From positions 1 through 62,895 of the forward strand of contig JACQCA010000068.1 of the NCBI GenBank assembly GCA_016201865.1: a DNA stretch of 62,895 nt, given 5' to 3'. Of this stretch, positions 1 through 62,895 are shown piece after piece (the first letter of the stretch is position 1; every line of letters begins with the position of its first letter). The stretch comes from Nitrospirota bacterium. GTDB taxonomy: Bacteria; Nitrospirota; Nitrospiria; JACQBZ01. The position numbers and the translations under genes are program-made. Below the pieces are notes generated by a model. That model worked only from the letters and a program-made list of their open reading frames with translations, made no database searches and was not told where the DNA came from.

Positions 1-139
1 ACAATAAAACGGCCCTGGTAAACGAACTGGAGGGGATGAAAAAGGCAACGAGAGAAAAACGGAAAGACTACTGGATCAACCTGGAAAAAAGTGACTCACT
101 AAACTCTCTGATTTTGTCTCATTAAGAAAAAACTGGACA
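1..139. mobile_element. Putative right end of an insertion sequence
   Basis: The sequence left of about 139 does not continue the epimerase gene that is clear from 140 onward. The boundary reads, from the epimerase side, TGTCCAGTTTTTTC, a TG-start, T-rich end like many IS termini. An ORF closes just before it. The other end and the target duplication lie outside the window, so the element family cannot be named. Confidence 0.3.
3..125 (+). CDS. 3' end of an unrecognised ORF, possibly a transposase
   Basis: An open frame enters from the left edge of the window and ends at TAA 123-125, giving about 40 charged, Lys/Glu-rich residues with a single Trp. I do not recognise the family. The stop lies 14 nt before a TGGACA end at 134-139, exactly where homology in the opposite-strand epimerase gene stops. 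That arrangement is typical of the last ORF of an insertion sequence, so a transposase C-terminus is an inference. The piece is too short for more. Confidence 0.3.
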
Positions 140-800
140 CATCAATCAGGTCGTCCACGTAGCAGAAGCTGCGCGACTGGCTGCCATCACCATAAATCGT
201 GATGGCGTCTCCCCGCAGAGCCTGAACGATGAAGTTGCTGACCACCCGGCCATCGTTTGGATGCATGCGTGGGCCGTACGTGTTGAAAATGCGGACGACC
301 TTAATCCGCAAATTATGTTGCCGGCGGTAATCAAAAAAGAGGGTTTCCGCGCAACGCTTTCCTTCGTCATAACAGCTTCTGATGCCAATAGGATTCACGC
401 GCCCCCAGTAAGACTCCAGCTGGGGGTGAATTTCCGGGTCGCCATATACTTCCGAGGTCGAGGCCTGCATGATTTTTGCCTTTACGCGCTTGGCGAGCCC
501 CAGCATGTTAATCGCCCCGTGAACGCTGGTTTTTGTAGTCTGCACCGGATCGTGCTGATAATGAATGGGCGAAGCCGGGCACGCCAGGTTGTATATTTCG
601 TCAACCTCCACATAAAGCGGGAATGTAATGTCGTGACGCATCAGTTCAAAATTTGATCTGTTCAGAAGGTGGCTGATATTCCTCTTGTTTCCCGTAAAAT
701 AATTGTCGACACATAGAACATCATCACCCTGCTCGACGAGCCTTTCACAAAGATGGGAACCGATAAAACCGGCTCCGCCTGTCACCAGGATTCGTGTCAC
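99..800 (-). pseudogene. UDP-glucuronate decarboxylase (UXS-like), C-terminally truncated
   Basis: An extended short-chain dehydrogenase that would turn UDP-glucuronate into UDP-xylose. Visible are the N-terminal NAD motif [10 protein letters not shown], the substrate segment [12 protein letters not shown], and the catalytic S...YDEGK signature near residues 143-148, followed by [10 protein letters not shown]. The match is very good up to FCYVDDLID at about residue 219. It then turns into 13 unrelated residues and stops, whereas the family runs to about 310 residues. About 90 residues of the C-terminal substrate-binding lobe are missing, and the break coincides with an IS-like end at 139. The product is probably inactive. 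It lies at the downstream end of the O-antigen cluster, where UDP-xylose could have served as a minor sugar donor. Confidence 0.8.
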
Positions 801-830
801 TTTATTTGCCTTTCATGCGGTTTTAGTGAA

Positions 831-2069
831 TCATACAATTTCAATTTCCGGGAAAGGAAAAATCATCTTACCACCATCCGCCAAATACTCCTTCTCTCGA
901 CGGAGTATCCCATCCTTAAAGTGCCAAGGCAGAACCAGAAAGTAATCCGGCTTCATCGCTCGGGCCTCTTTCTCCGAAATAATTGGAATATGTGTCCCAG
1001 GAGTAAAACATCCAAATTTATCGGGATTCACTTCCGCAATCGCAGGAATATCCTTAACAGTCAGCCCACAGAACTGGAGCACTACGTTGCCTTTAGTCGA
1101 GGCGCCATAGCAGAGGATTTTCTTTCCGTCAGCAGTCAGGGTGCGAATTAAACGCGTCAGATCGTCCCTATGCCGAAAAACACGCTCCTCAAAGTCGCGA
1201 TAGGGATGTGGAGTCTTCAACCCCATGCGCTCTTCTTGTTCCAGCAGCCAATCAATCACAGCATCGTTGGGTCGTATGTTTCGGTTTCCCTCCTTCGTTG
1301 CGGTCACGGCAAAGCTACCCCCATTGATCGAGTTCATTACCACATCAACAACCTTTAGCCCAGCGGCACGCACTATTTTTTGAATGACGGTTAGGGAATA
1401 ATATTCCAAGTGTTCATGGCAAATTGTGTCGTAAGAATTAAGCCTTAACATAGACGGCATGTAGCTCTGCTCGAAATGCCAGATGCCTTTGGCATCAAGG
1501 ATCGATCCGATTTGGCGCGCGAACTCCACAGGGCTTTCCAGATCGTAAAACATGGCAATGGACGTAACAATCTTGGCGGGCTTCTTCTCTACAGACTGAT
1601 AGGCGTCGCGAGAAAAGAAATCGGGAACGAGCCGGATGTCATCCGTATAAAATTGCGCAAACTTCTTTCCCGTGGGGTCAATGCCGATACGTTTGATATT
1701 AGTGGTGGAGTAAGCTTTGAGTGTAGTGGCATCGTTGCTACCGATGTCCAACACCACATCTCCGGGATTGAGCGGAATCAACCGCTCCAAGTGACGCACT
1801 TTTTCAGTTAGGTGATCCACCATTGATTGATTGAGGCCGGAGCGGTAGCCATAATTCTCACCATACATTTCATTGGTATCGTATGAATGCCTAAGTTGCA
1901 GGAGCCCGCTCTCCGGACACCAAACCAATTCCAGAGGTCCAGAAGTTACATTTTCGTTTCGATGCTTCGGAAAGACACCGGTCAATACCTGGTGCCCGAG
2001 ATTCAGCACGGAAATTAAATGATTACTACCGCTTACTCGGCAGGCGCCGATTTCTTTATAGGCAGTCAT
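831..2069 (-). CDS. NDP-hexose C-methyltransferase-type SAM methyltransferase
   Basis: A 412-residue class I methyltransferase of the three-part family that includes sugar C-methyltransferases such as NovU/TylCIII. An N-terminal Methyltransf_13-like segment (about 1-60) is followed by a Rossmann SAM-binding domain (VVLDIGSNDATTLKAY around 105-120) and a C-terminal Methyltransf_14-like domain with CYGASTKGNVVLQ. The N-terminal zinc knuckle keeps only its first cysteines: CRVSG and CPESG stand where CxxC pairs are expected, so metal binding there is doubtful. It sits between the truncated epimerase and the large glycosyltransferase, so it probably modifies a nucleotide sugar used in, or capping, the O-antigen. 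The substrate cannot be read from sequence. Confidence 0.8.
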   Translation of the reverse strand: MTAYKEIGACRVSGSNHLISVLNLGHQVLTGVFPKHRNENVTSGPLELVWCPESGLLQLRHSYDTNEMYGENYGYRSGLNQSMVDHLTEKVRHLERLIPLNPGDVVLDIGSNDATTLKAYSTTNIKRIGIDPTGKKFAQFYTDDIRLVPDFFSRDAYQSVEKKPAKIVTSIAMFYDLESPVEFARQIGSILDAKGIWHFEQSYMPSMLRLNSYDTICHEHLEYYSLTVIQKIVRAAGLKVVDVVMNSINGGSFAVTATKEGNRNIRPNDAVIDWLLEQEERMGLKTPHPYRDFEERVFRHRDDLTRLIRTLTADGKKILCYGASTKGNVVLQFCGLTVKDIPAIAEVNPDKFGCFTPGTHIPIISEKEARAMKPDYFLVLPWHFKDGILRREKEYLADGGKMIFPFPEIEIV

Positions 2070-2090
2070 ACTCGATTTCCCTTTCTGTAT

Positions 2091-2096
2091 ATTATA
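2091..2096 (-). promoter_or_regulatory. Possible -10 box (TATAAT) upstream of the C-methyltransferase
   Basis: The 114-nt gap 2070-2183 reads TATAAT on the minus strand, 22 nt before the methyltransferase ATG. No good -35 hexamer sits 17 nt upstream, so this is a weak call. Nothing else was seen in the gap. Confidence 0.3.
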
Positions 2097-2183
2097 GTCA
2101 AGTTACCGATATTCGCATAAGTAATGGAAAGCCTTTTACCGATGGGAGTGCTCTTTCTATTACTTTTGCAGAGCGCAGTAGTT

Positions 2184-5100
2184 TTAGCAATTACTGGCTG
2201 TTCCATCCGGTTTTATCACCTTGTACCAATGATTCTCCAGAATCACGTTCAGCAGTTGTTCGGCGCTCTGTTCCCATGTCAGGCGTGAAACTTTGGATAC
2301 ATCCGGTAAATGTCCAGTACGCTCCAGCTCAAGCCACATTTTAACTGTTTCAGCGAGACAGGACGGCGATTCGCGCGAAAAATACGTTATATGATTTTCA
2401 CCGATTTCACGAAAAACCGGGATATCTGATGCGATCACAGGTAGTCCATGCTGTGCCGCTTCAACAAGAGGCAATCCAAATCCTTCTCCGGCCGATGGAA
2501 AAAGCAAAGCCGTGGCGTGCTTGTAACAATACTGCAACTCTGCATCGTTTGGATTCTCAACGAAAAACAGTCGAAGTCCATTTTCCGGGTGCTGGCGAAC
2601 ACGTTCCACAAATTCGTCAATCATCCAACCCTTCTTGCCTGCGATACATAAATTTAGATTGTATCCTTCTGACCATAGACGCTCAAAGCCATCCAACGCG
2701 AGAGCATGATCTTTGCGGGGCTCAAGTGTCCCTATTATCAAAAAGACCTTGCTTTTAAAAACGTCCGGAAGACCAGCACGAATCTGGGAGTCTTGATACA
2801 AGATCGGTAAGTCAGCGCCCAAATGCCAATAACCGATTTTCAGTTCTCGATTCAACCGCACCGAATTTTGCTGGACGTACTCAATTACCTCATCGGCGAT
2901 GGACTTCGAAATGCACACCAAACCGTTACTCTCACCGATAGCCTTATTGATAACACGTCGAAACCAATCACTTGAACCTTCTATAACATGCTGTGGAAAC
3001 TTTATAGGCAGCAAGTCATAAACGACCGTAAATACTTTTCCACCCCCATCACGTATGCGTTTAAAAACAGTGTCGAACTCGCCATTCATTAGTTTTGCCC
3101 ACGATGAGTCGAGCATCAACAGAATATCATGATCTTCAATATCAACAGGCACTTGATGATGGCCCTCCGAAACAGCCGATTGCTCATGCGCGAGCAATAA
3201 ACCTTGAGACTGTAACCATGCTGCTGGGACTGCAAGTTGCCCATCAACCAACCTGACCGCCCGAGGTGAAAATCCCCTCCGGTTGGAACAATAGAGTTCA
3301 CGGATGATGCTGCGCACAACGCGTTGAATACCAGACCCCAAATCCTCCGACGTGATATGACTGACATCAATCATAATAGGTTGAGGGTTAAAGTTTGGCC
3401 CCGGAAGTGTCAGGGACGATGCAATCGCGTGCAACTCCGCGTCACCGACATCATGCGCTGCCAAGGTCGATCCAATATGAGATACGAGTGCATCACGCGA
3501 TATCGCGTTTTCGCGCACGACGGATTCATTAATTACAAGTGCATATTGGGCGGCGACCAGTTCTGGATTATGTACGCGTGCAATGTAATCGCGCCCGGCA
3601 ACGGAAAATTGCTCTCGGAGTTTTTTATCGTGACATAGATTAGTGATAGCTTTAGCCACTTCTTCTCTAGTAGGTTTGGCTGAAACCTTGCAAACGACTT
3701 CATCAGGGTAATCTGTATAGCTGGCATAGTCATTTACAATTACCGGCAAGCCGTGCGCGAGGCAATCCAGGACCCCTCTCGGAGTACCGCCCCGGCTATG
3801 GGTTCGTAGCTGTACCGCAACATCAGCAACAGTCAAGTACTGTTTATATATGTCCTCCGTCAGGAAACCCGTTACCCGAACTTGTTCGTGCAGACCGCTT
3901 TTTTTGATCGCCTGCTTTAACTGATCTCCAAAGCCGTCTTGTGCCAGTTCGCCTGCAAGCACCAGCTTGACCCTCGGATCGCGACATAGCTCCGAAACCT
4001 TGAAGGCTTCTAAAAGTAAGTCGCCGCATTTAGTAAAAACAATATGACCAAAAGTGGCAATGATGAAATCAGAGACCTCGAAACCAAGCACTTCACGGTT
4101 GGTTACACGCAAGGTGCTATCGACAACCGGCCCAACCGATATCGGTTGCCTAATAACATGAAATGGGGCACGCAACCCCTCTGGATAATTCTCGGCACAT
4201 ATCTTTATATTGTAGGCCGTATGAACAATGACCGCAGTTGCCGCGTCTAATATCCTCCGTGTGCATGGAAGGTCCAAAATCGCCTCACGCACCGATTCGT
4301 TTACCGCTCGAAAAGGAACGAGCGCTCTCCGCGCACGCGGCCCATGTGAATACAGCATTTCACTCGCGAAATATCCTAGGCGTCCAAAATTGGACTCGAT
4401 AAACTCTGCCAAACTACCAAGAAACACATCATGCAGTACCACCACTCCTGGATACTGTTGGAGCATATCGATCATATGTGCATGAAATTCAGAATTACCA
4501 AACTCATACATTACTGTGTCGTAGCGGCCGCGCAGTCGTGGAAATTCACGATAGGAACGGATTGTAAAATTGCTGGTCAACCACGGGTCGGATACATCGT
4601 AATCGTCAACAAACAGATCAATTTCAAAATTGGAGGACAAATACGGAAGCAGTTGCGCGCTATAGTCCGCAATTCCAGACCGGCAATTGGGCAACGGAGA
4701 AAAATAGGCGAGTTTGCATCTGGGCAGATAACCCGACACAACAACAGCATCTTTCGGGGTAAGCCGTTCTTTGGCCTCATGAAAAGCATTCAGCGCGCGG
4801 TTTGCAGTCCGTGTCCATGAAAACACCTTACTCCGTTTCAATCCTTGTTCCCGCAGCAAAGATTGAAAGCCTTGATCGGTCAGCACACGAGTCAGTGCCT
4901 TGGCCAACGCCTCAGGCTTCCTCGCATCAAATAAGGCGTCAGGTCGGCTAATGATTTCGGAGATGCTCGAATTATTCGCTCCTATCACGGGTGCGCCACA
5001 GGACATGGCTTCTAACGCCGGCAGTCCAAAACCTTCGTAGAGGGACGGAAACACAAATGCGTCACAGAGATTATAGAAAGTCACTAGGTCATGTTCTGGA

Positions 5101-5987
5101 ACGAAACCGGTGAACAGCACATCGGTTTCTCGCAGGCCACAGGCTCGTGCACGCTCCAAGAACATCGTTTTTCGATTCGGTTCAATAGAGCAAACAATGA
5201 CCAGCTTGTGGTTGTGGCGCAGTTCAGGTGATAGCAGCGCGTACCCTGCGATCGCGCCTTCCAGGTTTTTCCGGTGGTCATCTCCACTCGTATATAGCAC
5301 AAAGTGTTTTCCCAGACCATAGCGATGCCGAAATGCAGCCTCATCCTCGGGGGAGATTGGGGTCTTCCGAAAATTCTCATCAACAGCCCCCGATATATTG
5401 ATGATCTTTTCGGGCGCGATGCCGAGCAGATTTATCGCATCCTGGCGAGAGGCTTCCGAAATAGCCAATAATAAATCGCATTCTTTGAGAGTTCCCAGTT
5501 TTTCGTAATACCATTTCTTAAACCTGAGGTCAGCTAAATAGAAATCAGGAAATATCAGAGGGATGAGGTCATAAAGCGTCGCGGAACGGACACACCCTGG
5601 GATCTTTGGCAGGCAGTGTGGAACCACCGCCTGGCCAATGAACCCTTCAAAAGTATGGGCAATATGCAATACGTCCGGCTGCCATGAAACGTGGTGACGA
5701 GTGATTATCTCGCCCGCGACCGGTCGCCAGAAATCGTTTGTACTGCCGTAAGGAAGGGGAAACGGGGGATATCGGTAAGCATTGATACGGTTAGCTCGTA
5801 GAAGACCTTCGAGATTCTCGCTTATTGGGGCCAGAGTTTCTGGGTATAGACCGTTCAGGCTTATGCATAGATCGTCATGCCCTCGCTGGGCTGCAATATG
5901 CCGAGCAAGCGCCATTGAGTAGCGCCCGACACCACGATTACGGGAACCTTCTGTTTGACAAGCTTGTAGATCAAGAACAATTCTCAT
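2184..5987 (-). CDS. Three-domain GT4 glycosyltransferase (O-antigen chain synthesis)
   Basis: A 1267-residue protein made of three consecutive GT-B/GT4 glycosyltransferase units. Unit 1 covers about 1-410, with an intact E-x7-E motif at SLYEGFGLPALE (E318/E326). Unit 2 covers about 425-830, starting LAYFSPLPNCRSGIADYS. Unit 3 covers about 870-1250, starting IDVSHITSEDLGSGIQR, with E1168/E1176 in GEGFGLPLVE. Unit 2 has lost the motif: the equivalent stretch reads SRGGTPRGVLDC, so it may bind without catalysing. Multi-domain GT4 enzymes are typical polymerases of ABC-exported O-antigens. With GDP-D-rhamnose genes and Wzm/Wzt alongside, a cytoplasmic D-rhamnan-type polymerase is the best guess. 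Linkages cannot be predicted. Confidence 0.85.
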   Translation of the reverse strand: MRIVLDLQACQTEGSRNRGVGRYSMALARHIAAQRGHDDLCISLNGLYPETLAPISENLEGLLRANRINAYRYPPFPLPYGSTNDFWRPVAGEIITRHHVSWQPDVLHIAHTFEGFIGQAVVPHCLPKIPGCVRSATLYDLIPLIFPDFYLADLRFKKWYYEKLGTLKECDLLLAISEASRQDAINLLGIAPEKIINISGAVDENFRKTPISPEDEAAFRHRYGLGKHFVLYTSGDDHRKNLEGAIAGYALLSPELRHNHKLVIVCSIEPNRKTMFLERARACGLRETDVLFTGFVPEHDLVTFYNLCDAFVFPSLYEGFGLPALEAMSCGAPVIGANNSSISEIISRPDALFDARKPEALAKALTRVLTDQGFQSLLREQGLKRSKVFSWTRTANRALNAFHEAKERLTPKDAVVVSGYLPRCKLAYFSPLPNCRSGIADYSAQLLPYLSSNFEIDLFVDDYDVSDPWLTSNFTIRSYREFPRLRGRYDTVMYEFGNSEFHAHMIDMLQQYPGVVVLHDVFLGSLAEFIESNFGRLGYFASEMLYSHGPRARRALVPFRAVNESVREAILDLPCTRRILDAATAVIVHTAYNIKICAENYPEGLRAPFHVIRQPISVGPVVDSTLRVTNREVLGFEVSDFIIATFGHIVFTKCGDLLLEAFKVSELCRDPRVKLVLAGELAQDGFGDQLKQAIKKSGLHEQVRVTGFLTEDIYKQYLTVADVAVQLRTHSRGGTPRGVLDCLAHGLPVIVNDYASYTDYPDEVVCKVSAKPTREEVAKAITNLCHDKKLREQFSVAGRDYIARVHNPELVAAQYALVINESVVRENAISRDALVSHIGSTLAAHDVGDAELHAIASSLTLPGPNFNPQPIMIDVSHITSEDLGSGIQRVVRSIIRELYCSNRRGFSPRAVRLVDGQLAVPAAWLQSQGLLLAHEQSAVSEGHHQVPVDIEDHDILLMLDSSWAKLMNGEFDTVFKRIRDGGGKVFTVVYDLLPIKFPQHVIEGSSDWFRRVINKAIGESNGLVCISKSIADEVIEYVQQNSVRLNRELKIGYWHLGADLPILYQDSQIRAGLPDVFKSKVFLIIGTLEPRKDHALALDGFERLWSEGYNLNLCIAGKKGWMIDEFVERVRQHPENGLRLFFVENPNDAELQYCYKHATALLFPSAGEGFGLPLVEAAQHGLPVIASDIPVFREIGENHITYFSRESPSCLAETVKMWLELERTGHLPDVSKVSRLTWEQSAEQLLNVILENHWYKVIKPDGTASNC

Positions 5988-6065
5988 AGAAACTCAATCA
6001 TGGCCCATTCAGACTCTTTTGCATTACCAAAAGCGCATGTATGGTTTTTATGCCACGCCAGGTCA

Positions 6066-7367
6066 CTACATATTTCTCTGACGGGCAATTTCTTGTTTTA
6101 ATGCTGTGACCATCTCCATAATTTGTTGATCTTTTTTGCTTTCCGTAACCATGGAACTACTTTCAACCGACGTTTGTCCTGCCTCAATAAAAAAAGCAGA
6201 CCAAAACTTATCCCATAGTTTTGGATAGCGTGTTCGAAAGAAACGAGCGATATTCTTCGCCAGGTAAAAGCGTCTTAGGCGAGATGCAAGTCGGCGCACA
6301 ACAGCTTTGATTGACCGCTTAGCCAACGTCAACAATCTATTCGGGATACTATCAAAGTAATGATGGGCAACCCGGAAAAAATGAAAAATACTGCGCAGTG
6401 GAGCGGTCATCCTCCAAGAACGGCTGCGATATACCCCCGCGAGCTCTGCTTCACGCGCGCCGAGGCGCTGCTCCTGCTGTGCCATCGCATTTCTTGATTG
6501 GGTGAGTTCATTCTCCAATGCCTGAAACCGTTCACGGAATTGTGCGAGTTCGCCTTCGACACGTTCGGTGTGTTGCTGTGCTTCTATCACTTGGCGCTTT
6601 CGCACTCCAAGTTCCGTCTCTAATGCCTGCCCATGCTGACTGAGTTCTTCGATTTTAGAGTTCAGATTTGTACAAAACGGGGCGCTTGAGCTCCCGCTTA
6701 ACGCAAAGCCATCGAAAACAGTCGGCCCAAACTGAAACGCGCTCAGCAAATCGGTATGCTTAGAAGATACAAAAAAACGGTTTAGGCCGTCGAAGTATGC
6801 AAACTTATACCCCATCCCAAGGATCAGGTGCTCCCAGTCCTGATGGGATTCGGTTTGCGTAAGGGGCAACGTGCTCTCGATGACAACCACCCACGGTTTA
6901 ATTTCCGATCCCCAACTCTCAAGAACTTGGCGTTCGTACCCTTCCACATCGATCTTGAGCCAGTGAATTTCCCTCCCGGAAAACGGGGAAAGCGCCTCTG
7001 ATAGGGTAAGGCTCGGAACAATGAATTCGTGCACCCTAAAACCCTTTTCTTTGTGACGATAGGCAATTTCGCGATCGGCCGTGCTCAATCCCGTCTCGGG
7101 CAGCTCATAAAAAGTCAGAATCCCTTCCTTTGACGCAATGGCGGTTTGAATCACGACTTCGTCCGGGCGGTGCTCCCGCAACAGATCGGCATATGCCGGG
7201 ACAGGCTCAATATGCACGCCTCTCCAACCCTGCTCATAAAACGCCAGGCTCACCGAGTCTATGATCGGATGTTGTGCGCCCACATCAACATAAAAACCTT
7301 GCTTGATATGCTTGAGCGCACGCCACAGCATGACATCTTCAAAATTCTGAGCGTAAGATGTAAACAT
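6066..7367 (-). CDS. FkbM-family methyltransferase with C-terminal coiled coil
   Basis: Residues 1-215 form an FkbM-type SAM methyltransferase: FYVDVGAQHP near 25-33 binds SAM, then HIEPVPAYADLLREHRPDE and WLKIDVEGYERQVLE. Residues about 233-312 are a Glu/Gln/Arg-rich heptad stretch predicted to coil. They are followed by YRSRSWRMTAPLR and a basic, aromatic, amphipathic tail to 433 that could bind membrane. The gene begins directly after the wzt stop (TAAATG). A methyltransferase plus coiled coil beside a Wzt with a C-terminal sugar-binding domain recalls WbdD, which caps and measures O-antigen chains in E. coli O9a. The role is inferred from architecture and context; FkbM enzymes usually O-methylate sugars. 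Confidence 0.8.
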   Translation of the reverse strand: MFTSYAQNFEDVMLWRALKHIKQGFYVDVGAQHPIIDSVSLAFYEQGWRGVHIEPVPAYADLLREHRPDEVVIQTAIASKEGILTFYELPETGLSTADREIAYRHKEKGFRVHEFIVPSLTLSEALSPFSGREIHWLKIDVEGYERQVLESWGSEIKPWVVVIESTLPLTQTESHQDWEHLILGMGYKFAYFDGLNRFFVSSKHTDLLSAFQFGPTVFDGFALSGSSSAPFCTNLNSKIEELSQHGQALETELGVRKRQVIEAQQHTERVEGELAQFRERFQALENELTQSRNAMAQQEQRLGAREAELAGVYRSRSWRMTAPLRSIFHFFRVAHHYFDSIPNRLLTLAKRSIKAVVRRLASRLRRFYLAKNIARFFRTRYPKLWDKFWSAFFIEAGQTSVESSSMVTESKKDQQIMEMVTALKQEIARQRNM

Positions 7368-8612
7368 TTATACCATTCCGCGACGGTTTATATCAAAGAC
7401 CGCATCAAGCCAGCTGGTGCCAATAAAATACGGGTTGCCGGCATTCAACACATCAAACACAAGGGCGTTGTCTTTCCACTCATAGTTATTGACAAGGTGC
7501 GTGTCTGTGCTTACCAACGCAGGCGAAAATGAATAGGAACCTGGTCCCAAAGTGCAGGTAAATAAGAGCTTGAATTCAACAACCTGCCCCGCCCGCAGAT
7601 CTTCAACGATTTGCTTGGTGTGCCAGGTATTTGTTCCCCACACGACATGGCCCATCCGATCTCGCAACATGTAACCGAGCACCAGGCGCGGGATGTCGGC
7701 GTGGATTTTAACTATAGCTGTGAGTATCACACGCTGACCAACACGCACCAGATGCACTTCCTGGTTGGAGTCGGCATCGGTGAGACGGAAGTCAGCCAGG
7801 GTGGCCTCGCCTGTGCCAGACTTGGTAAGAATCCACCCGTTTTTCTGACGCAATTGCTCCACGGTGAGCTTGGCGTTCTCTTTTTCAGCAATGAGTGCGT
7901 TGTAGTAGTCCACAACCTCGTCAGGCAGCCCATCTCGCAGCGCCTGACCTTTATCCAACAAAATGACTCTGTCGCATAAGGTTTGAACATCGCCCATGCT
8001 ATGGGTAACAAAGAGCAGTGACGTGCCCTGTTCCTTGAACTGTCGAATACGGTCAAAACTCTTGTGTTGAAAATAGCTATCGCCTACGGAAAGCGCCTCA
8101 TCCACAATCAGGATCTCCGGTCTGAATGCGGTTACGGCGGCGAAGGCGACACGCATCTGCATGCCGCTTGAGTAGGTGCGCATGGGTTGGTCAAAGTATC
8201 CACCGATCTCGGCAAAGGCTTCTATTTCCGGCAGGGCGTGCTCAATCGCTTTCCGGCTGAATCCCATGAGGCCCGCGGCGTGATACACATTCTGCCGGCC
8301 GGTGAATTCAGGATTGAACCCCATGCCGAGTTCCAGGATGGCAGCGATGCGGCCATGGATCTGAACTTCGCCTTCAGTGGCACGCAGCGTTCCAGTGATT
8401 AACTTGAGCAGGGTGCTCTTGCCGGCTCCGTTTTGCCCGACAATGCCGACGGCCTCGCCGGAGGCGACGGAGAACGAAACGCCGCGCAATACCCAGTGTT
8501 CGGCTGCCGGCGTTACAGAGATACCAAACCATGAGAAAATCCGCTGCCATTCAGAGCGGTACTTGCGAAAGGCCTTACCAAGTCCTGAAACCTTTAAAAC
8601 GCATTCGCTCAT
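7368..8612 (-). CDS. wzt: O-antigen ABC transporter ATP-binding protein Wzt
   Basis: The 414-residue ATPase of an O-antigen exporter. The nucleotide-binding domain fills about 1-245: Walker A GQNGAGKST near 59-67, signature YSSGMQM, Walker B ILIVDEAL, and the H-loop FVTHSM. Residues about 255-414 match the Wzt C-terminal beta-sandwich, which in characterised systems recognises the modified non-reducing end of the finished glycan. The start overlaps the wzm stop by 4 nt (ATGA) and the fkbM-like gene follows at once, so export and capping genes are co-transcribed. The long C-terminal domain argues for a system that depends on a chain-terminating cap. Confidence 0.93.
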   Translation of the reverse strand: MSECVLKVSGLGKAFRKYRSEWQRIFSWFGISVTPAAEHWVLRGVSFSVASGEAVGIVGQNGAGKSTLLKLITGTLRATEGEVQIHGRIAAILELGMGFNPEFTGRQNVYHAAGLMGFSRKAIEHALPEIEAFAEIGGYFDQPMRTYSSGMQMRVAFAAVTAFRPEILIVDEALSVGDSYFQHKSFDRIRQFKEQGTSLLFVTHSMGDVQTLCDRVILLDKGQALRDGLPDEVVDYYNALIAEKENAKLTVEQLRQKNGWILTKSGTGEATLADFRLTDADSNQEVHLVRVGQRVILTAIVKIHADIPRLVLGYMLRDRMGHVVWGTNTWHTKQIVEDLRAGQVVEFKLLFTCTLGPGSYSFSPALVSTDTHLVNNYEWKDNALVFDVLNAGNPYFIGTSWLDAVFDINRRGMV

Positions 8613-9406
8613 AACACATCCACCATCTCGGCGCTGGCACGCCGGAACATGATGAAAGCCCCTCCCAATAAGATAAGGATGGCCGGGAATAGCCAGCCAA
8701 GCCCGACAAAATCAGGAGTCGTGTTAAAGAGCATGGCGTTCTGATAGCTCTGAACGATGGTAGTCATGGGGTTCATATGAAGCATCGGGCGGAAGGCTTC
8801 CGGCACGATGTTTGGGGCATACACGATGGGGGTGAACCAGAATCCAAGTTGCAATACGACAGGAACGACCTGACCCACATCTCGAATAAAAACATTAAGC
8901 ACACCAAGAACGAGGCCGATACCCAACGCCAATGCCAGTGTGACCAGCATCAGCAACGGCACCCAGGCTATTTGGACACCGGGGGCATGACCAAGCAATC
9001 CAAACACCACGATGATGGCCATAAATAGCAACAGGTTGTTGAATAGCGCAGAACCGGTCACGATCAGCGGCAGGCTGATACGGGGAAAGACGATTTTCTT
9101 GAGCAGATTTCCGTTGTCAATGAACAATGTGAGGCAGCGGTTGATGACTTCCGAAAACAACGACCATGCCAACATGCCTGACATAAGATAGATCGCATAA
9201 GCGAATTTGTTGTTAGCCAAGCCCGGGAGTCTTGCGGCCATCATTTCGGCCAGCACCAGCGCGAAGATGGCGGCTTGTGCCAGCGGATGAATAATCATCC
9301 ATAGCCCGCCAAGCCTGCTGCGGATGAAGCGCGCGCGAAACTCGGTCTGGATCGAGGAGAGAATGAAATAGCGATAACGCCAGGCGCTGAGAAGCATGTC
9401 CTTCAT
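8609..9406 (-). CDS. wzm: O-antigen ABC transporter permease Wzm
   Basis: A 265-residue ABC-2 type inner-membrane permease with about six hydrophobic helices. It has the usual amphipathic N-terminus (AWRYRYFILSSIQTEFRARF) and SRLGGLWMIIHPL ahead of the first helix. It pairs with Wzt through an ATGA overlap and would flip undecaprenyl-linked O-antigen to the periplasm. Length and topology are normal. It is the first gene of the AT-richer O-antigen export block; upstream lies about 200 nt with a decayed nucleotidyltransferase start and no clear promoter. Confidence 0.92.
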   Translation of the reverse strand: MKDMLLSAWRYRYFILSSIQTEFRARFIRSRLGGLWMIIHPLAQAAIFALVLAEMMAARLPGLANNKFAYAIYLMSGMLAWSLFSEVINRCLTLFIDNGNLLKKIVFPRISLPLIVTGSALFNNLLLFMAIIVVFGLLGHAPGVQIAWVPLLMLVTLALALGIGLVLGVLNVFIRDVGQVVPVVLQLGFWFTPIVYAPNIVPEAFRPMLHMNPMTTIVQSYQNAMLFNTTPDFVGLGWLFPAILILLGGAFIMFRRASAEMVDVL

Positions 9407-9409
9407 GTC

Positions 9410-9592
9410 TCACCTACAAACAAAAATGCTGACTGAACAACGCACAAGGCCGTCCCGGAAATCATGGAATCTTCCAAGTTGAACCTCAGCCAAGGCCCGG
9501 TGTCGGAGAATCGCAAATACAAGCCCTAAAGTCCTCGTCAGCGGCGACAATCGACTGCCCAATCCTCCGGCTAAAATCACTCCTCTCATGGA
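9410..9592 (-). pseudogene. Remnant of a sugar-nucleotidyltransferase N-terminus
   Basis: From ATG 9592 the frame reads MRGVILAGGLGSRLSPLTRT, the nucleotide-binding start of RfbA/RmlA-type sugar-1-phosphate nucleotidyltransferases. Homology then ends abruptly and about 40 unrelated residues follow to a stop. Only about 20 codons of a roughly 290-codon gene survive. The scar lies between wzm and rmd, where base composition shifts from AT-richer to GC-rich, and probably marks a recombination or deletion junction. The rest of 9407-9623 shows nothing recognisable. Confidence 0.6.
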
Positions 9593-9623
9593 CATCTCCT
9601 CATCTGATTTTCGCACAACGAAC

Positions 9624-10622
9624 TCACGAGCCGACTTTTATCTTTTCTCTCCAATAGCCCAGAAGATCCCGCAGCGTCTGTTCGATCGGGATCTGGGATT
9701 TCCATCCGAACGACTTCTCGAGTTTTGAGGGATCGCAGAGCATGACCGGGACATCGTTCGGACGAACTCGAACCGGTTGTTGCTCCAGCTCGATTCCCTG
9801 CACCCGGCTTTCTGCCAGAAGCATTTTCACGATCTCTTCGACCCTCCATGCTTTTCCGCGGCCCACATTGTACACCTCGCCGCCCTCGGCCTTCTCAAGA
9901 ATCATCCGGTACGCCCTCACCACGTCGCGCACATCGGTAAAGTCTCGACGGGCTTCAAGGTTGCCGACATGAAGGACTGGCTTACGAACACCCTTCTCGA
10001 TTTCGGCGATCTGCTTGGCAAAACTCGAGCAGACGAATTGCTCAGATTGCCGGGGCCCGATGTGATTAAACGGCCGCACCCGGATCACCGGAAGCCGATA
10101 CGCCGCGGCATATTGATAGGCCGCCAGATCGGCACAGGCCTTCGTCACCCCGTACGGGCTCAGCGGCCGGAGGGGGGCGTCCTCATTGACCGGCAAGGCT
10201 TCTTCCGGTACACGGCCGTACACCTCGGCCGACGAGACGACCAGGGTTCTCGGGGCCGAACCCATCGCTCGGACAGCCTCGAGCATGTTCAACGTCCCCT
10301 GAAAATTGACGTCATAAACCAATCTCGGATCGGCATCCGCATCCGGGACAAACGCCGAACCGGCCAGGTGATAGACATAATCCGGTTTCACATCGGCCAG
10401 AACTTCCGCAACGGCCTTGAAATCCCGAACATCCCCGCACAAAATCGAGAGCCGCGACTCGATCGTCGCAAGATGCGGCCGATCCTGGGTAAGGGCCATC
10501 CCAAAAACTTGATACCCCTCGGCCACCAGCAGGTCGGCCAGATGGCTTCCGACGAATCCGGTCGCGCCGGTGATGAGGACTTTAGGCCTATCGTCGCGCG
10601 ATCTGTGGTTTGACTTTTTCAA
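9624..10622 (-). CDS. rmd: GDP-6-deoxy-D-mannose (GDP-D-rhamnose) reductase
   Basis: A 332-residue extended SDR. NAD(P) motif GATGFVGSH lies near residue 20, with SSAEVYG, catalytic YGVTK, then FNHIGPRQ and [16 protein letters not shown], the combination typical of RMD. RMD reduces the 4-keto sugar made by Gmd to GDP-D-rhamnose. It overlaps the end of gmd by 35 nt, so the two are translated together. With manB and manC upstream the pathway from mannose-6-phosphate is complete, so D-rhamnose is the likely main sugar of the exported O-chain. A GDP-talose-forming variant cannot be excluded. Confidence 0.88.
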
Positions 10623-11562
10623 GATCGGCCTCGACCATCATCCGGACCAGTTCCTCAAAGGAAACGTTCGGCTTCCAGCCCAATCGGGTTCTGGCCTTCG
10701 TCGCATCGCCCAATAAATGATCCACCTCGGCGGGTCTCAATAATTTCTTATCCGTCACGACAAAATCTTCGTAGTCCAGGCCGACATGTAAAAACGCCAG
10801 TCGCGCCAATTCCCGCACGGAATGCTTGACGCCCGTAGCCACCACGTAATCGTCCGGCCTCTCCTGCTGCAGCATTCGCCAGATCGCCTCGACATAATCG
10901 CCGGCAAATCCCCAGTCCCGCTCGGCATCGAGGTTGCCCAGCCGCAACTCCTTATCAAGACCTAACTTGATCCGGGCCGCGCCGTGGGCGATTTTCCTTG
11001 AAATGAATTCCAATCCGCGCCGCGGTGATTCATGATTGAACAGGATGCCGCTGCTTGCATAGAGGTCATAGCTCTCCCGATAATTGATCGTCAGATAATG
11101 GCCGTAGACCTTCGATACACCGTAGGGACTTCGGGGATAAAACGGGGTGTTCTCGTTCTGAGGGACCTCCTTCACCTTACCGAACATCTCGCTGCTGGAG
11201 GCCTGGTAAAATTTAATTCCACGATCCACCAATCGAATCGCCTCCAAGACGCGGCAGACCCCGAGGGCCGTAAATTCGGCCGTGAGGAGCGGCTGTTCCC
11301 AGGAAGTGGGCACAAAGGATTGAGCCGCGAGATTGTAGATCTCATCCGGCCGGATCTCCTTAATGAGATTGATGATCGAGAGCTGATCCAAGAGATCCGC
11401 CTGCCGAAGCTCGATTGTATCGCGGATGTGCTCGATCCGCTCAAAATTTTCGGTGCTTGCGCGCCGAACCATTCCAAAGACTTGATAACCCTTGGACAGC
11501 AGCAGTTCCGCCAGATAGGAACCGTCCTGACCTGTAATTCCGGTAATAAGCGCCTTCTTCAT
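10588..11562 (-). CDS. gmd: GDP-mannose 4,6-dehydratase
   Basis: A 324-residue SDR converting GDP-D-mannose to GDP-4-keto-6-deoxy-D-mannose. Visible are [15 protein letters not shown] at the N-terminus, [15 protein letters not shown], catalytic [13 protein letters not shown] and the [10 protein letters not shown] substrate loop. Length is normal for bacterial Gmd. It is first in the gmd-rmd pair, with a plausible sigma-70 promoter at 11632-11660 and a purine-rich ribosome site (AGAGGTGG) before ATG 11562. Confidence 0.95.
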
Positions 11563-11631
11563 TCATCCACCTCTTTTCCACAGGAAAACAACGCGCTTCA
11601 TGCGCGGATGCGTGAATAAAAACCATGCGAC

Positions 11632-11660
11632 TTTATAACAAATTTCCGATACGAAATCAA
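11632..11660 (-). promoter_or_regulatory. Sigma-70 promoter for gmd-rmd
   Basis: On the minus strand TTGATT (11655-11660) is followed after 17 nt by TATAAA (11632-11637), 69 nt upstream of the gmd ATG. Spacing is ideal, with four and five of six consensus bases. It lies in the 105-nt gap between manB and gmd, which also holds a small GCGC-TTCAT-GCGC hairpin at about 11593-11605. Confidence 0.6.
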
Positions 11661-11667
11661 TGATTTT

Positions 11668-13086
11668 CTATCGGTTGGAATGGATTCGGGATAGTTCGCT
11701 CTCGACAAAATCGCGGATTCGGTCCATCTGACCCGATGTCTTGGCCTCAAACCTCAAAACCAGCGCCGGCTGTGTGTTCGAGGCCCGAACCAGCCCCCAT
11801 CCGTCTTCAAAAACGATTCTTACGCCGTCGAGCGTGATCAGATCGCGGATGGGCATCGCGTCGGGAGAAGGGCGGGACCGCAACGCCTCGAACCGCTCTT
11901 TCAATTTCTGCACAACGGCAAATTTCAGGTCATCCGGACAGTCCCGGCGGATCTCCGGCGTGGAGCTGATCTTCGGAAGATCCGACAACAATTCAGACAA
12001 CGGTTTTCGGTATTCGGCCAGGATCTCGATTAATCGGCAGCCGGCATAGATCGCGTCATCATAACCGAAATAACGGTCCGCGAAGAAGATATGGCCGCTC
12101 ATCTCGCCGGCCAGCGACGCGCCCACTTCCTTCATCTTCGATTTGATCAGCGAGTGGCCGGCCTTCCACATCAGGGTTCGTCCGCCGTGTCGCTGAATAT
12201 CGTTATAGAGAATCTGAGAGGCCTTCACCTCGGAGATGATCATCGCCCCCGGCCGGCGTTTTAGGATCTCACGGGCCAGCACCACCAATAATTGGTCGCC
12301 CCACAGGATTTCGCCCCGTTCATCCACCACGCCGATTCGATCCGCATCCCCGTCGTATGCGATGCCCAGATCGGCCCGTTCGGCCTTGACGGCCTTGATG
12401 AGATCTTTCAGATTCTCCGGCACGGTCGGATCCGGATGGTGGTTCGGAAACCGGCTGTCCACCTCACTGTAGAGCTCGACCACATCGCACCCCATCGCCC
12501 TCAAGGCCTGCGGGCCGACCAGCCCGCCCACGGCATTGCCGCTGTCGACGACGACTTTAATCCCATGGGCATCCACGGCTTTAAAGTGATCTTTCAAATA
12601 GTCGAGATAAATCGGGATGATTTTTTCGGTTCCGGCCGGTGATGCCTCCCCCGTTTTAAAATCCTTCGCCTCGATCATCCGACGGAGTTTTTGAAGATCT
12701 TCTCCGTAGAGCGTCTCTTTCCCGATGCACAACTTGAACCCGTTGTACTCCGCGGGATTATGGCTTGCGGTGATCATGACCCCGCCGTCCACGGGATCCG
12801 CCCCAGGCGGATGAAACAGGGAAAAATAAAGCAGCGGCGTGGGACAGACGCCGACATCCGTTACGCCGACACCGGACGAGGTCAGCCCTCGAACCAACCG
12901 TTGATACAGCGCCGGCGAACTCTCGCGTCCGTCACGACCGACGGCGATCCGGCGAAGGTTTTGTCTCCGCAGCGTCGTGCCGAACGCTTTTCCGAGAAGC
13001 TCGGCCAGGTCGTGCGTGAGCTCCGACCCGACGATTCCGCGAATATCGTATTCACGAAAAATCTTATGCAATGACGAGATGGGCAT
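11668..13086 (-). CDS. manB: Phosphomannomutase/phosphoglucomutase
   Basis: A 472-residue alpha-D-phosphohexomutase of the AlgC/ManB type, interconverting mannose-6-P and mannose-1-P. The phosphoserine loop is ITASHNPAEYNG (about 104-115), the Mg-binding loop is DGDADRIGVVDE (about 244-255), the sugar loop is GEMSGH, and the C-terminal phosphate loop is RASNTQP. It follows manC by 23 nt and supplies mannose-1-P for GDP-mannose. The same enzyme could also serve as phosphoglucomutase elsewhere. Confidence 0.93.
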   Translation of the reverse strand: MPISSLHKIFREYDIRGIVGSELTHDLAELLGKAFGTTLRRQNLRRIAVGRDGRESSPALYQRLVRGLTSSGVGVTDVGVCPTPLLYFSLFHPPGADPVDGGVMITASHNPAEYNGFKLCIGKETLYGEDLQKLRRMIEAKDFKTGEASPAGTEKIIPIYLDYLKDHFKAVDAHGIKVVVDSGNAVGGLVGPQALRAMGCDVVELYSEVDSRFPNHHPDPTVPENLKDLIKAVKAERADLGIAYDGDADRIGVVDERGEILWGDQLLVVLAREILKRRPGAMIISEVKASQILYNDIQRHGGRTLMWKAGHSLIKSKMKEVGASLAGEMSGHIFFADRYFGYDDAIYAGCRLIEILAEYRKPLSELLSDLPKISSTPEIRRDCPDDLKFAVVQKLKERFEALRSRPSPDAMPIRDLITLDGVRIVFEDGWGLVRASNTQPALVLRFEAKTSGQMDRIRDFVESELSRIHSNR

Positions 13087-13109
13087 CCGACCCGCCCCTC
13101 CTCTTTTTT

Positions 13110-14543
13110 CTATGCCTTGCGCCCGTAATCATCCTGAAAACGCACGATGTCGTCTTCTCCCAGGTAATCGCCGTTCTGGACCTCGATGATCTGGAGCGGC
13201 TTCGCGCCGGGATTTTCGAGACGATGTTTCGTATTCATGGGAATATACGTGCTTTCGTTGACCTTGAGATCGTAGACCCGCTCGCCGCAGGCGACCCGGG
13301 CCGTCCCGGCCACGACGACCCAATGCTCGCTCCGCCGGTGGTGCAACTGAAGCGACAACCGGGCCTGAGGGTTCACCATGATCCGCTTGATCTTGTACCC
13401 CTCTCCGTTTTCAAGCACGGTAAAGCCGCCCCAGGGCCGCCAGACCGTTCGATGGACTTGATGCTCCTCGGCGTTGCGTTGTTTGAGGATCTCGACCATC
13501 TTTCGCACATCCTGCGCACGACGTTTATCGCAGACCAGCGTCGCGTCCTCGGTATCCACGACCACCATATCGGAAAGTCCGATCGTCGCCACAAGACGTT
13601 TGTCCGCATACAGGATTGAGTTACGGCTGCCCAGGTCGATGACGTTTCCGACCGTCACGTTCCCCGCGGAATCCGTGCGGCCGATCTGTTCGATGGCGGT
13701 CCAGCTCCCCACATCGCTCCAGCCCATCTCCACCGGCACGACCGCCAGGTTGCGATGAAGCCGCTCCAGCACGCCGTAATCGATCGAGACGGAATCCAGC
13801 CGTTCGTACACTTTATCGATCGTCTTTTCTTCTTTGGAGGTTCCCAGCGCATTCTGGATGGCGATCAACCCTTTGTACAACTTGGGTTGAAGATCCTTGA
13901 TCGCGGCCAGGATCGTTGAGGCTTTCCAGACGAAGATACCGCTGTTCCAGTAATACCGACCGTCATGAAGATAGCGTTTCGCGGTTGAAAGATTCGGCTT
14001 TTCAGTGAACCGGCCGACTCGGTAACCGGTCGGACCGTTTTTCAGCGACCCGCCTCGCCGGATATAACCGTATCCCGTCTCGGGTTGAAGCGGTTTCACC
14101 CCGAACATCACGAGCCATTCTTTCCTCGCAAGCCGTTCCGCGGCCCCGACGGCCCGAACAAACCGGGCGGTCTTGAGGATCACGTGATCGGCCGGCATGA
14201 CGATCATAACGGCCTCCGGATCTTTTCGGGCCAGTGCGACGGCCGCGAGACCGATCGCCGCCGCGGTGTTCCTGGCGGAAGGCTCGACAATCAAGCGGTC
14301 CGGCGGCAAAGAAACGACGGCGGACGCCTGCATCCGAACCGCATCCGATTGACGGCGGTGCGTCACCACGTAAATGTTTTCGGGTGGGGCCGCTTTCATC
14401 GCGCACCGAAGGGTTCGCTGGAGCATCGTCTCCTCGCCGATGAGCTTTAGGAGCTGTTTGGGATAGAACTCACGGCTGAGCGGCCAGAAACGGCTTCCGC
14501 TTCCTCCGGCTAAAATCACAGCGTAGATGTTGGATGGATTCAT
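13110..14543 (-). CDS. manC: Bifunctional mannose-1-P guanylyltransferase / mannose-6-P isomerase
   Basis: A 477-residue type II enzyme. The N-terminal nucleotidyltransferase domain carries LAGGSGSRFWPLSREFYPKQ, VMPADH and FTEKP. The C-terminal cupin isomerase domain carries RPWGGFTVLENGEGYKIKR and LQLHHRRSEHW. The open frame extends 100 codons further upstream, but that part is low-complexity Gly/Arg-rich and lies inside the upstream glycosyltransferase. The start chosen is ATG 14543, which overlaps that gene's stop as ATGA and begins the conserved IYAVILAGG. It makes GDP-mannose from mannose-6-P with ManB, feeding Gmd/Rmd. Confidence 0.95.
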   Translation of the reverse strand: MNPSNIYAVILAGGSGSRFWPLSREFYPKQLLKLIGEETMLQRTLRCAMKAAPPENIYVVTHRRQSDAVRMQASAVVSLPPDRLIVEPSARNTAAAIGLAAVALARKDPEAVMIVMPADHVILKTARFVRAVGAAERLARKEWLVMFGVKPLQPETGYGYIRRGGSLKNGPTGYRVGRFTEKPNLSTAKRYLHDGRYYWNSGIFVWKASTILAAIKDLQPKLYKGLIAIQNALGTSKEEKTIDKVYERLDSVSIDYGVLERLHRNLAVVPVEMGWSDVGSWTAIEQIGRTDSAGNVTVGNVIDLGSRNSILYADKRLVATIGLSDMVVVDTEDATLVCDKRRAQDVRKMVEILKQRNAEEHQVHRTVWRPWGGFTVLENGEGYKIKRIMVNPQARLSLQLHHRRSEHWVVVAGTARVACGERVYDLKVNESTYIPMNTKHRLENPGAKPLQIIEVQNGDYLGEDDIVRFQDDYGRKA

Positions 14544-15652
14544 GGGTTCCTCACGAGACTTTGATAAACCGCCTCGGTCTGGGCCACCATCGACTCGATC
14601 GAAAACTGCCGCTCCACGAAGCTGCGGCCCTGCCGGCCGAGTCGTCGGGCCAGATCCCGATCCCGGAGAAGGCTTAAAATCGCCTGGGCCAGCGCGACCG
14701 GATCGTTGGATGGAATCAGCCGCCCCGTCCGGCCATCGATGACCACTTCCCGATTTCCGCCCACGTCCGTCGCCACCACCGGAATCTCCATCGCCAGCGA
14801 CTCTCTCAAGACCCCCGGCAGGCCTTCCCCGGAGGTCGCGCAATTCACCGAAACATGCAACAACGGATAGAACCGCTCCACGTCATCGCGAAAACCGGTG
14901 AAGGTTACCTGTTTTTCTATGGCAAGCCGTCGGGCCTGAGCCTGCATCTCATCGAAATAGTCGCTCTTGTTGCCGATCGCCAAGAACCGGACGCGCGGCT
15001 CCTCTTTTAAGATCAAGGACGCCGCCTCCAAAAAAAGCCCATATCCCTTCCAGGGACGGTAATCGGCCACCTTTCCCACGACCCACGTCCGATCGTCGAT
15101 CCCGAGTTCCTTCCGAAGCGCCGGATCGGGAGAGGCCGGCCGAAACCGTTTCAGATCGATCGCGCCGTAGATCGTGACGACTTTCTCGGCCGGCACGCCG
15201 GAACGGATTAAGCTCTCCTCGACACTTTGGGCCACGGCGATGATCTTGTCCACGCCCGCGACCCACTTGGCCCAACGGAACGGATGCCTTCGAAGCGGAA
15301 AAGAGACCCGCCGCGTCGCCACCACCACCGGAACCCGCGCCGTAATCGCGGCCAACAATGCCAGCGTATGGGGTTTGGGTTTATGTGTATTTAAGACCTC
15401 GATCCGGTGCCGTTTCATAATTTCCCGAAGGCGAAACACCGCCTTTAAATCCCATTGCCCTCGCATCGGGACCGGTTCGACAAGGAGACCCGCTTTGGAG
15501 GCCTTCTCAGCCAGCGCGCTGTCCGGCGAGCAGACCACGACGACATGATGGCCCCGCTCGGCAAGACCCTTGCTCAAAAGCAGTACCTGATACTGCCCGC
15601 CGCTCCAGCCTCCGCCGGAATTGATCTGAAGGATTCGAAGCGAACGATCCAT
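14540..15652 (-). CDS. GT4-family glycosyltransferase
   Basis: About 370 residues, GT-B fold: N-terminal Glyco_transf_4 half (INSGGGWSGGQYQVLLLSKGL) and C-terminal GT4 half with GKVADYRPWKGYGLF and the E-x7-E region SGEGLPGVLRESLAMEIPVVA. It resembles the transferase at 26896-28014 throughout, so they are probably paralogues. The frame opens at TTG 15670, but ATG 15652 is preferred because it lies 8 nt after a -10 box at 15661-15666. Its stop overlaps manC (ATGA), so it heads the manC-manB transcription unit. The acceptor is unknown; O-antigen or core assembly is likely. Confidence 0.85.
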   Translation of the reverse strand: MDRSLRILQINSGGGWSGGQYQVLLLSKGLAERGHHVVVVCSPDSALAEKASKAGLLVEPVPMRGQWDLKAVFRLREIMKRHRIEVLNTHKPKPHTLALLAAITARVPVVVATRRVSFPLRRHPFRWAKWVAGVDKIIAVAQSVEESLIRSGVPAEKVVTIYGAIDLKRFRPASPDPALRKELGIDDRTWVVGKVADYRPWKGYGLFLEAASLILKEEPRVRFLAIGNKSDYFDEMQAQARRLAIEKQVTFTGFRDDVERFYPLLHVSVNCATSGEGLPGVLRESLAMEIPVVATDVGGNREVVIDGRTGRLIPSNDPVALAQAILSLLRDRDLARRLGRQGRSFVERQFSIESMVAQTEAVYQSLVRNP

Positions 15653-15660
15653 GACGACGC

Positions 15661-15689
15661 AGCATAACAAAACCGCCGTTCAATATCAA
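15661..15689 (-). promoter_or_regulatory. Promoter for the glycosyltransferase-manC-manB unit
   Basis: TTGATA (15684-15689) and TATGCT (15661-15666) on the minus strand are 17 nt apart. The predicted transcription start falls at or next to ATG 15652, so the mRNA may be leaderless. No Shine-Dalgarno sequence was seen. Confidence 0.5.
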
Positions 15690-15722
15690 GGAAAACAGAT
15701 CGAAGGAATACATGCGTCCGAC

Positions 15723-15751
15723 TTCTCAAACCCGTTATGTTGTGATAGGAT
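15723..15751 (+). promoter_or_regulatory. Possible extended -10 promoter for the lipid kinase gene
   Basis: TTCTCA (15723-15728), a 17-nt spacer, then TAGGAT (15746-15751) preceded by TGA, an extended -10. ATG 15760 is only 8 nt further. The AGGATGG here could equally be a ribosome-binding site, so the two readings compete. Confidence 0.35.
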
Positions 15752-15759
15752 GGCGGTTG

Positions 15760-16641
15760 ATGAATGCGAAACGACCTGCACTGATCTTAAACCCCGTCGC
15801 CGGTCCTTTCTGGAGACGAAGAAAGGCGCAGCGGCTGATCGAACATCTTCAAACCCTTTATCCCGATCTCACCGTCCACCGTACGGGTCGGGCCGGCGAT
15901 GCCGAACGCCTTGCGCGTCAACTGGCCTCCGGCCCCCACGACCTGATCCTGGCGGCCGGCGGTGACGGCACCTATCACGAAGTCATCAATGGAATGCGCG
16001 ATTCCTCCGTTCCGCTCGGCATCCTCCCGATGGGAACCGGAAACAGCCTCGTCCGTGAGCTGGAGTTGCCGACGGACCCGCTCCATGCGGCGACGGCGAT
16101 CCGGGGTGGCGTGGTCCGGCCGATCTATTTGGGTCAGTGCGACCATCGTCTTTTCATTCTGATGGTCGGGGCGGGATTCGACGCGGATATCGTCCGGAGC
16201 GTCCCTCCGGCAAAAAAAGGGATGGGGATGCTGGCCTATATGCTGGCCGGAATCATCGCGCTGTTCCGCTACAGTTATCCCACCATGACGTTCCGCGTGG
16301 ATGGGCGTGAAATGAAAGGCACGTCGGGCATCGTCGCAAAAGCCCGTTGCTACGGGGGTCCCTTTGCGATCGTGCCCCATGTCCGTCTGGACCGGCCTGA
16401 GCTGATCCTCTGCCTCTTCAAAGGACGGGGCCCCCTCACCTACTTGAAGTACACACTGGGCGTGATCGCCGGGCTGCACACACGAATGGCCGACGTGGAG
16501 TTTCACAGCGGGACCACGATCGATGTCGAAAGTCCCGTGCCGCTTCAGGCCGACGGCGAGGCGATCGGGATCGGTCCGGCCCGATTGACAATCGTCCCGA
16601 TGACGCTGAATCTGGTGTATCCCGCATTCCATAAAACGTAG
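15760..16641 (+). CDS. Diacylglycerol kinase family lipid kinase (YegS/BmrU type)
   Basis: 293 residues from ATG 15760, with an upstream ATG at 15712 as an alternative. The DAGK catalytic fold shows LILNPVAG at the start, AAGGDGTYHEVINGM (the ATP-binding GGDGT) and LPMGTGNSLVRELELP. These enzymes phosphorylate lipid hydroxyls such as diacylglycerol or sphingoid lipids at the inner membrane. It is divergent from the O-antigen cluster and convergent with the sulfatase gene. Its TAG stop lies inside a palindromic repeat (16638-16690). Which lipid it uses cannot be told. Confidence 0.85.
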   Translation: MNAKRPALILNPVAGPFWRRRKAQRLIEHLQTLYPDLTVHRTGRAGDAERLARQLASGPHDLILAAGGDGTYHEVINGMRDSSVPLGILPMGTGNSLVRELELPTDPLHAATAIRGGVVRPIYLGQCDHRLFILMVGAGFDADIVRSVPPAKKGMGMLAYMLAGIIALFRYSYPTMTFRVDGREMKGTSGIVAKARCYGGPFAIVPHVRLDRPELILCLFKGRGPLTYLKYTLGVIAGLHTRMADVEFHSGTTIDVESPVPLQADGEAIGIGPARLTIVPMTLNLVYPAFHKT

Positions 16642-16690
16642 GGGCAGGCACGGGGGCCTGCCCCGGGTGGCCACAGGGAACCGACCCTAC
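16638..16690. repeat. Palindromic GTAGGG...CCCTAC element between convergent genes
   Basis: A 53-nt element starts GTAGGGGC and ends GACCCTAC, with an internal perfect 9-bp hairpin GGGGCAGGC/GCCTGCCCC (16641-16649 with 16656-16664). Both flanking convergent genes take their TAG stop codon from its ends. It can act as a two-way terminator. A related element lies at 28024-28081. Confidence 0.6.
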
Positions 16691-19233
16691 CGTTTCTCGT
16701 CTTTCTGGATATACCCCCAGTCGAGCAGTATGTCCCGCACCTCACGGCTGAGGCCGGAATTGGCGTCGGCGGAGCTGACGTAGTCCAGGTAAGGGGTGCG
16801 CCAGATAAACACGCCGGTCTCGTATCGAGGGTCGTAGATCGGTTTTTTGAAAATGCCGCCTTCGGAATTCAGAAAGGCCAGCGCCGGCATTGGAAGAATC
16901 TTACCGGGCTCGATCAGGCCGGCCAGACCCATCGGGCCGCCGTACAACCGGTCCGGTTCGATCGGTCGCCCGTCCATCTTGAGATCCAGCCGGATCGGGG
17001 CCGCGGGCGGTTCGGTTTCGAAAAAGAAACCGGACCACTGACCCTCGGCCAGGTCCGCCGCGAAGTCAAGAACCGTCCCGCCCTCCGGACGCAACTCCGG
17101 CCGCAGATCGGGATCAGATCCTCCCGGAACCGTTTCAAAGAAACGGATACGGGATCCAGATTCTTCCGGTACCGAAACACGTCCGGTGAAGATATGCCGC
17201 GCCCCGCCGGCCACCAAGCGGACATGATTGATGGTCAAGTCGGGCGGGGCTTCGTCCCGAAGGAATGTGCGCATTCGTCGCGTGAGCGCAACCGATGGCC
17301 CGTCTTCCAGACCGATCAGATTCCGGTGCTCCTGAGGATCGCGGTTCAGGTCGTAAAGCTCTTCGGAAAGATGAGCCAGCCGATCCCCGTCCGGGGTCCG
17401 ACGCAACAGGCGCGCTGCCGGCTTTTCACGATAGATGTACTTGATCCCGTCCTGCACGAGCGCCTTCATGTAACGACCGTCGGCATAGATCGGCCTTGGA
17501 GGAAGCGTCCTTCCCTGAATCAAGGGAACAAGACTGCGGCCGGAGAGACCTTTCGATGCGGGAAGGCCGGTCAGTTCCTCCACCGAGGGAAAGACGTCCA
17601 CAAGACTCACCGGATCCTTCACCACCCGTCCTTCAGCGATCTTTCCAGGAAAGCGAAGGATGAGGGGGACGCGAATCTCCTCGTCGTACAGCGTGAAGCC
17701 GTGCCGGTTATAGGTACGAAGATTCTGATCCGGCACACCGTAGTCGTGGGCCGGATCAAAAACCTGGCCGTGATCCGCCGTGACCACGATCAGGGTCCGG
17801 TCCAGAAGCCCCAGCCGTTCCAGGGCCGTTCGCAGGACGCCGATGTACTCATCCACGTAGGCGACGCTGCCCAGATACCAGCTTTGAATATCATGCCCGG
17901 CAATCTGCGCCGGGCTCGCCACCTGAAACAGGTTCTTGATCGGCGGTTGGTATCTCCCGTGCGGGGAGTTGTAGTTCAGAAAAAGGAAAAATGGTCGCTG
18001 TTTGTTCCGGGCCAGCCAGGCCACCGTCCGGTCGGTCAAGTCAACCGTATCCAGCGTGGTGCGGTTATTGTTATAAATCTCCTCAAAGTCCAGGTTGTAG
18101 CCCGTGCCGCTGAACTCTAAAAGGAACATATTGTTCACGAAGGCCCCGGTGTGGTAACCCTCCTGCACGAAGCGTCCCGGCAGGGTCCCGGGGGAGAACA
18201 CATGAAAATGGCGGAGCTCAACCGACTCCAGCGCTCGATTCCGGTAATGGATGCCGATCTCGTTCGGATACCGGCCGGTGAAGAAGGAGGTCTCCGACGT
18301 GCGGGTGTCGACCGACGGAGACCGGGCCTCTTTAAAGATCACACCCTCGCGCGCCAGACGGTCGATGTTCGGCGTGGCGTTTCGATCCGAACCATAGACG
18401 CCCAATGCGTCGGGCCGCAGGGCGTCCACCAGGATTACGATCACGTTGGGCTTGATCCGGTTGGAGGTCTCTTCATGATTCAGACCGAACAGAACCGGAT
18501 GGCCCCAGACCGCCAGCGATAACCCCTTCAACGGGTCCGTCGAACGGGTGGAGAGGGCAAGTCGGACCGTCCGGCCTTCCCATCGAGACAGATCCAGATC
18601 CGCTTTTTCCCATTGTCCGTACTTCCCGCGAATATCGGGATGCAGATACTCGACGATTTCATCCCGCCAACCGATCCGGTCCTTTCGGGCCGGCGTGGTA
18701 ACCCGTCGGTCCATCACTGTCTCGGCCTCGCCGCCTTCTTTCGGATCGGCCACCCGAACGATAAATCGGGCCGAGGCCGACGGGCCTTTCTTCGGAGGCA
18801 GCACGGCCATCGCCAGCGCCAATCTCCCCTTGGCGGGAATCTGAACAGTGTAGGTGAGATCGGTCGGCGTGGGGGCAAAGAGACCGTCCATCGCTTCCAT
18901 CTCGCCCCGTTTGATCAAACCGATACCGGCCTGAAGCCGGGCCCCGCCAGAATAAGATACATCCACGGCATAGGGATAGCTCCTGAGCGCGGAAAGACCT
19001 TCATCCCATTGGGCAGAGGATCGAACCCACATGGATGGTTCGTGGACCGTCAGATCGGTCAGACGGAGCGATTCGGTCCATTGCGGTCCTTCGGACGTTC
19101 CACTGCCCTGGATGGAAAGCAACGGGTCGGGCAGTCGTAAAGGTCGGGGATAGACGAACAGGATATAGAAGATGAAGGAAACCATCCCCAGCAGGCCGAT
19201 CAGGCCGACGACTACTTTTAATGACGACTTCAT
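16687..19233 (-). CDS. Membrane-anchored sulfatase-superfamily hydrolase/transferase
   Basis: 848 residues. A single N-terminal membrane helix (about 7-28) is followed by a beta-rich region (30-255), then an alkaline-phosphatase-superfamily domain from about 262: VIVILVDALRPDALGVYG with metal Asp270, and VVTADHGQ further on. At the nucleophile site the family's C/S-x-P-S-R reads DTRTSETSFFTG, which puts Thr310 in the nucleophile place and loses the Arg. So it is unlikely to be a formylglycine sulfatase. Phosphodiesterase or phospho-group transferase chemistry, as in the Thr-dependent relatives LtaS and EptA, is more likely. The catalytic part should face the periplasm. The next gene encodes a second family member, overlapping by 4 nt. 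Confidence 0.8.
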   Translation of the reverse strand: MKSSLKVVVGLIGLLGMVSFIFYILFVYPRPLRLPDPLLSIQGSGTSEGPQWTESLRLTDLTVHEPSMWVRSSAQWDEGLSALRSYPYAVDVSYSGGARLQAGIGLIKRGEMEAMDGLFAPTPTDLTYTVQIPAKGRLALAMAVLPPKKGPSASARFIVRVADPKEGGEAETVMDRRVTTPARKDRIGWRDEIVEYLHPDIRGKYGQWEKADLDLSRWEGRTVRLALSTRSTDPLKGLSLAVWGHPVLFGLNHEETSNRIKPNVIVILVDALRPDALGVYGSDRNATPNIDRLAREGVIFKEARSPSVDTRTSETSFFTGRYPNEIGIHYRNRALESVELRHFHVFSPGTLPGRFVQEGYHTGAFVNNMFLLEFSGTGYNLDFEEIYNNNRTTLDTVDLTDRTVAWLARNKQRPFFLFLNYNSPHGRYQPPIKNLFQVASPAQIAGHDIQSWYLGSVAYVDEYIGVLRTALERLGLLDRTLIVVTADHGQVFDPAHDYGVPDQNLRTYNRHGFTLYDEEIRVPLILRFPGKIAEGRVVKDPVSLVDVFPSVEELTGLPASKGLSGRSLVPLIQGRTLPPRPIYADGRYMKALVQDGIKYIYREKPAARLLRRTPDGDRLAHLSEELYDLNRDPQEHRNLIGLEDGPSVALTRRMRTFLRDEAPPDLTINHVRLVAGGARHIFTGRVSVPEESGSRIRFFETVPGGSDPDLRPELRPEGGTVLDFAADLAEGQWSGFFFETEPPAAPIRLDLKMDGRPIEPDRLYGGPMGLAGLIEPGKILPMPALAFLNSEGGIFKKPIYDPRYETGVFIWRTPYLDYVSSADANSGLSREVRDILLDWGYIQKDEKR

Positions 19234-21412
19234 GGCATGCCGCCCCCCGGTACCGGAAGAAGATACCCGTTATGCACGACGGCCCGCGGGTCCCGTTCCA
19301 TCCAGGCCCAAAGCTCGGCTCGCAACGATTCAAACAGCTCTCGGTGCGATGAGGGGTCGAGCGGATTCTGATCCTCCGGGTCGGCGGCATGGTCGTAGAG
19401 TTCATACCGGACGCCCCGACGGGTCGGGATCGAGATCAATTTGTATCCGCCCCGCAGGATCATCCGATGCTTGGCCGTCTCGATCAGATCGCGATACTCC
19501 TCTTTCAAGACAATCTCTTCCCCCCGGAAGGGATCGATCTCCATCAGCCCGAGCACATTCGGATAGTCCAGCCGCCGCTGTTGGAAGAACTGCCGGCCCG
19601 ACTCGACAAACCATATCCCCGTCTCGGCGAAGGCCGGAAGGCCCAGGTCGTTCGTCTCACCCCGCAGCAGCGGCATGAGGCTGACCCCGTCCCGCCGGAC
19701 CGGTTCCGGCAGACCGATCCGATCCAGCAGCGTCGGAACGAGATCGACCGACCGGACGATTGAATGGATCGATGCCCGTTGTCCCGCCCGGAGCGGATCA
19801 TAAATGATCAATGGAACGCGAAGCACACTGTCGCCCCGGAGGTGCTCCCCGTGGCCCATGCCACGCTCGTATTCATACAAGTGCTCGCCGTGGTCCGACG
19901 TCACCATCACAATCGTCTTGTCAAACAACCCTTCCCGCTTCAACGCCTCGACGATTCGGCCGACCTGCCGGTCGACGCTGTGCACCGCCCCGTCGTAGAG
20001 CGCGCGGACCTGCTCGATATCCTTCGGCGTCACGGTCTCATCCGTCGTGATCAGATTCGGCTTGTGATACTTGTAAGGCCCGGCATAACCCGGATCGGTA
20101 AACCGGGCGTAATCAGGATAAGGCGCGGCGTAAGGAAAATGCGTCGTCGAAAAAAGACCAGCAGGAAGAAGGGGTTTTCCTTCAGCTCCCGGACCGCCTG
20201 CTCGGCTTCCCGCCCCAAGAGGGCCGGGTCCGACGCCTGAACGAACTCCCGAAGTTCGGGAAAGACCCGCCGCCCCAGGTCGTTGCGGAGATACGGAAGC
20301 AGGAAACGATGGATCTCGATCCCCCTCATTTTAAGCAACATCGGAAAATTGAAATACGGCGACTGGACCCGGTCGAAACCCAGATCCACCCGCGTCAGGA
20401 TGTCCCCCGAGAAGTCCGAGATCGCCCGCGACTGATAGCCCGCCGCCTTCAAGGCCCGTGGAAGACCGGGCAGCGGCCGGTCCCTGTCCTCGGCGCGGGG
20501 AAACATATGACGCACGCCGTGCCGTTCCGGATAAAACCCGGTGAGCATCGTCACAAGCGAAGGAAAGGTGCGTGGAAGCGAGACGGTGGCCTGGTCGAAA
20601 TCGAACCCCGCGCGGCAGAGCGCGTCGATCGCGGGCGTTGTGTATTTTGAGTAGCCGTGACAGGAAAGATGGTCGTACCGAAGTGAATCGACCGCGATGA
20701 TCACCACGTTGGGCCGTTCGCCTTTCAAATGAACGGACGATAAAGGCGCGCGTGTCGGCAGAAAACTGAGCACGGCTATTCCCAACAGACCCAGAGCGGA
20801 CGCGGCCACGATCGGTCGGTCAAAGCGGAGACGGGCCATCCACGGGCGCAGCGAAGGAATCGGCAGGAGCATCGCCCGCCGCAGAACCCACAGACCCAGA
20901 ACCATCAAAAAGACCGCCGCCGCCCGATGGAGACCGGAAAGCGAGAGACGGTCGGTCAGGAAGATCTGCACCCACCGGCTCACCCCGCCGCGGTCATAAA
21001 GTGCTTCGGTATACAACTGGGGATTCAGTATGATCCCGCGGGCGTAGAAATAGAGATGGAATGCGACCAGCCCCCCCAAAACTCCGAGCGCGACGGTGCG
21101 GCGCCGGGCTCGGCTTCGCACCGTCAGGTTTATCGCAAGTCCCAGCACCGACCCCAGCGTCAGACCGATGGCGGCGTAGACCCCCGCGACCTTCACCTGG
21201 TAGAGCGCCACCTGCGAAAGATATCGTTCATTTACCACGCGGCTGAGGGCTTCATTTTTCACGCCCATCACGGCGAAGCCGCCCGAGGTCGCCAGATCGC
21301 AGACAAATAGGCCGAGATAGAAGGCCAGCCCGACGACGGCCCCGAGACGGACCGATGCGGCCCAGGTCAGCGGTTTAAAATCGTCGTCATTTATGTTAGG
21401 ATATGCAGCCAT
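19230..21412 (-). pseudogene. Second sulfatase-superfamily membrane enzyme, frameshifted
   Basis: Two frames make up one gene. 20051-21412 encodes four or five membrane helices (about 20-215) and the start of the catalytic domain: VVIIAVDSLRYDHLSCHGY with Asp242, then LPRTFPSLVTMLTG with predicted Thr282 nucleophile. The second frame, to 19230, continues with TSDHGEHLYEYERGMGHG. They join at an A6 run (T6 in the coding sense, 20150-20155). One extra base restores FFSTTHFPYAAPY, a conserved family segment. This is either a sequencing indel or a real recent mutation. The start ATG 21412 overlaps the divergent kinase start at 21411, so a later start is possible. It probably acts with the upstream-overlapping sulfatase-like enzyme on envelope glycans. 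Confidence 0.8.
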
Positions 21413-22235
21413 GCATGAAAAGTATATAACGTTTAACCGCGGGGCGATTCAGGGTGTCTGCGTCCCCGAGATTGAACCTCACCTAATTTTTTTTACCGGA
21501 GCGTTCGAAGACTGGTTGGCCGGACAGCCGATGAATGTCTTTCTGGAACGACCGAACTTCGTCGCCGCACTGCACCTGCCCCCGATGATTCGGATCCCGG
21601 AATCCTCTCCGGAGCGCACGGCGGAACTTCCCGTGGTACTGAAACGATTCGGGTGGCGTTCTCCCCTTCACCGGATCGTCCGTTCCCTGACCGGGTCGAA
21701 GGCCATACGCTCATTCCTAATCGGCATGACCCTCCGGAATGTCGGCGTGGGCACTCCGCGCCCGTTGATTGCCTGGGAACGACGCGGCGCGGGGGCGATG
21801 AATCAAAGTTACTATATCACAGAAGAGATCGTGGATGCCACTAACCTCCGGCTGATCCTGCAATCGTCAACGGTCTTGGAACCCGAACGGACGGCGCTGT
21901 TGACCGAGCTGGCTCGGCTCGTCCGGGGGATGCATGACGCCGGCATTTTGCACCGGGACCTCACGCTCGGCAACTTCCTCGCGGCGCCGAAGCCGGTTGA
22001 AGGCCGCCGCATCTTCTTGATCGACCTGAGCCGGGCCGTTCATCCCGGCCGTATCCCGCTCCCGCTCCGGTTTATGGATCTGGCCCGGATGAACCTTCAG
22101 GAGTCCTGGCAGGAATTTTTTGAGGCCTATTGCGAAGGTCATCCGGGCTGGAAAGCCTGCCGGCCGCTGTTGCGTTCATTCATCTGGCTTCGCCGACGGA
22201 AGATGGGCTTCTGGAAAAGAATGAGAAGACATTGA
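21411..22235 (+). CDS. LPS core kinase-like protein (Kdo/WaaP family)
   Basis: 274 residues with a protein-kinase-like fold. PVVLKRFG (Lys78) is the ATP lysine, HDAGILHRDLTLGNFL (His181, Asp183, Asn188) is the catalytic loop, and LIDLSRA (Asp205) is the metal-binding loop. Bacterial members with this short layout phosphorylate Kdo or heptose of the LPS core in the cytoplasm. The basic C-terminus suits membrane contact. It is the only plus-strand gene in this part of the cluster, sharing its 5' edge with the sulfatase-like gene. Substrate assignment is an inference from family and location. Confidence 0.75.
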   Translation: MHEKYITFNRGAIQGVCVPEIEPHLIFFTGAFEDWLAGQPMNVFLERPNFVAALHLPPMIRIPESSPERTAELPVVLKRFGWRSPLHRIVRSLTGSKAIRSFLIGMTLRNVGVGTPRPLIAWERRGAGAMNQSYYITEEIVDATNLRLILQSSTVLEPERTALLTELARLVRGMHDAGILHRDLTLGNFLAAPKPVEGRRIFLIDLSRAVHPGRIPLPLRFMDLARMNLQESWQEFFEAYCEGHPGWKACRPLLRSFIWLRRRKMGFWKRMRRH

Positions 22236-22242
22236 TCGTGCG

Positions 22243-22869
22243 TTACGTTTTTCTTTTTTCCAACACCACCATAGTCTGTGCATGCAGAAAAGGGATCACC
22301 GGCCGCCGGGACCGGATCACGAGCGGCGCGCGAGCCGCCTCGGCCTTGAATTCCGCGTCCGTCATCATCCGTATCCGGCTTGAGAAACCTTTGAGTCGGC
22401 GGAAGAGTCCATGAAGCCGATTGGAGCGGTAATAGGACAGAATAACCCACCGTCTGGAAACACGGGCCAGTTCGGCCAGGATTTCGCCCATCTGCTCCCG
22501 GGCGAAGCCGTGATGAAACAGACGCATCGTGAATGTGGCCTCCATTGTGTTCGCCTTGAAAGGGAGGCGACGGATGTCCATCACGACATACAACCCCCGA
22601 TGACCTTCCTCTTGCACCCGTTCCCGCGCGCGGCCGACCATCGCGGTCGAGACGTCGGCACAGATGATCTCGGCGCCGCGCCTGGCGAACAGCGTCGAGA
22701 AACGGCCGTAGCCGCACGGGGCGTCGAGGACGCGGCCCTGGGTCAGCCCCAACGTCCGGATGATCTCGTCCACCATCGTTTGCTCGCGTCGGTCCACAAG
22801 CTTCTGATCCGGCGCGCCGTACCGCCGTTTCTCGTATTTTGCAACGTCCTTGTCGTCCACCAACGCCAT
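22243..22869 (-). CDS. Class I SAM-dependent methyltransferase
   Basis: 208 residues, one Rossmann domain: VLDAPCGYGRFSTLFARRG near 52-70 (motif I), ADVSTAMVGRAR (motif II) and FTMRLFHHG (motif IV region). It is a Methyltransf_11/25-type small-molecule or sugar methyltransferase with no other domain. It is the last gene of the long minus-strand envelope operon and lies 13 nt after a glycosyltransferase, so it may methylate a glycan or nucleotide sugar. The substrate is unknown. Confidence 0.75.
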   Translation of the reverse strand: MALVDDKDVAKYEKRRYGAPDQKLVDRREQTMVDEIIRTLGLTQGRVLDAPCGYGRFSTLFARRGAEIICADVSTAMVGRARERVQEEGHRGLYVVMDIRRLPFKANTMEATFTMRLFHHGFAREQMGEILAELARVSRRWVILSYYRSNRLHGLFRRLKGFSSRIRMMTDAEFKAEAARAPLVIRSRRPVIPFLHAQTMVVLEKRKT

Positions 22870-22882
22870 ATCGGTCTCCGAA

Positions 22883-24019
22883 TCAATTCCCGATCAATGA
22901 AAAATAAAAGGCTTCTGTCTTCGTAAGCCGGATGTCCTCCGTAAATTCGGCCTCGACCCGTTTGCGCGCGGCCTCGCCCATGGACTGCATCCGTGCGCGG
23001 TCGGACAGCAACGCCTCAAGGCCGTCCGCGAGCTTCTCCGCATCCCCGTCCGGCACCAGATAGCCCGTCACGCCTTCCACAATCGTCTCGGGCAAGGCCC
23101 CCACCGGGAAACCGACCACCGGACGTCCGACCGCCATCGCCTCCAGAACCGCGCGGCAGGAGCCGTCGCTGCCCGACGCCAGCAGCACCGCGACATCCAT
23201 CGCCGCATAGATCTGGGGAAGATCGCGGTCGCGATAACCGGTGAAGATCACGCAACGTTCAAGCCCCAGCTCCCGGACGAGCCGTTCAAGAACCGGTTGA
23301 TGTTCGCCCCGGCCGACCAAGAGCAGACGGATCATCGGGAAGATTTTCCGGAGACGGACCATCGCCTTCAATAGGATTTCATGCCGTCGGTGCGGCTGGA
23401 ACCGGGCCACCATGCCCACTACCGGCGTCGTCATCTTGACGCCGAACTCCGCACGTCCCAGTCGCGCCTCCAGATCGGGGCGAAAACGCGTCGTATCCAC
23501 TGCGCCGCGAATCACCTCGATCGGTTTCGCGTTCATCCGGTAAAGCTCTTTCAGCTGTCGTCGGTCCTTCTCGCAGAGCGTGATAAACCCCTCCGTCATC
23601 GATCGGAAGAACCAGGATCGAAAGAGACGCGGCCGGAGGCTGTCGCGGTGATGGATCGTTCGAACCAAAGAAGTTTTCGGAGCCACGAGAAGACGGGCGG
23701 CGGCTGCGATCATATGGTCATGAGACAGATGGGCATGTAGAATGTCCGGCCGAACTTCCCGAATGAAGGAGGCCAGTCGCACCGGATCCACGAGCACGGA
23801 GCCGGGTTTGAACTTGGGCCGGAGGCTCAAGATCTCGACCGGCCGGAGGCCCTCCGCCTCGGCCTTTTCTTGAAGCAGCCGAGGTTCATGACCGGCGCAC
23901 AACAGCCAGACTTCATGGCCGCGCTGCTTCAGTCCCGCCGTCAGCCGGATTACCCCTTCGGCCGGGCCGGTCCATTTGTGGCTGGCGATGATCTGGATGA
24001 TCCGAAGCGGCTTTTTCAT
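22883..24019 (-). CDS. GT4-family glycosyltransferase
   Basis: 378 residues from ATG 24019, the start that overlaps the preceding gene's stop as ATGA; the frame opens 13 codons earlier. GT-B fold: IIQIIASHKWTGPAEGVIRL at the N-terminus, HAHLSHDHMIAAAARLL, and a C-terminal half with GMVARFQPHRRHE and the donor region LASGSDGSCRAVLEAMAVGRPVVG. The first Glu of E-x7-E is replaced by Asp. Cytoplasmic assembly of core or outer polysaccharide is likely. No substrate can be assigned. Confidence 0.85.
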   Translation of the reverse strand: MKKPLRIIQIIASHKWTGPAEGVIRLTAGLKQRGHEVWLLCAGHEPRLLQEKAEAEGLRPVEILSLRPKFKPGSVLVDPVRLASFIREVRPDILHAHLSHDHMIAAAARLLVAPKTSLVRTIHHRDSLRPRLFRSWFFRSMTEGFITLCEKDRRQLKELYRMNAKPIEVIRGAVDTTRFRPDLEARLGRAEFGVKMTTPVVGMVARFQPHRRHEILLKAMVRLRKIFPMIRLLLVGRGEHQPVLERLVRELGLERCVIFTGYRDRDLPQIYAAMDVAVLLASGSDGSCRAVLEAMAVGRPVVGFPVGALPETIVEGVTGYLVPDGDAEKLADGLEALLSDRARMQSMGEAARKRVEAEFTEDIRLTKTEAFYFSLIGN

Positions 24020-24708
24020 CGCGCAAAGCTCCCCCGCGACGCCCGGTAGAAGCGCCATAGGAACCGAAGCGGTTTCACTTTTAGATGGATGTTCTCGCGG
24101 CGGATGGCCAGCAGGCCGCCTTCGGGATGATGCGTGGTGAAACCGGCACGATACCCCGCCTGCCGAACCAGGGCCAGATGTTCAGGCCGGTAGGCCCCGT
24201 ACGGGTAGGCGAAATAATCAATGGGCGAGCGGAGGTCGTTCTCCAACCGCGACTTGGATTCCGTGATTTCACGACGGACGTCCGCCAGGCTCAGATCCGT
24301 GAATCGTGCATGACTCAGACTGTGTGCGCCCATGGTGAATCCATGACGCATCATCTCCCCGACCTGGGATTTCGTCAGGACCGCGTCCCGGTTTTCGAAC
24401 GGACCGGCCACAAGGAACAACAGCGCGGTGAAACTGAACTCGGACAGGATGGGCCACGCCGTCGTATAACAGGTTTCCGATCCGTCGTCAAACGTGATCA
24501 GCACCCTCCGGCCGGCGACCGGCTGGGTTCCTTCGTAATGCCGGACCAGTTCCTCCGGAGAGAGGGTTCGATATCCCCATCGGTGCAGGAATTTCATCTG
24601 CCACCGGAACTGCCCGGGAGTGACATACGTCCGAGGGGTCTGGACTCCTTCGGGCGGGTGCCCGATCTTATGATACAGCAACACCGGAATCCGGCGAACT
24701 TTTTCCAT
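24016..24708 (-). CDS. Polysaccharide deacetylase (NodB fold)
   Basis: 230 residues from ATG 24708, which comes one base after the upstream stop; the longer frame upstream is Arg-rich and overlaps the neighbour. NodB motifs: PVLLYHKIG at the start, LITFDDGSETC (catalytic Asp pair), and GAHSLSHARF (metal His-x3-His), then YFAYPYGAY. No signal peptide is evident, so it may act on a cytoplasmic lipid-linked sugar, for example removing an N-acetyl group from GlcNAc. It sits between two GT4 genes in an operon of 4-nt overlaps. Confidence 0.85.
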   Translation of the reverse strand: MEKVRRIPVLLYHKIGHPPEGVQTPRTYVTPGQFRWQMKFLHRWGYRTLSPEELVRHYEGTQPVAGRRVLITFDDGSETCYTTAWPILSEFSFTALLFLVAGPFENRDAVLTKSQVGEMMRHGFTMGAHSLSHARFTDLSLADVRREITESKSRLENDLRSPIDYFAYPYGAYRPEHLALVRQAGYRAGFTTHHPEGGLLAIRRENIHLKVKPLRFLWRFYRASRGSFAR

Positions 24709-24709
24709 G

Positions 24710-25810
24710 TCAGTTTTCGGCGCGGAGGAGATGTTCATATTCCGCGAAGGTTTTGTTCGTCGCCTCATCCCAGCCGTATCGGAGCGCCGTCTGACGGGCC
24801 GCCCGGCCCAGACGCTCCCGCAACGCCGGATCGGCCAGTAATCGAAGCCGTTCGGCCAACGCCGCGGCATCCTCCGGATCCTTCAAGGTAAGGCCGTCCT
24901 TTCCATCGGTGACAATCTCGCTCGCCCCGGCGCGCGCGCTTACGACCACGGGCAACCCGCAGGCCATCGCCTCGAGAACGACCTGTCCAAAGGTGTCATA
25001 GTAGGACGGAAAGACCAGGGCGTCACCCGCGCCATAATACCGCTCGATCATCTCGGTAAAGGGAACAAACACCAGACGCGATCGTAATTCGTCGGCGGCG
25101 CGCTGAAACCGTCCCAGGCGATCGCCGCCGATAATCATCACCCGGAGACGAGGATCCTCCAACCGTCTTAAGGCGGCGTAGAGATTGAGAATGCCTCGAT
25201 TCACAAAATTTCCCGATGCGACGCACAGGACGATTAATTCACCGTCGTGGATCCCATGCTTCTTTCGCATCTCCTCGCGGTATCGTAAACGGACATCGGG
25301 GTGGAATCGGTCCGGATCGACGCCGTTTGGGATCACGACCATCCGATCAAGCGGGATCTGATAGTGCCGGTGCAGGTCCCGCTTGACCATCTCGGACGGG
25401 GTGATGATCCGCAAAAGCCCCGGCGCTTCGAACTGTCTCCGTTCCAACCACAGGTGCGGGTCCCATCGGGACAGCGGCCGGCCGCGGGCCAGCAGATTGG
25501 CTTGACGGCAAACATGGACCGTTGCCAGATCCTGATGCCGGCTGTTGCCGTGACCGTGAACGATATCAAACAGCGTTCGTTGAACGGACAGGGAGCAGCC
25601 TATGCTGAAGCTCAGAACCCTCGACCAGGAACCGAACGGGAGCATCGGCAGATGACGCAGAATCGCCGTCCCGGTATATGAATCCGGCCGTTTGTTGCAA
25701 AAGATATGGACCTCATGCCCTCGAACCGAAAGACGCTCGGAGATTTCATGGATCACACGGCTCGACCCGTTCCGGAAATTAAAATGCTTGGTGAGCATCG
25801 CGATCTTCAT
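24710..25810 (-). CDS. GT4-family glycosyltransferase
   Basis: 366 residues from ATG 25810, overlapping the acyltransferase stop as ATGA; the frame runs 44 codons further but that part is not protein-like. KIAMLTKHFNFRNGSSRVIHE begins the acceptor domain. The donor domain has VASGNFVNRGILNLY and an intact E-x7-E-like region FPSYYDTFGQVVLEAMACGLPVVVSA (first Glu replaced by Asp). Likely a sugar transferase for the same glycan as its neighbours. Confidence 0.85.
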   Translation of the reverse strand: MKIAMLTKHFNFRNGSSRVIHEISERLSVRGHEVHIFCNKRPDSYTGTAILRHLPMLPFGSWSRVLSFSIGCSLSVQRTLFDIVHGHGNSRHQDLATVHVCRQANLLARGRPLSRWDPHLWLERRQFEAPGLLRIITPSEMVKRDLHRHYQIPLDRMVVIPNGVDPDRFHPDVRLRYREEMRKKHGIHDGELIVLCVASGNFVNRGILNLYAALRRLEDPRLRVMIIGGDRLGRFQRAADELRSRLVFVPFTEMIERYYGAGDALVFPSYYDTFGQVVLEAMACGLPVVVSARAGASEIVTDGKDGLTLKDPEDAAALAERLRLLADPALRERLGRAARQTALRYGWDEATNKTFAEYEHLLRAEN

Positions 25811-26892
25811 CGGCTCCCGGTTTTTTTGAGAAGCTTCCCGACCCGCGCGGCCAAACCGGACCCCAGCAGTTTCAGATAGCGGACGGAATCCCGGGCGATC
25901 CCCACGCGGTAAAACGGCCGCTCCCGGACGTTCCACTTCCATTTATAGGCCGCACGACCGCGCATGAAATCAAACTCGCAAACGCCCCGCCCGATCCCGT
26001 CCTCGATGCATTTGGCCAGAAGCACCATCCCCACGCTGTATTTCGCCCAGTCCGGATCGAAGCCCGCATGGTAATAAAACAGCCTCCGGTCATACTCAAA
26101 GGTGAACAAGCCCGCGATCATCCGTTCCTGATGCTCCAGCCAACAGAGGTTCATCCAGCCTCTCCGCGCGAACCCTTGCGCCAAGTCTTTGTGAAAACGC
26201 AGAGAGCTCTCTTCCGCAACCGTCAGACGGCGGCCGCGCATATCGAGGCGTCGGATCAGGAGCCGGAAGAACTCCTCCACCCGCTTTTCCAGTTCCCCGC
26301 CCGGTTCATGAGCCCGGCGGAAGGAGACTCCGTGCCGGCGCTCCAGCGTCCGGGTCCGTCGGCCAATGTTGTACCGTTCGTTCGTCCCAAGACCGCAAAG
26401 GTATTCTTCCCATTTGGACGGAAGCCCGACGGAATAGCAATGACCCCGTTCCTTGACCTGGAGATAGAACCCGCCGGCCCGCGCCGCCTTTGTCAGGATA
26501 TCCACCCGGTTCGGGGGAACCTGATCGAGAAGAATCAGATCGGACCCCGCCGATGTTAGGACCTGCCGCAACAGACCCGAATAGAGGGCGTCCGAATCCT
26601 CTTTGCGAACGAGAAAATCCAGGTAGTCCGACTGCACCGTCCCCAGCATTCGAAGGGAGGTCATCCCCCAGGGCCCCCGGGCCTGATGGAGGGGAGCCGC
26701 GCCGACGAGTTCTCCGTTCCGCCAAAGCGCCGTGATCTGGAGCCGTCCGCTTCCGAAATGTTTCCACCAGGTCGAGAGCCATTCCCAACTCATGAACGGC
26801 GTCGAGTGATCCGAATCGATCAGCAGTCCGTTCCAGACCGGCTCGAGTTCCTTAAACGACTCGTCGGTTGTGACTAACCGTGCTTCCGTCAC
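25807..26892 (-). CDS. FemAB/CelD-like GNAT acyltransferase
   Basis: 361 residues matching the Acetyltransf_6 (CelD/BcsL, FemAB-like) group: FMSWEWLSTWWKHFG near the N-terminus, GELVGAAPLHQ, and in the C-terminal GNAT half WLEHQERMIAGLFTFEYD, then FYYHAGFDPDWAKYSVG. Such proteins add acyl or aminoacyl groups to polysaccharides or lipid-linked sugars and are common in exopolysaccharide loci. Here the gene is embedded between GT4 genes with a polysaccharide deacetylase two genes on, which suggests N-deacetylation followed by a different N- or O-acylation. That is an inference. Confidence 0.75.
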   Translation of the reverse strand: MTEARLVTTDESFKELEPVWNGLLIDSDHSTPFMSWEWLSTWWKHFGSGRLQITALWRNGELVGAAPLHQARGPWGMTSLRMLGTVQSDYLDFLVRKEDSDALYSGLLRQVLTSAGSDLILLDQVPPNRVDILTKAARAGGFYLQVKERGHCYSVGLPSKWEEYLCGLGTNERYNIGRRTRTLERRHGVSFRRAHEPGGELEKRVEEFFRLLIRRLDMRGRRLTVAEESSLRFHKDLAQGFARRGWMNLCWLEHQERMIAGLFTFEYDRRLFYYHAGFDPDWAKYSVGMVLLAKCIEDGIGRGVCEFDFMRGRAAYKWKWNVRERPFYRVGIARDSVRYLKLLGSGLAARVGKLLKKTGSR

Positions 26893-26895
26893 TAT

Positions 26896-28014
26896 TTATC
26901 CCTTTTCTTGTATCCCCTTCTTGGCGGACAGGACCTTAAGATAGAGCGATTCGGTCGCCGCTACCATAGCATCAGCTGAAAACTTTTCCAGCATCCGCGC
27001 CCGACCGGCCTTCCCCATCCGCCTCCGCTCGTCCGGGCGGCGAATGAGTTCTATTAAGGCCTCGGCCATCGCGGCCGGATCCCGCGGCGGGACCAGCCGT
27101 CCGTTCAGGCCGTCCTCCACCATTTCCGGTATCCCGCCCGTCCGTGTCGCCACCACCGGCCGGGCCATCGCCATCGCGTCCAGCAAAGAGGTGCCGAGCC
27201 CCTCCAAGTGCGAGGCCAGTGCGACGATATCCATCGCCGCGAGCAATCTCGGAATGTCGTTTCGGAATCCGGTCAGAATCACGTTTTTATCAAGACCCAG
27301 CCCTTTGATCTGTCGTTCGATCAGGGGCCGAAGTTCTCCATCGCCGACCAAAAGAAACCGGACCTCCGGGACCGCGGCCGCCACGCGGGCCGCCGCCTCG
27401 ACCAGATAGCGGTGGCCCTTGTGATCCGCGAAATACGCCACGCATCCGATCACGGGCGATTTCTCCGGAATCCCGAACTCCCGCCGGGCCTCGCCCGATG
27501 GAAAGTTCGGCTCAAACGGACGCGGATCGATCCCGCTGTGGATCACCTCAATTCGGTCCGGGTCCAGCCCGTCCTCGATCAAAACGTTGCGCACGCCTTC
27601 CGAGATCGCCACGATGCGATCCACACCCCACTGGTATTTCAACTTCCGGAACGGATTGGACCGCACCGAGAAATCAACCCGCCGCGAGATGATGCGGACC
27701 GGCACCCGGGCCAGACGCGCGGCCCATCCTCCCAGCGTGCAGGCATGGGAGGTATGCATATGGATCACCTGAATCCGTTCATGTTTCAGGATGCGCGAGA
27801 GCGTCCGCACGGCCGACAGGCTCCATTCGGACGGCATTGCCACCGCCTCGGTCTTCAAACCCTTCTCGGCGGCCCGCTTCAACAGAGGACTGTCCGGCTG
27901 ACCGGCCACGATGCAGGAATGTCCTCGTCGTGAGAGCCCTTCGGCCAGATGGAGAAGCTGGGCTTCGCCGCCCCGCCAGGTCCGTTCCGTATCGAGATGT
28001 AGAATGCGTAACAT
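26896..28014 (-). CDS. GT4-family glycosyltransferase
   Basis: 372 residues. The N-terminal half starts RILHLDTERTWRGGEAQLLHL. The C-terminal half has GCVAYFADHKGHRYLVEAA and the E-x7-E region ASHLEGLGTSLLDAMAMARPVVA. It aligns along its length with the GT4 at 14540-15652 (shared TRRVSF/SRRVDF and RSNPFRKLKYQWGVD-like stretches), suggesting duplication between the two glycan clusters. It lies upstream of the acyltransferase with a 3-nt gap. A palindromic repeat occupies its 5' side, so transcription may be attenuated there. Confidence 0.85.
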   Translation of the reverse strand: MLRILHLDTERTWRGGEAQLLHLAEGLSRRGHSCIVAGQPDSPLLKRAAEKGLKTEAVAMPSEWSLSAVRTLSRILKHERIQVIHMHTSHACTLGGWAARLARVPVRIISRRVDFSVRSNPFRKLKYQWGVDRIVAISEGVRNVLIEDGLDPDRIEVIHSGIDPRPFEPNFPSGEARREFGIPEKSPVIGCVAYFADHKGHRYLVEAAARVAAAVPEVRFLLVGDGELRPLIERQIKGLGLDKNVILTGFRNDIPRLLAAMDIVALASHLEGLGTSLLDAMAMARPVVATRTGGIPEMVEDGLNGRLVPPRDPAAMAEALIELIRRPDERRRMGKAGRARMLEKFSADAMVAATESLYLKVLSAKKGIQEKG

Positions 28015-28023
28015 GAATTCATT

Positions 28024-28081
28024 GTGGGGGCGAGGCGATGCCTCACCCGATCTTCTGGGCGACCCACCGGGTCGCCCCTAC
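28024..28081. repeat. Palindromic GTAGGGGC-type intergenic element
   Basis: Read on the minus strand it starts GTAGGGGCGACCCGGTGGG and ends GCCTCGCCCCCAC, with nested inverted repeats (GGGCGACCC/GGGTCGCCC and GAGGCGATGCCTC). Its first TAG is the stop codon of the heptosyltransferase gene at 28078. It is related to the element at 16638-16690 through the GTAGGGGC end and fills the whole gap between two glycosyltransferase genes. Confidence 0.6.
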
Positions 28082-29112
28082 ATCCCCAATTGTTTTATCG
28101 CGGCCTCAACAACCGGCTCCACCGGAATCGCCTTCATCCAATGATCCCCGATCTCTTTTCGCTGCCAGTGCGTTGCCGAAGGAATGGAGGAACGGACGAT
28201 GGCGTGGTCTTGGCCGTACGGCCCGTTCCGCGCCGGATCCGACGGTCCGAACAGGGCCACGGTCGGAACACCCAGTGCCGCGGAGATATGCAACGGTCCG
28301 GTGTCGCCCGTGATCAAAAGCCGGCAACGTTTAATCAGCGCCATCAATTGCTTCAGATCGGTCTCCGGAGCGATTACAGATTTCTCGCTCATGGCCCGGG
28401 CGACGCTTTCCGCCAACGGACGCTCGCCGGGTCCCCATAAAATCAAGATCCGGGTTCCCTGCTCTTTGACCAACCGGTCCGCCGCCCGCGCATAACGATC
28501 CGGCATCCATCGCTTGCTGGGCCAGCTGGCGCCGGGATTGACGGCCGCCACGGAATCTCGTCGTGAATCGCCCCGACCGAATTCCTGAAGAGCCCAAAAT
28601 CGGTCGATCCGGTCTTCGTCCAGACGATCCCACACCAGCGGAAAGCGAAGCACCCACTGCGTCCCTTGAATTCCGAGAGGTTCGAGCAGGCTTAGATATT
28701 TTTCGACCGCGTGTCGATGCCGGGCGGCGGGCTTGACCCAGCGATTCATGAAGATGAAATTTCCTTCCCTGAGTTTTCTGAACCCGACGCGTAACGAGGC
28801 CCCGCTGGCGTAAGCCATCAAACCGCTTTTAAACAGATTATGCGGGTCCAGAGCCGTGTCAAACCGCCTTTCACGGAGCGTCTGAAGCCACCGACGGAAA
28901 TAAGCCAGGCCCGAAGGACCGCGCAGTTTTTTCCGCTCCAAAAGGATCAACTCGTTCAGCGCCGGATTCCCCTCTAAAATCGGGGCGGCCGCCTCCTCCA
29001 CGGCCCAGCCGATATACGCCTGCGGGAAACAACCCCGCAACGTCTCCAGTACCGGCAGTGTATGAATCACATCGCCGATTGCGCCGAGCTTGATGATCAG
29101 AATCCGTTTCAT
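28078..29112 (-). CDS. GT9 heptosyltransferase (WaaC-like)
   Basis: 344 residues from ATG 29112 (ATGA overlap with the upstream gene). GT9 features: MKRILIIKLGAIGDVIHTLP, then NPGASWPSKRWMPDRYA (ADP-heptose donor loop) and TGDTGPLHISAALGVPTVALFGPSDP. The overall pattern, ending GPYGQDHAIV, is closer to heptosyltransferase I than II. It would add L,D-heptose to Kdo of the inner core in the cytoplasm. Paired with a second GT9 gene, it gives the usual WaaC/WaaF couple. Confidence 0.85.
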   Translation of the reverse strand: MKRILIIKLGAIGDVIHTLPVLETLRGCFPQAYIGWAVEEAAAPILEGNPALNELILLERKKLRGPSGLAYFRRWLQTLRERRFDTALDPHNLFKSGLMAYASGASLRVGFRKLREGNFIFMNRWVKPAARHRHAVEKYLSLLEPLGIQGTQWVLRFPLVWDRLDEDRIDRFWALQEFGRGDSRRDSVAAVNPGASWPSKRWMPDRYARAADRLVKEQGTRILILWGPGERPLAESVARAMSEKSVIAPETDLKQLMALIKRCRLLITGDTGPLHISAALGVPTVALFGPSDPARNGPYGQDHAIVRSSIPSATHWQRKEIGDHWMKAIPVEPVVEAAIKQLGM

Positions 29113-30173
29113 GAAGGCGGCACCGCTTCCATATATTTCGTTGCGGCCGTGATGACCTCTTCCGCCGTGATCTGTTTCATGCAATTGAAATGATCCAGCG
29201 GGCAGGCGGCATGGCCGTGCTTCCCGCACGGTCGGCAGCGCAGGTCCCTCTCGACCACAACCGCCCTTTCCGTCAACGGTCCATAACCCAGACCCAAGGT
29301 GGTCGAACCGAAAACGGCGACGATCGGAATATCCTGCGCCACGCCGACATGCATGGCGCCGTTGTCGTTCGTGATCAAGAGTTCACAGCGTTTTAAGACC
29401 GCGGCGAGTTGGCGCAGCGTGGTCTTCCCGGCGAGATTAACCGGCTTTTGACGGCAGTGCGTCGTTACCTTGTCCACAGCCGGAACATCGTCGCGCGAGC
29501 CCACAAGGAGGATCTTTCGGTTGTATCGACTCATCAGGCCGTCGATCACGGCGGCAAAGCCTTCCGGAATCCAACGTTTGGTCGCCCAGACCGATCCCGG
29601 AGCGATCGCGATCATCCGGTCGTTCGTCCCAAGGCCGTGCTCGGCCAGACAATGATTCGCCCAGTCCCGGTCTTCATCGGTCGAGGCGACCCAAAGCCTC
29701 ACGGTTGAAGCGGTCGCCTCCAAGGGAAGATCGGGCGCCAGCGGCTTTAAGAGCTCAAGGTTCCGCCGAACCTCATGGCGCGACCCATCCCGCCAGACGC
29801 GCCGGGTATAAAAAAAGCTTCCCGGAGATTGGACAAAACCGATCCGTTGCGGGATGCCGGCCATGAACGCGACGAGCGCGGAACGCAACGACCGGTGCGG
29901 CAGCAGACAAACATCGAACCGTTTCGCTTTCAGCGACCGGGCGACCGACCGCAGTCCTTTGAGACCCCGATCCCGGCCTTTTTTGTCATAGACGAAAACA
30001 TCGTTGAGGATCGGAAGGCCGGACAGGACTTCCCGAGTGCCGGGAATCACCAAGGCGGCGAGGTATGCCGTCGGGAACCGATCGCGGAGAACCTGAAAGA
30101 GCGGCGTGGTCAGGACCACGTCCCCCAGAAAAGCGGTCTGGATCACGAGGATTCTTTTCGGTTCAGTTCCCAT
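29109..30173 (-). CDS. waaF: Heptosyltransferase II (WaaF-like, GT9)
   Basis: 354 residues from ATG 30173; the longer frame runs back through the GT2 gene. ILVIQTAFLGDVVLTTPLFQ opens the acceptor domain. The donor domain has IAPGSVWATKRWIPEGFA and TNDNGAMHVGVAQDIPIVAVFGS. A Cys-rich C-terminal segment CRPCGKHGHAACPLDHFNCM is typical of many WaaF-type proteins. The start overlaps the preceding GT2 gene by 31 nt. It probably transfers the second heptose of the LPS inner core. WaaF over WaaC is judged by general similarity only. Confidence 0.85.
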   Translation of the reverse strand: MGTEPKRILVIQTAFLGDVVLTTPLFQVLRDRFPTAYLAALVIPGTREVLSGLPILNDVFVYDKKGRDRGLKGLRSVARSLKAKRFDVCLLPHRSLRSALVAFMAGIPQRIGFVQSPGSFFYTRRVWRDGSRHEVRRNLELLKPLAPDLPLEATASTVRLWVASTDEDRDWANHCLAEHGLGTNDRMIAIAPGSVWATKRWIPEGFAAVIDGLMSRYNRKILLVGSRDDVPAVDKVTTHCRQKPVNLAGKTTLRQLAAVLKRCELLITNDNGAMHVGVAQDIPIVAVFGSTTLGLGYGPLTERAVVVERDLRCRPCGKHGHAACPLDHFNCMKQITAEEVITAATKYMEAVPPS

Positions 30174-30901
30174 AGCTTGGCATACTTTGTAAAGACATAA
30201 AACGAAGATAGTAGACAGAGCACGAGGCCATGAATCCCATCCAGAAATCCCAGTTGCAGGACATACATCCGGAAAAATCGGAACAGCGGGTGGAGCAACA
30301 GGTGGTCCCATCGGGCCCGCTTCCCCTGTTTATAGAGCTGCAGTGCCCCCCAGTCGGTATACCGCTGGAACTTCTCAAAATAGTGTTTGAGATCGCGATA
30401 CGTGTAATGGATCAGCGGATGCTGTAAGGATCCCGCCCTCCGGGTCGCGATGACGACCTCTTCGTGAACCTCGCTCTCCTTATATTGTCCGCGCCGTCGG
30501 TTAAAAAGCCGCAAAACATAATCCCGCTGCCAGCCGCAGTACCGAATTCGCCGACCCCAGACATAACTCACGCGACGGATCCGATAACCGTCCAGCGCCG
30601 GCCCCGTCTTTAACAGTTGCCGGATCTCCTGCTGGAGGGAATCCGTCAGACGCTCATCGGCATCCACCACCAACACCCAATCGTGGGCGGCTTGTGAAAC
30701 GGCCCAGGCGCGCTGCGCCGCCGGATTCTTATGTTCATGGATCAAAATCCGGTCGGTGTAGCGCTTCGCGATCTCAAGGGTCCGATCGGTGCTGCTGGAA
30801 TCCACGACCATGATCTCGTCGGCCCAGGTCAATCCCCGCAAGCAGTCGTCCAAGTTCCGCTCCTCGTTGAAGACCGGCACGATCGCCGTGAGCCTTTCCA
30901 T
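30143..30901 (-). CDS. GT2 glycosyltransferase (WaaE/KdtX-like)
   Basis: 252 residues, GT-A fold: TAIVPVFNEERNLDDCLRGL at the start, VDSSSTDRTLEIA, VLVVDADERL (the DxD-like metal site), and EVHEEVV in the acceptor part. A hydrophobic C-terminal stretch (LLSSFYVFTKYAKLW) may touch the membrane. This layout matches the WaaE/KdtX group that adds glucose to core heptose. It lies with the two GT9 genes, which supports an inner-core role. Confidence 0.82.
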   Translation of the reverse strand: MERLTAIVPVFNEERNLDDCLRGLTWADEIMVVDSSSTDRTLEIAKRYTDRILIHEHKNPAAQRAWAVSQAAHDWVLVVDADERLTDSLQQEIRQLLKTGPALDGYRIRRVSYVWGRRIRYCGWQRDYVLRLFNRRRGQYKESEVHEEVVIATRRAGSLQHPLIHYTYRDLKHYFEKFQRYTDWGALQLYKQGKRARWDHLLLHPLFRFFRMYVLQLGFLDGIHGLVLCLLSSFYVFTKYAKLWELNRKESS

Positions 30902-30907
30902 CGTTTG

Positions 30908-31450
30908 TCACCCGGTGGCCAGCATCTTGACGAACAGGATCGCGACACCGCCGGCGATGCCCAGCCAGGCTTGGTACTCGCGGTGTTTCCAGACCAGCGC
31001 CCAATCAAACCCGCCGACACCGTACGGCGCCCGTGCCCATCGCGGAAGGAACCGCGGAACCGTTCTCGCATAGTGCTCAAACGGAGCCCCAAACGTCCGC
31101 ATCAGGCTCCCTTCCTCGGAACGGATCACGCCCCCGTAAACCACGCCGAAGGCGATGATGAAGATGAGCAGAACCCAAGGGCTGCTCCCCATGATCACAA
31201 ACCCCAGCCCGATCCCGAAGCTGCCCAGATAGAGCGGATTCCTCGTATGGGCATACGGACCGTCCGTGGCCAGTTCCTTGTTCTTACGGATATAACCGGA
31301 GGACCAGGTTCGGATCGCCTCGCCCAACAAAACGACGGGCAGACCGATCAACAACGAGATTCCCGTCGGCCTGGAGAGATAGATCAGGAGGGCTCCGATC
31401 CCCGCGCTGAGGACGATCCGGTACCGCCGGACGGCTTCGAAAAAGGTCAC
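30908..31450 (-). CDS. Isoprenylcysteine methyltransferase-family membrane protein
   Basis: 180 residues with four or five hydrophobic helices and the C-terminal ICMT/phospholipid-methyltransferase signature: ATDGPYAHTRNPLYLGSFGIG followed by RSEEGSLMRTFGAPFEHYARTVPRFLP. Bacterial relatives are inner-membrane SAM methyltransferases of mostly unknown substrate. The gene is inside the core LPS operon, 6 nt upstream of the GT2 start, so an isoprenoid-linked or lipid substrate is possible but unproven. Confidence 0.75.
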   Translation of the reverse strand: MTFFEAVRRYRIVLSAGIGALLIYLSRPTGISLLIGLPVVLLGEAIRTWSSGYIRKNKELATDGPYAHTRNPLYLGSFGIGLGFVIMGSSPWVLLIFIIAFGVVYGGVIRSEEGSLMRTFGAPFEHYARTVPRFLPRWARAPYGVGGFDWALVWKHREYQAWLGIAGGVAILFVKMLATG

Positions 31451-31465
31451 AACCTCCCCGCGGCT

Positions 31466-31633
31466 TCAGATCTTGACGGCTTCATCGATCAACATCACCG
31501 GAATCTCGTCCTTGATCGGATACAACAGTCGGCAGGCATCACAGATCAGTCCGTCGCCTTGGTCATTGAGTCGGATGTCCCCTTTGCATTTCGGACAGGC
31601 CAGGATATCCAGAAGTTCCTTGTCGATCGTCAT
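31466..31633 (-). CDS. Trm112-family zinc ribbon protein
   Basis: 55 residues from ATG 31633. LLDILACPKCKGDIRL and LICDACRLLYPIKDEIPVML hold two Cys-x2-Cys pairs of a zinc ribbon ending in the Trm112/UPF0434 signature. In bacteria these small proteins often lie beside lpxK/kds genes, as here, and may support methyltransferases. It is flanked by the adenylyltransferase and an ICMT-like methyltransferase. The upstream in-frame 21 codons are Arg-rich and overlap the intergenic space, so the later ATG is preferred. Confidence 0.85.
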   Translation of the reverse strand: MTIDKELLDILACPKCKGDIRLNDQGDGLICDACRLLYPIKDEIPVMLIDEAVKI

Positions 31634-31649
31634 GGTCCTCCTCCGCCGC

Positions 31650-32141
31650 TCATGCGTTTCGCTTTCCGAACCGTCGCACCTGTTCAATGATTTCACGGGT
31701 GGACCGCACCTTCGGCCCGCCCACGATCGCCACGCGCCCCCCGTAGGATTTCACGACGGCCCGCTCGGGAACCGTGTCCGGCGTGTAATCGCTGCCCTTG
31801 GCATGGACATCGGGGCGCAACGCGCGCAACAGCCGCTCCACGTTGGATTGCCGAAAAATGATCACGTAGTCCGCGGCGCCGACGCCGGCGATCAGCCCCG
31901 CCCGCGCCGACGCCGGCATCAGCGGCCTTCCCCGGCCTTTGAGGCATCGGACCGACCGGTCTCCGTTCACGCCGACGATCAGGACGTCTCCCAAGGACTT
32001 GGCCCCGGTGAGATAACGAACATGCCCCGCATGGAGGAGATCAAAACAACCGTTGGCGAGGACGATCGTTTTGCCCGCCCGTCGGAGGCGCGCGACGATG
32101 CGCCGGAGGGCCGTCAGACCCCGGAGTTTCGGAGGGGTCAC
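31650..32141 (-). CDS. rfaE2: D-glycero-beta-D-manno-heptose 1-phosphate adenylyltransferase
   Basis: 163 residues. It is the C-terminal half of HldE as a separate gene: IVLANGCFDLLHAGHVRYL with the HxGH nucleotidyl-transfer motif, KGRGRPLMP, and YVIIFRQSNVERLLRALRPDVHAKGSDYTPDT. It attaches AMP to heptose-1-P to give ADP-heptose. Its ATG overlaps the stop of the kinase gene by 4 nt, so the two halves are made together even though they are not fused. Confidence 0.93.
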   Translation of the reverse strand: MTPPKLRGLTALRRIVARLRRAGKTIVLANGCFDLLHAGHVRYLTGAKSLGDVLIVGVNGDRSVRCLKGRGRPLMPASARAGLIAGVGAADYVIIFRQSNVERLLRALRPDVHAKGSDYTPDTVPERAVVKSYGGRVAIVGGPKVRSTREIIEQVRRFGKRNA

Positions 32142-33136
32142 AGCCTGCCCAGGGCTTGATGCAACTCGTCTTGATTCAGGGTGGCCGTTCCGCGTTTCAT
32201 CACGACCATCCCGCCACCGACATTCGCCAGTTGAGCGGCATCGAGGAATGTCGCCCCGCCGGTCAAGGCCAGCGTGAAAATGACGATCACCGTATCCCCG
32301 GCCCCCGTCACGTCGGCGATTTCATCGGTGCCGACGATCGGGATGAAACCGGCCTTGCCGTTCGGTTCGATCAGCGCGATTCCTTTACTGCCGCGCGTAA
32401 TCAAAACGGCCTTGCATTGAACCTGCTTTAAAATACGTTCTCCGGATTGTCGCACCAGATCGTCACGGTCGTCCAAGCGAAGACCCAAGGCCTCTTCCAC
32501 CTCGGGTTCATTGGGCGTCACGGCCGTTACATTCCGAAACGACATCATCCGATATCGGGAATCCACCGTGATGATCCGGTTCCCGCGCTTCGCGAGCTGA
32601 TTGACCTTCTCGATCACGCGGGGCGACAGCACGCCGTACTGATAATCGGATACGACCACGGCGTCCACGTGGTCGATCTCTTCCTCCAGGGCCTCCAGGA
32701 ACATCGCCTCGCTTTTCTCGGAGAGCGGATTGAACTCGCCGCGGTCGATCCGAACCACCTGTTGCTGGGAGGTATGTTGTCCGCCCGCCATGATCCGCGT
32801 CTTGGTCGTGGTCGCCTGTCCCCGCTGGACGAGAAGCAAGGTCGTGTCCATCCCGAGCCGCTTCAGATGATGGATCATCTCCCGCCCGCTCTCGTCGTCT
32901 CCCACGATTCCCACCGGCAGCACCTCCGCGCCGAGCGCCGCAAGATTGTTTGCGGCGTTGCCGGCTCCGCCCAAGACGACGTTTCGGGAGGCGTATTGAA
33001 GGATCAGGACCGGCGCTTCCCGCGAAATCCGGGAGGTCTTGCCCAGGATATATTCGTCCGCAACGAAATCACCCAAGACCATCACCTTCTTGCCGGTAAA
33101 TTGTTGGATGATCTTTCTTAAGCGTCGTGCATCCAT
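32138..33136 (-). CDS. rfaE1: D-glycero-beta-D-manno-heptose-7-phosphate kinase
   Basis: 332 residues of the PfkB/ribokinase family. VMVLGDFVADEYILG at the start, GGAGNAANNLAALGAEV (substrate loop), SDYQYGVLSP, and DVTGAGDTVIVIFTLAL (anion hole and catalytic Asp). It phosphorylates heptose-7-P at C1, the step before the GmhB phosphatase (fused to LpxL at 34379) and RfaE2. GmhA is not in the window. Confidence 0.93.
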   Translation of the reverse strand: MDARRLRKIIQQFTGKKVMVLGDFVADEYILGKTSRISREAPVLILQYASRNVVLGGAGNAANNLAALGAEVLPVGIVGDDESGREMIHHLKRLGMDTTLLLVQRGQATTTKTRIMAGGQHTSQQQVVRIDRGEFNPLSEKSEAMFLEALEEEIDHVDAVVVSDYQYGVLSPRVIEKVNQLAKRGNRIITVDSRYRMMSFRNVTAVTPNEPEVEEALGLRLDDRDDLVRQSGERILKQVQCKAVLITRGSKGIALIEPNGKAGFIPIVGTDEIADVTGAGDTVIVIFTLALTGGATFLDAAQLANVGGGMVVMKRGTATLNQDELHQALGRL

Positions 33137-33141
33137 GTTTC

Positions 33142-33168
33142 AAATCTCAAATTTTAAATCTCAAATTT
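33142..33168. repeat. Two tandem copies of AAATCTCAAATTT
   Basis: 13-nt units at 33142-33154 and 33156-33168 in the 24-nt gap between waaL and rfaE1, reaching into the end of waaL. The waaL stop codon TGA lies inside the second unit. AT-rich repeats of this kind are scattered in many bacterial genomes; no function is known to me. Confidence 0.6.
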
Positions 33169-34375
33169 CAATCGTCCGGATCGGCCGAAGGGGCAAGCCA
33201 TGGGCCCGCACCCACATCACCAGACCGACCATAAACCAGATCATCATCGCCGTCACGCTGTTTCCGAAATTCGCCTCAAACAACCCGGCCGTCAGAAAGG
33301 CCGCCACGGCCATCGCGCCCCCGACCAGCCAGCCTCGATACGGCGCGGACAAGTCCGTTCGCCAGGCCTGCCAGGCCGCCCGCAGAACCGCGAACCAGAT
33401 CGCCGTGAAGGCCGCAAGACCCAACAGGCCGTGCTCGGCCGTCTGCTGAAGGAAATTATTGTGCGCGTGAGACCGACTGGTCAATCCCCAACGCTCCCGG
33501 TAGGCCTCCATCGCCGTCCGGAAACCGCCGCCGCCGACCCCGAAGATCGGATGGTCCTTGATCACATCGATCGCGGCGCCCCAGATCCGGAGGCGCTCTT
33601 CATTGCTTCCCGTAGCCCTCGCGTCCGGAATCGTCTGGATGCGTTTCCAGAGGGCGGGCTCCATCATCATGGCAAAAACCAGGACGAGACCGATCCCGGC
33701 GACGATCGGGAGCCACGCCCGCAACCCGCGGGACCATCCGATTCCGCCGACTCCCGTGATAAACCCGATCCAGGCACTGCGGGTGTACGAGACCAACAAT
33801 CCGCCTGAAAGGATCAGCAATCCGACGCCCAACCACCCCCGCTCGCCGCCCCAAGGAAGCTCCAGCCAGACCGCAACCGCCAGGAGAAGAATGAGTTGAA
33901 TCTCACCCCCAAAGGTTATCGGATGGTCGAAAAATCCGATGGCGCGGATCCCTCCGCCCGTAACATTCTGGACGATTCCCCAAGCCGCGTTGACCATCGC
34001 GCCGAGGAAGACCAGCAATAAGATCTTCTTCATTTCTTCACGGTCCGAAATCGTGTTCACCATCAATAGATAAATCGAGATATGCCAAAACGACGCGAGC
34101 TGGACAAAGGCATTGACCGGAACCAGACCCAGAATCCCGGTCGCAAGACAGACGATCAAATAGATTGCGATAAACCGATCCAGGGGAGTTCCCTTCCACC
34201 GGATCTCCCCGGCCCGAACCCGCAAGGCCGTCGCCAGGATCAGGAGGCCCAACGTGACATGACCGGCCGCAATCGAAACCGGCAGGCTGACGGCGAAGAG
34301 CCGCCACGCCCAGCGTGTCGTCCAACCGTAGGCCGCTTTGATTTCCGCATGACCGGCGAACAGGTCCGTGGCCAC
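33161..34375 (-). CDS. waaL: O-antigen ligase family protein (WaaL-like)
   Basis: 404 residues with about 12 hydrophobic helices and the Wzy_C/O-antigen-ligase domain in the middle. The periplasmic loop contains TRSAWIGFITG and, later, GVGGGGFRTAMEAYRERWG and RSHAHNNFLQQTAEHGLLG, the latter carrying the conserved His. It joins lipid-linked O-antigen to lipid A-core in the periplasm, or polymerises a glycan. Its place between core and lipid A genes favours ligation of the Wzm/Wzt-exported chain. Confidence 0.85.
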   Translation of the reverse strand: MATDLFAGHAEIKAAYGWTTRWAWRLFAVSLPVSIAAGHVTLGLLILATALRVRAGEIRWKGTPLDRFIAIYLIVCLATGILGLVPVNAFVQLASFWHISIYLLMVNTISDREEMKKILLLVFLGAMVNAAWGIVQNVTGGGIRAIGFFDHPITFGGEIQLILLLAVAVWLELPWGGERGWLGVGLLILSGGLLVSYTRSAWIGFITGVGGIGWSRGLRAWLPIVAGIGLVLVFAMMMEPALWKRIQTIPDARATGSNEERLRIWGAAIDVIKDHPIFGVGGGGFRTAMEAYRERWGLTSRSHAHNNFLQQTAEHGLLGLAAFTAIWFAVLRAAWQAWRTDLSAPYRGWLVGGAMAVAAFLTAGLFEANFGNSVTAMMIWFMVGLVMWVRAHGLPLRPIRTIEI

Positions 34376-34378
34376 GGT

Positions 34379-35893
34379 CTAATCCCTGCGCCCGAACGTT
34401 TCGGGCTGCGTCAGAATCCATTCGACGGCTTCCTCCAGATCAGCCGCAATCCGATCCGGTTGAGACCCGGCATCGCCCTTTTGGGCGATCTCCCCTTCCC
34501 CGTACCCCGTTAGAACCAAGACCCCTTTCGCCCCGACCCGATGGGCCATCTCCATATCGATCCTTTTATCACCCACGACGAAGGAACAACTCAGGTCGAT
34601 CCGTCGTTCGGAAGCGGCCCGCAACAACATCCCCGGCTCCGGCTTCCGGCAGGCGCAGGATCGGGTATAGGGGCTCGTCCCTTCGGTCGGGTGATGCGGA
34701 CAATAATAGATCCCGTCCAGCTCGGCTCCTTCCGCCTTCAGCAGCGCGGCCAATCGATCATTGACGCGCCGGACATGCTCTTCGGAATAATAGCCCCGGG
34801 CCACCCCGGACTGATTGGTCACGACGATCACGTTGATCCCGCTGCGGTTGAGCATCCGGATCGCCTTCGCGGACTTCGGAATCAGTTGCAGATGGTCGAT
34901 ATCGTGAATGTAGCCGACCTCCTCACTGATCGTTCCGTCCCGGTCCAGGAAAACGGCACGGGTCCCGACCTGCGGCTGTTTTTTCCAGCGATCATGCATC
35001 CAGAGCCATTGCTCCGGACGCTGCCGAACGGCCTCCTCGATCACGCGGGTCATCCTCTGGGTATTCGTCAAGACATCGCGATCGCGATCGCCGGTCTTGA
35101 TCAGGGGGAGCGCCTTTCCGTAAACGAGGCGGTGGCGGCCCCCCTCTTCGCGATGCATCAACATCGGAATCACCGGCGCGCCGGTCTTGAGCGCCACCAG
35201 GGCGACGACCTTGTGAGTATAGGCGAGTCGGCCGAAAAAATCAACATAGACGCCGCGGTCTCCGACGACGTTCTGATCGATCAAAAAACCGACCATTTCT
35301 TTCTGATGAAGCGCCGACAGGATCTGCCGCAGCGACGACGGGTCTTTGCTGTTGAGCACGACCGACCCGAATCGCTCCCGCTGCCGGTTGATCAGTCGAT
35401 TCAATCGCGAATTGTCCAGCGCGCGGCCCACGACATGGGTCGGATACCCCAAAACGGAATGGACCAGGTTCATCAGCTCCCAGTTCCCGTAGTGGAATCC
35501 CAGTATGATCACCCCTTTCCCCCGCCGGACCGCGTCCTCTAGGTTGGACAATCCTTCCACCTGAACCTTTCGAAGAATCGCCTCCCGGTCCTGATCCATC
35601 GCGTCCAGAAACTCCATTAAACTTTCCCCCAGGGATCGGTAAACCGCTCGAGCAACCCCGGTGTGGTCAAAATCGGGCGTTTTAAACGCAAGACGAAGGT
35701 TGTTCAGCGTGATGCGACGCCGCCGCGGGATGAGATCATAGGCCGCCTCGCCCAGAAGCGACCCCAGGGCCGGCCCCCAGGATCGAGGCAGAAGACGATA
35801 AATCCCGTAAAGGAATATCACCAGAAAATAGTCCAGCCGGTGCCGCCATGGACGATCTTTTGGTTCGGCGCGGCTCACGGAAGGACCCCGCAT
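34379..35893 (-). CDS. lpxL-gmhB: LpxL-type lipid A acyltransferase fused to GmhB phosphatase
   Basis: 504 residues in one continuous frame. Residues about 15-305 are a lysophospholipid/lipid A acyltransferase with the HX4E catalytic pair in GFHYGNWEL (His134, Glu139) and one N-terminal membrane helix. After a short linker (RWKKQPQVGT), residues 312-495 are a HAD phosphatase of the GmhB type: FLDRDGT (Asp317, Asp319), VTNQSGVARG, a zinc loop with CPHHP and CACRKPEPGM, and GDKRIDMEMA. GmhB removes the 7-phosphate of heptose-1,7-bisphosphate. So one polypeptide serves lipid A acylation and ADP-heptose synthesis. The gene overlaps the WaaA-LpxK gene by 19 nt. Confidence 0.9.
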   Translation of the reverse strand: MRGPSVSRAEPKDRPWRHRLDYFLVIFLYGIYRLLPRSWGPALGSLLGEAAYDLIPRRRRITLNNLRLAFKTPDFDHTGVARAVYRSLGESLMEFLDAMDQDREAILRKVQVEGLSNLEDAVRRGKGVIILGFHYGNWELMNLVHSVLGYPTHVVGRALDNSRLNRLINRQRERFGSVVLNSKDPSSLRQILSALHQKEMVGFLIDQNVVGDRGVYVDFFGRLAYTHKVVALVALKTGAPVIPMLMHREEGGRHRLVYGKALPLIKTGDRDRDVLTNTQRMTRVIEEAVRQRPEQWLWMHDRWKKQPQVGTRAVFLDRDGTISEEVGYIHDIDHLQLIPKSAKAIRMLNRSGINVIVVTNQSGVARGYYSEEHVRRVNDRLAALLKAEGAELDGIYYCPHHPTEGTSPYTRSCACRKPEPGMLLRAASERRIDLSCSFVVGDKRIDMEMAHRVGAKGVLVLTGYGEGEIAQKGDAGSQPDRIAADLEEAVEWILTQPETFGRRD

Positions 35894-38298
35894 ACCATCG
35901 ACTCAAAGGCCTCGGGATGATCGATCACCAGCTCCATCCGAACCTCCCACCAGGATTCCGGAGGCCGGCCGAGCGCCCGGATTCGAACCGCGTCCTTTTC
36001 GGTCGTCACGATCGTCCGGACATCCAGTCGCCCGGCTTCCGACCCAAGGGACTCGATATCCTTTTCGGTATAACGATAATGATCGGGATAAACGCATCCC
36101 ACAGCGATCTCTGATCCCAGTTCTTGCAGCATATGAAAAAACCGGTCCGGCTGGCCGATGCCCGTGACGGCCATCAGCCGGTCCCGCCGGATCGTCTCCG
36201 GAGGGAACGACCGGCCGGTCCCAAGATGCGTCAGATCGACGATCCGGTGCCGGCTCGTAAAAATCGGCAGACCAGGCCGATATCCCCGGATGATTTTTTG
36301 CAGCTCTTCCGTTTCAGCCGGCTCGCCGACGTGGGTCAGGAGAACCGCATCCGCCCGCTTCAATTGTCGGAGGGGCTCCCGAAGAATTCCCCGCGGAAAG
36401 ACAAAGCCGTTTCCAAAGGGACAGACGGCGTCCACAAGAAGAAGATTCAGGTCGCGCTGCAAACGGAGATGCTGGTAGCCGTCATCCAACAGCAGAACCG
36501 ACGCCTGAAACGTCTCAAGGGCATACCGACCCGCCAAGGCCCGATCGGATGAAACAAGGACGGGCACCTCCGGAAGGCGGTCGGCTATCAGGCAGGGTTC
36601 GTCTCCCACGTCGTCCGGCCGCCGACGCCCGTCCGTCGGATCCGACACGACCCGGATCGCCTTTTCGGATCGTCCGCCGTAGCCGCGCGACAAGACAACC
36701 GGACGATGCCCTTTCTTGAGAAGAAGCCGACAAACCGCCATGACGGTCGGCGTCTTGCCGGTCCCGCCGAGAGTCAGATTACCGATGCTGATCACCGGAC
36801 GGCTTAGCCGAACGGATCGGAACAGACCGCGGGAATAAGCGGACGCCCGGACCGACTGCCACCCCTGATAGGCCAGCGCGCCCCCGCGAAGAACCGCTGC
36901 GGCCAGCGACGTCGCGATTCCTCCACGCGATAAAAGCAATCGGTCCTTGAACCAACGTTCCGGGGCGGTGCGGAAATCAAGACGACGAAACCGATCGAAC
37001 GATCGCCTCTCAAGCAGCCGCTCCACGATCCTAAACGCTTTCCGGGACGCTCCCTGATGGCGACGCACCGTCTCTTGAGCCTGCTGTTCCATCATCCGAC
37101 GTTGATCCGGCCGGATCAACAATTCCTGCAGTTGACGGATGAGATCGTCGCGGTCGTGAACCCTGAGACCCCCTCCAGACGCCATCAAGAGTTCGGCCAT
37201 CTCCGAAACCTGCTGAACAAACGGCCCGAAGAGAACAGGTCGTCCGAGCGCGGCCGGCTCCAAGAGATTATGACCGCCCACCGGCACCAGACTCCCGCCC
37301 ACGAACACAACGGTCGCCAATCCGTACAACGAGCCCAGCGTTCCCATCGTGTCCACCAGCAGGATCTCCCTATCCGGCTCAGGCCGCGCTGAATCCAATT
37401 CGGAATATCTCCGGAAAGATTTCCCCCGTTTATTCAGCCATGCGACCAGGACCGGCAGCCGGTTGAGATGGCGCGGCGCCAGGACCAATCGCAGATCGGG
37501 AATCTGTTCTTTGACCCGTTCATAAACCGCCAACAAGATTTCCTCTTCCCGCCCATGGGTGCTTCCGGCCACGATGATTTTTTCGTCCGGCTTCCATCCG
37601 AGCGCATTCAACAGACACCGACGTTCAGCCTCCGACAACGGAACAACGGGCTGGTCGAACTTGAGATTGCCGAGGACCCGGACCCGTTCGGGAGGGGCGC
37701 CCAGATCAATGATCCGTCGGGCGTCCTGCGCCGTCTGCATGCCGAAGACCTGAATCGTGCGGAGCGCTTCGCGGATCATCCACCGCACCATTCGGTAACG
37801 ACGGTAAGACCGCGGGGAAATCCGCCCGTTGATCAGGAGAACCGGCACGTCGCACCGGGCTGCGGATCGAAGGAAATTCGGCCACAACTCGGTTTCAACC
37901 AACAGGATCAGATCCGGCGCCAGTCGGCGCAGGATGCGCGCGGGGATGCCCGGCCAGTCGAGCGGAAAGAAAAAAATCCGCACCCTTCCGCCGAGCCGTT
38001 GTTCCACCAATCGCCGGCCGGTCTCGGTCATCACCGAGAAGACCGGTTCCCATGCCGGCCGATCCCGAAGCCATCGCTCAACCAACGGCAGCACCGCAAG
38101 ACATTCGCCGACCGAGGCGGCATGGATCCAGATCCTCACCTTGGATTTTTCTTTCTTGGCCCAATCCCCGGCCAAACGTCCGAATCGCTCAGACAACCCG
38201 AACCGATATCCCGGGCGGAGGATTAACAGAAAGACAAAAACAGGGAGGGTCAACGGCAGGCTTAAAATAAGAACAAGATTGTAGAACACTACTCCCAA
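35875..38298 (-). CDS. waaA-lpxK: Kdo transferase WaaA fused to tetraacyldisaccharide 4'-kinase LpxK
   Basis: About 807 residues from TTG 38298. Residues 1-425 are WaaA: an N-terminal membrane anchor, IHAASVGE with catalytic Glu65, LVETELWPN, GNLKFD, and the donor site VGGHNLLEPAALG. Residues about 440-805 are LpxK: ISIGNLTLGGTGKTP (Walker A near 507-517), LSRGYGGR, LLLDDGYQH, and a C-terminal TTEKDAVRI. LpxK makes lipid IVA and WaaA adds Kdo to it, so the fusion couples consecutive steps at the inner membrane. The frame opens at ATG 38394, but 38289-38394 encodes the tail of the upstream acyltransferase in another frame, so TTG 38298 or GTG 38289 is preferred. Confidence 0.9.
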   Translation of the reverse strand: MGVVFYNLVLILSLPLTLPVFVFLLILRPGYRFGLSERFGRLAGDWAKKEKSKVRIWIHAASVGECLAVLPLVERWLRDRPAWEPVFSVMTETGRRLVEQRLGGRVRIFFFPLDWPGIPARILRRLAPDLILLVETELWPNFLRSAARCDVPVLLINGRISPRSYRRYRMVRWMIREALRTIQVFGMQTAQDARRIIDLGAPPERVRVLGNLKFDQPVVPLSEAERRCLLNALGWKPDEKIIVAGSTHGREEEILLAVYERVKEQIPDLRLVLAPRHLNRLPVLVAWLNKRGKSFRRYSELDSARPEPDREILLVDTMGTLGSLYGLATVVFVGGSLVPVGGHNLLEPAALGRPVLFGPFVQQVSEMAELLMASGGGLRVHDRDDLIRQLQELLIRPDQRRMMEQQAQETVRRHQGASRKAFRIVERLLERRSFDRFRRLDFRTAPERWFKDRLLLSRGGIATSLAAAVLRGGALAYQGWQSVRASAYSRGLFRSVRLSRPVISIGNLTLGGTGKTPTVMAVCRLLLKKGHRPVVLSRGYGGRSEKAIRVVSDPTDGRRRPDDVGDEPCLIADRLPEVPVLVSSDRALAGRYALETFQASVLLLDDGYQHLRLQRDLNLLLVDAVCPFGNGFVFPRGILREPLRQLKRADAVLLTHVGEPAETEELQKIIRGYRPGLPIFTSRHRIVDLTHLGTGRSFPPETIRRDRLMAVTGIGQPDRFFHMLQELGSEIAVGCVYPDHYRYTEKDIESLGSEAGRLDVRTIVTTEKDAVRIRALGRPPESWWEVRMELVIDHPEAFESMVCGVLP

Positions 38299-38944
38299 AA
38301 TCGATCCGCGCTTTCCGTGATGTTTTGAAGCCGAGTTTCCACCTCGTTGCGTTTGCTCTCCAGGACGGCCCGGGTCGCGTCGCTCGGAACCCAAATGGGA
38401 TCCCCCCAGATAAAAACGCCGCGGCTGAACGGATACGGAATCAAAAAACCGTCCCAGGTCTTAAGAATTTTTTTTTAGAGGCGCCGAACGCCACCGGCAT
38501 AATCGGCAACTGTGTCAGCTTCGCCAGCTCCACCGTGCCCAGCTGAGCCGCATATCGGGGGCCCCGAGGGCCGTCCGGGGTCACGGCCAGATCCGCTCCC
38601 GACCGGGCCGCCTGGACGAGGCGCCGAAGGGCCGTCGCGCCTCCGCGGGTCGTGGAGCCCCGCGCCGCGTGAAACCCGAAATAACCGACCGTCCGAGCGA
38701 TCAGTTCGCCGTCGCGGTGACGGCTGATCAGGATCGAGATCCTCTTGCCCGTATAGACAAACGGCATCATCAACTGCCGTCCGTGCCAGAACGCGAGAAT
38801 GTAATTTTTCCCCTCGTTCAAAAAAGCCTCGACCGTTTCGGAACGGCGGGTCTCGATGCGCATCGTCCGTCGGAGCCCGCGAATCGCCCAATATCCCAAC
38901 CACGGAATGAATCGGGACAGCGCCCGGTCAAGGAGTTTCGGCAT
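38289..38944 (-). pseudogene. DUF374-type lysophospholipid acyltransferase, frameshifted
   Basis: From ATG 38944 the frame gives MPKLLDRALSRFIPWLGYW, FWHGRQLMMPFVY (catalytic His region), SRHRDGELIARTVGYFGF and VTPDGPRGPRY, the DUF374 signature, then stops early at about 38441. An A9 run (coding sense, 38468-38476) precedes the loss of frame. Adding one A gives LKTWDGFLIPYPFSRGVFIWG, conserved in the family, and a natural end at 38289-38291. Without correction the protein lacks about 60 C-terminal residues. The family is thought to acylate lipid A or related lipids. The start overlaps msbA by 17 nt with AGGGAA as ribosome site. Confidence 0.8.
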
Positions 38945-40667
38945 ACTGTTCCCTGAATTGAAGTTGATAAAGTTTTTTATAAATTCCGCCCCGCTGGAGA
39001 AGCTCCGGATGCCGTCCCGTCTCGACGATCCGGCCCTGCTCGATGACGACGATTCGGGCGGCGTTCTGGACCGTGGACAGGCGATGGGCAATGACGAAGG
39101 TCGTCCGGTTCTTCAGAAGATTGGACAAGGCCTTTTGGATGTACATCTCGGACTCCGAATCGAGGGACGAGGTCGCCTCGTCCAGAATCAGGATGGGGGA
39201 ATCCCGCAAGATCGCCCGCGCGATCGCCAGGCGCTGGCGTTGCCCGCCGGAGAGCCGGACGCCCCGCTCCCCGATCATCGTGTCGTATCCCCCCGGCAGC
39301 CGCAGGATGAATTCGTGCGCATAGGCCGCCCGGGCCGCTTCCATGATCCGCGCGGGACCGATTTTTTCCAACCCGTATGCGATATTTCGCGCCACGGTGT
39401 CGTCGAAAAGGATCGTCTCCTGCGCCACCAGGCCGATCTGTTTTCGAAGCGATTCCAAGGTCACATCGCGGAGGTCGACGCCGTCGATGCGAATCACGCC
39501 GTCGGTCGGATCATAAAAACGAAGCAAGAGGTTCATCAGAGTCGTCTTGCCGGAACCCGAACTCCCCACCAAGGCCACCACCTCGCCCGTCTTGACCGTG
39601 AGATCGATCTCCCGCAGGGCCGCTTCGCCCATCCCGTCGTAATAAAACGAGACGCGCTCGAACCGGATCTCCCGCTCGACCGGCTTGAGCGCCCGCTTCC
39701 CCTGATCGGAAATCCGCTCGCTCGGTTGGTCCAGCATCCAAAAGATCCGATCGATCGCCGCGATCGCCTGCTGGATGACCGTCGAGGTCGCCGCCAGGTG
39801 CCGGACCGGGGCGTACAACAACCAGCTCGCGCCCAAAAAAGAAAAGAATCCGCCGGGCGTCATCCGTCCCATCCGGACCTCATGCGCGCCGACGCCGATG
39901 ATCAGGGCCGCGGCGACCGCTCCGGCCCCTTCCATAATGCCCGGCACCAATTCGGACAGGCGCGTCGTCTTCATCGTTTTCTGAAAATATTCCTGATTTT
40001 TTTGCCGGAACCGCTCCGTCTCAAACGGTTCGGAGCCGAACGCCTTGATCAATCGAATCCCGGAAAGGGTTTCTTCCAACAGGGTCGTGAGCTCGGCGAT
40101 CTTTTCCTGACCGGAATGGGCGATCCGTCGGATGCGTTTCCCGATCCTCGCCATGGGATAATAGGACAGCGGAACCACCAAGATCGAGACCAGGGCCAGT
40201 CCCCAATTCAGGTAAAAGAGCACCCCCACCAGGACGAGCATCGTCAGCGACTGCTGAAACAGATCGCGAATCACGGTGGCGATCACCTGCTGGATCATGC
40301 CGGCGTCGTTGACGATCAGGGACATCAGGCCGCCGGTTCGCTGATGGCTGAAAAAACCGATCGGCATCCGGATCAACTTCTGGAACAGATCATTGCGTAT
40401 GGCGGCGATGGCGCGGTTCCCGACATACCGCATCAGGTACGATCGCAAATAATTAAATCCGCCTTTGGTGACGCCGACCCCCACAATGGCCGGAATGATC
40501 CAGAAGAGCAGACCCCACCGATTCTTGATGAAGATCTCATCGATGATCGGTTTGATCATCCAGGCGTACGACGCCGTCAGAAGCGAGACGACCGCCGCGC
40601 AGGCCGTCGCGCCGAGAAGGCTCTTCCAGTGCGGTTTGAGATATCCGATCAATCGTCGTAGGCGCAT
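38928..40667 (-). CDS. msbA: Lipid A export ABC transporter MsbA
   Basis: 579 residues: six-helix ABC exporter membrane domain (about 15-310) with the intracellular loop IRNDLFQKLIRMPIGFFSHQRTG, then an ATPase domain with Walker A GSSGSGKTT, Q-loop VAQETILFDDTV, signature RLSGGQRQRLAIARA, Walker B ILILDEATSSLD and the H-loop IAHRLST. It flips Kdo-lipid A or core-lipid A across the inner membrane. Its position after lpxB and before the acyltransferase, waaA and lpxK is the classic lipid A gene order. TGATG overlap with lpxB shows coupled translation. Confidence 0.93.
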   Translation of the reverse strand: MRLRRLIGYLKPHWKSLLGATACAAVVSLLTASYAWMIKPIIDEIFIKNRWGLLFWIIPAIVGVGVTKGGFNYLRSYLMRYVGNRAIAAIRNDLFQKLIRMPIGFFSHQRTGGLMSLIVNDAGMIQQVIATVIRDLFQQSLTMLVLVGVLFYLNWGLALVSILVVPLSYYPMARIGKRIRRIAHSGQEKIAELTTLLEETLSGIRLIKAFGSEPFETERFRQKNQEYFQKTMKTTRLSELVPGIMEGAGAVAAALIIGVGAHEVRMGRMTPGGFFSFLGASWLLYAPVRHLAATSTVIQQAIAAIDRIFWMLDQPSERISDQGKRALKPVEREIRFERVSFYYDGMGEAALREIDLTVKTGEVVALVGSSGSGKTTLMNLLLRFYDPTDGVIRIDGVDLRDVTLESLRKQIGLVAQETILFDDTVARNIAYGLEKIGPARIMEAARAAYAHEFILRLPGGYDTMIGERGVRLSGGQRQRLAIARAILRDSPILILDEATSSLDSESEMYIQKALSNLLKNRTTFVIAHRLSTVQNAARIVVIEQGRIVETGRHPELLQRGGIYKKLYQLQFREQYAETP

Positions 40668-41836
40668 CAGGCCGCAACCGTTCGTATGGTTTGGGATAAT
40701 AATTTCAAGATGATCTCGGCGGCGCGTCGGGCGGCGCCGGGCGGACCCAGTTTCCGCCGGACTTCCTCCAGCGCCTTTTTTTGCTCCTGCATCTTCATCG
40801 GGTTCCTCAAATGATCCAGAACGGCCTCCGCCATTTTCTCCGGCGTTGCGTCCGTCTGGAGCAATTCCGGCGCGACGCTCCGTCCGGCGATGATATTGAC
40901 CAGTCCGACGATTCGAATCTTGACCAATAGACGCGCGACGAGTTCGGTGAGCGCGGCCACTTTATATACGACGACCATCGGGGTCCCGACCACGGCCGCT
41001 TCAAGGGTCGCCGTGCCGGAGGCGACGATCGAAAAATCAGCGCAGGCCAGAACCTGCGGGGCCTCGCCGGCCACCAATCGTATGTTCTCGCGGATGCCTT
41101 CGGAATCCGCAAGCCGTTTCCGGATCTCAGACATCGAGAGGGAAACCGCGACCGGCAGGATCCCCACCGCGTCCGGAAAATCCTTCCGGATCCGCCGGAA
41201 GGCCTCGGCCATTCCATCGAGCAAACGGTCGATCTCCATCGGACGGCTGCCGGGGAGAAGCGCGACCACGACGGCCTCGTCCGGAATCCCGTAGCGGAAT
41301 CGGAGGGCTTTCCGGTCGAGCGCCGTCGGAATCTCATCCATCAGCGGATGCCCCACGAATTCACACGGCACGCCCGCGTCCCGATACGTGCGCTCCTCGA
41401 ACGGAAAAACCACCAGCATCCGGTCGATCCATTTTTTGATCGTCTTGATCCGGCCGGCCCTCCAGGCCCAGATCTTGGGCCCGATGTAATAAACCGTCGG
41501 CCGATTCATCCGCTTGGCCAGCCGCGCCACACGCAGATTAAAATCCGGGGAGTCGATCAGCACGACCAGATCAACGACCCGACGCTCCAAAACCTCCTTG
41601 ACCGTCTCGAAGGCCCGCAGCACCGTCTTCCATTTCCGGAAGACCTCGACCAGGCCCATGATCCCCAATTGCCGGTTGTCGAAAATCAGCTCCACGCCGG
41701 CCTGCTTCATCTTTTCGCCGCCCATGCCGAGGAGGGACAGGCTCGGCTCCTGTTGCTGAAGGGCGCGGGCCAGCTCGGCCCCGTGCAGATCCCCCGAGGC
41801 CTCGCCCGTAACAATGAGCAGCGTGCGCTTGATCAC
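40667..41836 (-). CDS. lpxB: Lipid-A-disaccharide synthase
   Basis: 389 residues, GT19. LIVTGEASGDLHGAELARAL at the N-terminus, GIMGLVEVFRKW, DSPDFNLRVA, YYIGPKIWAWRAGR, FVGHPLMDE, and ALLPGSRPMEI are all LpxB hallmarks. It condenses UDP-diacylglucosamine with lipid X on the cytoplasmic face of the inner membrane. Lipid X would come from LpxI, encoded two genes upstream. Confidence 0.96.
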   Translation of the reverse strand: MIKRTLLIVTGEASGDLHGAELARALQQQEPSLSLLGMGGEKMKQAGVELIFDNRQLGIMGLVEVFRKWKTVLRAFETVKEVLERRVVDLVVLIDSPDFNLRVARLAKRMNRPTVYYIGPKIWAWRAGRIKTIKKWIDRMLVVFPFEERTYRDAGVPCEFVGHPLMDEIPTALDRKALRFRYGIPDEAVVVALLPGSRPMEIDRLLDGMAEAFRRIRKDFPDAVGILPVAVSLSMSEIRKRLADSEGIRENIRLVAGEAPQVLACADFSIVASGTATLEAAVVGTPMVVVYKVAALTELVARLLVKIRIVGLVNIIAGRSVAPELLQTDATPEKMAEAVLDHLRNPMKMQEQKKALEEVRRKLGPPGAARRAAEIILKLLSQTIRTVAA

Positions 41837-41839
41837 GGC

Positions 41840-42523
41840 CTACTTCCGGCTCACCAGTTGTTTGAGCCATCGAACACAGAAATTACGGACCGCCACGGCC
41901 TCTTTCTGCATGAACAGCCCCCGATCCAGTTGATCCGCTTCGGCTGGCGTCAAGAGTTCCGGCGCCAGTTGGCGTCTGAGCTTGGCCAGCCCCAGATAGT
42001 CGTCCTGATAAAAGATTTTATACAGCCCGTTTCGGACCAGGTTCCAGCGTCCGCCCCGCTCGAAGGCGGTGCAGAGATCGATCAGGTACGGCTCCCCGTT
42101 TTTTGAAACCATGATATTCTTTTTGTTCCGCAGATCGCACAGGACGATGTTCCGTCCATGGACCGCGTCCACGATTCGTTTCAGGCGATGAAAAAATTGA
42201 TGCGGCAGATCGCCCGCTTTGAACTTCGACGCGTTCCGGCCCTCGATATATTCGATCGCCAGTGCGTAACGGTCCAGCTTTCCGTGGCAACGCGGGATGC
42301 CCGGAATCCCGGCCAGCTTCCGGTAGATCCGGGCCTCGTTCCAGGTCGACGGAAGCCCGACGAAAAAACGGTACAGAAAGCCCCTCGGCCGATAATCCTT
42401 GACGACGACCGGCTTCGTCTCCCCCTGCACCAGGAAAATGTCCGGCTGCCAGGGTTTCGCGGGGCGCAACGACTCGACTCTCCGATGCACGAGATTTTCC
42501 CTCGTGATCCCGTCCACGTCCAT
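41840..42523 (-). CDS. Kinase-fold protein, probable LPS/Kdo kinase relative
   Basis: 227 residues. A protein-kinase-like core is visible: PVVVKDYRPRG (Lys42), EARIYRKLAG (possible C-helix Glu63), an IVLCDLRNKKNIMV catalytic loop with Asp130 and Asn136 and no HRD histidine, and YLIDLCTAF (Asp149). The C-terminal part is basic. The fold resembles LPS-core kinases, and its place between lpxI and lpxB (2- and 3-nt gaps) argues for phosphorylating a lipid A or Kdo intermediate. It is not closely similar by eye to the kinase-like protein at 21411. Function is inferred. Confidence 0.65.
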   Translation of the reverse strand: MDVDGITRENLVHRRVESLRPAKPWQPDIFLVQGETKPVVVKDYRPRGFLYRFFVGLPSTWNEARIYRKLAGIPGIPRCHGKLDRYALAIEYIEGRNASKFKAGDLPHQFFHRLKRIVDAVHGRNIVLCDLRNKKNIMVSKNGEPYLIDLCTAFERGGRWNLVRNGLYKIFYQDDYLGLAKLRRQLAPELLTPAEADQLDRGLFMQKEAVAVRNFCVRWLKQLVSRK

Positions 42524-42525
42524 CG

Positions 42526-43332
42526 TCAGCGACCCAGGACCGAGATCCCGGCCGACTCGGCCTTTTCCAAAAGCCGGTCGCGCTCCAGCATAATGCTGAT
42601 CCCCGCCTCCAGGGCCAGAACGGTTGCGCCGACCTCGGCCATCACCTCGATCGTCTGCGGCCCGACGGTCGGCAGATCGAAACGGGCATCCTGTTGCGGT
42701 TTGCTCACCTTGACCACGACCGCTCCCTCCCGGCCGAGCGAGCCGCCGCGGCGTATGGTTTCATCCGTTCCCTCGATCGCCTCGACCGCGAGGACCGTCC
42801 GATCCTTGACCACCACGCATTGCCCGATATCCAGCCGGCCGATTTCTTTCGCCAGCGACCAGCCGTACTCCACATCCTGTTCTTCGCGCGACGTCAGGGA
42901 CCGCGTCGTCAGCAACCCCTTGGGCGTCAGAATCGCGGACAATAATTCCGTCGCCGCCCGTATCCGAATCCCCTCCCCGGTCAATTCCTCCGCCAAGGCC
43001 CGGAGCAGGCTGTCGTCTTTCTTAATGCCCACCCGCGCCAGCAACGACAGTGCGCGCAGGTCGGGCTTCGCATTTCCAAACAGCCGCACCTTTTTGATGC
43101 CCCCCGCCATGACGGCCTCGGACACGCCGGCTTCTTTGAAGGCCGCGATGAGCTTATTCAACTCGCCCACATGGATCCAGGTCACCTCATCCGCGAAAGA
43201 GGCCAGATCGGGCGGGGTCTCGCCCGTATGAGCGACCGCAATGACGCGATAGCCTTCCTTCCGCGCGGCCTGAGCGACGGTTAAAGGGAAGGTCCCGCTG
43301 CCGGCGATGATGCCGATCGTCTTCACCGGCAA
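42526..43332 (-). CDS. lpxI: UDP-2,3-diacylglucosamine pyrophosphatase LpxI
   Basis: 268 residues, DUF1009/LpxI. IGIIAGSGTFPLTVAQAARKEG at the start, GGIKKVRLFG in the first domain, and the C-terminal domain with LDIGQCVVVKDRTVLAVEAIEGTDE, GGSLGREGAVVVKVSKP and RFDLPTVGPQTIE. LpxI hydrolyses UDP-diacyl-GlcN to lipid X by a route different from LpxH, and replaces it in alphaproteobacteria and many other phyla. It overlaps lpxA by 10 nt. Confidence 0.94.
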   Translation of the reverse strand: MPVKTIGIIAGSGTFPLTVAQAARKEGYRVIAVAHTGETPPDLASFADEVTWIHVGELNKLIAAFKEAGVSEAVMAGGIKKVRLFGNAKPDLRALSLLARVGIKKDDSLLRALAEELTGEGIRIRAATELLSAILTPKGLLTTRSLTSREEQDVEYGWSLAKEIGRLDIGQCVVVKDRTVLAVEAIEGTDETIRRGGSLGREGAVVVKVSKPQQDARFDLPTVGPQTIEVMAEVGATVLALEAGISIMLERDRLLEKAESAGISVLGR

Positions 43333-44099
43333 ACCCCCCGCTCGGACGTTTCAACAAAGGCGGCCAATTCCTGCGCCTCCGGCGAATGCGATAATTCCTC
43401 CCGGATCTTTTGGACGGCCTCTTTCATCGAGAGCTTGGATCGAAATAAAATTTTGTAAGCCGTCTTAAGGGCGGTCATCTGATCGTCGCTGAATCCGTGT
43501 CGCTTCAGACCGATGGAATTCAAGCCGTACAGTTTCGCCCGATTCCCGACAGCCGACACAAACGGAGGGACGTCCTGCGGAACGGCGGAACAGCCGCCGA
43601 TGATCGCGTGCCGACCGATCCGGACGAACTGGTGCAGACCGGTCAGACCGCCGATGACGGCGTAATCCTGAACCGTGATATGACCCGCCAGCGTCGCCGC
43701 GTTTGCCAAGATGACGTGATCTCCGATCCGACAGTCATGGGCCACATGCACATAGGCCATTAAGAGATTATGATCGCCGACCTTCGTGACGCCGCCCCCC
43801 TGCTCCGTCCCGCGATTCACGGTCACGTATTCCCGGATCGTATTATGGTTTCCGATGACGACGTGCGACTTCTCTCCTTTGAATTTGAGATCCTGCGGAA
43901 TCGTCCCGATGGACGCAAACGGGAAAATGCGGCAGCCCTCGCCGATCTCGGTCCAGCCGTCGATCACCACGTGAGCCGCCACCTGCGTTTCTTTATGCAG
44001 CCGGACATGCTCGCCGATCACGGCATAGGGACCGACCTCCACGTCCTCGGCGATTCGGGCCTTCGGATGAATCACGGCGGTGGAATGAATTCGTGTCAC
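43323..44099 (-). CDS. lpxA: UDP-N-acetylglucosamine acyltransferase
   Basis: 258 residues with a left-handed beta-helix of hexapeptide repeats (AVIHPKARIAEDVEVGPYAV onward). The catalytic His lies in LMAYVHVAHDCRIGDH, followed by GGLTGLHQFVRIGRHAIIGG, and the C-terminal helices have LKRHGFS. It performs the first step of lipid A synthesis with 3-hydroxyacyl-ACP. Overlap with fabZ is 4 nt. Confidence 0.96.
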   Translation of the reverse strand: MTRIHSTAVIHPKARIAEDVEVGPYAVIGEHVRLHKETQVAAHVVIDGWTEIGEGCRIFPFASIGTIPQDLKFKGEKSHVVIGNHNTIREYVTVNRGTEQGGGVTKVGDHNLLMAYVHVAHDCRIGDHVILANAATLAGHITVQDYAVIGGLTGLHQFVRIGRHAIIGGCSAVPQDVPPFVSAVGNRAKLYGLNSIGLKRHGFSDDQMTALKTAYKILFRSKLSMKEAVQKIREELSHSPEAQELAAFVETSERGVCR

Positions 44100-44551
44100 C
44101 GGTCGTTCGCCCCTTCCTCGTCGCCGGCCAACATCGCCGTCAGATCCGCTTCGCAGACCAGCGTCTCCCCCACGTGGGCCGTCCCCCTCAGTTTCCAGTA
44201 AGGCGGGCGGCTCTGCGCCACCGTCAGTTCGAACCGAAGCTGATCGCCCGGCAGGACCGGCTTTCTGAACTTGGCCTTCTCGATCCCCAAAAAGTAGACC
44301 AGTTTTTTCTTGGGATCCTGGCTGGACTTAAAGGCCAACACGCCGCCGACCTGGGCCATCGCCTCGATGATCAGCACCCCCGGCATGATGGGCCGGTCCG
44401 GGAAATGTCCCTGGAAATAAGGCTCGTTGATCGAGACATTCTTGATGCCGACAATCCGTTTCCCGATTTCGATCTCTTCAATCCGATCCACGAGCAGAAA
44501 GGGATACCGGTGGGGCAGGATTTCCAGAATCTCACGTGCCTTGATCATCAT
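44096..44551 (-). CDS. fabZ: 3-hydroxyacyl-ACP dehydratase
   Basis: 151 residues, hot-dog fold. [13 protein letters not shown] holds the catalytic His, [23 protein letters not shown] holds the active-site Glu and helix. It dehydrates 3-hydroxyacyl-ACP for fatty acid synthesis, competing with LpxA and LpxD for the same pool, which explains the gene order lpxD-fabZ-lpxA. Overlaps of 4 nt join it on both sides. Confidence 0.96.
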
Positions 44552-45603
44552 GCGCTCCGCTTTTTGGGTCGGCCGCCTTGCTGTTGTTCAAGCCGTTTAA
44601 GTGTTGTCTCCAATTCCTTAATCCGTTTCCGAAGTTCCGGAAGATGGGCGAACACGGCCTGCGCCTCCAGCCACCGCCGGTGCGGCAACGCCGGGTAGCC
44701 GGACACGACTTGATTGGGCGCGACATCTTTGGTCACGCCGGTTCTCCCCCCCGCGATGACGTTGTCTCCGATCGTGAGATGTCCGGCGACCCCCGTTTGC
44801 CCGGCGAGGGTCACATGATTCCCGATCATCGCGCTTCCCGAAATGCCCACCTGCGACACGAGCAGGCAATCCTCCCCGATGGTGACGTTATGCGCGATCT
44901 GGACCAGGTTGTCGATCTTGGTTCCGCGTTGGATCACGGTTTTTCCCATCGCGGCCCGATCCACCGCGACATTGGCCCCGATCTCGACGTCGTCCTCGAT
45001 CACGACGGTTCCGATCTGCGGGATCTTATGATGCCGGCCCTTGTGCGCGGCAAAACCGAAACCGTCGCTCCCGATCACCGTGCCGCTGTGGATGATCACC
45101 CGTTTGCCAACGACGATCTTTTCCCGGATGCTGACATTGGAATGGATCACGGAATCATCGCCGATTCGCGTTTCTTCTCCGATGTAAACACCGGGATACA
45201 ACGTGACGCGCTCTCCGATCACGGCCCGATCTCCGACGGCGACGAACGGATGGATCGAGAGATCGCTTCCCAGATTGACGTCCTTCCCGATGCAGGCCAG
45301 CGGGCTGATCCCGATCGCTTGATACGGTTTCTCGACCAAGCAGGCGAGTATTCGTGAAAAGGCATAATACGGATTCTCAACAACGATCTGCGCGCAGTGC
45401 GCCTCGGGGGCCGGTTTGGACAGAATCACGGCCGAGGCCTTCGTCTCCCGCAGCAAGGGCGCATATTTGGCATTCGCCAGAAACGTGACTTCGCCCGCGC
45501 CGGCCTCCTGGAGACCGGCCGCCCCGCGGATCAAGATCGACGGATCACCGATGAGACGGCCCTCCACTTCTTCCACCAGTTTCTGTAAGGTAACCGGATT
45601 CAT
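44548..45603 (-). CDS. lpxD: UDP-3-O-(3-hydroxyacyl)glucosamine N-acyltransferase
   Basis: 351 residues. An N-terminal nucleotide-binding domain (FLANAKYAPLLRETKASAVIL) is followed by a long hexapeptide beta-helix with GSDGFGFAAHKGRHHKIPQIG (catalytic His region) and IAHNVTIGEDCLLVSQVGISGSA. A C-terminal helix LKRLEQQQ closes it. It adds the N-linked acyl chain to UDP-GlcN. It lies directly downstream of skp, as in many Gram-negatives. Confidence 0.96.
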   Translation of the reverse strand: MNPVTLQKLVEEVEGRLIGDPSILIRGAAGLQEAGAGEVTFLANAKYAPLLRETKASAVILSKPAPEAHCAQIVVENPYYAFSRILACLVEKPYQAIGISPLACIGKDVNLGSDLSIHPFVAVGDRAVIGERVTLYPGVYIGEETRIGDDSVIHSNVSIREKIVVGKRVIIHSGTVIGSDGFGFAAHKGRHHKIPQIGTVVIEDDVEIGANVAVDRAAMGKTVIQRGTKIDNLVQIAHNVTIGEDCLLVSQVGISGSAMIGNHVTLAGQTGVAGHLTIGDNVIAGGRTGVTKDVAPNQVVSGYPALPHRRWLEAQAVFAHLPELRKRIKELETTLKRLEQQQGGRPKKRSA

Positions 45604-45623
45604 TGATCGGCGAAGCCTCGTCG

Positions 45624-46157
45624 CTATGGAAACGCTTTTTCAAACTCCTTGACCACCTCATCCGTCAGATCCAGAGACTCCTTGGCGTAAAGCAACACGC
45701 CGCCCTCCGCGTTTTTATCGATGATGAAGGTGTAGCCGTTTCGTTCCGCCACTTTTTTCACGATTCCCTCGAGATCCTTGTTGAACCGCTCCAAGACCTC
45801 TTTCTTTTTGACCTGAACCTCCTTGTTCATATCGCCGGCCCGTTTCTGGTAGTCGATGACCTTGCGCTGCAGCGCATCCTCTTTCTCCCGACGCGCATCC
45901 GCGCTCAGCACGGCGGCCTGACGGGCCAGATCGTCCTGAAGTTGTTTAATCTCGGATTCATCCAGGTCAATGATCTTCTGACGACTCTTGACAAACTCCT
46001 CCATGCTCTCCTTGGACTTTTTCCCGGCTCTGGTATTATCCAGGATTTTTTGGGCATCCACGTAGCCGATTTTCAACGACTCAGCCGACTGGACAGAAGG
46101 AGCGGCCAGAAACATCCCAAACAAGATTGTTCCTACCACTCCCATACGTTTCCACAT
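45624..46157 (-). CDS. skp: Periplasmic OmpH/Skp-family chaperone
   Basis: 177 residues: signal peptide to about residue 24 (GVVGTILFGMFLAAPSVQSAES), then LKIGYVDAQKILDNTRAGKK and a long charged coiled coil (about 40-135), ending in a small beta part with VAERNGYTFIIDKNAEGGVLLYA. Skp holds outer-membrane proteins for BamA, whose gene is 26 nt upstream. A ribosome site AGGAGAG precedes the ATG. Confidence 0.92.
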   Translation of the reverse strand: MWKRMGVVGTILFGMFLAAPSVQSAESLKIGYVDAQKILDNTRAGKKSKESMEEFVKSRQKIIDLDESEIKQLQDDLARQAAVLSADARREKEDALQRKVIDYQKRAGDMNKEVQVKKKEVLERFNKDLEGIVKKVAERNGYTFIIDKNAEGGVLLYAKESLDLTDEVVKEFEKAFP

Positions 46158-46183
46158 ATTTTTCTCTCCTTTCCGATTCAGTC

Positions 46184-48547
46184 TCAGAATAACGTTCCGA
46201 TGGTAAAATCCACATTGCTGGCCCGCTCGCCATCCTTGTGTCTCAGATTATATCCCCACTCCAAGCGTAACGGCCCGATGGGCGAGATCCAACGGATTCC
46301 CATCCCGGTGCCGTATCGCAATTCGTTCAACCGGATCTGCTCACGATCGTCAAACGCCTTTCCGGCATCGAAAAAGAAAACACCTTTGATCTTGGCCTCC
46401 GGTACGAGGGGCACTAAATATTCGGCATTCAAGATGAGCTCTTTGTTCCCACCGATGATCTCGTTGTTCGAATCGACCGGCCCGGCCGTCCCGAATTTAA
46501 AACCGCGCACCGTATTGATGCCGCCCACGTAAAAACGCTCTCCGATGGGCAGATCCGTTCCGGCGACTCCATGGGCATAGCCCAAACGGCCATGCAGTGA
46601 GAAAACGGTATCCCAGTACAGCGGGAAAAACCGGCTTGCATCCAAGATCGTCTTGACAAAGTTGTTGTCCCCGCCCAGAACGGTGCCCGCGTACTCCACC
46701 GTGAGCGCCGTGCGCACGCCTTCCTTCGGATCGAAATAAAAGTCCCGCGTGTCGCGCGCGATCGTGGCGGACAGACTGCTGGTCACCGTCTTATTTCCCC
46801 GATCCTGAATCTGGCCCTGAATGAGCCGGGGCGCGGTCACGGCATTCACACCGAAAAGATCCAAGGTCTCCAAGGTATAACTCAGGCTTCCGCTGACGTA
46901 TTCCGAGAAGGATTTTCCCAAGACCAGGTCTCCTCCGATTCGTCTTTCCTTATACGAGTTAAAATCCCGTGTTTGGTTGAAAAGATCCACCGTTCCCGAC
47001 ACCGGATGGTCCAATAGATAGGGCTCGCGAAACGTCAGGCTGTAGGTGTTCCGCCGTTTTCCGAATTCGGCCCGACCGCGAAGCAGTTCTCCACGGCCGA
47101 AAAGATTGCCTTGGGTGATATCGGCCATGCCCACCAGGCGATCCACGGAACTGTACCCGCCGCCGACGCTGAAGGCCCCGGTCGATTTCTCCTTGACCCG
47201 AACCTGCAGATCCACCGCATCCGACCCGACCCGCTCCGGAACAATCTCGACCGAGTCAAAAAAATTCAGGTTGTTGATGCGTTGGAAACTGCGGCGCAAT
47301 AGTTTCGTATTCACCAACTCCTGTTCGTTCAATCGGACTTCCCGACGGATCACCTTGTCGCGGGTCTTGTCGTTTCCGGCGATCGTGATCTGATGCACCC
47401 GCATGGGATTGTCTTCGGTGATATCCAAGACCAGATCCACCGTCTTCGTCGCCGGATCCGACGTGTATTGCGGAATGATCGCGGCATAAAGATACCCCTT
47501 TTCGCCGTACAGATCATGGATGGCCGCCACCCCCTGACGCAAGACGTTTCTTTGAAAAAGATCTCCCTCCTTCAGTTTCAAGGCCTCGCGCAAGGCAGCC
47601 GTTGAAAAGACCCGGTGCCCTTTCACCGTAATGGTTCGAAACCGAAACTGATCCCCTTCGATCAATGGAAACGTCAGGGTCGCACGGACCGCATGGAATT
47701 CATAAGGATAATCGATCTCTCCATGCAAGATCGGATAAGGAACGACGGTTTGACCCCGATCCTCTTTGAACTGAACCATCGGCGTGCCCACCTGCACCTG
47801 CAGGTAGCCGTTGTTCAGATAGTAATCCTTCAGTTTATCGACGTCCTCATTCAGCGCTTCCTTCTTATAATAACCGGTATTGGTCAACCAAGAGGTCAAC
47901 ACCGAATATTCTTGGGTATCGATGTTTTTCCGAAGCGTCTTCGGTTCAAAGGCCTTGCTGCCGTCAAACCGGATTTTTTTGACCGTCGCCTTTGCGCCTT
48001 CTTTAATGTAAAACGTCACGGCCACCTTGTCTCCGAGCATTTTAAGAACGGGGACGACCGTCGTATTATAATAGCCCTCTTCATCATAATACTGCCGCAA
48101 ACGCTCCGCATTTTCCTTGACCTGCACGTCGTCGAGGAAACCCTGCGGCTTGATCGTGATCTTTTCCTTTAACTTATCCGTAAGGATTTCGACGTTCCCG
48201 ACAAAATTCGTCTCGATCACGAAAGGCCGTTCCGTCACGTGATAGATGAGCCTCAGGCCCCCCTCCACCGGCTCCGAATCCACCCGGACATCCAAAAAAA
48301 AACCCAACTGGTACAGCGATTGAATGTCGTCCCGGATGAGATCCGCGGAAAAGGGACCGCCTTCCTTTGTTTTTATTCGAGCTCGAATGGTGGACGATTC
48401 GATCCGACTGTTTCCGCGGATCTCGATCGACACAATCGCCTCCGCGCCTTTCCTCTCTTCAACCCCTCCGAACGATTCTTGATCCAGGTAACTGCTGCAA
48501 CTCAAGATGAAGATCAAGACGACGAGCGGCATTCCTTGCCTGAGCAT
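46184..48547 (-). CDS. bamA: Outer membrane assembly factor BamA
   Basis: 787 residues. After a short hydrophobic N-terminus (LVVLIFILSCSSYLDQ; Cys residues there hint at a lipobox-like start) come five POTRA domains (about 37-435). The C-terminal Omp85 barrel follows: FSVGGGYSSVDRLVGMADITQGNLFGRG, YVGGINTVRGF (the conserved VRGF/Y lid-lock motif), FFDAGKAF, and a final strand ending in Phe. BamA inserts outer-membrane beta-barrels. It is the first gene of the lipid A operon and has a perfect -10 TATAAT 40 nt upstream. Confidence 0.94.
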   Translation of the reverse strand: MLRQGMPLVVLIFILSCSSYLDQESFGGVEERKGAEAIVSIEIRGNSRIESSTIRARIKTKEGGPFSADLIRDDIQSLYQLGFFLDVRVDSEPVEGGLRLIYHVTERPFVIETNFVGNVEILTDKLKEKITIKPQGFLDDVQVKENAERLRQYYDEEGYYNTTVVPVLKMLGDKVAVTFYIKEGAKATVKKIRFDGSKAFEPKTLRKNIDTQEYSVLTSWLTNTGYYKKEALNEDVDKLKDYYLNNGYLQVQVGTPMVQFKEDRGQTVVPYPILHGEIDYPYEFHAVRATLTFPLIEGDQFRFRTITVKGHRVFSTAALREALKLKEGDLFQRNVLRQGVAAIHDLYGEKGYLYAAIIPQYTSDPATKTVDLVLDITEDNPMRVHQITIAGNDKTRDKVIRREVRLNEQELVNTKLLRRSFQRINNLNFFDSVEIVPERVGSDAVDLQVRVKEKSTGAFSVGGGYSSVDRLVGMADITQGNLFGRGELLRGRAEFGKRRNTYSLTFREPYLLDHPVSGTVDLFNQTRDFNSYKERRIGGDLVLGKSFSEYVSGSLSYTLETLDLFGVNAVTAPRLIQGQIQDRGNKTVTSSLSATIARDTRDFYFDPKEGVRTALTVEYAGTVLGGDNNFVKTILDASRFFPLYWDTVFSLHGRLGYAHGVAGTDLPIGERFYVGGINTVRGFKFGTAGPVDSNNEIIGGNKELILNAEYLVPLVPEAKIKGVFFFDAGKAFDDREQIRLNELRYGTGMGIRWISPIGPLRLEWGYNLRHKDGERASNVDFTIGTLF

Positions 48548-48586
48548 TCGTCCGACAAACCTTTCGCTTTCGTCGTTTACAATACG

Positions 48587-48592
48587 ATTATA
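48587..48592 (-). promoter_or_regulatory. -10 box (TATAAT) before bamA
   Basis: TATAAT on the minus strand in a very AT-rich stretch (48570-48645), about 40 nt before the bamA ATG. No convincing TTGACA was found at 16-18 nt. If real, it could start the 26-kb envelope operon. Confidence 0.45.
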
Positions 48593-48651
48593 AATTTTTT
48601 CATTCTAACATCTTACTAACTAATTGTAAATAAAAAAACTTTTACTTCTCG

Positions 48652-48666
48652 TGGGGTGTCGCACCC
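48652..48666 (-). terminator. Weak hairpin after the SUMF1-fold gene
   Basis: GGGGTG-TCG-CACCCC, a 6-bp stem. On the minus strand a T7 run follows about 13 nt later rather than at once, so termination efficiency is doubtful. The remaining 48548-48715 gap holds only the AT-rich bamA promoter region. Confidence 0.3.
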
Positions 48667-48715
48667 CCGTCCAACCCTCGCCGACCGTCCTCGAATGGAA
48701 AAGATCGACCGACGC

Positions 48716-49573
48716 CTATATCGACTTGGCGCACCGAAAACCCGTATCGGGAAACCGATCCAACGGATCCGCAAACAAACGGTGGGCCGCCCGGTAGAAG
48801 AGGCTCATGGCGTAATGCCCTCCTCCGCCTCCCCAACTTCCGCCTCGGATAACCTTCAGCCGTTCTCCGAATAGAGGACCGGTTTGAGAATTGCCCGGAT
48901 AAGGCTTGTACCAGTCCTCCACCCATTCTCCGACGTTCCCGATCAGATCATAGATCCCGTAAGGGCTTTTCCCCGATTCAAAGCGGCCGACCGGCAGTGT
49001 GTCGTTGATCTCCGAATCACCCGTGTTGGCGCGTCCCGCTTCATAGGTATTCCCCCACGGGTATTCCAATCCATTCGGCCCTCGCGCCGCTTTTTCCCAT
49101 TCGGTCTCGGTCGGCAACCGCTTCCCGGCCCATCGGCAGTATTGCAGCGCATCGTACCAGCTGACGAAGGTCACAGGATGGTTTTCCCGCCTCGGAGGTA
49201 TCGCCCCGTTTTTCCAGACCGGCGGGAATCGGTAACCGGTTTGATCCGTAAAGACTTTGTACTGCGCCTGGGTCACCTCAAAGCGATCCATATAAAACGT
49301 GGAGAGAGATATTTCCTTTTGGGGGTGCTCGTCCTGGTACAGCGGCCGGATCATCCCTAATTGGACACCCACCCCCCCGGTATCCACCTTATCGCTCCCC
49401 ATAATAAAAGTTCCGGCCGGGATCACCGCCATTCCCTCCGGAACCGACGGATGGGAACAGCCCCAAAACACGAAACCCCACAACAGCAGGCCGTAACGGA
49501 GATATCTCTTCAATCGAATTCCGTTAATCCCGAATCTCCAAGCCTTGATCCGCAAAACTGACATAGTTTCCAT
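48716..49573 (-). CDS. SUMF1/FGE-fold lipoprotein
   Basis: 285 residues. An N-terminal stretch YGLLLWGFVFWGCS looks like a lipoprotein signal with Cys near residue 39. The rest is a formylglycine-generating-enzyme-like domain: VIPAGTFIMGS, FYMDRFEVTQAQYKVF, PVTFVSWYDALQYCRWAGKRLPTETEWEKAARG, NVGEWVEDWY, VIRGGSW and TGFRCAK at the end. The two copper-binding cysteines of true FGE are not seen in the segment after GGSW (YAMSLFYRAAHR), so it is unlikely to make formylglycine. ATG 49573 overlaps radC by 50 nt; TTG 49510, just after the radC stop, is an alternative start. Confidence 0.8.
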   Translation of the reverse strand: METMSVLRIKAWRFGINGIRLKRYLRYGLLLWGFVFWGCSHPSVPEGMAVIPAGTFIMGSDKVDTGGVGVQLGMIRPLYQDEHPQKEISLSTFYMDRFEVTQAQYKVFTDQTGYRFPPVWKNGAIPPRRENHPVTFVSWYDALQYCRWAGKRLPTETEWEKAARGPNGLEYPWGNTYEAGRANTGDSEINDTLPVGRFESGKSPYGIYDLIGNVGEWVEDWYKPYPGNSQTGPLFGERLKVIRGGSWGGGGGHYAMSLFYRAAHRLFADPLDRFPDTGFRCAKSI

Positions 49574-50234
49574 CCCCGATCACGATATGGTCCAACACCT
49601 TGATCCCCATGACCCGTCCGGCCTTAACAAGACGCCGGGTCAACTCACGATCCTCCGGACTGGGCGATGGATCGCCGCTCGGGTGATTGTGCAAAAGGAT
49701 CACGGCGGATGCGGATTCCCGAACGGCCGGTTTAAACACCTCGCGCGGATGGACGATATTCAGCGAAAGGCTCCCGGTGGATATCGTTATATCCTTCAGC
49801 AACCGGTTCTTCGCATCGAACAGCAAGAGCATAAAGACCTCTTTTTTCATATCCCGTAGCAGCGGATGATAATGATGATAGATATCACGGCTGGAAAGAG
49901 CGCGGAATTCCTTACGGAGCGGCTGGGCCAATGACCTGCGTCCCAATTCAAGCGCAGCCGAGATCTGAGCGGCCTTCGCCGGACCGATCCCGCTGACCGA
50001 ACACAGCTCGGAGATACTCAAATGCTTTAATGCCGCCAAGCCTCCGAATTGTCGAAGGAGCTGATAACCGATCTCAACCGCACTGCTCTTCTTTCGACCC
50101 GTCCTGAGCAGAATCGCCAGAAGTTGGGCGTCGGTAAGCGTTTCGGGCCCTGAACGGATCAGGCGCTCCCGCGGACGTTCGGCCTCCGGCCAGCCTTTGA
50201 TCCCCTTCACGGCTTTTGTCTCGGATGATTCCAT
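49524..50234 (-). CDS. radC: RadC-family JAB domain protein
   Basis: 236 residues. An N-terminal UPF0758 helix-hairpin-helix region (LLAILLRTGRKKSSAVEIG, SGIGPAKAAQISAALELG) is followed by a JAB metalloprotease-like domain with HNHPSGDPSPSPEDRELT, the zinc motif H-x-H-P...S-x-x-D. Despite its name, RadC has no confirmed repair role; the JAB fold suggests a peptidase. Length and motifs are normal. It begins opposite the sigma-54-driven zinc-ribbon gene. Confidence 0.92.
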   Translation of the reverse strand: MESSETKAVKGIKGWPEAERPRERLIRSGPETLTDAQLLAILLRTGRKKSSAVEIGYQLLRQFGGLAALKHLSISELCSVSGIGPAKAAQISAALELGRRSLAQPLRKEFRALSSRDIYHHYHPLLRDMKKEVFMLLLFDAKNRLLKDITISTGSLSLNIVHPREVFKPAVRESASAVILLHNHPSGDPSPSPEDRELTRRLVKAGRVMGIKVLDHIVIGDGNYVSFADQGLEIRD

Positions 50235-50265
50235 AGGGTCTCTCCAATGATTTATGTAGTCTGTT

Positions 50266-50341
50266 ACTTACAAGACTTACAAAATTTGGCATACCTTAAA
50301 GGATTCAAGGCCGTTTTGTTTCCGGATCATTTACAAGTAAA
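50266..50341. promoter_or_regulatory. Repeated TTACAA motifs, possible activator sites
   Basis: ACTTACAAG (50266-50274) and ACTTACAAA (50275-50283) are in direct tandem, and TTTACAAGTAAA (50330-50341) is an imperfect inverted repeat of the same words. They lie about 45-110 nt upstream of a sigma-54 promoter, where enhancer-binding activators bind. No specific regulator can be named. Confidence 0.35.
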
Positions 50342-50377
50342 ACCATCATTTCAATAGGTTAAGCGCTACGTTCAAAA

Positions 50378-50393
50378 TGGCACACTGCTTGCA
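50378..50393 (+). promoter_or_regulatory. Sigma-54 (RpoN) promoter
   Basis: TGGCAC-N5-TTGCA: TGGCAC at 50378-50383 and TTGCA at 50389-50393. The GG and GC doublets are 10 nt apart, exactly the -24/-12 spacing. A transcript starting near 50404 would have a leader of about 35 nt carrying a strong AAGGAGG site before ATG 50439. Confidence 0.8.
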
Positions 50394-50438
50394 ATCATAT
50401 ATGGGCGAGACTTTCACCGCGCAAGGAGGGCGACTCCA

Positions 50439-50630
50439 ATGAAATGTCCAAAATGCAAGGGGCTGATGTTCATCGAACGGTTTGCCGATTATTTCCTGAC
50501 CTTTCACGCATGGAGATGTGTCAACTGCGGCGCGATCATGGATCAGACGATCCTGGCCAACCGGGCCAAGGGTGCCGAGATGGAGCTGATGCTTCAAACG
50601 GTGTCCACTGAAGAACACTACGAAGACTAA
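50439..50630 (+). CDS. Small double-CxxC zinc-ribbon protein under sigma-54 control
   Basis: 63 residues. MKCPKCKGLMFIERFADYF and WRCVNCGAIMDQTI give two Cys-x2-Cys knuckles (Cys3/Cys6 and Cys32/Cys35) separated by 25 residues, a zinc ribbon. A short charged tail (ANRAKGAEMELML) follows. The family is not recognised. It is monocistronic, with its own RpoN promoter, a near-perfect ribosome site (AAGGAGG, 9 nt spacing) and an immediate strong terminator, so it is built for high, tightly switched expression. A role as a regulator or adaptor in stress or nitrogen response is possible but not shown. Confidence 0.85.
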   Translation: MKCPKCKGLMFIERFADYFLTFHAWRCVNCGAIMDQTILANRAKGAEMELMLQTVSTEEHYED

Positions 50631-50639
50631 TTTTTCTGT

Positions 50640-50674
50640 AAACGGGTTTTCCGCCCTGGGCGGAAAACCCGTTT
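50640..50674 (+). terminator. Rho-independent terminator of the zinc-ribbon gene
   Basis: A 15-17 bp nearly perfect hairpin: AAACGGGTTTTCCGCCC (50640-50656) pairs with 50658-50674, followed by TGTTGT. The A/T parts of the stem allow it to work in both directions, also serving the lipoprotein gene that ends at 50720 on the other strand. Confidence 0.85.
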
Positions 50675-50719
50675 TGTTGTCGAACGGTTATTCGACGTCA
50701 TTCCCACCCTTCCCATCTT

Positions 50720-51334
50720 TTATGACCCTCCGCAACTGAAGGTAAATCGAAATTCACGATTTTGGTCCTCCCCCGCGATACGAATCCCCTGTAAGCTCAG
50801 CAAAACCTGCCGGCACTTATCCGGCGGGATTTTCTGGAACAGGAGCATTCCGTTTTCAGATCCTCCGGATGATATCTCACTGTTCTTGAGCCGCAACCCC
50901 CGTATTTTTTCCATTTCCTCTCTGGCCTGCGCAAGCGACTTGAGAATGGGAAATGTTATTTCACCCGACGTCCCTTTCGACCGGTAATAATCCAGACTCT
51001 CTTCAACCGATAGGACCCGATAAGGCATCCGGTCGTCGTCCAAAAGCAGTGCGTCTTGACCATCAACCGACACGGCATGCGATGTTTGATTCCGAATCGT
51101 CACTTCAAACGCCGTGTAATAGACCGACAGATCGATGCCGAGCCGCTCCCGCTCCGGGTTCCGGATTCCGGACGTCTCGACCGGCTTGATTTCAACGATC
51201 ACCTGGTTTGACCCGGCGGAAGAATCCATCTCGGGCGCGATGGGACTTAGATAGGGCGCCCGATTTGCGCAGGAGAATTGGAGAAGAACGAGGACTAAAA
51301 CCCAATAACTGCGCTGGCGAAATGAAAAGAACAT
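50720..51334 (-). CDS. Predicted lipoprotein of unknown function
   Basis: 204 residues. WVLVLVLLQFSC is a lipoprotein signal with Cys at about 23. The mature part contains a predicted beta-rich segment (VYYTAFEVTIRNQTSHAVSVDG) typical of small periplasmic or outer-membrane-anchored beta domains, then a helical region (SLAQAREEMEKIRGLRLKN) and a Cys near the C-terminus. I do not recognise the family. It has a strong Shine-Dalgarno (AGGAGG) and a full consensus sigma-70 promoter, so it should be well expressed. It stands alone between the zinc-ribbon gene and a GT1 gene. Confidence 0.8.
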   Translation of the reverse strand: MFFSFRQRSYWVLVLVLLQFSCANRAPYLSPIAPEMDSSAGSNQVIVEIKPVETSGIRNPERERLGIDLSVYYTAFEVTIRNQTSHAVSVDGQDALLLDDDRMPYRVLSVEESLDYYRSKGTSGEITFPILKSLAQAREEMEKIRGLRLKNSEISSGGSENGMLLFQKIPPDKCRQVLLSLQGIRIAGEDQNREFRFTFSCGGS

Positions 51335-51360
51335 TAGATCCTCCTGTATGAGATGCCGTC

Positions 51361-51389
51361 ATTATAATAAATATAGGAGAACGTGTCAA
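51361..51389 (-). promoter_or_regulatory. Consensus sigma-70 promoter for the lipoprotein gene
   Basis: TTGACA (51384-51389), 17 nt, TATAAT (51361-51366) on the minus strand, with no mismatch to consensus. It overlaps the last codon of the upstream GT1 gene by 4 nt. The expected transcript starts about 20 nt before the AGGAGG ribosome site. Confidence 0.85.
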
Positions 51390-52669
51390 AAAACCGATGT
51401 CCTATTTTCAATGAGATCGCAGGCACATTGCGCGCCGTTCTCGTTGCGAACCCGTCTGCCGATCTCGGCAGTCTTATCGCGGCATTCCTTGTCGGCGAGA
51501 ATCGCGGTGAGTTCCTCCGTCAGGTTTTTCGCCGTGACCTTCTGGAAAGAGAGGACTCGGGCCACACCGAGTCGTGCCGCTCGATGGGCGTTGTCGGGTT
51601 GATCAAACGCCACGGGAACGACAAGCATCGGCCGGCCGGCGGCCAACGCCTGGGACATGGTCCCAATTCCGCCCGGGTGTACGTTCACCGAGGCATGAGG
51701 GAAAACGTGCGAGTATGGGAAATACTGAAACTCCTTCACGGTCTCCGAACGGTCGGAGTCAGCCGATGGCGGAGAACCGGTAAGCAGGATCGCCCGTTGG
51801 CCGAGTTCCTTTGCAGCGGCCATCGCGATGCGGAAAAAATCCTTCGGATCCATCGAGACGGACGATCCAAGCGCGAATACGATGGGTGGATCACCGGCTT
51901 CAAGAAACGCTTTCAGTTCGGCGGCCGCCGGGCCGGATGGCGGTCCTCCGTCGTAACGTGCGAAGCCGCAGATCTCCGTGTTGGCCGGCCAATCGGGCTG
52001 AGATTCCGCGAATACTCGTGAAAACAACGCGAGATTCAGCCGCGGTGAGAACTGGCCTTCGAACATGGCAAGTTTTTTCATTTGCGGAAGCCCGATCTCG
52101 GCGCGCAGTTCATGAAGCGGCCGCTCCCAGGAGGCGATTATGGTCTTCGCCAGACCAAGGACCCCCCGATAAAGACCGATGCTGAACCGCCCCAGGTGAT
52201 GCATCCACGGAGCCGCCGGGATCACGGACGGATCATGGGCCGAAAAGAAACTCATCGGGGAGAGCACGCTCGAGATCCAGGGCAGCCCCAGTTTCTCGGC
52301 CACAAGGGGAAGGGCATAGGTGATCGGATGGGATATCAGAAGGTCCGCGCCGTCGGCCGCGCGGAAAAGATCGTCGTAGCTCTCCCGCACATAGGGCATC
52401 ACCACGCGCCGGATCAGATACTCCGGACCCTTTCGCGGATGAACGATTTTTCGGACAACGTCCTGAGTGCCGCCAAACTGGGATTCCAACGGGCGCATCA
52501 CCATAAAATCAATCCCCTCCCCTTCGACCATTTCCCGGTAACGGTCAAGGGTGGCGATCAAGGGACGATGGCCGCGGCGTTTGAGCTCTTTCGCAATCGC
52601 GAGATAGGGATGAAGGTCGCCCAGCGATCCGAAGGTGGCGATCAGGATGCGCTTACCGGCAAGGCTCAC
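51386..52669 (-). CDS. GT1-family (UGT/MGT-like) glycosyltransferase
   Basis: 427 residues. ILIATFGSLGDLHPYLAIAKELKRRGH is the GT1 N-terminus. The donor half has IVFALGSSVSMDP, YSHVFPHASVNVHPGGIGTMSQALAAGRPMLVVPVAFDQPDNA, the UGT/MGT nucleotide-sugar signature. Bacterial members glycosylate lipids, carotenoids, macrolides or sterols. No biosynthetic partner for such a product is nearby, so the substrate is open. Ends at the first of the dispersed accessory repeats on its 5' side (52724-52743). Confidence 0.85.
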   Translation of the reverse strand: MSLAGKRILIATFGSLGDLHPYLAIAKELKRRGHRPLIATLDRYREMVEGEGIDFMVMRPLESQFGGTQDVVRKIVHPRKGPEYLIRRVVMPYVRESYDDLFRAADGADLLISHPITYALPLVAEKLGLPWISSVLSPMSFFSAHDPSVIPAAPWMHHLGRFSIGLYRGVLGLAKTIIASWERPLHELRAEIGLPQMKKLAMFEGQFSPRLNLALFSRVFAESQPDWPANTEICGFARYDGGPPSGPAAAELKAFLEAGDPPIVFALGSSVSMDPKDFFRIAMAAAKELGQRAILLTGSPPSADSDRSETVKEFQYFPYSHVFPHASVNVHPGGIGTMSQALAAGRPMLVVPVAFDQPDNAHRAARLGVARVLSFQKVTAKNLTEELTAILADKECRDKTAEIGRRVRNENGAQCACDLIENRTSVF

Positions 52670-52723
52670 AATGGGTTGCTTCCCCTCTTAATAAGAAGCC
52701 GTGCATCTCGATATACCCGATTG

Positions 52724-52743
52724 CGCCCGCTCGACGCGGCCGG
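52724..52743. repeat. Accessory-strip intergenic repeat, copy A (core)
   Basis: The minus-strand core CCGGCCGCGTCGAGCGGGCG matches the core of copies B and C (CCGACCRCGTCRAGCRGGYG). It lies in the 98-nt gap between the GT1 gene and the DUF5674 pair. Flanks outside the core are not conserved. Confidence 0.5.
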
Positions 52744-52767
52744 TTCCGGCGGGTTTTCGGACACGCG

Positions 52768-53118
52768 CTACCTGCTCAATAGGCCGGACATCTCCAGTAC
52801 ACGCTTCGACCAGACGCTGGACTGTTCAGCGACCTGACGGCGTTGCGCCGGATCTACCCATATCCGCGCCCAGTTTTGTTGCCACCGTGCAAGCTGAATC
52901 TGCAACTCCACCAACTCGGCCGCCGCATGGCTCTCGGCCTCCGCCGCCGTCCATTCGATAAAGAACTTGCTCTCATTGATGAGACTTTCGACGGCTTCGC
53001 GGCTGGCATCATGCGCGGCGAACGATTTGATCCGACTTAAATTCGCCGCCAGTCCGCCCAAGCGAATGGGCATGCCGTCATGAAGGTATCGTTTTCGGAT
53101 TGCGGCCCAATCTTTCAT
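52768..53118 (-). CDS. Hypothetical helical protein paired with a DUF5674 gene
   Basis: 116 residues, mostly helical and charged, with an Ala/Glu/Gln-rich middle (FIEWTAAEAESHAAAELVELQ) and three or more Trp residues. No signal peptide or catalytic motif was seen, and I do not recognise it. Its ATG overlaps the DUF5674 stop by 4 nt (53115-53118), so the two are made together. The small, paired, co-translated layout resembles toxin-antitoxin modules, but nothing in the sequence proves that. Confidence 0.65.
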   Translation of the reverse strand: MKDWAAIRKRYLHDGMPIRLGGLAANLSRIKSFAAHDASREAVESLINESKFFIEWTAAEAESHAAAELVELQIQLARWQQNWARIWVDPAQRRQVAEQSSVWSKRVLEMSGLLSR

Positions 53119-53453
53119 GCATCCTCCGACAGCAATGGCCGGACAATCCCGGCGACTCGTTCTCGAATAGTCGAGTCAAGGATCTCCATTGAGGGATTGT
53201 TCTGGCGAGGTCGGATATTGATGAGTGACTCAAAAGTTACTTGATGTGCGGAGGGATTCCAATCGGCCCCCCATATATCTTGCTGCCGGCTGCCATCCTC
53301 AAGCAAGACGGCTTCACAGTCGGCGTGCAGCGCTCCGCCGCCGGCCAGGATCCCCCTTTGAATATCCACCGCTAATTTAATGTACGTCTCGAGCGCCTGA
53401 AGCATTTCTTCCATCTGCTGTTGGGTGGCACGAGTACGTATAATATGAATCAC
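53115..53453 (-). CDS. DUF5674-family protein
   Basis: 112 residues. IHIIRTRATQQQMEEMLQALETYIKLAVDIQRG and then GGGALHADCEAVLLEDGSRQQDIWGADWNP fit the DUF5674 pattern as I know it: a helix, then a Gly-rich turn with H-D-C and a WGA-x-W loop. The function of the family is unknown. It is first in a two-gene unit flanked by intergenic repeat copies A and B, which hints at a mobile or modular cassette. Confidence 0.75.
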   Translation of the reverse strand: MIHIIRTRATQQQMEEMLQALETYIKLAVDIQRGILAGGGALHADCEAVLLEDGSRQQDIWGADWNPSAHQVTFESLINIRPRQNNPSMEILDSTIRERVAGIVRPLLSEDA

Positions 53454-53477
53454 GGCTTTGTCTTCAGCCTCTCCTTT

Positions 53478-53538
53478 TCCAAACCCTTCCGCCCGCCCTC
53501 ACCCGCTTGACGCGGTCGGCGACAGAGCAGTGTTAAGC
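53478..53538 (-). repeat. Accessory-strip intergenic repeat, copy B (attC-like)
   Basis: 61 nt. On the minus strand it begins GCTTAAC, which fits the integron R'' box RYYYAAC and includes the stop codon of the methyltransferase gene. It then runs through GCCGACCGCGTCAAGCGGG to GGGCGGAAGGGTTTGG. About 42 nt match copy C with few changes. The distal box (GTTTGGA) is a poor GTTRRRY. Confidence 0.55.
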
Positions 53539-54129
53539 CTTCTTTCTTGCAATGATGGCAACATGCCCGCGTGATGACGGATCATCCACTTTCCAGAGCT
53601 TGATCTGAAACCCTTCGGCTTCCAAAAGCCGGATGGACTCTTCAGGAGCATATCCGCTGTAAAAAAACGTCTGCCCGAACATCTCCGAAGTGAAACCTTC
53701 CCCGTCTTCGCTGGCGGAACCGCCTACTGACAATAGAAGCCAGCCACCGGGCTCGAGCCATTTGTGGAGTTTACCAAATATAGCCTGATGATGTCTGCGT
53801 TCGGTGTGAAAGATCGAGTCCCATGCAATGATCGCCGCGAACCGATCATCGAAATCCACCTCAAGCATATCGGCATGGATCAGATCGGCTTGCGGTATCA
53901 GTCGCTTGGCAAGCTCCAGCATCTTCTCGGACCGGTCCACGCCGACCACACGGAAGCCCTGCCGCAATAGATATCGCGCGATGGGTTCTCCCGCCCCGCA
54001 ACCCAGGTCGAGTATCTTGGCTCCGGGCATAAGCTGTTGAAGAAGAATATCGACATACTTTTTCTCTCGAAAAAGTTTTTTCCTCTCCGCATACCACTTC
54101 TCGGCAATCAAATTATAAGGATTTCGCAT
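53533..54129 (-). CDS. Class I SAM-dependent methyltransferase
   Basis: 198 residues from ATG 54129; a GTG 9 codons earlier also opens the frame. Motif I is ILDLGCGAGEPIARYLL, then VVGVDRSEKMLELAKRL (motif II) and IIAWDSIFHTERRHHQAIFGKLHKWLEPGGWLLLSVG. This is a Methyltransf_25/11-type enzyme. It stands as a single-gene unit with repeat copies on both sides, and its stop codon lies inside copy B. The substrate is unknown. Confidence 0.8.
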   Translation of the reverse strand: MRNPYNLIAEKWYAERKKLFREKKYVDILLQQLMPGAKILDLGCGAGEPIARYLLRQGFRVVGVDRSEKMLELAKRLIPQADLIHADMLEVDFDDRFAAIIAWDSIFHTERRHHQAIFGKLHKWLEPGGWLLLSVGGSASEDGEGFTSEMFGQTFFYSGYAPEESIRLLEAEGFQIKLWKVDDPSSRGHVAIIARKKA

Positions 54130-54174
54130 TGGCACCAATTCTCTATGTCTATCCACCCAATCCTGTTCGTCTCA

Positions 54175-54232
54175 GCCGAACCCTTCCGCCCGATCTCGCC
54201 TGCTCGACGTGGTCGGCTCGCGAGGATTAGGC
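54175..54232 (-). repeat. Accessory-strip intergenic repeat, copy C (attC-like)
   Basis: 58 nt. On the minus strand it starts GCCTAAT and ends GTTCGGC. Those words are near-complements (five of seven pairs) and each is one base off the integron attC boxes RYYYAAC and GTTRRRY. The inside, CCGACCACGTCGAGCAGG and GGGCGGAAGG, matches copy B. A GGGAC-GT-GTCCC hairpin (54265-54276) lies between it and the JAB gene stop. The rest of the gap 54130-54275 shows nothing else. Confidence 0.55.
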
Positions 54233-54275
54233 TATTTATCCCAGCCCTTCAGCTTCAACAAATTGGGACGTGTCC

Positions 54276-54959
54276 CTATTTATTCCAAGTTACTATTTCC
54301 TTCAACATTCTTACGATTCTGTCAGCGGGAGGCAACAAAATTTCCCGCAGCCTACCGGCTTCTACTAGATAGAACCTCATGCTTTGAAAATTACCTGATG
54401 CCAACCAACGAACTAAGGCATTGTATTTGAACTGGTAGGAAGTCTCTCGATCAGTGTTTGATGGCAGTGGATTCCAATCAATAATTTCAGAGAGCAAGTC
54501 CGACACGATATTCTGAGGATGATTGTGACATATCAACACCTCAGCATTAATTACCCTATCGATATGCTTTTGAAGATAGTCCAAGTTTCGAGGTGAGAAT
54601 TGGACACTATGCTTGGCTCCGTGCGAAACGTGTAAACCATCAAACCGAGCTGGGCGATCCACTCCTTTCCCTTTCCGCTGGCCGAAAGCAGTGATGAGAT
54701 ATTCTTTCTTGTGGTCTTTTTCAAGAAACATCCAGACGCCAGATAGAGTAGTGTGACGACCGTACTCGTTTGGGAAATGAATGAAAGAATCATCTGACGC
54801 CTTTACAAGTTGGGTTGAAATATATCTAGCCTGTCCGATGCGTACACCCGGAATGAATTCTTTCTCAGGTTCAAATATAGTCAGTAATTTTGATGAAATG
54901 ATTTGATTTAACCATTCCTTCCATCGAGAAGAGAAATCACCATTATTGGCTAATGCCAT
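54276..54959 (-). CDS. JAB/RadC-like predicted metalloprotease
   Basis: 227 residues, AT-richer than its neighbours. In the middle, INAEVLICHNHPQN and LPSNTDRE reproduce the JAMM/JAB zinc motif H-x-H-P...S-x-x-D, as in RadC (HNHPSGDPSPSPED here in the window), but with an 18-residue insert between them. A possible catalytic Glu lies in FPNEYGRHT. N- and C-terminal regions are helical. I do not recognise a named family. JAB proteins cut isopeptide or peptide bonds and occur in ubiquitin-like and antiphage systems. The gene follows a small three-helix membrane protein gene by 16 nt, so they likely form one unit. Confidence 0.65.
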   Translation of the reverse strand: MALANNGDFSSRWKEWLNQIISSKLLTIFEPEKEFIPGVRIGQARYISTQLVKASDDSFIHFPNEYGRHTTLSGVWMFLEKDHKKEYLITAFGQRKGKGVDRPARFDGLHVSHGAKHSVQFSPRNLDYLQKHIDRVINAEVLICHNHPQNIVSDLLSEIIDWNPLPSNTDRETSYQFKYNALVRWLASGNFQSMRFYLVEAGRLREILLPPADRIVRMLKEIVTWNK

Positions 54960-54975
54960 TATTTCTCCATTATCT

Positions 54976-55347
54976 TCACAATATCAGCCATCCCAAAGAG
55001 GCCGCGACCAACAAAAAAAGCGAAGCACTTATAACTAGAAAAACCATCATCTCAGGAGCAACCTCGAAGTCTAATTTATCTCGGAGATTAAATATTTCCT
55101 TACGAGTGATTCTGGCCCGCTCGGCTCCATAAAAGAAAAAAACAGCGAAGGCGATGCTCATTACGAACGGAAAGACCAATGAATATTTGATAAAGTTCTT
55201 ATCTTGATTGGCAAAGTAAAAGGATAGAATACCCCCGGTAATGGCGTAGTAAAAGATGTTTATTTTAATCGCAAGCTCTAGATAGGACTTGTAGAGGTTG
55301 ATGTTCAGTTCATATTGTTTCCAAAGCAATTCTTTATCGCTTGTCAT
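54976..55347 (-). CDS. Small three-TM membrane protein paired with the JAB-like gene
   Basis: 123 residues from ATG 55347; the frame runs on upstream but without a better start. An N-terminal amphipathic helix (ELLWKQYELNINLYKSYLELAIK) precedes TM1 (INIFYYAITGGILSFYFA), TM2 (VFPFVMSIAFAVFFFYGA), a basic cytoplasmic helix (ERARITRKEIFNLRDKL) and TM3 (MVFLVISASLFLLVAASLGW). No known domain was recognised, but small TM effectors of this shape are common beside sensor or protease genes in defence loci. It is AT-rich, like the JAB gene, suggesting joint acquisition. Confidence 0.65.
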   Translation of the reverse strand: MTSDKELLWKQYELNINLYKSYLELAIKINIFYYAITGGILSFYFANQDKNFIKYSLVFPFVMSIAFAVFFFYGAERARITRKEIFNLRDKLDFEVAPEMMVFLVISASLFLLVAASLGWLIL

Positions 55348-55469
55348 GTGTTTACCTGTTTGAGACTGATTTTTAACAAACAAGCCGAGCCACCACAGCA
55401 ACGGCTTTTCTTGCTGTTCATCCTACGAGAAAATCCTTCAACAGTCAATAATTTGAATCCCACCCCGGC

Positions 55470-55483
55470 ACCCGCTTGACGCC
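55470..55483 (-). repeat. Accessory-strip intergenic repeat, copy D (short)
   Basis: The minus-strand GGCGTCAAGCGGGT shares GCGTCAAGCGGGTG with copy B in the 164-nt gap between the TM gene and rsmD. Only the core is kept. Nothing else was seen in 55348-55511. Confidence 0.4.
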
Positions 55484-55511
55484 CCCATCCCGCGTCCTCC
55501 ATAATGGGTTC

Positions 55512-56060
55512 ATGCGCGTGATTGCGGGGGAAGCGAAAGGACGGCGGCTGAAAAGTCCCCGCGGGGCGGAGACCCGTCCGACCTCGGACAAGGTGAAGGA
55601 GGCCATCTTCTCGATTCTGGGAAACCGGGTCGTGGACGCGCGGGTGCTCGATCTGTTCGCCGGAACCGGAGCGATCGGGATAGAGGCCTTGAGCCGCGGC
55701 GCGGCGCGGGTCGATTTCGTCGAGTCGGATAAGGCCACGGCCGACATTCTGGCACAGAATCTCGCGGCCTGTGGGTTTCAGGTCCGGGCCGAGAGTCACC
55801 GGACGGACGCCTTCAAATTCCTCAAGCAGATCCGTCAACCGTACGACCTGGTCTTCGCCGATCCGCCTTATCATACCTGGCAGCTTAAAAAATTATTGCC
55901 TGCACTCGGTCAAGGTGATATCATAACTCCGGATGGCGTTTTGGTGGTCGAACATTTCCGCAAGGCATCCATCCCGAACGAAATCGGACCGCTGGAAGCC
56001 GTCAAGTCTTATTATTATGGAGACACGGTTTTAACCCTGTATCGCAAGCGAGCGGGTTAG
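55512..56060 (+). CDS. rsmD: 16S rRNA (guanine966-N2)-methyltransferase
   Basis: 182 residues from ATG 55512. MRVIAGEAKGRRLKSPRG, ETRPTSDKVKEAIFSIL, VLDLFAGTGAIGIEALSRGA (SAM motif) and FADPPYHTW (catalytic DPPY) identify RsmD. It methylates G966 of 16S rRNA in the assembled 30S subunit. Adjacent to coaD with a 2-nt gap, as in many bacteria. The 36 nt upstream in frame lack conserved residues. Confidence 0.95.
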   Translation: MRVIAGEAKGRRLKSPRGAETRPTSDKVKEAIFSILGNRVVDARVLDLFAGTGAIGIEALSRGAARVDFVESDKATADILAQNLAACGFQVRAESHRTDAFKFLKQIRQPYDLVFADPPYHTWQLKKLLPALGQGDIITPDGVLVVEHFRKASIPNEIGPLEAVKSYYYGDTVLTLYRKRAG

Positions 56061-56062
56061 GA

Positions 56063-56551
56063 ATGAAAATCGGCGTCTATCCGGGAACCTTTGATCCGAT
56101 TACCAACGGACACCTTGATCTTATTCGGAGAAGCCTGCATATCTTCGACAGGGTGATTGTTGCGGTGGCGCCCAATCCCAAGAAGCAACCCCTTTTTGAT
56201 ATTCACGAACGCGTCGCGATGATCAAAGAAGCCACCCGGGATCTGCCGTATGTGGAGGTGGAAATTTTCGAGGGACTGCTGGCCGAGTATATGAAACGCA
56301 AGGGCGTTCATGCCATCATCCGCGGTCTTCGAGCGATCTCCGACTTCGAACATGAATTCATGATGGCCCTGCTGAACCGAAAACTGGACAGCGATGTTGA
56401 GACCGTCTTTCTGATGCCCAGCGAAGAATATTCTTATATTACCTCCAGCGCCATCAAGGAAGTGGCCAGTTACGGCGGACTGTTGAAGGATTTTGTCCCT
56501 CCGGTTGTCGCCCGGCGTTTGAGGGAACAGTTTCAGAAGAAGCAAAAATGA
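56063..56551 (+). CDS. coaD: Phosphopantetheine adenylyltransferase
   Basis: 162 residues. YPGTFDPITNGHLDLIRRS carries the nucleotidyl-transferase T/HxGH motif; IRGLRAISDFEHEFMMALLNR and YITSSAIKEVASYGG are diagnostic for CoaD. It makes dephospho-CoA in the fourth step of CoA synthesis. It overlaps aspC by 4 nt. Confidence 0.97.
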   Translation: MKIGVYPGTFDPITNGHLDLIRRSLHIFDRVIVAVAPNPKKQPLFDIHERVAMIKEATRDLPYVEVEIFEGLLAEYMKRKGVHAIIRGLRAISDFEHEFMMALLNRKLDSDVETVFLMPSEEYSYITSSAIKEVASYGGLLKDFVPPVVARRLREQFQKKQK

Positions 56552-57744
56552 AACTCGCGCAACGCGTCGCCGCGATCCGGCCGTCCGCCACATTGGCCCT
56601 CTCCGCAAAAGCGAAAGCGCTCAGCGCGAAAGGGATCGACGTCATCGACTTCGGTCTTGGAGAACCGGATTTCGACACGCCCGAAGAAGTGAAGAACGCC
56701 GCGATCGAAGCCCTGCGAGCCGGGTTCACAAAGTACACGGCGCCCGGCGGAATCGATGAGCTGAAAGCGGCCGTCGTCGAGAAATTTCTTCGCGACAACA
56801 ACCTTCGGTATGAAAAGAATCAGGTCATCGTCTCCTGCGGGGCCAAACACAGCCTCTACAATCTGGCTCAGGCACTCTTCGAACGCGGCGATGAAGTGCT
56901 CATTCCGGCGCCGTACTGGGTCTCTTACCCGGATCAGATCCGGCTCAACGACGCGACACCCGTATTCATTGAAACCCGCGAGGAAAATCATTTTTTACTG
57001 ACCCGTGATCTGCTGGCCGGCCGCATCACGCCTCGCACCAAGGCCTTGATCCTCAACTCGCCGTCCAACCCGACCGGCTCGGCCTATACTCAAAAACAAT
57101 TGGAGGAGCTCGGCGACGTCCTTTTGGAAAAACGGCTCATCGTGATATCGGATGAGATCTATGAGCCCTTTGTATACGACGGCTTCAAACACACCAGCAT
57201 CGTGGCGGCTCGTCCGGAACTGAAAGATCAGGCGATCGTCGTGAACGGCGTCTCGAAGTCCCATGCCATGACCGGTTGGCGCATCGGCTATGCCGCCGGA
57301 CCCAAGGCGATCATCGCCGCCATGGAAACCGTCCAGAGTCAAAGCACGTCGAACCCGAACTCCATCGCGCAAAAAGCGGCCGTGGCGGCCTTGCGCCTGG
57401 ATCCCCGTTTCACGCAAACCATGGTGGCCGAATTCGACAAGCGGCGTCGGCAGATCGTGGAGCGCTTGAATCAAATTCCAGGCGTGACTTGCCCCATGCC
57501 GATGGGCGCTTTCTATGCGTTTCCCAATATCACGGCGCTTCAAGATTCCCGCTGGAAAGACCGTCCGTTGAAGACGGCCAACGATATCGCAGACTATTTA
57601 CTGGAAGAGGCGCGCATCGCCGTCGTTTCGGGAGATCCCTTCGGCGCGCCAGGACATCTACGCATTTCCTATGCCGCTCCGTTGCCGCTCATCGAACGGG
57701 GCATGAACCGGATGGCGGAAGCCGTCTCGAAACTGAAAAGTTAA
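56548..57744 (+). CDS. aspC: PLP-dependent aspartate aminotransferase
   Basis: 398 residues, fold type I, class I subgroup Ib as in Thermus/Bacillus AspC. DFGLGEPDFDTPEEVK at the N-terminus, SCGAKHSLYNL, NSPSNPTGSAYTQ (Asn for PLP), and VNGVSKSHAMTGWRIGYAAG with the PLP lysine. The C-terminal Arg lies in HLRISYAAPL. It exchanges aspartate/oxaloacetate with glutamate; activity on prephenate or other acids is possible. It follows coaD with a 4-nt overlap. Confidence 0.93.
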   Translation: MKLAQRVAAIRPSATLALSAKAKALSAKGIDVIDFGLGEPDFDTPEEVKNAAIEALRAGFTKYTAPGGIDELKAAVVEKFLRDNNLRYEKNQVIVSCGAKHSLYNLAQALFERGDEVLIPAPYWVSYPDQIRLNDATPVFIETREENHFLLTRDLLAGRITPRTKALILNSPSNPTGSAYTQKQLEELGDVLLEKRLIVISDEIYEPFVYDGFKHTSIVAARPELKDQAIVVNGVSKSHAMTGWRIGYAAGPKAIIAAMETVQSQSTSNPNSIAQKAAVAALRLDPRFTQTMVAEFDKRRRQIVERLNQIPGVTCPMPMGAFYAFPNITALQDSRWKDRPLKTANDIADYLLEEARIAVVSGDPFGAPGHLRISYAAPLPLIERGMNRMAEAVSKLKS

Positions 57745-57766
57745 TTCCAAAGGAGGTATTCAGGCC

Positions 57767-58057
57767 TTGCCCATTTACGAATACGAATGCACATCATGCA
57801 AGCACCGCGTCGAGGTCACGCAAAAGGTCAACGATCCGCCCTTAAAGAAATGTGATCGTTGCGGCAAAAAACTGAACAGGGTCTTCTCCGCTTCGGGACT
57901 GATGTTCAAGGGAAGCGGATGGTACGTCACGGACTATTCCCAGAAGATGAAATCCAAGGAAGACAAAAAACCGGAAGCCGAAAAGAAGAAAGAACCGGCC
58001 CCGACCGCTCCAAAATCGGATAGTTCCTCCAAATCAGACAGCTCCTCTAAGAAATAA
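57767..58057 (+). CDS. FmdB-family zinc ribbon protein
   Basis: 96 residues from TTG 57767, which is supported by AGGAGG 10 nt upstream; no ATG is in a fitting place. PIYEYECTSCKHRVEVTQ and LKKCDRCGKKLNRVFSASGL are the two Cys-x2-Cys knuckles of the FmdB/CxxC_CXXC_SSSS regulatory-type family. A Lys/Glu/Ser-rich tail with SSSKSDSSSK follows. The family's role is not well defined. It is the last gene of the rsmD-coaD-aspC-fmdB run. Confidence 0.9.
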   Translation: MPIYEYECTSCKHRVEVTQKVNDPPLKKCDRCGKKLNRVFSASGLMFKGSGWYVTDYSQKMKSKEDKKPEAEKKKEPAPTAPKSDSSSKSDSSSKK

Positions 58058-58082
58058 GAACCTTCTGCACAGTTCATAACAC

Positions 58083-58111
58083 TTTACGCTCCCGTCACGG
58101 TCTGGTATAGT
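58083..58111 (+). promoter_or_regulatory. Sigma-70 promoter, probably leaderless, for the TPR gene
   Basis: TTTACG (58083-58088), 17-nt spacer, TATAGT (58106-58111). The next ATG is 58119, only 7 nt after the -10 box, with no Shine-Dalgarno between. Transcription would start at or next to the A of the ATG. Confidence 0.6.
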
Positions 58112-58118
58112 AACCGCC

Positions 58119-60401
58119 ATGGGCAGTGCTGGCCGACAAAAAACACGGCGCGCAGAGAAAACTTCGGCGCCGGCAGCCGGGAATCCGCCCCTCAAAGATT
58201 TTTTGTCACGACCGCTGATACCGCTTTCCATTTCGCTCATTCTCGCACTGTTGGTCAATCTGAATGTGTTACAGAACGGCCTGGGCTGGGATGATGAAAC
58301 CATCATCTCAAATCTCCGCCCCCCGGAAAACTGGCTGCAGTTTTTGCGGCCGGTTCTGCCGGATGGATCCTCCATCGTTCTGTCGAAAGAAAACTCCTCC
58401 TATTTTCGTCCGATCGTTTCGATCTCCTATCAACTGGATCATTTCATCTGGGGGCGCAATCCCGTCGGGTTTCATCTCTCGGTCCTGCTGGCTCATTTGA
58501 TCAATACCGTCTTCGTCTTTTTCCTGGCCCGTGAACTGATGTTACAAACGGCCCGGTCCCCCCTTCCCGGTCCGAATCCGGCTTCGCTCAACCGATTCAT
58601 TCCGTTTCTTGCCGCCGCCCTCTTTGCCGTGCATCCGGCGCATGCCGAAGCCGTCGCCTGGATTCCCGGACGCAATGATGTCTTCTGCACCGCGTTCATG
58701 CTGGCGTCACTGCTGTTGTATATCCGGTTCCGCCGAACCCGTGATTGGGCCGCCTTCGGTTTCGCGATGCCGGCTTTCTTTCTCGCGCTTCTAACCAAGG
58801 AAACGGCCGTCGGTTTGGTGATCCTGTTTCCGCTGTATGACTATTTGTCGATGACGGCCGACGCGCCGCCGGCTCTCGCCCCTCTTTTGCCGCGCCGCGC
58901 CGGCGCACTGCTTTTGATTCCAACGACGATCTTGGCCTTATACTTCTGGATGCGGATCGAAAAAATCATGTTTCCATCCGGCCAGGGTTTATCCGTCGGT
59001 TTGCTGGGACCGGATACGATCCGGAAAGTGCTCGGGGCGGTCGGTCTGTATCTTAAACTGTTGATCTTTCCTTATCCGCACCGGCCTTTTATCCAGAACC
59101 TGCCTGATTCCACCTTCTTTATCATCCTGAGCGCTCTCATAACGGCGCTTCTATTCGGCGGACTGGTTCTCGCCCTGATCCGACGCAGTATCCTCTTCGG
59201 AATCGGTCTGGCCTGGATGTTTGCCCTTCTCGCTCCGGCCGTTTCGGTGGCCGTACTGAACGTGGCGGCCACACCGGCGGCCGAGCGCTATGTTTACGCG
59301 CCTTCGGTCGGGTTCTTGATCGCCGCGGCGGGGCTGATCGCATGGGGAATCGAGCGACTCACGGCCGCGCGCCGATCGCCATCCATGACCGTGAGCGCAG
59401 CCGTCTTGCTCCTTCTTTCGATCATGACGGTGTGGGGCCTGACCAGTCGGAATCGGAATTCCGTCTGGCGCGATTCAGTGACGTTTTGGCAAGCGGGGCT
59501 TGTCGCAGCGCCCGACGCCGGCTTTCCCCGCAGAGAATTGGGAAAACATCTTGTGGAATTGGGACGTTTGGAAGAGGCCGAGCCGCTTTACCGACAGGCC
59601 GTACTTCTCGATGAAAAAGCGTTTGGATTGGAACATCCCGGCGTGGGCGCCAGCCTGAACCTTCTGGGGACACTCTTACAGAAAGAGGGCCGTTATGCCG
59701 AAGCCGAGCCGGCCTATCAGCGGGCACTGAAGATTCGTGAGAAGACGCTCGGACCGGAGCACATGGACACGGCCGCAAGTCTCAATAATCTCGCGGAAAT
59801 CTATTATCGTCAACGGAAATATGCCGAGGCCGAACCGCTCTACCAGCGCGCCATCGCCGTTTATGAGAAAGCCGTTGGACCAAACCATTCCGACACGGCG
59901 CAGAGTTTGAACAATCTGGCGGGACTCTACGATGCTCAAGGCAAGTATGCAGAGGCCGAACCGCTGTATCAACGGGCGCTGGCGATCCGGGAAAAGAGTC
60001 TCGGACCGGACCACACGGATGTGGCCCAGACACTCAATAATTTGGCCGTGCTTTATCATCGGCAGGGCCGATATGCCGAGGCCGAATCGCTCTATAAACG
60101 TTCACTTAACATCCGGGAAAAGATTTTAGGACCGAATCATGCCGATCTGGCCGCGGGCCTTAACAACCTGGCGGGACTCTACATCGCTCAAGGCAAGTAT
60201 GCCGAGGCCGAGCCCCTTTTTCAACGGGCGCTGGTAATCCGGGAAAAGACGTTACGACCGGACCATCCCGATTTGGTCACCAGTCTTGAGAACTACGCCG
60301 TTCTCCTCCGAAAGATGAAACGCGATGCCGAAGCGGCCTTGATGGAGACCCGTGCGCGCATGATTCGAAGCAGACAAGGAACCGCTCCAAGCCCCAAATA
60401 A
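58119..60401 (+). CDS. TMTC-like membrane protein with TPR repeats
   Basis: 760 residues. A hydrophobic N-terminal half (about 30-450) with around nine to eleven helices begins IPLSISLILALLVNLNVLQNGLGWDDETI; an acidic DD in the first loop and HPAHAEAVAWIPGRNDV are typical of GT-C fold/TMTC proteins, which transfer mannose from dolichol-type lipids in eukaryotes. The C-terminal half (about 460-750) has six 42-residue kinesin-light-chain-like TPRs, each with AEAEPLYQRAL and LGPEHxxxAxSLNNLA. The near-identical repeats suggest recent expansion. A periplasmic glycosyltransferase or docking role is possible. It ends in a strong terminator. Confidence 0.8.
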   Translation: MGSAGRQKTRRAEKTSAPAAGNPPLKDFLSRPLIPLSISLILALLVNLNVLQNGLGWDDETIISNLRPPENWLQFLRPVLPDGSSIVLSKENSSYFRPIVSISYQLDHFIWGRNPVGFHLSVLLAHLINTVFVFFLARELMLQTARSPLPGPNPASLNRFIPFLAAALFAVHPAHAEAVAWIPGRNDVFCTAFMLASLLLYIRFRRTRDWAAFGFAMPAFFLALLTKETAVGLVILFPLYDYLSMTADAPPALAPLLPRRAGALLLIPTTILALYFWMRIEKIMFPSGQGLSVGLLGPDTIRKVLGAVGLYLKLLIFPYPHRPFIQNLPDSTFFIILSALITALLFGGLVLALIRRSILFGIGLAWMFALLAPAVSVAVLNVAATPAAERYVYAPSVGFLIAAAGLIAWGIERLTAARRSPSMTVSAAVLLLLSIMTVWGLTSRNRNSVWRDSVTFWQAGLVAAPDAGFPRRELGKHLVELGRLEEAEPLYRQAVLLDEKAFGLEHPGVGASLNLLGTLLQKEGRYAEAEPAYQRALKIREKTLGPEHMDTAASLNNLAEIYYRQRKYAEAEPLYQRAIAVYEKAVGPNHSDTAQSLNNLAGLYDAQGKYAEAEPLYQRALAIREKSLGPDHTDVAQTLNNLAVLYHRQGRYAEAESLYKRSLNIREKILGPNHADLAAGLNNLAGLYIAQGKYAEAEPLFQRALVIREKTLRPDHPDLVTSLENYAVLLRKMKRDAEAALMETRARMIRSRQGTAPSPK

Positions 60402-60437
60402 AATAGCCCCGCTCATCTCTCGGTGAACGGGGCTATT
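60402..60437 (+). terminator. Rho-independent terminator after the TPR gene
   Basis: AATAGCCCCGCTCA (60402-60415) pairs with TGAACGGGGCTATT (60424-60437) with one mismatch, loop of 8 nt. It starts directly after the TAA stop at 60399-60401. Confidence 0.75.
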
Positions 60438-60462
60438 GGTTAAACCGGGTTTCGTGCAAGTG

Positions 60463-60779
60463 TCATCGTCGGACCCGCCTTTTAAGGAATCCCCCCATGA
60501 ACTTCTCAAAGAAAAAGAGGTCCGTGGACGGAATCGAGGCCCGGATCATCCGGTTCATCGCCCGCCGGATCTGGAGGCGCGTGAGTTTGAAACGCCGGAT
60601 GAGATAAAGCGCGTCTTGGATGTCGGACTCGCGCATGACGCGAAGTTTCGACGCTTGCCGTACAGTGCCAGTGCTAAGCCGCCGAGGAGAATGATCTCAA
60701 CCGGGCGTTTTGTTGTTTTCTCCACGGCGCGGACAAGCCGGCCAATTGCCTCTTCCGCAACCAGATACTCTCTCGCCAT
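60463..60779 (-). pseudogene. Decayed nucleotidyltransferase-like gene
   Basis: ATG 60779 reads MAREYLVAEEAIGRLVRAVEK and then VEIILLGGLALALYGKRR, the helix and GG-turn start of MNT/AbiEii-type nucleotidyltransferases. Soon after, the frame turns into Ser/Arg-rich noise. A different frame downstream encodes RESDIQDALYLIRRFKLTRLQ, which looks like the family's C-terminal helices, and stops at 60463. The metal-binding DxD part is missing, so a deletion and frameshift are likely. Such proteins can be antitoxins or toxins of type IV/VII pairs. Confidence 0.45.
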
Positions 60780-61111
60780 CGCTGCTCCTCTGATCGAGAC
60801 ACTTCGGCATTGACTATATCAGCTTGTCTTGAGTACCAAATTCGAAAGGGACGTCCAAGGAGAACTTCGGCTTGTGTCCGCCACAGGACACCCAACCGGA
60901 AGGCCTTTTCTCCCTGGCGCAAATAATGGGCGGTCAGCCGCTTCGGTATTCTTATCCGCTTCCAGGGAATTTCATTAACCGCAAAATACAGCCAGACCAA
61001 CTCCCGCGTTCGGGGATGAGACAGCGCGCTCCGCAGTACCTGCGACCGATCGCCCCCATACGTAACATCGGTGTAAAGATAAAAGATGTCTAAATCCGGA
61101 AACTTTTTCAT
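60674..61111 (-). CDS. Hypothetical protein, possibly decayed
   Basis: 145 residues. The first part (FPDLDIFYLYTDVTYGGDRS, LSHPRTRELVWLYFAVNEIPW) looks like a real protein with many aromatic residues. The last 35 residues overlap the start of the nucleotidyltransferase remnant in another frame and look random, so the true end may be lost. No family was recognised and no ribosome site stands out. It may be the partner of the remnant gene. Confidence 0.35.
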   Translation of the reverse strand: MKKFPDLDIFYLYTDVTYGGDRSQVLRSALSHPRTRELVWLYFAVNEIPWKRIRIPKRLTAHYLRQGEKAFRLGVLWRTQAEVLLGRPFRIWYSRQADIVNAEVSRSEEQRWRESIWLRKRQLAGLSAPWRKQQNARLRSFSSAA

Positions 61112-61159
61112 GGTTGCAAGTATACTGTACTGGACGTTGAATCACAAGTTCAGAAATAA

Positions 61160-61220
61160 AAAAACCCGCCCTCGCCAAAGCAAGAGCGGGCTTTGATTAT
61201 ACTCGGCGGCGGCCTGCTTT
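61160..61220. repeat. Direct repeat copy 1: terminator plus 5S-like 3' end
   Basis: About 60 nt, ending CTCGGCGGCGGCCTGCTTT, which matches 15 of 19 bases of the 5S-end sequence CCCGGCAGCGTCCTACTTT in copy 2 (61949-62013). The two copies flank the VapBC pair in the same orientation. The PIN gene's stop codon is at the copy's edge. Confidence 0.5.
61163..61193 (-). terminator. Terminator hairpin after the VapBC pair (repeat copy 1)
   Basis: AACCCGCCCTCGC (61163-61175) pairs, with a few mismatches, with GCAAGAGCGGGCTT (61180-61193). On the minus strand it is followed by a T-rich run (A-run 61158-61164 on plus). A close copy follows the 5S fragment at 61952-61984. Confidence 0.7.
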
Positions 61221-61650
61221 AACCGCTGTTGATCAGAAAAGGATTCAGGATTTTTACGTCTTCTATGGTTCGGTTATGCTGCAGGTCTTCGCTGTAGATC
61301 CAGTCGCATCCCGACAGAATGGCCGAACTGATAATATTGGCATCCCAGAAGGATAGATGATGCCGCTGGACGATCTCAAGAGTTTTTTCAAGCGAGGCAC
61401 GGTTCTCGTAAAAAACGTCCCAACTTAATAAATCCAAAACGGCCGCCCGGGCATCCCGAAATGTCATCTTGGTTGTTAATTTTCCGGTAACGGTTACAAA
61501 AAACTCCTTTAAAACTTGAAGGCTGAGCACTCCGTTCGAGTCCTCCCAAAGCTGTTCAATAACCTGATGGGCTCTTTTCTTTTTTACCGCATCGGCGCTA
61601 TCGAAACAGTAGACGAGGATATTCGTGTCCACAAAGATTTTACCGCTCAT
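61219..61650 (-). CDS. PIN-domain ribonuclease, VapC-like toxin
   Basis: 143 residues. KIFVDTNILVYCFDSAD (Asp8), LQVLKEFFVTVTGKL (Glu near 49), HHLSFWDANIISSAILSGCDWIYSEDLQH (Asp near 102 and 120) give the full acidic quartet of a PIN nuclease. In VapBC systems it cuts RNA, often tRNA. It overlaps the antitoxin gene by 11 nt. Stop TAA 61219-61221 is at the boundary of a repeat. Confidence 0.9.
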   Translation of the reverse strand: MSGKIFVDTNILVYCFDSADAVKKKRAHQVIEQLWEDSNGVLSLQVLKEFFVTVTGKLTTKMTFRDARAAVLDLLSWDVFYENRASLEKTLEIVQRHHLSFWDANIISSAILSGCDWIYSEDLQHNRTIEDVKILNPFLINSG

Positions 61651-61876
61651 AAAGGTCGGCGCGATGGAACCTTCTCTTCGAATAGTTCAACTTATAGTTC
61701 TTTCGGGTTAACCGAAAAAAATCCTTTTTCGCTTTAAGCCCGCCCTTCCCCGCCTTTACGATCACTTTAAGATATTCAGCCAGTAATTGGGAAACGCTGG
61801 CGTCCTTTTCGGCGGCAAGGACCCGGGCTTCTTTAGCCAGTGTTTCTTCCAACGCGATGGTGATATTTCTTTTCAT
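61640..61876 (-). CDS. Ribbon-helix-helix antitoxin, VapB-like
   Basis: 78 residues. MKRNITIALEETLAKEARVLAAEKDASVSQLLAEYLK is a beta-strand followed by two helices, the RHH DNA-binding fold of VapB-type antitoxins. The basic C-terminal half (KAKKDFFRLTRKNYKLNY) should wrap the toxin. It lies behind a promoter with a palindromic operator, so autoregulation is expected. Confidence 0.85.
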   Translation of the reverse strand: MKRNITIALEETLAKEARVLAAEKDASVSQLLAEYLKVIVKAGKGGLKAKKDFFRLTRKNYKLNYSKRRFHRADLYER

Positions 61877-61897
61877 GAGCCATTCTCCATGGAAATC

Positions 61898-61926
61898 ATG
61901 TTACACGAAATTCGTGTAAATGTCAA
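61898..61926 (-). promoter_or_regulatory. VapBC promoter with palindromic operator
   Basis: TTGACA (61921-61926), 17 nt, TAACAT (61898-61903) on the minus strand. The spacer is almost filled by the perfect 19-nt palindrome TTACACGAAATTCGTGTAA (61901-61919), a likely binding site for the RHH antitoxin between the two promoter boxes. ATG 61876 is 21 nt downstream of the -10 box. Confidence 0.8.
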
Positions 61927-61930
61927 TTCA

Positions 61931-61955
61931 GCAACAAAAAGCAGCAACAAAAAGC
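61931..61955. repeat. Tandem duplication GCAACAAAAAGCA
   Basis: Two adjacent copies of GCAACAAAAAGC (61931-61942 and 61944-61955) directly upstream of the VapBC promoter and at the terminator edge of copy 2. Probably a small replication-slippage or insertion scar. Confidence 0.6.
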
Positions 61956-62013
61956 CCGCCCTTGCGATAAGCAAGAGCGGGCTTTTGATTTAACCCCGGC
62001 AGCGTCCTACTTT
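61949..62013. repeat. Direct repeat copy 2: terminator plus 5S rRNA 3' end
   Basis: The better-preserved copy of the repeat at 61160-61220. Shared parts are the hairpin GCCC-GCAAGAGCGGGCTT, the GATT link and the C(C/T)CGGC(A/G)GCG end. Together the two copies bracket about 730 nt with the VapBC genes. Confidence 0.5.
61952..61984 (-). terminator. rRNA-operon-type terminator (repeat copy 2)
   Basis: AAGCCCGCCCTTGC (61952-61965) pairs with GCAAGAGCGGGCTT (61971-61984), one mismatch, 5-nt loop, followed on the minus strand by T-rich sequence. It lies 10 nt after the 5S rRNA end, as rrn terminators do. Confidence 0.75.
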
Positions 62014-62045
62014 CCCATGACTGCAAAGTCATAGTATCATCGGCC
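61994..62045 (-). rRNA. 5S rRNA 3' fragment (truncated)
   Basis: On the minus strand it reads CCGATGATACTATGACTTTG and on to GTAGGACGCTGCCGGGG, the 3' half of a bacterial 5S rRNA with its loop E/helix IV-V and the 3' strand of helix I. The 5' half (AAGCCCGGUG... and the conserved CGAAC loop) is absent: upstream of it the sequence (62046-62100) is unrelated. It is a truncated copy, not a working 5S. The functional rrn operon is elsewhere. Confidence 0.65.
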
Positions 62046-62101
62046 CGAAGATATCCTCCAGACTGTCCTTCACCGCTACACTCCAATTAGAAATATTTTT
62101 G

Positions 62102-62129
62102 TTGACAGCGCCCCCCCCAGTGGTAAATT
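62102..62129 (+). promoter_or_regulatory. Sigma-70 promoter for the Gly-rich lipoprotein gene
   Basis: TTGACA (62102-62107), 16 nt with a C8 run, then TAAATT (62124-62129). The leader of about 35 nt carries GAGGAGG (62159-62165) 7 nt before ATG 62173. Confidence 0.55.
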
Positions 62130-62172
62130 GCGCCATTCATCTTACTGACATCTAATCTGAGGAGGTCGTCCA

Positions 62173-62685
62173 ATGAATCGTGAGACGGTTTTATCGTGGC
62201 GTAGGGGTTTCGTTCTTATCTTGAGTCTTTTTCTCGCCTCGTCCCTTCTGATGGGCTGCGGCGGAGGGGGAGGAGGCAGTGGTAATGGTGGAGGAGGAAC
62301 AGGAACAATTTCTGGTACTGTAAGTGGAACCAGTGTTATAGCAGTAAATGGCAGCGGAGATATAATCGCAATTGACGATACGACAGGTAGAACACCTGAT
62401 GCGAATGGAAACTTTTCTTTTACACTCACTGGAATTCCTGTAGGGGTAAATATCAGGGTCTATCTCGTAGAAGGAGGTGGTATCTTCCCCGTGTATTTTG
62501 ACACGAATGGGGATGGTGTTCCGGACACCAATGTCTTTTCTTTATCCTCCGTCGTCACTATTAACCTTGGGTTTGTGGATACCAATGTAGCGGGACAGAT
62601 AGGAAGGGCCATACCACAGAACAATCCAACAGGCAATCCAGGCGTAAGCGGGGGGACAGAGAATACCGTTATCCCTCCTCCTTGA
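62173..62685 (+). CDS. Gly-rich surface lipoprotein with Ca-loop-like segment
   Basis: 170 residues. FVLILSLFLASSLLMGC is a lipoprotein signal with lipidated Cys at about 29, followed by a GGGGGGSGNGGGG linker. The mature part is a small beta domain of the carboxypeptidase-regulatory type (TISGTVSGTSVIAVNG, NGNFSFTLTGIPVGVNIRVYLV), and FDTNGDGVPDTN at about 118 is a Ca-binding dockerin/TSP3-like loop. The C-terminus is Pro/Gly-rich (VIPPP). No family was recognised. A ribosome site and promoter are good, so it should be expressed. Confidence 0.75.
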   Translation: MNRETVLSWRRGFVLILSLFLASSLLMGCGGGGGGSGNGGGGTGTISGTVSGTSVIAVNGSGDIIAIDDTTGRTPDANGNFSFTLTGIPVGVNIRVYLVEGGGIFPVYFDTNGDGVPDTNVFSLSSVVTINLGFVDTNVAGQIGRAIPQNNPTGNPGVSGGTENTVIPPP

Positions 62686-62721
62686 GGTTCCCTCTGTTTT
62701 TCGTCTTCCAAGGCAAGCGGT

Positions 62722-62895
62722 TCATGCTACCAGTTTTTCTTCATACTGTCCACGTATCCAGTGTTCCATAAACTGGATCGGCGAGGTGTAACCGAGGGTT
62801 GAATGACGGCGTTTGCGGTTGTAGAACACCTCGATGTATTCGAACATGTCGGCCTCGGCCGCCTGCCGGGTGGTGTACCGGGAGCCGTGCACCCG
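62722..62895 (-). CDS. IS3-family transposase, C-terminal end (partial)
   Basis: 58 residues at the right edge of the window: HGSRYTTRQAAEADMFEYIE, then VFYNRKRRHSTLGYTSP and EHWIRGQYEEKLVA. FYN-x2-RRHS-x-LGY is the end of the DDE integrase core of IS3-type OrfB. The gene starts outside the window. No clear inverted repeat was seen in 62686-62721, the stretch between its stop and the lipoprotein gene. Confidence 0.9.
   Translation of the reverse strand, partial: RVHGSRYTTRQAAEADMFEYIEVFYNRKRRHSTLGYTSPIQFMEHWIRGQYEEKLVA

Follow-up and report, generated by a model that had tools for sequence, protein, structure and literature searches.

The window analysed here is a stretch of 62,895 nucleotides of DNA from a Nitrospirota bacterium. 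It encodes an O-antigen ABC exporter, and the gene directly after wzt codes for an FkbM methyltransferase. This raises the question of which protein ends the O-antigen chains, how their length would be set and what the exporter would read. A preliminary description had proposed that this gene encodes a WbdD-like cap and ruler, in which an unrelated methyltransferase took the role that WbdD plays in E. coli O9a. Our comparisons make it very likely that the FkbM/coil protein methyl-caps a D-rhamnose-type O antigen and sets its length, and that the C-terminal domain of Wzt (Wzt_C) reads the mark.

Gene order in the locus

The relevant features are all located on the minus strand.

13110..14843 (-): manC-like gene, start overcalled, GDP-mannose supply (manC domains in Pfam)
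11668..13086 (-): phosphomannomutase-like gene, GDP-mannose supply (own sequence and context)
10588..11562 (-): gmd, GDP-mannose 4,6-dehydratase (TIGR01472 above its cut-off)
9624..10622 (-): rmd-like reductase, putative GDP-D-rhamnose formation (GDP_Man_Dehyd family; function from neighbours)
8609..9406 (-): wzm, exporter permease (ABC2_membrane in Pfam)
7368..8612 (-): wzt, ATPase of the O-antigen ABC exporter, 414 aa (Pfam; similarity to E. coli O8 Wzt)
7410..7823 (-): Wzt_C cap-reading domain of Wzt, residues 264-401 (PF14524)
7476..7478 (-): codon of Wzt Trp379, equivalent to the methyl-lid Trp362 of Aquifex Wzt (alignment; Trp362 function from PMC9445017)
6066..7367 (-): fkbM/coil gene, 433 aa, proposed chain terminator and ruler (ORF adjoining wzt; Pfam FkbM and coil; AlphaFold2)
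6708..7367 (-): FkbM methyltransferase head, residues 1-220 (PF05050; motifs in 31 relatives; class I methyltransferase fold)
6426..6680 (-): coiled coil, proposed ruler, residues 230-314 (COILS-type score; AlphaFold2; length variable among relatives)
6393..6425 (-): SRSWRMTAPLR motif ending the coil, residues 315-325 (near-invariant; common to E. coli O8/O9 WbdD and other terminator heads)
6180..6392 (-): basic amphipathic helices, residues 326-396, proposed membrane anchor (charge and hydrophobic moment; helices in the model; family tail aligns to the WbdD tail)
6069..6137 (-): C-terminal helix, residues 411-433, proposed polymerase docking peptide (family-conserved; aligns with E. coli WbdD C-termini; helix in the model)
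2184..5987 (-): 1267-aa protein with three GT4 domains, proposed polymerase, WbdA-related (Pfam, three GT1/GT4 stretches)

The genes are thus arranged in the order wzm, wzt, fkbM/coil and triple-GT4 gene. The fkbM/coil gene (6066-7367) adjoins the Wzt_C-type wzt (7368-8612) with no gap and lies 5' of the polymerase gene. The E. coli O9 and O8 clusters, read from strains HS and IAI1, respectively, both have the order wzm-wzt-wbdD-wbdA, and the triple-GT4 protein is homologous to WbdA of both. Because gmd, the rmd-like gene, the mutase gene and manC are located upstream, GDP-D-rhamnose and GDP-mannose are the likely precursors. Near the end of the window is a gene for a sugar C-methyltransferase (831-2069, minus strand; Methyltransf_13/14), so the polymer may contain a C-methylated sugar. 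Relatives of it are also found in L113 and L114, the other two terminator loci of the home phylum.

The FkbM head and the coiled coil

The FkbM domain (Methyltransf_21, PF05050) is found by Pfam at residues 28-189, with 94.1 bits against a cut-off of 22.7. The AlphaFold2 model, a monomer calculated from a 31-sequence alignment with a mean pLDDT of 85, shows a class I methyltransferase fold for the head. Across 31 relatives, the FkbM motifs (DxGA, GLST and the LKIDVEG region) show little or no variation. Pfam found no kinase domain in the protein, and a search of the PDB returned a chance match to the coil only. The sole other FkbM gene of this genome (G000 contig C18:1485-1958, locus L002; 419-aa open frame) is located on a different contig, and its product was not recognised as close to the query FkbM domain.

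The head is followed by a coiled coil. A COILS-type score is near 1 over residues 257-312, with an unbroken single heptad register from about residue 231. The score was calibrated on shuffles of the protein, 2 of 500 of which reached the peak; this rules out a mere composition effect. Pfam gave coil-like matches at residues 233-311, and the model contains a continuous single helix of about 85 residues (230-314, pLDDT mostly about 90-95). More helices extend to residue 396, followed by a disordered stretch and a final helix at about 411-433. As the model is a monomer, oligomerisation of the coil is assumed. By the same score the neighbouring proteins contain no coil, apart from a borderline stretch in Wzt. 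The tail after the coil (residues 316-396) carries a net charge of +16, and its best 18-residue hydrophobic moment was reached by 30 of 1000 shuffles. The architecture given in the preliminary description, FkbM followed by about 80 residues of coil and an amphipathic basic tail, is therefore borne out.

Among relatives, the coil is the part that varies. In 31 members, the head extends to residue 221 (sd 1.3), and the stretch from there to the motif that closes the coil measures 52-175 residues. Tandem DNA repeats are present in 14 of 34 fkbM/coil genes, every time within the coil region, and in 11 of these 14 the period is a multiple of 21 nt; no DNA repeat was found in the coil of the window gene. 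Two Advenella proteins have near-identical heads and coils that differ by 14 residues in length. This variability is compatible with a ruler adjusted in steps of entire heptads.

The tail is homologous to that of WbdD

In the majority of FkbM members, and in several proteins with other heads, the coil is closed by the motif SxSWRxTxPLR. Of the 2213 ORFs in the collected loci that are 200 aa or longer, 65 contain it, 59 of them with a coil directly before it; none of the shuffled ORFs does. The motif or a close variant is present in both O8 and O9 WbdD. In the C-terminal helix, the family motif RARxIYxxLKxA is conserved, and it is degenerate in the window protein.

A tail HMM built from the FkbM proteins alone matched E. 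coli O8 WbdD at 305-423 (E 3.7e-13) and O9 WbdD at 589-706 (E 1.1e-11, both E-values relating to the local ORF set), nearly full length in each case. The alignment takes in the C-terminal IYxxL motif. Since this HMM begins at the very end of the coil, coil noise is ruled out as the source of the similarity. The window protein itself is 28% identical to O8 WbdD over 111 aa (E 9e-6). An HMM of the FkbM head found no match in O8 WbdD and a chance match in O9 WbdD. Because the tail profile matches both WbdD proteins while the head profile does not, the window protein is, at the level of sequence, a head swap, with FkbM placed on a WbdD-homologous ruler, anchor and docking tail. The idea that an unrelated methyltransferase took over the role of WbdD thus holds for the head, but the tail is related. 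We did not file the protein as WbdD, since its head is not homologous to the WbdD methyltransferase. What appears to be new is the FkbM head within a known WbdD-type terminator plan; it is the head that places the protein outside WbdD in the strict sense.

In E. coli, a membrane helix and the site that recruits the polymerase lie in the WbdD tail, and chain length is determined by coil length and site occupancy (PMC11231755; PMC3482155).

A 123-aa ORF in another locus (L065:353-724) matches the terminator tail only. It has in-frame stops upstream, is located directly before a second GT4 gene, and looks like the remnant of a lost terminator.

The predicted methyl-reading pocket of Wzt

As had been described, Wzt carries an extra C-terminal sugar-binding domain. 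Wzt_C (PF14524) is found at residues 264-401 with 108 bits against a cut-off of 30.4. The protein is 51% identical to E. coli O8 Wzt and 39% (140/359) to Aquifex Wzt. In the latter, the 3-O-methyl group of the cap is pocketed by Leu300, Thr346, Ala348 and Trp362, and substitution of Trp362 with Leu essentially abolished binding (PMC9445017). The equivalents in the window Wzt are Met315, Ser363, Ala365 and Trp379. The Asn313 and His355 contacts of the Aquifex protein are retained, and its His350 and Tyr233 contacts are replaced (Val367 and Asn238). By its residues, this pocket is of the methyl-reading type, with a Trp lid over a small hydrophobic methyl pocket.

The lid residue was compared with the head class in 171 distinct Wzt. 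Beside methyltransferase heads (n=60), it is Trp in 54, Arg in one and other or unaligned in five. Beside sulfotransferase or methyltransferase-kinase heads, it is Arg or Lys in 17/17. L113, with Arg beside FkbM, has a sulfotransferase gene between wzt and fkbM and was counted by hand as sulfotransferase. Exceptions are L209 (methyl head, Arg, poor alignment) and L233, L252, L082, L174 and L177, which are divergent or unalignable. The two E. coli systems follow the pattern: the lid is Trp in O8 and Arg in O9, and their caps are a methyl group and a methyl phosphate, respectively (PMC3482155).

In an ATPase-domain tree, head class switches about six times, and the residue follows in an average of 4.9 of five independent pairs; a sign test on five such pairs cannot drop under 0.06. 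The data are suggestive, not conclusive, that the lid residue tracks head class beyond ancestry. Pure ancestry as the cause of the Trp/Arg pattern was set aside on these approximately five independent switches, within that floor of the test.

A probable terminator slot 3' of wzt

A scan of public genomes gave 80 loci with relatives, in which the wzt-fkbM adjacency is kept across several phyla. We examined 29 adjacent pairs from these loci and from whole-genome samples. A multi-domain GT4 protein follows fkbM, or is fused to it, in every pair with enough sequence, and the fetched stretch contains gmd and/or rmd-like genes in 21 of the 29. The fusion is found in Pseudomonas carbonaria (L028), where FkbM, coil and the whole triple-GT form one 1776-aa protein that aligns to residues 1-1254 of the 1267 in the window GT protein. 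In twenty genomes with the pair, each searched in full, the FkbM proteins of the pairs measure 398-1793 aa and the eight others 181-382 aa. In the home phylum (396 genomes), three proteins with an N-terminal FkbM and a coil were found, those of the window, L113 and L114, each with a Wzt_C gene next to it or close by, and no coil was found in the other long FkbM proteins examined there. In Candidatus Regiella insecticola, the FkbM frame beside Wzt_C (L077:5995-6342) stops at 115 aa and tblastn similarity continues for 1.1 kb; this gene is probably broken.

To avoid choosing loci by similarity to the query, we turned to a single order and sampled 60 Wzt_C loci in 151 of its genomes. Wzt_C was assigned from Pfam and Wzt length, with our own Wzt_C HMM serving as a locator. 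For Wzt_C of at least 90 bits, a coil is found in the gene 3' of wzt in 26/34 and in the 5' gene in 0/34; at weaker Wzt_C loci it is found 3' of wzt in 3/21. The heads on these 3' coils are FkbM (5), Methyltransf_11-type, DUF4214 with Methyltransf_23, Methyltransf_24, sulfotransferase and WbdD-like methyltransferase-kinase. Given these differing heads, the position 3' of wzt appears to be a general slot for terminators, with FkbM as one of the heads that may occupy it.

Sulfotransferase heads are located directly after a Wzt_C-type wzt with a pocket Arg in L154, L155, L163-L167, L203, L210, L218 and L113 (6134-6862). Several have a coil and the SWR motif and some have GT domains; the one in L113 is a separate small gene. 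They suggest sulfate-capped O antigens. In L133, L134, L137, L138 and L142, a DUF4214-coil-Methyltransf_23 protein occupies the slot, and the Wzt pockets are nearly identical to those adjacent to FkbM. Possibly, two unrelated heads make the same cap.

The expectation that FkbM-coil genes sit next to Wzt_C exporters held for most of them, but about a third of the FkbM-coil-SWR proteins (11/37) have no Wzt_C gene nearby, and 8 of 11 such genomes searched lack Wzt_C altogether. Either capping can therefore occur apart from cap reading, or the coil serves other purposes. Another architecture, FkbM-long coil-DUF4214, is found mostly in loci with a short, KpsT-like Wzt or without Wzt (L004, L015, L020, L043 and L073).

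Proposed mechanism and alternatives

The cap-and-ruler reading draws support from the parts of the protein, the conserved operon and its order, the homology of the tail to WbdD, the WbdA-related polymerase and its natural fusion to the terminator in L028, and the methyl-type pocket of Wzt. We propose that the 433-aa protein terminates the chains of an O antigen that is exported by an ABC transporter and probably consists of D-rhamnose or D-mannose. The FkbM head would place a methyl ether on the non-reducing end of the growing chain and so stop elongation; by analogy to O8 and Aquifex, the methyl group may be at O-3. The coil of about 85 residues (about 13 nm) would keep the head off the membrane, to which the basic amphipathic tail is predicted to bind, and the C-terminal helix may recruit the neighbouring triple-GT4 polymerase. 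Capping would be restricted to chains long enough to reach the head, and coil length would thereby set chain length. Wzt_C would bind the methyl-capped end in its Trp-lidded pocket and license export. We infer the catalysis, the membrane binding, the ruler action and the dependence of export on the cap from these sequence features.

The protein could cap and measure chains without Wzt reading that mark, Wzt_C then reading something else. FkbM-coil-SWR proteins in genomes with a short Wzt or no Wzt_C indicate that capping can exist without a reader. This is nevertheless improbable for the window: the lid is Trp in nearly all Wzt beside FkbM heads and Arg or Lys beside heads for charged caps, matching both E. 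coli systems of known cap, and the wzt-fkbM adjacency is conserved across phyla. Less probable still is that FkbM acts on internal sugars, side sugars or a nucleotide sugar, with the coil only scaffolding the polymerase and chains stopped by other means. In its favour, FkbM enzymes in general have diverse sugars and metabolites as substrates, and Azospirillum O antigens contain O-methyl-D-rhamnose units (PMC4153317). Against it stand the homology of the whole tail to that of WbdD, the WbdD-type, sulfotransferase and other heads in the same operon slot and the shorter length of the remaining FkbM proteins of these genomes. That the methyltransferase is degenerate or inactive and serves solely as a structural ruler is hardly credible, as the FkbM motifs are invariant or almost so and nothing was found in favour of this reading.

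A cap-making, chain-measuring FkbM terminator may be one instance of a modular design. We lean towards a reading in which terminators share one homologous ruler, anchor and docking tail with interchangeable heads (FkbM, other methyltransferases, methyltransferase-kinase and sulfotransferase), and one Wzt_C pocket residue follows the head, with Trp for neutral methyl caps and Arg or Lys for charged caps. If so, sulfate-capped, Arg-read O antigens and coils retuned by changes in 21-nt repeats are predicted. Cap chemistry would be predictable from gene order and a single Wzt residue, and the coil repeats would offer a way to test the evolution of chain length. The observations suggest that O-antigen systems can swap the enzyme that ends the chain, retaining the measuring tail and either retaining or retuning the reader pocket. 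For proteins whose sole annotation is 'FkbM methyltransferase', the presence of a WbdD-type tail points to a concrete, checkable role.

Comparison with known systems

In the literature searched, which took in few subscription papers, we found no link between FkbM and Wzt/O antigen or wzm. Several characterized systems share parts of the plan. WxcB of Xanthomonas campestris is encoded in a rhamnan O-antigen cluster and is somewhat similar to WbdD; O antigen is missing from the wxcB mutant (PMC4878081). That similarity is to the WbdD-type methyltransferase/kinase, whereas the protein encoded beside wzt in X. floridensis (L065) is of the FkbM type. Klebsiella O7 ORF6 and O12 WbbB combine a catalytic head, a coiled-coil ruler and GT modules in one protein, as in the L028 fusion (PMC11231755). 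O7 uses a methyltransferase-kinase and O12 a Kdo transferase, and FkbM is in neither.

The Aquifex aeolicus WzmWzt, with a 3-O-methyl-Rha/Man cap (PMC9445017), resembles the window exporter in its Wzt_C and methyl pocket: Trp and Ala are shared, with Ser for Thr and Met for Leu in the window Wzt, but His350 and Tyr233 are replaced. Its terminator is unnamed in that paper, and the word methyltransferase is absent from the text.

E. coli O9/O9a WbdD has a homologous tail, a coil and the same operon position. However, the O9 WbdD kinase, which makes the methyl-phosphate cap (PMC3482155), is absent from the window protein, and O9 Wzt has Arg at the position of the pocket Trp. As a model, the O8 system, with its plain methyl cap, fits better than O9a because the window protein lacks a kinase domain and the pocket Trp is as in O8. 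The O8-type WbdD is without a kinase domain (PMC3482155). Like the window protein, it is located between wzt and a multi-GT polymerase gene, is of similar size (425 vs 433 aa), and contains an N-terminal methyltransferase, a coil, SxSWRxTxPLR, a basic tail and a C-terminal RAxxIYxxLK; its partner Wzt has the pocket Trp. Its head belongs to another methyltransferase family than FkbM. With this difference, the window protein most likely works like E. coli O8 WbdD.
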